Both the position numbers and the translations under genes were made by a program. Below are positions 1 to 24,754 of a stretch of 24,754 bases of DNA, one piece after another. The stretch spans positions 1 through 24,754 of the IMG/VR virus record IMGVR_UViG_3300009001_000087; one strand, given 5' to 3'. The notes below the pieces were generated by a model. The model worked only from the letters and a program-made list of their open reading frames with translations. It searched no databases and was not told the DNA's origin. The number at the start of each line of letters is the position of its first letter. Position 1 is the stretch's first letter. Origin of the DNA: a virus.

Positions 1-514
1 ATAAATTTTCCCCAGCCCATCCAACCATATTTTTATATTGATCTTGTCCACCGACAGAATCATAAATAGCTTTTTGAGAATTATCTCTAATAGCTTCTTG
101 TCCTTGTATATATTGATCAACAATATCTTTAGGAATTCCAGCTTCATTTAATTTGCTATATGTTTCTTCAGTAAGACCGTTGTTTTCTGCATACTCCGTT
201 GCTAAAGCATCATAATCTATACCTGCATTTTCAACAACTTCTTTAGCTTGTTCCTCTTGTGGTTTTATTTCAAGAGTTTCTTTTTCTTCAGCAGGTTGTT
301 CTTCTGCTTCAGCTTCTTTAGGAGCATCTTCTTGTCTTGATTTAGTAAAACTTTTTTCTAATTCTCCATAAGCTTTTGCCATATCTTCAGGAGATTTAAA
401 TTTTTCAGGAAGCCATTCTGGTCTTTCTTGTTCTTCAGCTTTAACTTCCTCTTGTGAAATTTCTTCTGGTGCTTCAGAAGTCTGTTCATCTTCTTTTATA
501 ATATGTTCTGGCAT
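1..514 (-). CDS. Scaffolding protein, T7 gp9-like (partial, cut at window edge)
   Basis: The frame opens with ATG at 514 and runs off the left edge after about 171 codons, so the C-terminus is not seen. The product is very acidic and Glu/Gln rich (many EE, EEQ and KEE runs) and begins MPEHIIKEDEQ. A segment near residues 32-55 reads RPEWLPEKFKSPEDMAKAYGELEKSF, shortened here to its key part WLPEKFKSPEDMAKAY, which is typical of podovirus capsid assembly (scaffold) proteins. Scaffolds guide the major capsid protein into the procapsid and are then lost. Its place directly after the portal fits the T7 order 8-9-10; the capsid gene should follow outside the window. Identity rests on composition, the WLPEKF-type segment and position. 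Confidence 0.8.
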   Translation of the reverse strand, partial: MPEHIIKEDEQTSEAPEEISQEEVKAEEQERPEWLPEKFKSPEDMAKAYGELEKSFTKSRQEDAPKEAEAEEQPAEEKETLEIKPQEEQAKEVVENAGIDYDALATEYAENNGLTEETYSKLNEAGIPKDIVDQYIQGQEAIRDNSQKAIYDSVGGQDQYKNMVGWAGENL

Positions 515-516
515 TA

Positions 517-699
517 TTAAAACAGTTTGTTAGTGCCGAGCTTTACAGTATTTCCGCTGGCTAATTGATATTCTACACCTGTTTTTGCATTTTCAGCCCC
601 AGGCCATTTAGGTAAAGTTTTTTCTTTTTTCCCCTTTTTTTCTTTAGTAGGAGATAAAGAGACTTCATCTTCAAGGTTATCTAGTTTCATTTTTTCCAT
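517..699 (-). CDS. Small lysine-rich protein between portal and scaffold
   Basis: This 60-residue frame starts at ATG 699 with an AGGA ribosome binding site 6-7 bases upstream, 10 bases after the portal stop, and ends three bases before the scaffold start. A longer reading of the same frame reaches back into the portal gene but lacks a binding site, so I reject it. The N-terminal half is charged (MEKMKLDNLEDEV, then a KEKKGKKEK run); the C-terminal half reads GVEYQLASGNTVKLGTNKLF and looks like a small beta-rich fold. I do not recognise a family. Tight packing between portal and scaffold suggests a head-assembly or virion accessory role. Confidence 0.6.
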   Translation of the reverse strand: MEKMKLDNLEDEVSLSPTKEKKGKKEKTLPKWPGAENAKTGVEYQLASGNTVKLGTNKLF

Positions 700-709
700 A
701 ATATTCCTA

Positions 710-2245
710 TTATTGTTGTGTAGGAGCAGAATTCTTAGCGACTTCTCTAGCAACCCCAGGAGCAGATTGTTGGGCTGCATCCATCATTTGTTGTTGCATA
801 GCTTGTTGTTGCATCATCTGTTGCTCTTCTTGTATTTGTTCTTCACTTTTAATTAAACCATTCATATCAATACCATGACCAGTACCTAGGCGTTTTATAA
901 GATCACCAAATTCTACTCGTTGTATTGTTTCAGGATTAATTTGAGCAAGAGACATTACATCTTGTAAAAACCCTCTCAACTTGTTTAAATCATGCCCTCT
1001 TCCAAGTGCTTCTACACCAGTGATTATAACGGGCGTTACGTTTTCTTTAGGAAGCTTTGGAAGCTTGCGCTCTTTTGTTAATCTATCCATGATCTGATTT
1101 ACTAAAGGTAATTGTAATTCTTGAGATAGAACACTGTAAACACCACCAAGCGCACCTTCAATTTGTTCTTGAAGATATCTTATTTCAGTGGCTGTAACTC
1201 TTTCAGCGTCTCTTTGAACAGCTTCGTGTAATAGAAAAGCGTAACTTAATCTTTCTTCTATACGCCCTACAGCTTCCATTACAACTCGCATATCATTAAA
1301 TTTTTCTGTTTGCAAACTGTGTACATCATCAGGTGACCCTGTTATAACTGCACCGTTTTCAGCTGATGCCAAATCTTTTTTACGTGTTGTTGCATTAGGT
1401 TTGACTAAGAAAACTACTTTAGAACTTGCTGTTGCGCTTTCTACCATAGCTCTCATTAAGCCTTCTAATGATGTTAAATCACCTAAATATTCATCTACAA
1501 AAGACCTGCCATAAGATTCATGGTCAACACTTATCATTCTTAAATGTATCCACGGTAATAAATCTAAAGGATATTCTCCTTCAGATCCTTCTACTAACAC
1601 ACCACCTGCTTCTTGATGAACATAATATTTATCACCTGTTCTATATATACATGTATAAACATCAATATCATCAGTAGCTTCTAATTTATATTCAGGATGA
1701 TCTTCTGGTAAAGACTGTCTAGCTACAACTTCTTTTGTAATCATTTTTAATATTGATCCGTCAGGCGCACGTTGTACTACAAATTGATTTAAAGCAAAAA
1801 CTCTAACACCACCTTCAGGAGGAAAATATAAACATACATTACCTGATACAATTAAATGTTTTAAAGCTTCCCATATTGATGGTCTTAATGCTTTGTTTTC
1901 TATTTCTTTAGTAACGCTTCTTTCATATTCTGCTAATGATTTTTCTACTTCTGCTTTTACACCTGCTTGTTCAGACATTTCTCGTTCTGTTCCAGCGTCT
2001 AAACTTAATCTAAAAAACGGTTGATTTGGTGGTAGTAATAATAACAGTAATTTACTAGCTAAATTGTTTACTCCTCTAGCACCAACGGATTGGAATGGTT
2101 GATATAAATCATCATGTTTTCCAAACGCTTCTGAAGGTATAAGTGCAGGTAAAGTTAACTCAGAACAGTCTCTGGCTCTATCCAGATAAACCCTACGGTC
2201 TTCCGCCATTTTTGAATACTTTGCTGCTAATGATCCTGTTTGCAT
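710..2245 (-). CDS. Portal (head-tail connector) protein, T7 gp8-like
   Basis: The protein forms the dodecameric ring at the capsid vertex through which DNA enters and leaves and to which the tail attaches. At 511 residues it is close to T7 gp8 (536). The N-terminus has the family pattern of an early DCSELTLPALIP segment, then GVNNLASKLLLLLLPPNQPFF at about residues 57-77 (key part NNLASKLLLLLLPPN). The middle carries HESYGRSFVDEYLGDL and RDAERVTATEIRYLQEQIEG (near residues 245 and 350), also typical of these portals. The C-terminus ends in a Gln/Met-rich tail, common in marine podovirus portals. ATG at 2245 has AAAGG seven bases upstream. It follows the gp7.3-like gene and precedes the scaffold, as in T7. 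Confidence 0.95.
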   Translation of the reverse strand: MQTGSLAAKYSKMAEDRRVYLDRARDCSELTLPALIPSEAFGKHDDLYQPFQSVGARGVNNLASKLLLLLLPPNQPFFRLSLDAGTEREMSEQAGVKAEVEKSLAEYERSVTKEIENKALRPSIWEALKHLIVSGNVCLYFPPEGGVRVFALNQFVVQRAPDGSILKMITKEVVARQSLPEDHPEYKLEATDDIDVYTCIYRTGDKYYVHQEAGGVLVEGSEGEYPLDLLPWIHLRMISVDHESYGRSFVDEYLGDLTSLEGLMRAMVESATASSKVVFLVKPNATTRKKDLASAENGAVITGSPDDVHSLQTEKFNDMRVVMEAVGRIEERLSYAFLLHEAVQRDAERVTATEIRYLQEQIEGALGGVYSVLSQELQLPLVNQIMDRLTKERKLPKLPKENVTPVIITGVEALGRGHDLNKLRGFLQDVMSLAQINPETIQRVEFGDLIKRLGTGHGIDMNGLIKSEEQIQEEQQMMQQQAMQQQMMDAAQQSAPGVAREVAKNSAPTQQ

Positions 2246-2255
2246 AACTAAACCT

Positions 2256-2444
2256 TTAAGTTGGAATATTTAATCCAGAAGTATTGCCTGTACCACCTAT
2301 AGACATATCTGTACGTAATGCTTGTTTACCTTTTCTTGGTTTTGGGTCTTCTGGTGTATACGTTTTGTCTACCATTTTTGGTGGTTTGACGGGTTCAGGT
2401 GCTGGAGGTGGGGGCGGGGGACTGCTTTTACTAGCCATACACAT
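2256..2444 (-). CDS. Small virion protein resembling T7 gp7.3
   Basis: The product has 62 residues. The N-terminus is low in complexity, with a run of six prolines at about residues 9-14. The C-terminus is basic and glycine rich (PRKGKQALRTDMSIGG, then GNTSGLNI). T7 gp7.3, a small tail-assembly protein, ends in a very similar way (basic GGKKSLSVA followed by SGGGINI) and also lies just upstream of the portal gene. I infer the same role from the shared tail and position, not from a full-length match. ATG 2444 has TTTAGGAG at good distance; a second Met at 2438 is less well placed. The stop of the gene before lies three bases upstream. Confidence 0.6.
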   Translation of the reverse strand: MCMASKSSPPPPPPAPEPVKPPKMVDKTYTPEDPKPRKGKQALRTDMSIGGTGNTSGLNIPT

Positions 2445-2447
2445 AGT

Positions 2448-2645
2448 TTATTCTCCTAAAATGTTGTTGTGAGAACGGTCTAAAAGCTCTTTTAACCAGT
2501 TTACCACTGATCTTTGCCCAGCTTTGAACCAAATCTCTTTCGTTTCCATTGATAAATCCGCACATTTTTCAGGAAAAGTTTCATCTAAAAGTTTAATTGT
2601 TTCTTCTGCGGAAATAGGTAAAGTAATATCTTGAGGTTCTTTCAT
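2448..2645 (-). CDS. Hypothetical protein, first gene of the virion module
   Basis: The product has 65 residues and begins MKEPQDITLPISAEETIKLLDETFP. It looks mostly helical and charged, with a central segment ETKEIWFKAGQRSVVNWLKELL (key part WFKAGQRSVVNWLKELL) that should form an amphipathic helix. No membrane segment, signal or catalytic motif is visible and I do not recognise a family. It is the first gene after the RNR terminator and after a candidate phage promoter, and its stop lies just before the gp7.3-like gene. It is therefore probably the leading gene of the late transcript. AAAGG precedes the ATG by about six bases. Confidence 0.65.
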   Translation of the reverse strand: MKEPQDITLPISAEETIKLLDETFPEKCADLSMETKEIWFKAGQRSVVNWLKELLDRSHNNILGE

Positions 2646-2651
2646 GTTTTA

Positions 2652-2674
2652 ACCTTTCTAAATGAATATTTAAG
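2652..2674 (-). promoter_or_regulatory. Candidate phage RNA polymerase promoter before the virion module
   Basis: The minus strand reads TTAAATATTCATTTAGAAAGG just after the RNR terminator and just before the head genes. Two other copies of the core TTWAATATTCATT occur at 19242-19262 and 11182-11196. The CATT-TAG-AAAGG end can be laid over the CACTATAGGGAGA end of the T7 promoter. Position, repetition and resemblance support it; there is no start-site data. Confidence 0.5.
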
Positions 2675-2712
2675 AAAAAAAAGCCCTGCAAACACAAGGA
2701 ATGCAAGGCTTT
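2674..2712 (-). terminator. Rho-independent terminator after the RNR gene
   Basis: On the minus strand an 11-bp stem (AAAGCCTTGCA against TGCAGGGCTTT, one G.U pair; plus-strand arms 2702-2712 and 2680-2690) with an 11-base loop is followed by eight T. It sits 10 bases after the RNR stop and separates the replication genes from the virion genes, a role like the T7 Tphi terminator although placed earlier. Confidence 0.85.
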
Positions 2713-2721
2713 ATGAATTTA

Positions 2722-4701
2722 TTATTTTATTGGACATGCTCCAGTAGCACACTCGTCTTCAATTATTTCATCAAACGAGTTAGCACCACTTAAATCACCT
2801 ACTGTTTTTAAAGATTTTACATAAGAATCATATTTTTCTTTTGTGACTACTTCTTGAGGCAGGTATAGATACCCTAAATCTTCAGCAGATTTACTAGGGT
2901 CATTACGATATATAAAAGAAACACCCACATAATATTCCCAATTGTCTAAAATCCACGCAACAATATCGTCTACTTCCGAAGCATCATAGCTAATAGTAAC
3001 ACTGCAATTATGTTTATCGACATAATTTTTCATAATCCATTTATATCTTTCTAATTGTTCTATAGCTGTTTCAATGTTTATTTCTTTTCCATCAACATTA
3101 TCAAACTCTACGTTATCATATTTAACTGGAAAACAAATTAATGTTGCATCAGGGTCATTTGGATTGTCAAAAACTTTATAACCTGCTTGTCTTAAAATAG
3201 ATGTTAAAGGGTCATGCTTAGAAAAGTTAATGTTATTAAAGATATATTTACCTAACGGTTTATGCACACCTTCAGTACAATCCATAATTTTAGACAAAGT
3301 TCCTGAAGGTTTTACAGTTGTAACCGCTTTACTTCTAGGTAATCCCAGCTCATCTGCCATGCTATCACAACCTCTGTATGCTTCATCTTTTACTTTTTGT
3401 AACATTCCGTCATTATATAAGTGTTGCCAACCTACAATTCCAGTTAGTCCTACACCACATAATCTTAAAAATTCATTAAGCTCGTGCCATGATGCTTGAA
3501 GGATTCCGTCATTAAGATCTACGCATGTTTGTCTATAATTAGCTCGTCCTACTAAATACATTGCTTTTAATAAACCATCAAAATCATCATTAAATTTACT
3601 AAGACAAACCTCAGAGAGGTTACAAGGGCTTCTATTACCTAGGGCTATTTCAGCACATGGGTTTACACCTTTCCACCATTCAGCTCTTTTCTGTGCTGTT
3701 TCCATATTAATAAACCCAGGTTCAGATCCCCCAGATTCTTGCATTAATTTAAATATATAATGTAACTCAGCTTTACTTGGCTTTTCTTTAAAAACTAAAC
3801 TGTTGTTAGATTGCGCTCTTTGTGGGTTGTTTACCCAAAATTCTTTTTTTGCTGTTGAGAATTCTTCCCATTGTGTTGTTCCGAATTCATGCAAACAGAT
3901 TTCAGCAGAACGGCGAGAGGATAATATTGTGCCACACCAATTGATGATGTCGAGAAGATCGATTTTTGATAATAATCTTCCCGCTTTTTTGTTGAGGATT
4001 TCAGCGATGGCAGGAAAAGCCCGTGATATTGCATCATCCCCTGAGGAAATCCATCCGTATCCTTTAAGTCTTTTTCCTGCTGGTCTAATTTCTGAGAAAT
4101 CCAAAACCAATGTATCTGCGGGGTATTTACCTGCGAGCATTTTTCCCAAAGCTTTTGCCCAACTTTCCGCAGAATCTCCAATTTTAATTGTCCAAATACC
4201 GTCTTCATACCACTCATAATTAAACGGTTTACCTTTATGTTCTTTTTCAGGAAGCTCATGTCTTTTACTCCTTATTATTTTAATTTGCATAGGATTAGTA
4301 AAGCCATTTAAAATTCCAGTAACAGCTTTAAAACCAACACCTGCGCCTTGCATTAGTAACCACAAAGCATCAACAGCGTCATGCACAGTAGCAATTTCTA
4401 AAAATGTACAATTAAATTGTGATGCTTCTCTTTCACGGGCTATGCGAGTACCCCCTAACCAAAGAGTTCTACCTGAAGTACAAACTTTTCTATCTATCAT
4501 TAATTCTCTTAAATCATCAAGCTCAAATTCTTGATCTTGTGAGAGATCTTTATGACCAATAGCTCGACTCCATAACCAGCGTTGGTGTTCTATTACTCTA
4601 TCTACTGTTTGTTCCCATGTTTCAAAAACTGTTCCTTCTTCATTGAGGGGTCTATTGTAAGTTCGTCTTGTGACAACTGATGCACGAGTGGATATATTCA
4701 T
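2722..4701 (-). CDS. Ribonucleotide reductase, class II monomeric (B12-dependent, RTPR-like)
   Basis: The enzyme reduces ribonucleotides to deoxyribonucleotides to feed phage DNA synthesis. The 659 residues show the whole catalytic set of the adenosylcobalamin-dependent monomeric enzyme. NPCAE at residues 347-351 supplies Asn347, the thiyl Cys349 and Glu351. Cys360 follows eleven residues on, the spacing of Cys408 and Cys419 in the Lactobacillus enzyme. The other active-site cysteine is Cys98 in SQFNCTFLE. The C-terminal pair Cys651 and Cys656 in DECATGACPIK matches the regenerating pair of that enzyme in spacing. GAGVGFKAV lies near residue 119 and VKPSGTLSKI in the second half. No small subunit is needed for this class. 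The ATG abuts the DUF3310 stop, so the two genes are likely co-translated. A terminator follows. Confidence 0.9.
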   Translation of the reverse strand: MNISTRASVVTRRTYNRPLNEEGTVFETWEQTVDRVIEHQRWLWSRAIGHKDLSQDQEFELDDLRELMIDRKVCTSGRTLWLGGTRIAREREASQFNCTFLEIATVHDAVDALWLLMQGAGVGFKAVTGILNGFTNPMQIKIIRSKRHELPEKEHKGKPFNYEWYEDGIWTIKIGDSAESWAKALGKMLAGKYPADTLVLDFSEIRPAGKRLKGYGWISSGDDAISRAFPAIAEILNKKAGRLLSKIDLLDIINWCGTILSSRRSAEICLHEFGTTQWEEFSTAKKEFWVNNPQRAQSNNSLVFKEKPSKAELHYIFKLMQESGGSEPGFINMETAQKRAEWWKGVNPCAEIALGNRSPCNLSEVCLSKFNDDFDGLLKAMYLVGRANYRQTCVDLNDGILQASWHELNEFLRLCGVGLTGIVGWQHLYNDGMLQKVKDEAYRGCDSMADELGLPRSKAVTTVKPSGTLSKIMDCTEGVHKPLGKYIFNNINFSKHDPLTSILRQAGYKVFDNPNDPDATLICFPVKYDNVEFDNVDGKEINIETAIEQLERYKWIMKNYVDKHNCSVTISYDASEVDDIVAWILDNWEYYVGVSFIYRNDPSKSAEDLGYLYLPQEVVTKEKYDSYVKSLKTVGDLSGANSFDEIIEDECATGACPIK

Positions 4702-5037
4702 TTATAGTTCTACCTTTCCATTTAATTGATTAATTCTCATTTCTGCATAACGTATTACTTTTTTTAAATCTATAATTTCCGATTCAGATTCTGTTTGATC
4801 ATCATACGTTTTGTATCCAGCTCGTGTTGCATACTTAATTATATTGCCACGCCAAAATTCCATACCATTACGCATAATAAAACTAATTGGTTGAATAGGG
4901 TATCTAGTATAATGACTAGGTCTTTCAACAATGTCTTCTGTTTCTAAAAACAAATCTAAATTTTTTTTTGGTTCTTCTCTTCTTTTTCTTGCCATGTATT
5001 CCTCATGGCTTTCTTGTACTGATGCACTACTAATCAT
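4702..5037 (-). CDS. DUF3310 protein (related to the T7 gp1.7 family)
   Basis: The product has 111 residues from ATG 5037, which I prefer over an upstream ATG at 5049. GGAG lies six bases before 5037, and that ATG overlaps the exonuclease stop in an ATGA arrangement. The core VERPSHYTRYPIQPISFI followed by GNIIKYATRAGYK and EIIDLKKVIRYAEMRI is the DUF3310 pattern (about residues 38-105). T7 gp1.7, a nucleotide kinase, carries such a domain, so a role in nucleotide supply is possible, and the RNR gene follows directly. The N-terminal 35 residues are charged and probably flexible. Enzyme activity cannot be read from the sequence. Confidence 0.8.
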   Translation of the reverse strand: MISSASVQESHEEYMARKRREEPKKNLDLFLETEDIVERPSHYTRYPIQPISFIMRNGMEFWRGNIIKYATRAGYKTYDDQTESESEIIDLKKVIRYAEMRINQLNGKVEL

Positions 5038-5753
5038 TTTATTCTCCATAGTTTTATTTTATTGTTAACGTAATTTTCTGCTCTTAATATCTTAGCCATA
5101 CTAGCTTGAATAAAAGCATCATTTTCTGTTAGTCCTGCGTACTCATATGCTTTTACTACTTTGTCCCAAGTAGGCTCATCTCCTAAGATTTTCTCTGCTT
5201 TTTTGATACCAACACCTGGGCAACCAGAATACCCATCGACAGTGTCACCCATTAATGATTGTAATAAATGCCATGTGTCTGCTTCTTTTTTAGAAATCTT
5301 TATTATTGTTTCACCATCCACAGATAATTTTCCTGGGATCTGGCGTAGGTCTTTATCTATACTAACAATCACTCTTTCATACTGGTACTTTTGTGTAGCT
5401 AAGATACCTAACACATCGTCCGCTTCAAGATGTGACCATGTTTCTGTCACGTAGTTTTTACGTGCATGGTCTTTTATACTATTTAGTAAGAAAGGCTTGC
5501 GTTTATTTTTTCTATTAGCTTTATAATTTTTATATAATTTTTTTCTAAAATTCTTTTTGTCTGAAAAAACAATACGAATGAAAGTGGCTTTTAAACTTTT
5601 ATGTAAAAAATCAATTTCATTATCAAACATAATAGCAGCTTTTTTTGCATCACCATGTAATGTCCATAGATCATCACCCCAATCAATTGGTTCTTCGCAT
5701 TGAGATGCTATTTTGTATGCAGTAATGTCTCCATCAATAATTAATTCACGCAC
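5034..5753 (-). CDS. 5'-3' exonuclease, T7 gp6-like (FEN/PIN family)
   Basis: The exonuclease degrades DNA from 5' ends, removes RNA primers, and in T7 also breaks down host DNA and aids recombination. Metal-binding acidic residues are seen at DGD (residues 7-9), in HLEADDVLGI near 107-116, in VSIDKDLRQIPG near 130-140, and in the GDTVDGYSGCPGVGIKKAEKIL helix-hairpin-helix region (key part GDTVDGYSG, near 168). At 239 residues it is shorter than T7 gp6 (300) but has the full set of family motifs. The start is GTG at 5753, with AGGAG six bases upstream. It overlaps the stop of the HNH-type gene by eight bases and is followed by DUF3310 in an ATGA overlap. Confidence 0.9.
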   Translation of the reverse strand: MRELIIDGDITAYKIASQCEEPIDWGDDLWTLHGDAKKAAIMFDNEIDFLHKSLKATFIRIVFSDKKNFRKKLYKNYKANRKNKRKPFLLNSIKDHARKNYVTETWSHLEADDVLGILATQKYQYERVIVSIDKDLRQIPGKLSVDGETIIKISKKEADTWHLLQSLMGDTVDGYSGCPGVGIKKAEKILGDEPTWDKVVKAYEYAGLTENDAFIQASMAKILRAENYVNNKIKLWRIK

Positions 5754-6090
5754 TCTCTTCTCCTTTTATTTTTTCTAAAAACACAACTAAAGATTTTAAC
5801 TCTTTTAAACTTGCAGAGTTTTTCATTGTGTTAGCTTTCATGCTAACAATTAAAACATTAGATTTTATGTAACCAATATTACTATCTAATCGTTCAAAAC
5901 TTGGGGAATTCATGGTTACTTTACCATGCACCCAATAATCGAGTTTGATGCCAAGCACTGGACAATGTGTAGGAAAATATAAATCTTTAAAACGTAGCTT
6001 AAAAACAATATTTTTTTTCTTAGCATGATATTGTTTAGTTTTATAAATCTGCCATTTTCTTTTAGTGAGTTTCCGCCCAGTTTGCGCCAC
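5746..6090 (-). CDS. HNH / endonuclease VII-like nuclease
   Basis: The 114-residue product begins with a basic segment (GRKLTKRKWQIYKTKQYHAKKK). It then has FPTHCPVLGIKLDYW (near 40-54) and SPSFERLDSNIGYIKSNV with VSMKANTMK (near 63-90). The order H-C-P-hydrophobic, then S.ER.D...GY...N, then S..AN..K is that of a widespread group of small HNH-type phage endonucleases. The likely start is GTG 6090, inside the end of the DNA polymerase gene, with GGAG nine bases upstream; no nearer Met exists. It sits between polymerase and exonuclease in the same transcript. It could be a homing-type nuclease or part of recombination and packaging; the sequence does not decide. Another reading frame at 5916-6098 shares the region but looks like a shadow. 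Confidence 0.65.
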   Translation of the reverse strand: MAQTGRKLTKRKWQIYKTKQYHAKKKNIVFKLRFKDLYFPTHCPVLGIKLDYWVHGKVTMNSPSFERLDSNIGYIKSNVLIVSMKANTMKNSASLKELKSLVVFLEKIKGEESA

Positions 6091-7780
6091 TGTTCCATTC
6101 TCCAGTTAATTTTATTCTTAAATTAAAATGCTCACCAGTCTTACGAATAGCGTCAACTACTGTTTTACCCGCCATCTCAACATGTTCTTTTCTTACATCA
6201 AGCTGAACTTCATCATGTATCCATGCTACTTGTTTTGCATCTATGTTATTTTTAATTAAATCTTCTTGTAAAATAACTAGCCATTGTTTACACACCACTG
6301 CGCCAGCACTTTGTAGCAGACTGTTTAAAGCTGAATGTTGTGACCGTACTTTTATTCTGCCACCATCTAAAGTTTTTAAGTAACCTCTTTGTGAAGCTCT
6401 TTGTACTGATTTTATTAACTGGTCTAACGCAGGTAAATTTTCTAAAAATTCTGTCTTAATTTTAGCACCATATTTGTGACCTTGCCCTAATATTTCAGCA
6501 ATCTTTTTTGTACTAGCTCCATATAAAAAAGCATAAATAAATCTTTTAGACTCATCTCTCGTTGCTAACCCAGCAGCTTTTTGATTAGTAGTGTGAATAT
6601 CACCTGAGTCTAACTCTTTTGCATAAAGACCATTATCATACGGAAATAAATAATGAGACAACAATGCTAGTTCTAGGCTAGAAATATCTACACCCACCAA
6701 AACATTACCTTCAGAAGGCTGAAAAAGTTCCCTACATTTTTTTCCATGAGGTTTATTATTTGCAGGAACTTGTCCTATGTTTGGATGATTATGACTAGCT
6801 CTTCTAGTAACAGTACCTAAAGTGTTAACATGCCCATGAATGCGTCCTTCTTTTTCATGCTTTAACCATGCTTGACTACCTTCTGAAATTTGTCCTAATC
6901 GTTTTTGCAACATGTAAAATTCAACAAGTAACTGTGCTTCAGGATAATCTAATTCAGATAATACTTGTTCATCTACTTTTGGTTTTCCATCTGCCGTAAA
7001 TATTTTAGGTTTCCAACCACGCTTTGCTTTTAGTCTATTAGCTACATGATCTCTACTCGCTGGATTAAACTCTATCTTTTTGACTTTAAATGTTTCAACA
7101 CCTTTAACATAACCTCTAGCTTTGTTATTTACTTTAGGAGTAAAAGGAGTTTTTATTTCCCAATCCGAAAAAGCAACTTTAAGTAATCGTTTTAATTGTT
7201 CTCTTTTATCACTAAGTTCCGAAACTAATAACTGTGCATTATGTTTATCAAAAGCAAATCCTCTTTCTTGTTGTTCAAAACATAACTGTGCAACCTTATG
7301 CTCTAAATCAATTGCTTGTTGTGAATAATTTTCTGATATTAATTTCTCGTATAATTTTTTAGTAACCGCTACATCTTGCCTACAGTATTCAATCATTTCA
7401 TCTGTTAGTTCTTCAAACCCCGCAGTAAAATCTGTTTTATAATTACCAATACGATGCCCCCACGCTTCAAGGCTGTGTCTTCCTATAAGTTTTGTCGGAA
7501 AATTTTTTCGAGCAAAATCAGAGTCTTTAATATCACCGTGAATTAATCTTGATAGAACTAAAGTATCTATTATTTTCTTTGGTTTAAAAAACGGAAAGAA
7601 TAAATTTATAACGGGGATGTCATATCCTATAATGTTATGACCTATTATTACATCGGCGTTATTTAATATTTCAACAGCTTCATCTATATCAGTATAAACT
7701 TTGTCGTTGATTCCTATGCAATGAATTTTTGTTACATTCTCTAAAAAATCATTTGCTTCTATATCAAACACACAAATCAA
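6062..7780 (-). CDS. DNA polymerase, family A, T7 gp5-like
   Basis: This is the replicative polymerase. The N-terminal 3'-5' proofreading domain is intact: DIEAN (Asp6, Glu8), GHNIIGYDIPV near residue 48, and EYCRQDVAVTKKLY near 130. The polymerase domain has motif A (VGVDISSLELAL, near 360), motif B (DESKRFIYAFLYGAS, near 405) and motif C (WIHDEV, His522-Asp523-Glu524). At 572 residues it is shorter than T7 gp5 (704); I did not look for the thioredoxin-binding loop in detail, so whether a host factor is needed stays open. The start is a TTG at 7780 in a TTGA overlap with the stop of the gene before and with AAGG about ten bases upstream, a weak but plausible initiation site. Confidence 0.95.
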   Translation of the reverse strand: MICVFDIEANDFLENVTKIHCIGINDKVYTDIDEAVEILNNADVIIGHNIIGYDIPVINLFFPFFKPKKIIDTLVLSRLIHGDIKDSDFARKNFPTKLIGRHSLEAWGHRIGNYKTDFTAGFEELTDEMIEYCRQDVAVTKKLYEKLISENYSQQAIDLEHKVAQLCFEQQERGFAFDKHNAQLLVSELSDKREQLKRLLKVAFSDWEIKTPFTPKVNNKARGYVKGVETFKVKKIEFNPASRDHVANRLKAKRGWKPKIFTADGKPKVDEQVLSELDYPEAQLLVEFYMLQKRLGQISEGSQAWLKHEKEGRIHGHVNTLGTVTRRASHNHPNIGQVPANNKPHGKKCRELFQPSEGNVLVGVDISSLELALLSHYLFPYDNGLYAKELDSGDIHTTNQKAAGLATRDESKRFIYAFLYGASTKKIAEILGQGHKYGAKIKTEFLENLPALDQLIKSVQRASQRGYLKTLDGGRIKVRSQHSALNSLLQSAGAVVCKQWLVILQEDLIKNNIDAKQVAWIHDEVQLDVRKEHVEMAGKTVVDAIRKTGEHFNLRIKLTGEWNSGANWAETH

Positions 7781-7968
7781 TGGAGAGTTACCTTTTCAAC
7801 TACAATGCGTTTGGCTTCAGGAAAATCACACAACATTCCTTCTATAAGATCTTCTAGTATATCTAATGAATCATCATCGCTGACATGTAGCGTGTAAATA
7901 AGATCCTCATCTTCTTCAACTTTCTTTATTGCGCCCATAAGTATTTTAACTAAACTAGTAGTTTTCAT
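7777..7968 (-). CDS. Small acidic protein between primase-helicase and DNA polymerase
   Basis: The product has 63 residues from ATG 7968, chosen because AGGAG lies seven bases upstream; an in-frame TTG two codons earlier is less likely. After MKTTSLVKILMGAIKK the protein is strongly acidic (VEEDEDL, SDDDSLDILEDLIEGML) and ends AKRIVVEKVTLH. No known domain is recognised. Its start overlaps the primase-helicase stop and its stop overlaps the polymerase start, so it is translated with the replication proteins. A small acidic partner of the replication complex is possible, but that is only inference from position. Confidence 0.6.
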   Translation of the reverse strand: MKTTSLVKILMGAIKKVEEDEDLIYTLHVSDDDSLDILEDLIEGMLCDFPEAKRIVVEKVTLH

Positions 7969-9535
7969 TCTCAAACTCCTTTGCTAATTCTAACAACCGT
8001 CCAGATTCAGGCTGATAAGTTAAAGTAGAACAACTTCCAGTTTCTCCAGAAAATCTATTTTTCAACACTTTTACTTTTGTTATATTTGAATTGTTATCAT
8101 CTAATTGATTTCTAATAAGTGAAATAATTCCATCACTTAATTGCACAATAGAATGTGACCCTCTTAGTTGTGAAAGACTAACTTCTTTTCCATCTTCGTG
8201 TCCTTCATCGCCACTCGGCCTACGTAAATGGGATACTACAAATAGACATATGTTAGTCTCTTGCACTAAAGACCTCAATGCAGTCATAGTGTTATCTATT
8301 AATCTTCTTTCATCACCGTCTGCAATTCCTGACACGACTATACTTAAATGATCTAAAATTATATACTGACAGTTTAATCCTTTTGCCATGTATCTAATTC
8401 TTGTTAATAAATTTTCAGTAGATGTTGACCCAAAATGATCATATAGAAATACATTTCCTGACCCTACAGAGTTGGTAAATGACTGTTTAAATTCATCAGG
8501 TTCAATGTCTTTTATATTTAATAAGTGTAAGGGTTTATTTAAATGTATAGACATAAGACCTAATGCTGTTCTCTTAACTGTTTCTTCTAACATTAAGAAA
8601 CCAACATTTAATCCTTGTCTTACTAAATCAAAACCAATCTCTCTTACAAAAGCTGATTTGCCAGTACCTGACCCCGCAGTTATTGTAATTAGTTCACCTC
8701 TTCTAATCCCATGTATTTTTTTATTTAAACCATGAAAAGGATAGGGGACACTTTCAGTATCATCTTCTTCGTTTACTAAATCCCATAAGTCAGATCCTGC
8801 TACAATACCATCAGGTCTATATGTTTTTGCACTCCACATACAATCTAATAATTCTTTTGTACGGTTTGCTTTTAACATTTCATTAGCATCTTTAAGTGGT
8901 AAAATAGAAATTTTAGCTTTACCTGGGGTTAGTAAAGGAGCGCAAGAATGCATTGCTTTAATGCCAACCTCATCAGAGTCAAACATAAAAACAACTTCAT
9001 CAAATTTTTCTAAAAATTCTAATGACTTTTGGATATCTTTTTTAGCACCTGCTGCGCCCGTCCTAACGCTAACAACTGGATATTTAGATACTTGATAATA
9101 GCTTAAACAATCGATCTCACCTTCGACTACAACAATTTTTTTACCACCGTCTCGCCACAGCCATTCACCGTAAAGACCACAATCTGTATCTCCTATCCAC
9201 ACAAAATCTTTATTAGCAAAACGTAGTTTTTGTCCTACAACTACATTGTTCTTATAGTAGTTTGCAATCTGTACTTTTTTATTGTTGTATGTACCTTTTT
9301 TATAATCAAATTTGTTACAAGTCTCCGTGTAAATATTACGTTTGTTTAATGGTACAACTTCACCTTTTACAAACACACTAGATTTTACACTAGTGTTATC
9401 TACCCGTCTCTCCTCGGTGCTTTCTTCATAATACTCACAACCGAAACAATAACCATGCCCGTCAGCATATCGTGCTAAATTGTCTTTACTTCCACAATCA
9501 GGACAAGGCTCATGTGCTACAAAATCACTAGTCAT
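7955..9535 (-). CDS. DNA primase-helicase, T7 gp4-like
   Basis: One protein makes RNA primers and unwinds DNA at the fork. The N-terminal zinc site has Cys11, Cys14, Cys30 and Cys33. A TOPRIM primase core follows: VVVEGEIDCLSYY near 135-147 and FMFDSDEVG near 183-191. The DnaB-type helicase has Walker A GSGTGKS at 288-294, Walker B in YIILDHLSIV near 380, and the later HLRRPSG and LRGSHSIVQLSD segments. The C-terminus is acidic (LELAKEFENENY), as needed in T7 for contact with polymerase. At 526 residues it is close to T7 gp4 (566). The ATG overlaps the end of the HTH gene by eight bases; no clear binding site is seen, so translation is probably coupled. Confidence 0.95.
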   Translation of the reverse strand: MTSDFVAHEPCPDCGSKDNLARYADGHGYCFGCEYYEESTEERRVDNTSVKSSVFVKGEVVPLNKRNIYTETCNKFDYKKGTYNNKKVQIANYYKNNVVVGQKLRFANKDFVWIGDTDCGLYGEWLWRDGGKKIVVVEGEIDCLSYYQVSKYPVVSVRTGAAGAKKDIQKSLEFLEKFDEVVFMFDSDEVGIKAMHSCAPLLTPGKAKISILPLKDANEMLKANRTKELLDCMWSAKTYRPDGIVAGSDLWDLVNEEDDTESVPYPFHGLNKKIHGIRRGELITITAGSGTGKSAFVREIGFDLVRQGLNVGFLMLEETVKRTALGLMSIHLNKPLHLLNIKDIEPDEFKQSFTNSVGSGNVFLYDHFGSTSTENLLTRIRYMAKGLNCQYIILDHLSIVVSGIADGDERRLIDNTMTALRSLVQETNICLFVVSHLRRPSGDEGHEDGKEVSLSQLRGSHSIVQLSDGIISLIRNQLDDNNSNITKVKVLKNRFSGETGSCSTLTYQPESGRLLELAKEFENENY

Positions 9536-9731
9536 TTATATAATAATGTCCAAATTTTTGACCAGTAACTTTATGTCTTTTCATTACTTTAGAGATTTTA
9601 TAACCTGAGTCTTTTAAATCTTTAATACGTCTTGGCAAAGATCGAATGTTATAACATTCCCAAGCTTCGTATAGATTTATGCTTTTGTATTCTGCAAAAT
9701 GTTTTTTTAATTTTTCTAATTGACTAGCCAT
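9528..9731 (-). CDS. Small helix-turn-helix protein
   Basis: The product has 67 residues. The segment INLYEAWECYNIRSLPRRIKDLKDSGY (key part LYEAWECYNIRSLPRRI, near 19-45) followed by ISKVMKR and GHYYIND matches the small winged-helix type found in phages (an HTH_39-like pattern). There, LYEAW..Y.I..L..RI..L...GY forms the helix-turn-helix and the last residues the wing. It should bind DNA, target unknown. AAGGAG precedes ATG 9731. The gene overlaps the end of the amidase gene and the start of the primase-helicase gene, so it belongs to the replication operon. It may regulate the switch between early and replication genes, but the sequence does not show this. Confidence 0.7.
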   Translation of the reverse strand: MASQLEKLKKHFAEYKSINLYEAWECYNIRSLPRRIKDLKDSGYKISKVMKRHKVTGQKFGHYYIND

Positions 9732-10153
9732 TCTAAATTTCTCTCCTTTAAATATTGTTGAACATCAAAACTTGGACAAGCTTTATTGCTGACCTCGTTG
9801 TGACCTATGACTTTGGCTTCGGGATACATGTGTTTTAAAAAATTTAATGCTATTTTAAGCGATACATGTTGAGCTTCTGTAAAATTTTCTTCTGGTTTGT
9901 TATCTTCATCAACCCCACCAGCTAATGCTATAGAGACACTACTGCTGTTGTGACCTTTTGCATGTGCGCCTACTACATTTAATGGGCGACCTGCTTCTAT
10001 TAGACCGTCACGTTTTATAACTAAAGTGTAACCAATTTGTAGCCACCCTCGTTGTCTGTGCCAGCGATCAATTTCATAAGCACCTACGTCCATACTGGGT
10101 TTAGTTGCCGTACAATGAATTATAATTTTATCAGTTTTTTCTCTTATGTTCAT
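9716..10153 (-). CDS. N-acetylmuramoyl-L-alanine amidase, T7 lysozyme (gp3.5)-like
   Basis: The enzyme cuts the amide bond between muramic acid and the stem peptide; the T7 protein also binds and inhibits the phage RNA polymerase. Of the 145 residues, all five key T7 positions are present with one constant offset of four. His13, His118 and Cys126 are the zinc ligands, and Tyr42 and Lys124 are catalytic. Motifs are IIHCTAT (11-17), GYTLVIKRDG (41-50), GAHAKGHNSSSVSIAL near 62-77 and GHNEVSNKACPSFD (117-130). There is no signal peptide, so it needs a holin to reach the wall. ATG 10153 overlaps the endonuclease stop (ATGA). Confidence 0.95.
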   Translation of the reverse strand: MNIREKTDKIIIHCTATKPSMDVGAYEIDRWHRQRGWLQIGYTLVIKRDGLIEAGRPLNVVGAHAKGHNSSSVSIALAGGVDEDNKPEENFTEAQHVSLKIALNFLKHMYPEAKVIGHNEVSNKACPSFDVQQYLKERNLEWLVN

Positions 10154-10647
10154 TTATGTTTCCTTAATGCATTTATTCTTAAAAGATTTTTTTCTTCCTT
10201 AATCCAAGAAGACGGAACAGAGCGATCTGCGTATAAAAATTTGTTTTTTTCACACCACATTGCATATGTAGTTTTAGATTTTTTACTTATGCGATTTCTG
10301 GAATTAGAAAAAACAAACCTAATGTCTAGATTTGGATTTTGATTTTTTATAAGCTTGTGTTTTGTTCTGTCGGCAGAATCAAACAAACCTTTAGTCTCTA
10401 TAATAATACCATTTGATAATACAAAATCAGGTTTATATTTTGACGGTGGTTTTTGGTATGGAATCCATATGTCTTTCGGCTCATATGTAAATTCCACACC
10501 ACTTATTCCTAGCTCAGAACTAACCCTTGCTTCTAATCCTGATCTAAAAATCCTCGTCTTCTTCTGGTAAGGTTTCTTCGCTTTGTGTCTCCTCAAAAGA
10601 ATCTTTTTGCGTAGGGGCGATATACCCTTCTTCTTCGTTAAAACCAT
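10150..10647 (-). CDS. Endonuclease I (Holliday junction resolvase), T7 gp3-like
   Basis: The protein cuts branched DNA; in T7 it resolves junctions before packaging and helps degrade host DNA. I choose ATG 10647 because AGGAG lies six bases upstream; the frame is open further back without support. From this start the 165-residue protein has Glu39, Asp74, Glu84 and Lys86, each exactly 19 residues later than the T7 catalytic residues 20, 55, 65 and 67. Motifs are FRSGLEARV, YKPDFVLSNG and IIIETKGL. The extra N-terminal residues are Lys/Arg rich and are encoded inside the SSB gene, a 104-base overlap in a different frame. It overlaps the amidase start by ATGA. Confidence 0.92.
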   Translation of the reverse strand: MVLTKKKGISPLRKKILLRRHKAKKPYQKKTRIFRSGLEARVSSELGISGVEFTYEPKDIWIPYQKPPSKYKPDFVLSNGIIIETKGLFDSADRTKHKLIKNQNPNLDIRFVFSNSRNRISKKSKTTYAMWCEKNKFLYADRSVPSSWIKEEKNLLRINALRKHK

Positions 10648-11158
10648 AAGCGTCTCCTGAAGATTGGTTACCAGTAGCAAGCTCTAAAACTTGAACAGCA
10701 CTCAAGCGTAATGTTACTCCTGCTTTGTTTTGAAAATAAGGAACAGCCATACCTGCTACTTTAACAACAGACCCACCCCACACATCTTCTTTACAAGGTT
10801 TTCTTGCTGAATCAAAAATTGCAGGTTTCATAGGAACTAACTGATTAGTTTTCTTGTCTTGGTAACTGGCTTTCATTTTAAATTTGAAAATAATGTTACC
10901 AGTATCATTTCCTTCATCATCTTTTTCTTTATAATAAGGTAGATTTTCTGTAACTATTTTCTTTTTAGATTTTTTTGATATCTCTTCTAAAAACGAAGAT
11001 AACAAATCATCTATTTTTTTCATTAAAGGGGACGCAGCTTTTTCTTCTAAAGCCAAATTTATCTTATAATGATTTTGTCCAAACTCAACGTCTGGTGTTT
11101 TTAACCACGGGTAAACAGCAGTCCCAGGTGGTGTTACTATTTTTATTTTATCAACCAT
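10544..11158 (-). CDS. Single-stranded DNA-binding protein, T7 gp2.5-like
   Basis: The protein coats single-stranded DNA and coordinates polymerase and primase-helicase. The 204-residue product opens with a core like T7 gp2.5 (VTPPGTAVYPWLKTPD near residues 8-23, then FGQNHYKINL). It contains a VWGGSVVKVAGMAVPY segment near 135 and ends in a highly acidic tail with a final Phe (LPEEDEDF). The acidic tail with terminal aromatic is the hallmark of the T7 protein and contacts polymerase. AAAGGAG precedes ATG 11158 by five bases. It has its own leader, with two motifs that may be promoters, between it and the RNA polymerase gene. T7 likewise has a separate phi2.5 promoter here. Confidence 0.92.
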   Translation of the reverse strand: MVDKIKIVTPPGTAVYPWLKTPDVEFGQNHYKINLALEEKAASPLMKKIDDLLSSFLEEISKKSKKKIVTENLPYYKEKDDEGNDTGNIIFKFKMKASYQDKKTNQLVPMKPAIFDSARKPCKEDVWGGSVVKVAGMAVPYFQNKAGVTLRLSAVQVLELATGNQSSGDAYGFNEEEGYIAPTQKDSFEETQSEETLPEEDEDF

Positions 11159-11175
11159 ACTTTCTCCTTTGTTTT

Positions 11176-11198
11176 AATTGGTCTTAATGAATATTAAA
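11176..11198 (-). promoter_or_regulatory. Candidate phage promoter in the SSB leader
   Basis: The minus strand reads TTTAATATTCATTAAGACC upstream of the SSB gene. It shares the core with the copies at 2652-2674 and 19240-19262 but departs after AG (ACC instead of AAGG). T7 has promoter phi2.5 at this place. It is the least conserved of the three copies. Confidence 0.42.
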
Positions 11199-11201
11199 GT
11201 A

Positions 11202-11215
11202 CCCGCTAGTGGATA
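11202..11215 (-). promoter_or_regulatory. TATCCACTAGCGGG motif before the SSB gene
   Basis: The minus strand reads TAATGTATCCACTAGCGGG, three bases after the RNA polymerase stop. The same core precedes genes at 18754, 18472 and 17298. Its end CACTAGCGGG is close to CACTATAGGG of the T7 promoter, so it could be a phage promoter; an operator is the other reading. Confidence 0.5.
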
Positions 11216-11217
11216 CA

Positions 11218-13629
11218 TTAACTAAAAAAGAAGTCAGAGTTCATAACTTCTTCAATATCTAAATCTCCTTTCTCTGGTGGAAGTTTAAATTTTGCACGTT
11301 TTTTTGGTGGTAAAAGTTTTATTATCTCCTGATAAAAATTATCAAGAACGTCATTTTGTTTATACATTTCTACAAAGCAAACACGAATACACACATTAAG
11401 CATTTCTGTATCAGATGCATGAGTAGCGTATGAATCATGTACAAAAGCAAAATGCGTTACGTCATGTTTTAAAGCTGTTACTATTGTTAAAAACATATGC
11501 GATGCGTCTAATGAATGCACAAAGTTAGGTGAACATGCATTAACACATCTGTTTTTATCTATTTTATTTGTTTCCTTCGATATACGGGGCTGGTAAAGTA
11601 CCCCTTGTAGCTTAGTTCGTACTTGAGTAGACTTAAATTCATTGTAAGATTGTGTCACGGGAAATCCAGTGGGTGTAAACCATACTAAAGGTAAATTTTC
11701 TTTTGAAGCAAGCCTTGCTCCATCTTGCAACCACGCCATGACATCGGTACATGCATGAACTACGGTACTAATACTTTGCCAAATTATTTTTGCCAAAAAA
11801 CTACTTGCTCTTAAACGATCTTGAAAAGGATGAGGTTTACCTTTATCCATTCGTGCTTGAATTTCATCCATAACAAAATCAGTAAAGCCATATTGCTTTC
11901 CACCATAACCTAACACCATTACTGGACGTTTTAATAATTGTCTAGTAATGCCATACTGTAACCAAAGTTTAGCTAATGGCTCTTCAGATTTTTCTAATTT
12001 TTTTATGACCATGTTTGCAACATGCTGGTATATATCTTGAGGTTTATCAGCAGGAACTAAATTACATAACTGACCCGTGGTTTTTGATCGTAGCATTGCA
12101 GAAAAATGTTGTATGCCATTAGCTGTTGCATCCATAGCTATAGGCAAAGGACATTTATAATCCACACCTTTTAATACAAATTGTTCCCACTCAAAAATTG
12201 CTGCCAGTGTCTGAAACGGTTTATCAGCTTCTTCCCACCATCTATTTTCAAACGGGTTTTTTGCACATTGTAATATAATATCTTGGTGTTCTTGAACCCA
12301 ATTAATACGGTCTTGCATACTAACTTTATCCATGCCATAGCAGTTTGCTAAATGAACAGCTAACCAACACGCTCCTTGTTCTCCAATTGGCTTACCTTTA
12401 CTAAATAGCAATAAGGCTTTACAAAAATCTGCGCCTTGCACATTTAAGTAAGAAGGAACACAGTAAGCTCTACCTCTAAAATCCAGTTGATGTGGGAAAT
12501 ATATTTCAGGCGCATCTCTAAATTTTTCTGCTATTAATAATGTCTTTCTTAATAGTAATCTTTTAGAATTCATGCGGTTATTTTCAGTATGAACTATAAC
12601 TGCTTTTCTTTTCCACGCTATTTTAGCTTCTAAGTTAGTTCCTATGTCATGGGGTTTAGGAGGAATAGGTAAGTCTTCAGAAGGGGGAAGCCCCATAACT
12701 TGCAGTCCATTATCCCAAACATGAAGTAAAAAATCTAACATCTTATTATTTATTTTATAGGCTGTATTTTGCAGGGCATTTAAACCTTCATATACAGCGG
12801 GCATATCAATGTTTTTAAGTTCTTCAATTAAACGCTGGTTTTTTGTTTTCACTAATGGAAGCTGCGGTATATGCTTAGTCCAATACCCACCAGATACGGG
12901 TGAAGTCCATGCTTTTGGTTTTACTAGCATCGGATAGTATTCAGGAGTTAAAAATTCTAAGTTTAGATTTCTATCTTGAATAAATTTTTGTGTCTCTTCT
13001 GTAGCAACCAGTAAATCTTTTTTCTTATTACGTTTTTTCTGTGTAGTTTTACGCACCAGTCCTGTTTGATCGATTATGACCCCTAGTAGGTATACCCCTA
13101 TATGCGTTTTAGTGCTTGTTTCCCAATTATTCCAGTCAATACCATCTCTTTTTGCAGATTCTAATAATTTTCTACGCTTATACATATACCCCGAGCTTCG
13201 TTCCGTCAGGTCTTTTAGTACAACATTAAAAAGATAAGGGTTTTCTTCTTCAAAAGCTCGTAACCGAGTTTCATCTTCAATACTGTTTCCTATATTTATT
13301 GCTGTTTCAGTAAAAGACTTAGAACGAGTCAAACAATTCAATACACACTTCAAAGAAATAGCTACGACTACTTCAGGCTCTATATTAGATAGTACTAGCG
13401 CACTTAAAACGGGTCGTCCCGTACCTGGAGTTCCTTCTACAGCATTTTTCGTATGTTCTTTTATAGCTTCAAGCATAGGCGGAAAGCATACTTGCATAAG
13501 ATCTTTGCCGTGATCGGTAACGCTTTCCATCTGGGATTCTAAACGCTTGTTTAATCTAGATTTAAAACGAGATCCGCCAGCGTCTCGCATTTCTAATTCA
13601 AGGGCTACTTCTTTAAGAAAATCATTCAT
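11218..13629 (-). CDS. Single-subunit phage RNA polymerase, T7 gp1-like
   Basis: The enzyme transcribes the replication and virion genes from phage promoters. At 803 residues it is somewhat shorter than the T7 enzyme (883). The active site is complete. AMDATANGIQHFSAM carries catalytic Asp500. KRPVMVLGYGG carries Lys567 and Tyr575, eight apart as Lys631 and Tyr639 in T7. FVHDSYATHA carries His731 and Asp732. The C-terminus SDFFFS corresponds to T7 SDFAFA. The specificity-loop region (about 655-690, around FKSTQVRTKLQGVLYQPRIS) differs from T7, so promoter sequence should differ too. The start overlaps the stop of a 49-residue ORF (ATGA), giving translational coupling. The integrase gene lies just upstream, an order seen in temperate marine podoviruses. 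Confidence 0.97.
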   Translation of the reverse strand: MNDFLKEVALELEMRDAGGSRFKSRLNKRLESQMESVTDHGKDLMQVCFPPMLEAIKEHTKNAVEGTPGTGRPVLSALVLSNIEPEVVVAISLKCVLNCLTRSKSFTETAINIGNSIEDETRLRAFEEENPYLFNVVLKDLTERSSGYMYKRRKLLESAKRDGIDWNNWETSTKTHIGVYLLGVIIDQTGLVRKTTQKKRNKKKDLLVATEETQKFIQDRNLNLEFLTPEYYPMLVKPKAWTSPVSGGYWTKHIPQLPLVKTKNQRLIEELKNIDMPAVYEGLNALQNTAYKINNKMLDFLLHVWDNGLQVMGLPPSEDLPIPPKPHDIGTNLEAKIAWKRKAVIVHTENNRMNSKRLLLRKTLLIAEKFRDAPEIYFPHQLDFRGRAYCVPSYLNVQGADFCKALLLFSKGKPIGEQGACWLAVHLANCYGMDKVSMQDRINWVQEHQDIILQCAKNPFENRWWEEADKPFQTLAAIFEWEQFVLKGVDYKCPLPIAMDATANGIQHFSAMLRSKTTGQLCNLVPADKPQDIYQHVANMVIKKLEKSEEPLAKLWLQYGITRQLLKRPVMVLGYGGKQYGFTDFVMDEIQARMDKGKPHPFQDRLRASSFLAKIIWQSISTVVHACTDVMAWLQDGARLASKENLPLVWFTPTGFPVTQSYNEFKSTQVRTKLQGVLYQPRISKETNKIDKNRCVNACSPNFVHSLDASHMFLTIVTALKHDVTHFAFVHDSYATHASDTEMLNVCIRVCFVEMYKQNDVLDNFYQEIIKLLPPKKRAKFKLPPEKGDLDIEEVMNSDFFFS

Positions 13630-13775
13630 GTGGCATACCCCTTAAAAACGGTGGCATCGTGTACAAAACTAATTGAGGAGTGCATACTTAACTTAAACAA
13701 ACTGGCAGGGCCACCTATAATATTATATGCTTGAGTGGATAGATCGATTAAGTAGATTTTAAGTCCCTTATACAT
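13626..13775 (-). CDS. 49-residue ORF coupled to the RNA polymerase gene
   Basis: ATG 13775 has AAGGAG seven bases upstream and the frame ends in TGA overlapping the polymerase ATG (ATGA). The product begins MYKGLKIYLIDLSTQAYNI and ends HDATVFKGYAT. The segment YLIDLSTQAYNIIGGPASLF is fairly hydrophobic but has no clear membrane helix. No family is recognised. The strong binding site and the stop-start overlap argue for real translation, either for its product or as a leader controlling polymerase synthesis. The TATCCACTC sequence inside it is part of its codons. Confidence 0.6.
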   Translation of the reverse strand: MYKGLKIYLIDLSTQAYNIIGGPASLFKLSMHSSISFVHDATVFKGYAT

Positions 13776-13817
13776 TTTAATTCTCCTTAGTTTCTGCGGG
13801 TTTCAGTAAGAAGCTGC

Positions 13818-13854
13818 GCCACTATGCCACTACTCCTTGCCACTTCTTGCCACT
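13818..13854. repeat. Four GCCACT direct repeats behind the integrase gene
   Basis: GCCACT occurs at 13818, 13826, 13839 and 13849 on the plus strand (AGTGGC on the coding strand), spaced 8, 13 and 10 bases; the last runs into the integrase stop codon. Possible roles are protein binding (integrase arm-type sites or a regulator) before the polymerase transcript. Alternatively it is a remnant of slippage. Confidence 0.5.
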
Positions 13855-14893
13855 AACCTTCTGCTTCTAAAAGATTAGTTAATTCAATCATATTTTTAGG
13901 GGCTAAATGAGCGTATTTAAGGGTAGTAGTCATGCTCTTATGTCCCATAAAATCTTTTACCATTACTAATGATGCGCCTTTTTGTACCAGTCTACTAGCG
14001 CATGTGTGTCTAGTAGTATGAAATACAAATTCTAAATCATCTATTTTCATATGGTTTTTTATTGTATTAAATTCTGAATTCATTTTTTGATAGTTATATT
14101 TAAAAAATAGTTTTTTACTATTGTGACTTTTTAAAATTCTTTTTTTAATTATAGCATCTACTCTAGCGGTCACGGGTATAGATCTATTCTTTTTGTTCTT
14201 TGTTTTTGTCAAAGTTATAGATCCATAATCATGTCCTAAAACATCTGCAACATAATCAGAAGATTGTAACCTTGTGATTTCACCCCAACGCAATCCACAA
14301 TCTAACCCTATAATCATAGCGTCATGTAAATCCGTATACTGGTAATAATTACTCCAGTGTAAAAAATCAATTTCTTCAGCAGGTGTTAAATATCTAATAC
14401 GGTGATTTTCTTCTGTATTTTTCCAGTTAAGATCTGGCAAATCACTTAAATATTTTTTCTTAATGCCATACTTTAAACACTTAGATAATACGGCTCTCTT
14501 TCTATTTAAAGTAGAATGAGAATTTCCTCGGTCTCTCCAATACTTTTCCATTTTTTCGACTTGTTCTATGTCAAAGTGGCTTACATCTAATTTTTTACCT
14601 AAAGCTTCCATAATTTGTCCTTGCAGCAAATATACCTTATGATGATATTTTTTTGTACTATCATAGACATTTTCTAAAGCTTCTGAAAACAGCTCCTCAA
14701 GCGTCACTAAGTCAGAACGCTTCGCTCCGTACTCAGGTATAGGTAAACCCTTCTTGTAGGCTTCTATAACCGCTTTTTCACACGCTTCTGCTTCATAAAA
14801 AGCGTCAAAGGTTTTAGAAAAGTTTAATTTAGTAGGTGAATTGTATCTTATTCTAACTAAATATTTATTATTTGATTTTTTTTCTATTCCCAT
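13853..14893 (-). CDS. Tyrosine-family site-specific integrase
   Basis: The enzyme recombines attP with attB, here presumably at a host tRNA-Leu gene. The 346 residues have an N-terminal DNA-binding part, a core-binding helical domain (about 60-160), and a catalytic domain. The catalytic set is complete: Arg202 in CGLRWGEITRL, Lys near 230-233 in TKTKNKKNRSIP, His292 and Arg295 in FHTTRHT, His318 in MGHKS, and Tyr327 in TLKYAHL. The ATG at 14893 has AAGGA eight bases upstream and lies only 17 bases from the 5' end of a complete tRNA-Leu gene on the other strand. It is the only lysogeny enzyme in the window and makes the phage temperate in principle. Confidence 0.95.
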   Translation of the reverse strand: MGIEKKSNNKYLVRIRYNSPTKLNFSKTFDAFYEAEACEKAVIEAYKKGLPIPEYGAKRSDLVTLEELFSEALENVYDSTKKYHHKVYLLQGQIMEALGKKLDVSHFDIEQVEKMEKYWRDRGNSHSTLNRKRAVLSKCLKYGIKKKYLSDLPDLNWKNTEENHRIRYLTPAEEIDFLHWSNYYQYTDLHDAMIIGLDCGLRWGEITRLQSSDYVADVLGHDYGSITLTKTKNKKNRSIPVTARVDAIIKKRILKSHNSKKLFFKYNYQKMNSEFNTIKNHMKIDDLEFVFHTTRHTCASRLVQKGASLVMVKDFMGHKSMTTTLKYAHLAPKNMIELTNLLEAEG

Positions 14894-14910
14894 ATATAAA
14901 ATCCTTCACT

Positions 14911-14998
14911 GCGAGCATGGCGGAATCGGTATACGCAACGGACTTAAAATCCGTCCCCAATTATTGGGTTGTGGGTTCAAGTCCCACTGCTCGCACCA
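14911..14998 (+). tRNA. tRNA-Leu (anticodon UAA), probable attP site
   Basis: The 88-base gene folds as a class II tRNA. The acceptor stem GCGAGCA / TGCTCGC pairs perfectly, followed by discriminator A and an encoded CCA. The D stem is GCG / CGC. The anticodon stem ACGGA / TCCGT encloses the loop CTTAAAA with anticodon TAA. A long variable arm (CCCAATTATTGGG) is present, and the T stem GTGGG / CCCAC has loop TTCAAGT. It is the only plus-strand gene seen. Next to a tyrosine integrase it is most likely the attachment site. Unusually the whole tRNA is present, not only a 3' part, so it could restore or supply the tRNA. Confidence 0.95.
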
Positions 14999-15001
14999 TG
15001 T

Positions 15002-15163
15002 TTAAAATTTTGGCTCATACATATATCCGTCATTTATTAAATTTTTGTAGTGAACCACTCTTTCTTCATAAAATTCAGTTGGCAATTCGTCCCATTCAGC
15101 ATCGCTGAGTAGCTGTACGTATTTTTTATACTGGGCGTAAACACAAACTAAATTATCATCCAT
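15002..15163 (-). CDS. Small protein after the MarR-like gene
   Basis: The 53-residue product starts at ATG 15163, which overlaps the stop of the MarR-like gene (TAATG), and ends four bases from the 3' end of the tRNA on the other strand. It begins MDDNLVCVYAQYKKYVQLL and has many aromatic and acidic residues (DAEWDELPTEFYEERVVHY), probably helical. No family is recognised. The stop-start overlap suggests co-translation with the regulator. As the gene nearest attP on the side away from the integrase, an excisionase-like role is conceivable, but no known Xis motif is seen. Confidence 0.65.
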   Translation of the reverse strand: MDDNLVCVYAQYKKYVQLLSDAEWDELPTEFYEERVVHYKNLINDGYMYEPKF

Positions 15164-15504
15164 TACTTTTTAAATATTCTTTCTACAAATCTTTTACCTT
15201 TAGCGGTAACTCGACAAAGCTTCCGCCTTCTTTCTTTTGGATCTTCATGGCTTTCTAAAAGATCATGTCCTTTTTGACCATGCCTAGACCATTTACTTAG
15301 TAAAGCAACATTACGACTTACACTAGACTGTGGCATATCTAAATCTTTTTGAATTTCTGCCATACTTACATTTTCTCCGCCCCTAGCAACTACTGTTAAA
15401 AAAACAGCAATACACTGTGATTGTATTTCAGCATCTAACTCTCTAAAATCTTGCAAGATTTCAAGAAGTTTTACTGCGTCAGATCTATTTTTCATTGTTG
15501 GCAT
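15163..15504 (-). CDS. MarR-like winged helix-turn-helix regulator
   Basis: The 113-residue protein has the MarR layout: an N-terminal helix for dimerisation (SDAVKLLEILQDFRELDAEI), a helix-turn-helix near residues 55-80 (MAEIQKDLDMPQSSVSRNVALL) and a wing with conserved basic residues (HEDPKERRRKLCRVTAKG). The S-S-V-S-R pattern of the recognition helix is typical of the family. It should bind a DNA inverted repeat as a dimer. ATG 15504 has AGGAG eight bases upstream. It follows a 77-residue gene in the same operon, which starts beside a 15-bp inverted repeat. It could act in the lysogeny choice near the integrase; this is inference. Confidence 0.85.
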   Translation of the reverse strand: MPTMKNRSDAVKLLEILQDFRELDAEIQSQCIAVFLTVVARGGENVSMAEIQKDLDMPQSSVSRNVALLSKWSRHGQKGHDLLESHEDPKERRRKLCRVTAKGKRFVERIFKK

Positions 15505-15507
15505 GTT

Positions 15508-15741
15508 CTATTCTCCTTGCTCTACTAATTTGTAAACGAAACCGTCCCACAAATAAGTCATAGCCAGTAGTTGAACATACCCACGAATAAATCTTCGTGT
15601 TGAGTGGATTGTATTCTGCATAAAATTCAAATTTAAAAATTTTAAAGAATATCCACTTAGGGTATTTAATTCTCTCCATAAGTAAACCTCATTATTTAAA
15701 TTAGTAATTTGGTTTATTTTAATGTCGGTATCCTCGACCAT
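15508..15741 (-). CDS. Hypothetical protein upstream of the MarR-like regulator
   Basis: The 77-residue frame has GGAGAG before ATG 15741 and ends three bases before the MarR-like start, so it is likely a real first gene of this operon. It begins MVEDTDIKINQITNLNNEVYLWRELN and ends VYKLVEQGE. Aromatic residues are frequent (YSLKFLNLNFMQ, YVQLLAMTYLWDGF), but no clear membrane helix is seen. No family is recognised. One arm of the 15-bp inverted repeat lies in codons near its start, so its sequence there is under a second constraint. A competing frame at 15485-15679 overlaps it and has no binding site. Confidence 0.6.
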   Translation of the reverse strand: MVEDTDIKINQITNLNNEVYLWRELNTLSGYSLKFLNLNFMQNTIHSTRRFIRGYVQLLAMTYLWDGFVYKLVEQGE

Positions 15742-15810
15742 GTTTCTCTCCTTTTTTTTATAGTTTTAAAAGAAACAAAAACAATGTCAATACTTAAATA
15801 AACCAAATTA
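15705..15810. repeat. 15-bp inverted repeat across the regulator promoter
   Basis: TAATTTGGTTTATTT lies at 15705-15719 (plus) and its exact reverse complement at 15796-15810, with 76 bases between. The right arm overlaps a TATAAT box read on the minus strand (15807-15812), and a TTGACA is at 15785-15790. Two arms around a start region suggest a looping operator, perhaps for the MarR-like protein. Confidence 0.6.
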
Positions 15811-15840
15811 TAATATAGTAAAAGACATGATGCATGTATA

Positions 15841-15867
15841 CTCTAAATGTTAGACTATTATTTAGAG
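15841..15867. repeat. Hairpin at the end of the 156-residue gene
   Basis: CTCTAAAT (15841-15848) and ATTTAGAG (15860-15867) form a perfect 8-bp stem with an 11-base loop that includes the stop codon of the gene at 15858. No T run follows on the minus strand, so it is a weak terminator at best; it could protect the mRNA end. Confidence 0.5.
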
Positions 15868-16328
15868 CGTAAGCCATATTCTAGTGCCACACCTTTTTCA
15901 AATGCGTCCATCATAGTATTACCAGCAGTAAAACATAGCCCTCTATATCGTGGCGGATTTTGCACTTGGTAAAGTTCTTCAGTATCAATACCCTCTTTAA
16001 TAATTTTTAAAACAGTATCTTTGTTACCATCTGCTAAACGTATAACCGCTTTAGTTACTATAAAATCTTTTCTTTGATCTAAAGGACAGTAACTAGTAAT
16101 TTCATCTGGCAAAGCATGATATCTACTAGCTATAGCTAATGAAGCTATTAATCTATGGTCTAGCGTTCTATTCCATTTTTTTCTTATGTTTGAAACCTTG
16201 CTACTAGATAATTTAACATAAAAATGTAATCTATCTATAGCCCATTGTTTGTGTGATTCTCTATCTTCCCATCGTTTTACAAGCATACCGTCAAGATCTC
16301 GGTATAACTCATGTTGTTCTTTGGTCAT
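15858..16328 (-). CDS. Hypothetical early protein, 156 residues
   Basis: The product begins MTKEQHELYRDLDGMLVKRWEDRE and appears mainly helical, with a basic stretch KVSNIRKKWNRTLDHRLIA near residues 44-62 and a C-terminal YQVQNPPRYRGLCFTAGNTMMDAF segment. No membrane segment, zinc site or catalytic motif is evident, and I do not recognise a family. GGAGGA precedes ATG 16328 by about seven bases, an excellent site. The start overlaps the end of the gene before by 20 bases, so both are in one early operon. In T7-like phages genes at this place act on the host, but no function can be assigned here. Confidence 0.75.
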   Translation of the reverse strand: MTKEQHELYRDLDGMLVKRWEDRESHKQWAIDRLHFYVKLSSSKVSNIRKKWNRTLDHRLIASLAIASRYHALPDEITSYCPLDQRKDFIVTKAVIRLADGNKDTVLKIIKEGIDTEELYQVQNPPRYRGLCFTAGNTMMDAFEKGVALEYGLRSK

Positions 16329-16563
16329 TAAATAGTCCTCCTACTAATTTAATTTCTTTAGACACTTTATAAAGTTTTACATCCCTTTCAAGTTGCGCTT
16401 CATTTCTTTTAATTTTATTGACCCAATAAGTACGTTGAGCAAATAAATATTTTAGGGCATCATCCGTTATTCTTTCCTGACTAGTAGAATTCATGCGCTG
16501 GTGAATGCAGTCCCTAATACGGGAAGTAAATATAGCACCATTTTGCAAGGCATTAAAAGACAT
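16309..16563 (-). CDS. Hypothetical early protein, 84 residues
   Basis: I choose ATG 16563 (MSFNALQNGAIF) because AAGGA lies six to eight bases upstream; an in-frame ATG at 16578 has no site. The protein is charged and probably helical, with FTSRIRDCIHQRMNSTSQERI and WVNKIKRNEAQLERDVKLYK as likely helices, the latter perhaps coiled coil. Nothing in it identifies a family. It overlaps the stop of the 68-residue gene before it and the start of the 156-residue gene after it, so it is part of the operon that starts after the terminator at 16.85 kb. Confidence 0.7.
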   Translation of the reverse strand: MSFNALQNGAIFTSRIRDCIHQRMNSTSQERITDDALKYLFAQRTYWVNKIKRNEAQLERDVKLYKVSKEIKLVGGLFNDQRTT

Positions 16564-16759
16564 TTTTTTTCCTTCCATAAGTTCGGCTTATCTGGGTCTT
16601 GCTGTTCATATGTTCGGCATGACATTCGGCAAGCTTTCTATTAGACATAATAGTCAAAACAGTGCGATCAGATGTTCTTACTAAATGGTAATACACCTGG
16701 TTTTTTAAAGTAACCTCTTTTACTTCAAATGGCAGCTTTTTTGCTTGAATAAAACTCAT
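16553..16759 (-). CDS. Hypothetical early protein, 68 residues
   Basis: ATG 16759 (MSFIQAKKLPFEVKEV) has AAGGA about seven bases upstream; the longer frame back to a TTG at 16786 has no support. The product looks like a small mixed alpha-beta fold (VYYHLVRTSDRTVLTIMSNRKLAECHAEHM) and has a basic C-terminus (RTYGRKKNVF). The family is not recognised. It is the first gene after the terminator at 16838-16875, so it needs either its own promoter or read-through. Confidence 0.65.
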   Translation of the reverse strand: MSFIQAKKLPFEVKEVTLKNQVYYHLVRTSDRTVLTIMSNRKLAECHAEHMNSKTQISRTYGRKKNVF

Positions 16760-16837
16760 TAATTTTCCTTTCTGTGTACGACACAATAATTTATTAGGTT
16801 TTAAAAAAATAAGCTTCCCGCAGCATCTTTTTAAGAT

Positions 16838-16875
16838 AAAAAAAACTGCCTACTAACTAAAAGAAAAGTAGGCAG
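16838..16875 (-). terminator. Rho-independent terminator in the early region
   Basis: A perfect 9-bp stem, CTGCCTACT / AGTAGGCAG (plus-strand arms 16846-16854 and 16867-16875) with a 12-base loop, is followed on the minus strand by at least eight T. It lies only about 20 bases after a predicted transcription start, so it could end a very short RNA or attenuate the downstream operon. Confidence 0.88.
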
Positions 16876-16896
16876 CTTTACACGGGGAGATTAACT
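16838..16896 (-). ncRNA. Candidate small RNA or attenuator leader
   Basis: A promoter (16902-16930) and a terminator (16838-16875) enclose only about 55-60 transcribed bases without an ORF. The predicted 5' end reads GTTAATCTCCCCGTG. Its first ten bases are complementary to the ribosome binding site of the gene at 18754 (GGAGATTAAC), and nine of them to that of the gene at 17298. A trans-acting RNA is one reading; an attenuated leader of the next operon is the other. Confidence 0.4.
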
Positions 16897-16901
16897 TTTA
16901 T

Positions 16902-16930
16902 ATTGTAGCATGTATCCACTAGTTAATCAA
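16902..16930 (-). promoter_or_regulatory. Host-type promoter TTGATT-17-TACAAT
   Basis: The minus strand has TTGATT (16925-16930), a 17-base spacer, and TACAAT (16902-16907), a good sigma70-type match. The spacer contains the sequence ACTAGTGGATACAT, the TATCCACT motif in inverted direction, so a protein bound there could block the promoter. The predicted start is near 16895. Confidence 0.6.
16911..16923 (+). promoter_or_regulatory. TATCCACTAG motif in plus orientation
   Basis: TGTATCCACTAGT lies here on the plus strand, opposite to the other leader copies, and lacks the GCGGG end. It falls within the spacer of the promoter at 16902-16930, which favours an operator role for this copy over a phage promoter. 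Confidence 0.4.
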
Positions 16931-16948
16931 ATTTATTTTTAAATTAAA

Positions 16949-17134
16949 TTACCTTTCCCCCCTTCCTTCGTTACATATAAAAATTTCTGCATTTGGATGC
17001 ACTGTGCCGAGGTACGCTCGTATATTAAGCCATGTACCAAACTCATCCAGCAATAAGTTGCCGTCCTCGGTTACATGGTATTCGATAAACTTGTCTGCGT
17101 CTTCAGCTAGGCGGTTGTTATTTCTTTCTATCAT
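16949..17134 (-). CDS. Small hypothetical early protein, 61 residues
   Basis: ATG 17134 (MIERNNNRLAEDADKFIEY) overlaps the TGA of the preceding 55-residue gene (ATGA) and has AAGGA about nine bases upstream. A TTG seven codons earlier in the same frame is less likely. The product is acidic, with a probable helix followed by a beta part (YHVTEDGNLLLDEFGTWLNI) and VHPNAEIFICNEG. The family is not recognised. It is the last gene before the promoter and terminator unit at 16.9 kb. Confidence 0.65.
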   Translation of the reverse strand: MIERNNNRLAEDADKFIEYHVTEDGNLLLDEFGTWLNIRAYLGTVHPNAEIFICNEGRGER

Positions 17135-17298
17135 TCTACATTTTCCTTTTTGCAAAATTCTATTGCTTCTTGTTTATTATTAAAATCATAGGACAAAGTT
17201 CTCTCTCCTACATCTCCATTAGATACTTGATATTCTACTTTACCTTTTGGTGATTTACCTTCTATGATTCTCCATGTTTCGTTCATTTTTTCAGTCAT
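17131..17298 (-). CDS. Small hypothetical early protein, 55 residues
   Basis: ATG 17298 has AGGAG about eight bases upstream (TTAGGAGATTAAAACAATG). The product begins MTEKMNETWRIIEGKSPKGK and reads WRIIEG...VEYQVSNGDVGERTLSYDF then NKQEAIEFCKKENVE, a beta-hairpin plus helix pattern seen in many tiny phage proteins. It ends in an ATGA overlap with the next gene. The leader carries the TATCCACTGGCGC motif at 17329-17344, and the ribosome binding site is complementary to the 5' end of the candidate small RNA at 16.9 kb. Confidence 0.7.
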   Translation of the reverse strand: MTEKMNETWRIIEGKSPKGKVEYQVSNGDVGERTLSYDFNNKQEAIEFCKKENVE

Positions 17299-17328
17299 TG
17301 TTTTAATCTCCTAATTAATTGACAATTA

Positions 17329-17358
17329 TTTGCGCCAGTGGATAGTTACCAACGCAAA
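17329..17358 (-). promoter_or_regulatory. TATCCACTGGCGC motif with flanking inverted repeat
   Basis: The minus strand reads AACTATCCACTGGCGCAAA. TTTGCG and CGCAAA (plus-strand 17353-17358 and 17329-17334) flank the motif as an inverted repeat. It precedes the gene at 17298 by about 30 bases. GGTAACTATCC might serve as a poor -10 box. Confidence 0.45.
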
Positions 17359-17378
17359 TTTCACGGACTAACCGATCA

Positions 17379-17756
17379 TCAGATTGCCTTTAATGTTTCC
17401 CAGTGGCTTTTAATAGAGTCATGAAAAACCTTCGCATCTACAAAATAGATATGATTAGGGTACGTACTAATCCTAAATGTAATTTTACCCTTGCGCCGTC
17501 CCTTTGTAACCTTGCGCCAAAATACATTACGATAGCCCGCATATGGCATATTCGGATAGCCAGCCGTGATTAATATTTGCGATAAATTCGTATTATCACG
17601 CCAAGACTTCGGCAGAGTTCTTCGCCATTCTTTTATGGCTTGTTTCCCCTTGCTATAATCCCAGCGGGTAGGCAAGCCGTATATTTTAGCGTTTTCTAAT
17701 TTGTGAGCCTTCGGCTTTATTAAAAAACTAGGTAATTTTAAATTGTTATTTTTCAT
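17379..17756 (-). CDS. Hypothetical early protein, 125 residues, basic
   Basis: The product begins MKNNNLKLPSFLIKPKAHKLEN and is strongly basic, rich in Lys, Arg, Trp and Tyr. Notable segments are TRWDYSKGKQAIKEWRRTLP (near residues 30-49), MPYAGYRNVFWRKVTKGRRKGK (near 70-91) and YPNHIYFVDAKVF near the C-terminus. This composition suggests nucleic-acid or ribonucleoprotein contact, but I recognise no family. ATG 17756 has AAGGGGG about nine bases upstream. It lies 17 bases after the gp88-family gene, so the two are in one transcript and may work together. Confidence 0.75.
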   Translation of the reverse strand: MKNNNLKLPSFLIKPKAHKLENAKIYGLPTRWDYSKGKQAIKEWRRTLPKSWRDNTNLSQILITAGYPNMPYAGYRNVFWRKVTKGRRKGKITFRISTYPNHIYFVDAKVFHDSIKSHWETLKAI

Positions 17757-17773
17757 TTATAAGTCCCCCTTAT

Positions 17774-18472
17774 TTAATGAGTTAAAAAACGAATAGGCTT
17801 TTTAGTAAACGCCCAGCACAACCCACAGTCGGCGCAAGTCTTATCTTTTTTAGTCTGCGCTAGGCAAGTAATGGCGTCCGCTTCAGAAATAAGATCTTCA
17901 CCGTTAGCGCTAAAAGTATCCTTCGGCTGGTTACTCATTCGCACCATAAAACGAAGCTTATATTTTTCATGCGTTTGCGCTACGGCTCGACCGATAGCCC
18001 GTGATTTATCTGTGTGATTATCTGGATTATGCCTAGTATATCCGTAAATATTTAACGCTGGGTGACGTTCTAACAATTCCGCCCACATGTTAACATAAGG
18101 TACGGAATAGAAATCCCCTAAAACATGTAAACGAACTAGAAAGCCGTCAGGATGCTTTTTTGCTAAGGCGGTTATTTCCCTTATTATTCTAACTTCTAGA
18201 TCGGCTCCTTTTTTAAAACGATGCGCAAAGGCCATATTGTTACCGTAGCAATCCAGCCAGTGTTCGCAATCTCTAGTACACGTTTTACGCTCTTCTAAAG
18301 TTAACGTATACATTGGCGCACCTTTTAAGCGTCCATTGGTAACCTTTTTTCCTAGTTTCTTGTTGCTAGATGCTTTTATTACTGGGTTATTATAGCCAGC
18401 AACATCAAAGACGAACTTTTTGTGTATAGTATGGCTAAAAAAAACGGCGTTGTGATCTTCTTTTAATCTCAT
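17774..18472 (-). CDS. gp88-family phage protein
   Basis: The 232-residue protein matches the phage gp88 type in order of features. It has NPVIKASSNKKLGKKVTNG near residues 28-46, then LTLEERKTCTRDCEHWLDCYGNNMAFAHRF (cysteines at CTRDCEHWLDC near 63-73), then VRLHVLGDFYSVPYVNMW near 110-127, and a late cysteine cluster TCADCGLCW near 218. The grouped cysteines look like a metal or iron-sulfur site; this is my reading, as the family's biochemistry is not established to my knowledge. GGAGAG precedes ATG 18472. Its leader carries the TATCCACTGGCGGG motif. It is the largest gene in the early region. Confidence 0.8.
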   Translation of the reverse strand: MRLKEDHNAVFFSHTIHKKFVFDVAGYNNPVIKASSNKKLGKKVTNGRLKGAPMYTLTLEERKTCTRDCEHWLDCYGNNMAFAHRFKKGADLEVRIIREITALAKKHPDGFLVRLHVLGDFYSVPYVNMWAELLERHPALNIYGYTRHNPDNHTDKSRAIGRAVAQTHEKYKLRFMVRMSNQPKDTFSANGEDLISEADAITCLAQTKKDKTCADCGLCWAFTKKPIRFLTH

Positions 18473-18512
18473 GTAATCTCTCCTAGTTAAGTTAAATTTA
18501 TAGTCATATATA

Positions 18513-18540
18513 TCCCGCCAGTGGATAGTATACGGCGGAA
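18513..18540 (-). promoter_or_regulatory. TATCCACTGGCGGG motif before the gp88-family gene
   Basis: The minus strand reads GTATACTATCCACTGGCGGG. TTCCGCC (plus-strand 18534-18540) can pair with GGCGGGA (18513-18519), making a hairpin that shows the motif in its loop. TATACT in the same stretch could be a -10 box, but no good -35 is seen. The motif is within 42 bases of the gene start. Confidence 0.5.
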
Positions 18541-18550
18541 TATTTCGTGC

Positions 18551-18754
18551 TTATTTGCGCTCATCAGTATGACAAATTGAGAAACATACAAAATACATGC
18601 CAGCGACTAATAAAATCCCGCCAAGCATCCACGCTATATGATCATGTATCGTGGCTAGTTCAATCGATTGTTCGTATGTTTCAAATAGTGCGATAGCGCA
18701 TACCATTGCTAATAACCCTAAAATATTTAATAATAATCTACTTATAAAAGTCAT
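18551..18754 (-). CDS. Small membrane protein with two transmembrane segments
   Basis: The 67-residue product has hydrophobic segments at about 7-24 (LLLNILGLLAMVCAIALF) and 43-60 (MLGGILLVAGMYFVCFSI), joined by a charged loop (ETYEQSIELATIHDHIAW) and ending in CHTDERK. It should sit in the inner membrane as a hairpin. The family is not recognised; as the first early gene it may act on the host membrane or exclude other phages. AGGAG (TTAGGAGATTAACAAATG) precedes ATG 18754. It is the first gene behind the strongest host-type promoter in the window (18805-18834). Confidence 0.7.
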   Translation of the reverse strand: MTFISRLLLNILGLLAMVCAIALFETYEQSIELATIHDHIAWMLGGILLVAGMYFVCFSICHTDERK

Positions 18755-18789
18755 TTGTTAATCTCCTAATATAATGGCAAGCTTTATTG

Positions 18790-18803
18790 CCCGCCAGTGG
18801 ATA
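18790..18803 (-). promoter_or_regulatory. TATCCACTGGCGGG motif over the first early start site
   Basis: The minus strand reads TATAATGTATCCACTGGCGGG, so the motif begins two bases after the -10 box and covers the predicted transcription start. An operator here would shut off the first early promoter. The leader after it can form a short hairpin (GGCAA / TTGCC). Confidence 0.55.
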
Positions 18804-18804
18804 C

Positions 18805-18834
18805 ATTATAATCATAATAATTATTAATTGTCAA
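18805..18834 (-). promoter_or_regulatory. Near-consensus host sigma70 promoter for early genes
   Basis: The minus strand has TTGACA (18829-18834), an 18-base AT-rich spacer and TATAAT (18805-18810). Both boxes are perfect. It precedes the first early gene by about 45 bases, the role of the A1-A3 promoters in T7: host polymerase starts here after DNA entry. Confidence 0.85.
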
Positions 18835-19239
18835 ATCATATGCAATTATGGATATAACCAGTAGATAAATACAATAGAAAAAAACAGTCATACACACACA
18901 CAGACCCAATATAAAAAGAGCTGGTACCCGTTATATTCATAATGTATAACGTTATAGCAGCAAGTCTTATATAAGCGATTAAAAGTCCCTTATAAATGAC
19001 GCTATATTTATAATAGATCAGGGCTAGTGTCATAGATAATGGCAAATAGAAAAAAAGACCCCCCACCGTCCCCAATTCGCACGACACGACCGCCCCAGGA
19101 GTCGATGGGGGATAATGGCTCACGGCACTATTACGCTACCCACTCAGATTTTTTCTACTAAATAATTTGTGATTGCACTTATAGTAACTAATAGTATTAA
19201 TTCTTATTTAAGCATATTTATCTATAGTTACTATTAGTT
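18835..19239. other. Non-coding genome-end region (candidate terminal repeat)
   Basis: No credible gene is seen between the early promoter and the large terminase. A GTG-started frame at 18836-19123 has no binding site. In T7-like phages the terminal direct repeat lies between these genes, so the packaged ends are probably here and have been joined in this assembly. The stretch has a GC-rich island (about 19058-19128, with C and G runs) in AT-rich DNA, a 12-bp palindrome TATAACGTTATA (18945-18956), a short CA repeat near 18893-18902, and weaker promoter-like boxes. Confidence 0.6.
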
Positions 19240-19241
19240 AC
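19184..19241. repeat. 13-bp inverted repeat near the large terminase end
   Basis: GTAACTAATAGTA (19184-19196) is the exact reverse complement of 19229-19241, with 32 bases between. The right arm directly follows the candidate phage promoter, so RNA from it would fold into this hairpin. It could be a packaging or replication signal. Confidence 0.6.
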
Positions 19242-19262
19242 CTTCTATAATGAATATTTAAT
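19240..19262 (-). promoter_or_regulatory. Candidate phage promoter behind the large terminase
   Basis: The minus strand reads TTAAATATTCATTATAGAAGG, the copy most like T7 (CATTATAGAAGG against CACTATAGGGAGA). It lies right after the terminase stop, where T7 has phiOR at the right end, a promoter also tied to replication. Confidence 0.55.
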
Positions 19263-19266
19263 TATT

Positions 19267-20895
19267 TTACATCCATTTGGTCTGTTTTTTTGTCTTACCA
19301 ATAGCAGTTTCCATGAACTTTTCTAGCTGTATATCTAACAGTTCATCCTGATGGTCTTTAATAGCTAGTTCGACATCTCTGTCCATAGTTTCTACCCAAT
19401 AGTTCACACCAATAGATAAAGCATCTAGTCTATCATCGTGATTGATTGCACCTTTAGTTCTTGTCATTCGAGTCATCTGATAGAATAACTGATTAGGTAA
19501 ATCTGCTTCAAAATCTTTATGTATAATCTTTTCGTCTATAACTAAGCGATGCTGATTCATAACAGGTTCTAATGTATCGATGATACGTTTCTCTTTCTGT
19601 ATATTATGTCTTACTTCTTCCATACTAACAGGATACGTTTTAGCCATAATGGGTTTCAACAGTTGTGTAAACATACCGTCACCAAAGTTACTCTCTATTA
19701 CTATCTGGTTGACTTTCTGCTGCTTCGCTACATCTGCAAGGTGCTGTAAGCTCTCTGACGAGTACCCTTCTTTTGTCGCTCCCATAGCCGTCAAATAGAG
19801 TACCCCTGATTGCATCTTGATAACCACATACGCACTCTCGTCCGCTCCTCTTCCTGACGGGTCTATTGCCATCACGCTTCCTTGCCATTCGCTTGTCTCC
19901 TTACTGATTGATAAAGGGGATACCCAAAAATCGGCTTTAAGTCCTACATTAGGTAGTTGATTGCATTCTTCTATTTGTTGTTTACCTGAAGCCCACAACA
20001 CTTTGACAGGAGCTTCTGACCAAGTCCCAGGACCAGACATAACTATTAAATCATTTAACTTTAAGGGATACTTATTAGAATCGGATAGGGTAGTGTCTAA
20101 CATAAACTGTAAGGCAAACCCACTTTTTCCATAAGAGATTTCTCTCTCTAGTAAGTCATCATCGCTAAAGCGGTCAGGATCAGTAGATTTGCCTACAGTC
20201 CCTGATGTACAGATAGAAGCTAGTCTGTTTGCATATGCTTCTACCTTTTCAGGATATCTTGCTGGCCATATCTTACAAGTATAGCCACGTTCTTCTAAAA
20301 CATTATATAATGACATTTCTGTTTGGGGTGTGCCTAAAAATACTATACGTCCATTAGGTTTTATAATAGCTTCAAACTCTTTTACAGTTTCAGCAAGCTT
20401 GTCACGCATAGTTTGTGTTAAGGAATTATTTGCACTTTCCACGTCGTCAGCTACGATGAGGTCGGCTCTGCTTCCAGTAAGCTGTCCTGTAACTCCTAAC
20501 GATTTAACAGAAGGGGCGTGAGACGCTTGGGCAGGAGCAACATCAAAAGATATCTTTGACATTCTTTGTCCTTCTTTTGGTATTAAATGCTGAAGGATTG
20601 GCATTTCGTGTATGATACGCATAGTAAAAGTACTGAAGTCATCACTACGAGTTTTACTAGCTGATACCACTAATATGTTTAACTGTGGGTTTAGTAACAA
20701 TTGGTGACACACATAAGCTGAAGTTATCCATGATTTACCTACACCTCTAAAAGCTTCTATTACCATTCTAGATGTGCCGTTTTGCAGATAATCAGCAATA
20801 TCATATTGCACAGGTGTAGGATCAGGTAGGTTTAGATGTTTCCAAGTAGCCCACAAAAAGTTTTTAAAGTCTTCTAACTTACCCTGTTTTGACAC
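19267..20895 (-). CDS. Terminase large subunit, T7 gp19-like
   Basis: The motor protein pumps DNA into the procapsid and cuts the concatemer. The 542-residue protein has the ATPase domain first: Walker A-like AFRGVGKSW at about 48-56, Walker B LIVADD ending at Asp150-Asp151, and a coupling region around IVFLGTPQTEMSLY. The RNase H-like nuclease domain follows, with MAIDPSGRGADES near 350, VIESNFGDGMF near 400 and HDDRLDALSIG near 497, which supply the acidic metal ligands. T7 gp19 is 586 residues. The start is GTG 20895, overlapping the end of the preceding gene; AGAGG is a few bases too far upstream to be ideal. It is the last gene before the genome-end region. Confidence 0.95.
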   Translation of the reverse strand: MSKQGKLEDFKNFLWATWKHLNLPDPTPVQYDIADYLQNGTSRMVIEAFRGVGKSWITSAYVCHQLLLNPQLNILVVSASKTRSDDFSTFTMRIIHEMPILQHLIPKEGQRMSKISFDVAPAQASHAPSVKSLGVTGQLTGSRADLIVADDVESANNSLTQTMRDKLAETVKEFEAIIKPNGRIVFLGTPQTEMSLYNVLEERGYTCKIWPARYPEKVEAYANRLASICTSGTVGKSTDPDRFSDDDLLEREISYGKSGFALQFMLDTTLSDSNKYPLKLNDLIVMSGPGTWSEAPVKVLWASGKQQIEECNQLPNVGLKADFWVSPLSISKETSEWQGSVMAIDPSGRGADESAYVVIKMQSGVLYLTAMGATKEGYSSESLQHLADVAKQQKVNQIVIESNFGDGMFTQLLKPIMAKTYPVSMEEVRHNIQKEKRIIDTLEPVMNQHRLVIDEKIIHKDFEADLPNQLFYQMTRMTRTKGAINHDDRLDALSIGVNYWVETMDRDVELAIKDHQDELLDIQLEKFMETAIGKTKKQTKWM

Positions 20896-21199
20896 CTGAT
20901 TTACCTCTAGATGCCATTATGTTACGTCTGCCATATTCAGATTGAACTCTTCTTTGGCGACCTATTGGCGTAGCAGGAGTAGGGGTGCTACTACTACCTG
21001 TTCTAGGTTGTCCCATATTATTAAAGTTTCTAGTGTCCGCATACTGTCTGCGTACTCCTGTCATACTGTCTGTATAATGTGTTTCTCTTTCGTTACCATA
21101 AATAGGTACTGTATGGTTATATCCTATAATTTTTCTTGGTCTTGTATCAACATTTTTACTGATAACGTAAGTACCTCTACCACCATATTTTATGCCCAT
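20879..21199 (-). CDS. Hypothetical basic, probably disordered protein before the large terminase
   Basis: The 106-residue product begins MGIKYGGRGTYVISKNVD and is rich in Arg, Gly, Thr, Ser and Pro, with a TGSSSTPTPATPIGRQRR stretch near residues 67-84. It seems mostly unstructured. No family is recognised. ATG 21199 overlaps the stop of the gene before (TAATG), and its stop overlaps the terminase start, so all are translated together. Small proteins at this place in related phages are often virion or packaging accessories, but no function is visible here. Confidence 0.65.
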   Translation of the reverse strand: MGIKYGGRGTYVISKNVDTRPRKIIGYNHTVPIYGNERETHYTDSMTGVRRQYADTRNFNNMGQPRTGSSSTPTPATPIGRQRRVQSEYGRRNIMASRGKSGVKTG

Positions 21200-21348
21200 T
21201 AGTATTTTTTCCTTGCAGTTTTAGCAGATCTTTTAAAATTTGCTTTTGTTGGCGCACCTTTACTGCCTGGTTTTCTCATTTTTTCACCAGATCCAGCTTT
21301 AATTCTAGCACGTTTTTTGTGAATATTAGAATATAATCCTTGCTTCAT
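21199..21348 (-). CDS. Small Lys/Gly-rich protein of marine podovirus type
   Basis: From ATG 21348 the product has 49 residues, MKQGLYSNIHKKRARIKAGS followed by GEKMRKPGSKGAPTKANFKRSAKTARKKY (key part GEKMRKPGSKGAPT). I recall this MKQGLY...KRxRIKAGSGEKMRKPGSKGAPT pattern from many marine phages, but no function is known to me. It is very basic and could bind DNA. The ATG overlaps the TGA of the preceding gene (ATGA), which fixes the start against a longer frame that opens at 21396. Confidence 0.75.
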   Translation of the reverse strand: MKQGLYSNIHKKRARIKAGSGEKMRKPGSKGAPTKANFKRSAKTARKKY

Positions 21349-21590
21349 ATTGTACCTTCTGTTGTAGGAGGAGTGTATCCTCGTTTGTTTTCCCATACGT
21401 CTTTCTTAACACAGAGCATATGCCACTTAGCATTGTCTGGCCTACCAGCTTTAGTAGACTCATAAATACTAACCAGTGTCTCATAGCACTTTTCTATAGG
21501 AATAGGCTCAGAGACTTCATAATCTATATTGTCAGGAGACGTACAAGTAATAGATATGCAATACATAATGATTGCTAAATATTCTTGCAT
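21345..21590 (-). CDS. Hypothetical cysteine-containing protein with hydrophobic N-terminus
   Basis: The 81-residue product begins MQEYLAIIMYCISITCTSPDN, a short hydrophobic start that could be a signal or lipoprotein-like segment (ISITC), though without the basic residues usual before it. The rest reads IPIEKCYETLVSIYESTKAG, KWHMLCVKKDVW and a Thr-rich end; two more cysteines could form a disulfide in the periplasm. A spanin component is possible, given the lysis cluster upstream, but this is only a guess. AAGGA precedes ATG 21590 by six bases, and the stop overlaps the next gene. Confidence 0.65.
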   Translation of the reverse strand: MQEYLAIIMYCISITCTSPDNIDYEVSEPIPIEKCYETLVSIYESTKAGRPDNAKWHMLCVKKDVWENKRGYTPPTTEGTI

Positions 21591-21599
21591 GATATTTCC

Positions 21600-21887
21600 T
21601 TATAGTTTTTCGATTTTATTAAAGAGTGCTTTTTCAATTCGAGGTAATAAACGAATGCCACAGTACCCTATTAAGTATGCAATGGCTGGGCCTGTTGTCA
21701 TTGAAAATTTCCAATAACCCATAATAGCAGGTATTAAAATCTCAGCAGAAATAACGCCGACAAGTACAGCAGCAACTATATCCCACAGTTTAATCTTTCG
21801 ATTAACAATCCAGTTTGTAATACCACCTAAAGTTGACCCAAAAATACAACAAAGTTTTGCACCAAATGTAGCTATTAACCATTCCAT
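21600..21887 (-). CDS. Holin-like membrane protein with three hydrophobic segments
   Basis: The 95-residue protein has hydrophobic segments at about 5-27 (IATFGAKLCCIFGSTLGGI), 36-54 (DIVAAVLVGVISAEILIPA) and 66-80 (GPAIAYLIGYCGIRL), and ends in a charged tail (EKALFNKIEKL). The pattern of K-x-hydrophobic, GVISAE, GP.IAY.IG is that of small class I phage holins, which form pores at lysis. GGGGGA precedes ATG 21887. A structured spacer lies directly upstream. Together with two other holin-like proteins close by, the real holin cannot be named with certainty. Confidence 0.65.
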   Translation of the reverse strand: MEWLIATFGAKLCCIFGSTLGGITNWIVNRKIKLWDIVAAVLVGVISAEILIPAIMGYWKFSMTTGPAIAYLIGYCGIRLLPRIEKALFNKIEKL

Positions 21888-21907
21888 TTTATAAATCCCC
21901 CATAGAA

Positions 21908-21981
21908 TAAGGCTTGTAAATGCGTGTGTATCTACAAAAAGATAATCTCTGAAAATATTAAGAGTTGGCTTACAAGCCTTA
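21908..21981. other. Structured spacer RNA in the lysis cluster
   Basis: A perfect 12-bp stem (21908-21919 with 21970-21981) closes a 50-base internal region that can form two more hairpins: TATCT / AGATA (21929-21933, 21940-21944) and CTCT / AGAG (21947-21950, 21961-21964). It fills the gap between two holin-like genes. There is no T run on the minus strand. It could be an RNase III processing site or a translation control element. Confidence 0.5.
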
Positions 21982-21984
21982 AAT

Positions 21985-22170
21985 TTAATAATTAGTTATT
22001 CTTTTAGTTTTTTCTTTCATAAAGAAACCTAAAACACCTGATATTCCACAACCAAGCATAACAATGGATTGCCATAAGTCACTAGGAATAACTACACCCA
22101 CCATTGCTAATACACCTGATAAAGCGGCATAAGATGATGGTTCTTTAAATCTATCAATAATTTGTATCAT
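21985..22170 (-). CDS. Small holin-like protein with two transmembrane segments
   Basis: The 61-residue product begins MIQIIDRFKEPSSYAALSGV and has hydrophobic segments at about 14-28 (YAALSGVLAMVGVVI) and 35-51 (SIVMLGCGISGVLGFFM), followed by a basic end (KEKTKRITNY). A short protein with two helices and a charged end fits a class II holin or an anti-holin. ATG 22170 overlaps the stop of the small terminase (TAATG). A structured spacer follows it. Confidence 0.6.
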   Translation of the reverse strand: MIQIIDRFKEPSSYAALSGVLAMVGVVIPSDLWQSIVMLGCGISGVLGFFMKEKTKRITNY

Positions 22171-22400
22171 TAATTTAAGTCCTTTTCTTTTTCGTCTTCT
22201 TCAAAAGGCATTGCTGCTAACAATGTCTGTAAAGAATTAGATTGTGCTGGAATCGAAGTTATATCGTTATCTTTTAAGAATTGACGAGCTACATTTAAAT
22301 CACTAGCTTTTGCTTCACCAGATTTTACTAAAGCAATTAAATTATTTGCTAATAACGTATGTAATTCTTTTAACTTGTCATCAGATTTATTAGTTGCCAT
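22170..22400 (-). CDS. Terminase small subunit, T7 gp18-like
   Basis: The protein recognises phage DNA and guides the large subunit to it. The 76-residue product has the family core: LKELHTLLANNLIALVKSGE near residues 10-29 followed by ASDLNVARQFLKDNDI near 32-52. It ends in an acidic tail (FEEDEKEKDLN). The pattern SGEAxxxDLNVARQFLKDN is typical for these DNA packaging proteins; T7 gp18 has 89 residues. AAGGAG precedes ATG 22400 and the start overlaps the gene before. It lies among holin-like genes, as T7 gp18 follows the holin gp17.5. Confidence 0.88.
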   Translation of the reverse strand: MATNKSDDKLKELHTLLANNLIALVKSGEAKASDLNVARQFLKDNDITSIPAQSNSLQTLLAAMPFEEDEKEKDLN

Positions 22401-22797
22401 CTTTTCTCCTTAAATTTTGTGAAATCTTTTCTCCTGATCTTCCTACTGCATAACCACCCACACCAACTGTAAGTAATGTCCATAGTTGATCTGGTAGTTC
22501 AAGCACTAGATTAAACTGAAAGATGGCAGAGATAAGTGGCCCAGCTAAATAATTCCAAAAGATAATAGCCGTTATAGTTAGCATAAGAATAGGTCGCCAA
22601 CTTGCAGTTATCCAATGCTCACTTTTAGCTTCTGCTAAAATAATGTTATTGGCTGCACTTTCGATTTCTGTAGATTTTTCTAGGAGAGCCAAACGAATTT
22701 CTCTTTCGGCTTCTACCTGCTTGTCTTTATCAGGCATTATACGTTTAACTGTATCTCCTAGAATAGGAGCAAGAATAGGTATTAAAGCTTGTAACAT
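22390..22797 (-). CDS. Three-TM holin family protein (GTA-holin-like)
   Basis: The 135-residue protein starts with a short hydrophobic part (MLQALIPILAPILGDTVKRI), then an amphipathic charged helix (KQVEAEREIRLALLEKSTEI near 26-45), then ITASWRPILMLTITAIIFWNYL near 63-84 and WTLLTVGVGGYAVGRSGEKI near 106-125. WITASWRPILML followed by a late GVGGYxxGRSxEK pattern is typical of the 3-TM holins first described for gene transfer agents. The ATG at 22797 overlaps the stop of the PqqA-like peptide (TAATG), so the two are translated together. It probably forms lysis pores. Confidence 0.82.
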   Translation of the reverse strand: MLQALIPILAPILGDTVKRIMPDKDKQVEAEREIRLALLEKSTEIESAANNIILAEAKSEHWITASWRPILMLTITAIIFWNYLAGPLISAIFQFNLVLELPDQLWTLLTVGVGGYAVGRSGEKISQNLRRKDGN

Positions 22798-22871
22798 TAA
22801 ATTTCAGCACAGGCATAACAGTTGATTTCTAAACCAACAGCTACTTCTTTAACTATAGGTGATTTCCACAT
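22797..22871 (-). CDS. pqqA-like: PqqA-like peptide (PQQ precursor family)
   Basis: This 24-residue frame reads MWKSPIVKEV then AVGLEINCYACAEI. Glu15 and Tyr19 fall exactly where the cross-linked Glu and Tyr of the PQQ precursor PqqA lie (E-x3-Y), behind the conserved Gly13. PIV-E-VG-E-Y-AEI also matches the PqqA of methylotrophs as I remember it. AAAGGA precedes ATG 22871 by about seven bases, and the stop overlaps the next start (TAATG), so it is very likely translated. PqqA is modified by PqqE (radical SAM) and then becomes the cofactor pyrroloquinoline quinone. No pqqB-E genes are in the window, so the host would have to supply them. Cys18 and Cys21 are unusual. It could alternatively be another modified peptide. 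Confidence 0.75.
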   Translation of the reverse strand: MWKSPIVKEVAVGLEINCYACAEI

Positions 22872-22893
22872 ATTAGTTCCTTTCTATATTAAA

Positions 22894-23124
22894 TTAAACA
22901 AATTGACTTTTAAGTAAAAGAAATATGAGAGCGACTCCAACTCCAGTTGCAATGAACCAACCGAGCCGTTCCCATCTATTAGAATTTCTTTGGATAGCTT
23001 CTTTGACATTACGAAGTTCCACCATGCACTCAGACCATCTATTAGAACATTCTCGTTCATGGTTTTCTATTCTCCTTAACGCTTCCATTGCAAGTTCCAG
23101 AGAGTTTTTATCGTTTTCATTCAT
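22894..23124 (-). CDS. Coiled-coil protein with C-terminal membrane anchor
   Basis: The 76-residue product has a long charged helix (NSLELAMEALRRIENHERE, ECMVELRNVKEAIQRNSNRW) that looks like a coiled coil, followed by one hydrophobic segment at about 55-71 (LGWFIATGVGVALIFLL) and KSQFV. This order resembles the XhlA-type accessory proteins of lysis clusters and many tail-anchored phage proteins. AAGGA precedes ATG 23124 by six bases. It comes just before the PqqA-like and holin genes and may be a lysis accessory; it has no motif that settles this. Confidence 0.65.
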   Translation of the reverse strand: MNENDKNSLELAMEALRRIENHERECSNRWSECMVELRNVKEAIQRNSNRWERLGWFIATGVGVALIFLLLKSQFV

Positions 23125-23133
23125 TTAAGTTCC

Positions 23134-23823
23134 TTACCTACGATAGTGTTTAACATTAGTATCGTCTGTCCAACGATTTACTCTAGCCACTACATCTACT
23201 GATCCATCTTCGTTGTAAGTGTCATTATGCAATGCAATAAACGCATCCATATCACTAGCACTATCAACAGCACTTTTAATATCTTCACAGTCTTGGCGTA
23301 TTTTTTCCATAAAAAGAATAACGTCTGAAGGAATTGATGTATCAGCAGTAACTTTTCGTTGTATTAGCCAACCAAAACCTTTAAGCAATCCATTAGCATC
23401 TGATGTAGCTTTTCTTTTAGCATTAGTTTTTAAACCAAATGTTACTATTTGATTACCATCTGCATCATTCTTTGGATCGTTAGCACTTGTGCCGTCTGGT
23501 GCTTGACCATCATCTATTTCATCTTGTGTCCATACTTCATTAACATCTTCTAAAGCTTTATCAGCAACTTTAACTCCAATAGTTCTAATTACACTATTTT
23601 TATCACCTGCTATAGCAAATGATTCATTTTGTTCTATGTAATAAGCACTATTAAGAGGAGTACCACTTGTTGTTACTGGTACTATACCAATAGCTTTTAA
23701 CTCGGCTGTTGTCCATGCTTGAAAAATTTGGCGAGGATGTTTTACTCCGTTAATCGTTAAAGACTTTGCAGATGATAAAACTTCTTCTATAGTATCTCCT
23801 GCATCATTTAGTTTAGCCCACAT
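23134..23823 (-). CDS. Putative tail or fibre-associated virion protein
   Basis: The 229-residue product begins MWAKLNDAGDTIEEVLSSAK then ING.KHPRQIFQAWTTAELKAIGIVPV, a pattern I associate with small structural proteins of marine podoviruses. The middle is acidic and Asn/Asp rich (DEIDDGQAPDGTSANDPKND). The C-terminal part looks helical (IRQDCEDIKSAVDSASDMDAFIALHND). No enzyme motif is seen. It lies 23 bases after the fibre-like gene with AAAGGAG before its ATG, so it may be a chaperone or cap of that fibre; this is inference from position. Confidence 0.6.
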   Translation of the reverse strand: MWAKLNDAGDTIEEVLSSAKSLTINGVKHPRQIFQAWTTAELKAIGIVPVTTSGTPLNSAYYIEQNESFAIAGDKNSVIRTIGVKVADKALEDVNEVWTQDEIDDGQAPDGTSANDPKNDADGNQIVTFGLKTNAKRKATSDANGLLKGFGWLIQRKVTADTSIPSDVILFMEKIRQDCEDIKSAVDSASDMDAFIALHNDTYNEDGSVDVVARVNRWTDDTNVKHYRR

Positions 23824-23846
23824 TTTTTTTCTCCTTTGTTAATTAA

Positions 23847-24754
23847 TCACCGAGCTGTCGCAAATTGGAAGGGATTTTCTGCCATGGCTAAGTATACAAA
23901 TGTTGTTGCTTGGTTATAATTTGAATCTGATGCTCTCATTTTTACTCCATTTGATAATATATCTATATTATCTGCATCATAAGATTGTTCTGCATTAGCT
24001 AGATTAGGAAATAAAGTTTTATTAGCTACATTAGAAGAAGATCTTGTAGTATCTTGTATTCTCCAATTTCCTGCTACTATAGGTTTGCACATAAAAAATT
24101 TTGGAGAAAATCCAGTATAGACAAATGTACCATCTACATTTGCATTTCCAACGTATGATCCTACTTTGCAATACCCTTCTACATTTGTAAAACAATAAGC
24201 TAAATTATCTATTGTACTATAACCTAACCCATCTGTATTATTTACTGAAAAAACAGTTGAAGTAGGAGATGCCATAGAGCCATTACCAGATCTATCTGAT
24301 TGAGCAGCATCTGTATTAAATCTAAAAAGATAATTCCAACTTGTTAGTGCATCATGTCCTACCCACCATTGACCATCATTTCCTGCTAAATTATCATATC
24401 CTTTAAATATAATCATTGCAGGAGCTTTACTTAATCCATGTCCAACTGTTGCTGTACCATAACTTGTTAAACCTCCCCTATATTTTACAAGAGAAAATGC
24501 TCCAGAAGGATCAACTTGTACTGTAGAATCTACTGAGCCATTAGTATTTGTAGCTGTTGTTCCACCATTAATTCTCCATGACCACGAAATATAAGTATTA
24601 CCACTTTGATTATAAAAATTACCCATAGTATAACCATCTGTGTTAAATGCTGTTAACCCAGAAGATGTACCTTGAGCGCCATTAGCATCAGAATTTATTA
24701 CTTTAGTAGTTCCTCTTGTACTATCCCACAAACCATTACTTTGACCTGTGTTTC
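23847..24754 (-). CDS. Tail fibre-like virion protein (partial, N-terminus outside window)
   Basis: The frame is open to the right edge; the in-frame TTG at 24731 is not a convincing start, and upstream codons (NTGQSNGLWDSTRG) continue the same composition, so the gene extends beyond the window. The visible 302 residues are rich in Asn, Gly, Ser, Thr and Tyr. They contain TATVGHGLSKAPAMIIFKGY (near 100 of the visible part), WWVGHDALTSWNYLFRFN, YCFTNVEGYCKVGSYVGN and a C-terminal ATTFVYLAMAENPFQFATAR. The last segment is typical of a large group of marine phage fibre or adhesin proteins with repeated beta folds. It probably contacts the host surface. The protein ends cleanly at TAG before 23847. 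Confidence 0.78.
   Translation of the reverse strand, partial: NTGQSNGLWDSTRGTTKVINSDANGAQGTSSGLTAFNTDGYTMGNFYNQSGNTYISWSWRINGGTTATNTNGSVDSTVQVDPSGAFSLVKYRGGLTSYGTATVGHGLSKAPAMIIFKGYDNLAGNDGQWWVGHDALTSWNYLFRFNTDAAQSDRSGNGSMASPTSTVFSVNNTDGLGYSTIDNLAYCFTNVEGYCKVGSYVGNANVDGTFVYTGFSPKFFMCKPIVAGNWRIQDTTRSSSNVANKTLFPNLANAEQSYDADNIDILSNGVKMRASDSNYNQATTFVYLAMAENPFQFATAR

Follow-up and report, generated by a model that had tools for sequence, protein, structure and literature searches.

A stand-alone gene for the PQQ precursor peptide PqqA in a T7-like marine phage, and its counterparts in other phages

The window, a 24,754-base virus record, carries a 24-codon gene directly 5' of a holin gene. Judged by its sequence, this gene is a genuine pqqA, and its identity is secure. 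The assignment follows from matches to two curated profiles, from Glu15 and Tyr19 being universal among the relatives, and from strong purifying selection. We consider it likely that the gene serves as a substrate-only auxiliary metabolic gene, with which the phage supplies the peptide precursor of PQQ and leaves the rest of the pathway to the host.

The pqqA gene and the phage that carries it

The reading frame (Table 1) runs from an ATG at 22871 to a TAA stop (22799-22797) in the window translation. The initial annotation had described a 24-codon gene with a good ribosome binding site, coupled by TAATG to a 3-TM holin gene. This description is borne out by the AAGGA 6 nt from the ATG and by the PF11351 and phrog_3427 matches of the downstream product. 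The position given for the gene was right; its strand, which had been left unstated, is minus. The minus strand reads agaAAGGAactaatATG, and TTTAATGTTAC at the gene end, where the TAA and the holin ATG have one A in common. Gly13, Glu15, Cys18, Tyr19, and Cys21 lie where they had been placed, and Glu15 with Tyr19 forms the pair in which a cross-link is expected.

The likeness to PqqA that had been noted from the sequence was confirmed by profile search. The peptide scores 27.7 bits against the equivalog model TIGR02107 (cut-off 20; E 1.8e-6) and 24.6 bits against PF08042 (cut-off 21.1; E 2.6e-5), and both cut-offs are curated. It shares with the family a length of 24, a W-x-x-P start, Glu-x3-Tyr, and a Gly two residues before the Glu. 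It differs in being phage-encoded and alone, 5' of a holin, in a contig set with neither pqqB-E nor a PQQ dehydrogenase. The solved structures searched with the 24-mer gave no match.

Table 1. Positions of pqqA and neighboring features in the window and of unannotated pqqA genes in phage records.
Feature	Record	Position	Strand	Assignment and basis
pqqA	Window	22797..22871	(-)	24-codon PqqA precursor peptide gene, MWKSPIVKEVAVGLEINCYACAEI; translation, TIGR02107, PF08042, conservation in relatives
Ribosome binding site AAGGA	Window	22878..22882	(-)	6 nt 5' of pqqA ATG; sequence
TAATG stop/start overlap, pqqA/holin gene	Window	22795..22799	(-)	Sequence
3-TM holin (GTA_holin_3TM)	Window	22390..22797	(-)	PF11351 E 1.2e-18; phrog_3427 holin E 1.2e-29
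76-aa protein, C-terminal hydrophobic stretch, 5' of pqqA	Window	22894..23124	(-)	Position alone suggests a lysis accessory
Terminase small subunit (T7 DNA maturase A-like)	Window	22170..22400	(-)	PF11123 DNA_Packaging_2 E 3e-17; phrog_891
Terminase large subunit (DNA maturase B)	Window	19267..20895	(-)	tblastn, 67% identity to Pelagibacter phages HTVC142P, Eistla
tRNA-Leu(TAA), complete	Window	14911-14998		Adjoins integrase; likely attachment site
Unannotated pqqA	MW452941	3319-3381
Unannotated pqqA	KX815270	28088-28150
Unannotated pqqA	MT375522	9980-10042
Unannotated pqqA	OP830906	41905-41967
Unannotated pqqA	MZ577097	76140-76196
Unannotated pqqA	OP830907	near 43050-43115

The record belongs to an autographivirus and encodes an integrase, a T7-type RNA polymerase, and TerL. 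With terminase, holin, integrase, and polymerase on one contig, the surroundings of pqqA are a true phage genome. The product encoded 5' of pqqA has no PHROG or NCBIfam match and none in Pfam above the cut-off. A second small membrane protein (21600-21887) has weak holin matches (phrog_2359), and the phage may therefore have two holins. The closest annotated relatives are SAR11 phages and, more distantly, Roseobacter phages: TerL is 67% and the RNA polymerase 44-45% identical to those of HTVC142P and Eistla. The SAR11 autographiviruses (Eistla, HTVC142P, HTVC031P) share the T7-like gene set; however, their records contain no PqqA match.

The host of the window phage is probably an alphaproteobacterium. 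A literature search on AEGEAN-169 as the host gave no supporting paper. The tRNA-Leu(TAA) could name the host, given a matching genome. Exact and relaxed patterns of it found no match in the genome collection, and against plasmids and E. coli the only results were matches of 74-78% identity along most of the tRNA, or short incomplete ones. The window also encodes a ribonucleotide reductase (2722-4701; PF17975 and PF02867 above cut-off), in which the insertion domain of the B12-dependent class II matches just below the cut-off. This suggests that the host or the environment supplies cobalamin.

Conservation, selection, and spread among viruses

Relatives were collected by scanning IMG/VR virus contigs for a pattern constrained at parts of residues 1-13 only. 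Residues 14-24 were free, so that neither Glu15 nor Tyr19 was required. The scan gave 78 distinct peptides, 76 of them 24-residue relatives. Leu14, Glu15, Ile16, Asn17, Tyr19, and Cys21 are present in all 76, and residue 18 is Cys in 71 of them and Ser in the other 5. Lack of a PqqA profile hit and loss of Glu15 or Tyr19 in related phages had been named beforehand as findings that would count against PqqA; the profiles match, and both residues are kept throughout. The remaining two peptides are a chance match ending after five residues and one with a long acidic tail and the core kept (locus L201, 1682 onward; an Asp/Ser-rich tail brings it to 60 residues in all).

For 98 distinct genes recovered without selection on codons 14-24, pN/pS is 0.086 over those codons and 0.032 over codons 14-19, and synonymous sites are saturated. 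Glu15 is encoded by GAA and GAG (72/26) and Tyr19 by TAT and TAC (76/22). These substitution patterns indicate that viral pqqA is a real gene under strong selection on the PQQ-forming residues. Chance resemblance to PqqA is ruled out by both profiles, by residue conservation in the relatives, and by pN/pS.

Six further virus records with holins 76-100% identical to that of the window carry this gene at the same position; more distant holin relatives are without it. Beyond this family, a degenerate PqqA pattern matched at least 120 stretches in virus contigs, and short PqqA-like ORFs make up nearly all of the 80 loci among the matches listed. We surveyed the neighbors of pqqA at 161 viral loci, which encode 115 distinct peptides. 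An AGGA, GGAG, GAGG, or AAGG motif lies within 20 nt upstream of the gene at 158 of them. The immediate neighbors belong to a dozen or more unrelated families, including a portal protein common to the HTVC027P and CRP-901 type, a T4-type late promoter regulator, the terminase small subunit, holins, and unknowns; in OM43 phages pqqA lies beside recombination genes. The cores differ, with GLEINCY counted 75 times, GLEINSY 22, and GFEVTMY 5, and others such as GMEVTSY and GLEVTLY. Differing cores and unrelated neighbor families together suggest repeated capture of pqqA from different hosts.

The neighboring pqqBCDE genes, usual for PqqA and not required for it, were not encountered at the viral loci fetched. 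No pqqB-E was found in any fetched viral flank, on which ground host contamination is rejected, and neither PqqE nor PQQ-dehydrogenase repeats were found in the 50 longer pqqA-bearing virus records searched. At two loci (L145 and L162, and in part at L066) pqqA is preceded by a fatty acid desaturase/AlkB-type gene (PF00487; motif NYLEHYGL) whose end lies 147 nt away. Alkane oxidation yields alcohols, which PQQ dehydrogenases can use.

Methylophilales phages

We searched 50,697 annotated phage records by tblastn with a methylotroph-type (GFEVTMY) PqqA query. It matched P19250A, MEP301, Venkman, MEP401, MEP402, and four Melnitz isolates. These are nine of nine searchable Methylophilales records, a set that leaves out MEP431-434 (OM43 autographiviruses), Venkman EXVC038S, and pHIMB624-A, all of which are in the NCBI taxonomy. 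Further matches were a spring-water podovirus (MW202481) and two records labeled Acinetobacter phage MD-2021a (CAKLQF020000010.1 and CAKLQH020000055.1). The former, when opened, has bacterial pqqB, pqqC, pqqD, and a PqqE-like gene after pqqA and looks like host chromosome filed as phage; both look like mislabeled bacterial contigs. An enteric-type PqqA query returned these same records and none from a Klebsiella or E. coli phage.

The six Methylophilales phage copies that were opened are intact ORFs with ribosome sites, and the five records scanned with TIGR02107 score 31.6-38.4 bits. In the records opened, pqqA is missing from the deposited annotation (Table 1): the locus has no gene call at all or has one on the opposite strand. 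Earlier OM43 phage isolates, namely Venkman, MEP301, and Melnitz, form three distinct groups, to which MEP401/402 of the Zobellviridae were added in 2023 (PMC10580990); we found no mention of PQQ in the text of that paper. Venkman and P19250A fall in one genus-level cluster (PMC8163748). These groupings amount to about four unrelated lineages that infect PQQ-dependent methylotrophs, and pqqA is present in each.

Like the window peptide, these are stand-alone products of 23-24 aa preceded by a ribosome site, and their methylotroph hosts are known. They differ in having a GFEVTMY core without cysteines, where the window has GLEINCYAC, and in lying at other genome positions. Searching the annotated phage collection for the GLEIN[CS]Y type gave no match, so the link to methylotrophs rests on a different PqqA dialect than that of the window.

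Possible roles of the peptide

PqqE, a radical-SAM enzyme, receives PqqA from PqqD and makes the Glu-Tyr link; proteases, PqqB, and PqqC complete PQQ. One PqqA is consumed per PQQ made, and the pathway enzymes are reused. Once transcription is under the control of a T7-like phage, host pqqA mRNA would be exhausted before anything else. The phage copy would stand in for only the consumed part while host PqqBCDE persist and continue, which would explain why phages carry pqqA alone: enzymes outlast the takeover, and the consumed peptide needs resupply. The PQQ would be loaded into periplasmic dehydrogenases, in marine methylotrophs mainly the XoxF methanol dehydrogenase, and these would provide the electrons and C1 units needed to make new phage. 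We infer that the peptide is produced and accepted by host PqqD and PqqE, that PQQ is raised or sustained, and that the host of the window phage makes PQQ.

Among the roles put forward in the initial annotation, the one with the best support is that the phage raises or sustains host PQQ for dehydrogenases, since the PqqA query finds almost only Methylophilales phages in the annotated collection. XoxF4 is exclusive to Methylophilaceae (PMC11996626), xoxF is always the most abundant transcript of OM43 (PMC5120137), and this host group uses XoxF and has pqq peptidase genes (PMC5120137, PMC11996626). A pqqA in a phage has also been published: the Lake Baikal methylotroph phage VP_266 carries it together with a methanol dehydrogenase, and it was interpreted there as an auxiliary metabolic gene that would serve PQQ in the host (2020, PMC7678222). 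That case is one freshwater population with the dehydrogenase encoded as well, whereas the window has a stand-alone pqqA in a T7-like marine phage and the gene recurs in many lineages. Supply of the substrate to the host is also favored by the presence of intact, conserved pqqA, without other pqq genes, in many unrelated phages. The gene is under purifying selection, takes varied positions, and stands outside replication, structure, and lysis, as an auxiliary gene should. Against this role, pqqA lies in an apparent late lysis and packaging block, which is late for a metabolic boost. On balance a metabolic role is likely, and the phages probably keep host methanol oxidation running during infection.

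Lysis timing had also been put forward. The peptide would then regulate the holin or the timing of lysis and resemble PqqA by descent only, which we regard as very unlikely. It is true that pqqA lies directly 5' of the holin gene with the overlapping TAATG in the window and three relatives (L002, L003, L004), and that a holin of the window family lies directly upstream of pqqA at three loci. However, the overlap is not conserved, being lost to a 3-nt gap in L005 and L007. The constant holin association expected of a lysis cassette regulator was not seen: a holin like that of the window adjoins pqqA at 8 of the 161 loci (18 by the looser single-linkage clustering), and at others the neighbors are the portal, terminase, late-regulator, and recombination genes named above. 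Two TerL relatives with 70% identity (L262, L263) have no pqqA, and in its slot there is either nothing or a different cargo gene. In L263 this is a 362-residue ring-hydroxylating oxygenase-like protein (624-1712; PF00848 just under cut-off), encoded directly before the holin-position gene. The absence of pqqA beside more distant holins and the conservation of precisely the residues of PQQ chemistry also speak against a lysis peptide. Given this variable slot and the few loci with a window-like holin, lysis timing is a poor explanation, and as the main role it is rejected on the varied neighbors and the pqqA-less TerL relatives.

The two cysteines had been called extra and taken as a hint of another modification. 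The peptide could feed a different host radical-SAM/SPASM enzyme and become another modified product (a signal, a toxin, or a superinfection factor) with Cys18 and Cys21 modified. The invariance of Cys21 and the frequency of Cys at residue 18 would fit this, as would the acidic tail of the L201 peptide and the lack, in these phages, of a pathway enzyme tying the peptide to PQQ. Still, each cysteine occurs singly in cellular PqqA, which we compared through the few sequences in plasmid records. The Sphingomonas peptide (GAEINCYASAELNA), encoded within pqqABCDE, and the Roseomonas peptide (GMEINCYEGAEV), whose gene precedes pqqE, have Cys18; the Azospirillum peptide (GTEINAYACAGL), whose gene is followed by pqqBCDE, has Cys21. 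The two cysteines together were not seen among these few. A true PqqA beside pqqBCDE or pqqE can thus have Cys at either place, which weakens the hint. The Methylophilales phage copies have neither Cys, and the window peptide passes the PqqA equivalog model. These alphaproteobacterial peptides share the EIN-x-Y core and are 52-62% identical to the window peptide; they differ in being cell-encoded beside pqqBCDE or pqqE, although one Azospirillum copy that was opened stands alone. On this comparison the window peptide has the look of an alphaproteobacterial PqqA more than of a specially modified one, and a different modified product is unlikely.

A decoy that occupies PqqD and PqqE and lowers host PQQ seems slightly less credible still than a lysis peptide. 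Competitor and substrate would look alike in sequence, and no result favors the decoy. A decoy could do without the reactive Glu and Tyr, yet both are invariant. The least probable alternative is a recently captured host gene that brings the phage no benefit, or host DNA wrongly filed as viral. In its favor, a pqqA gene is very small, and methylotroph genomes contain orphan copies; Hyphomicrobium has five pqqA copies, three of them apart from operons (PMC9851590). Against neutral cargo stand the low pN/pS with saturated synonymous sites and the presence of pqqA in every searchable Methylophilales phage record, and the viral neighbors with no pqqB-E alongside argue against misfiled DNA as well.

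Supply of the PQQ precursor may extend well beyond the window. We lean, by a modest degree, toward the broader proposal that pqqA has been taken up alone and independently by many unrelated phages of PQQ-dependent bacteria. It would represent a general kind of substrate-only auxiliary gene, overlooked for its 24 codons, that sustains much marine methanol oxidation during infection. Taken singly, the window gene would be a further example of a published idea; what appears surprising is the recurrence across phage lineages and the absence from deposited annotations. A 24-codon gene can thus be missed by annotation in all searchable phages of one host group. Ocean methanol oxidation is dominated by PQQ methanol dehydrogenases (PMC11996626). 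With the isolates Melnitz and Venkman (on H5P1) and MEP301 (on FZCC2181), the idea can be tested directly in culture. If phages routinely bring the PQQ precursor, infection would sustain methanol-oxidation flux, as has been proposed for phage psbA and photosynthesis.
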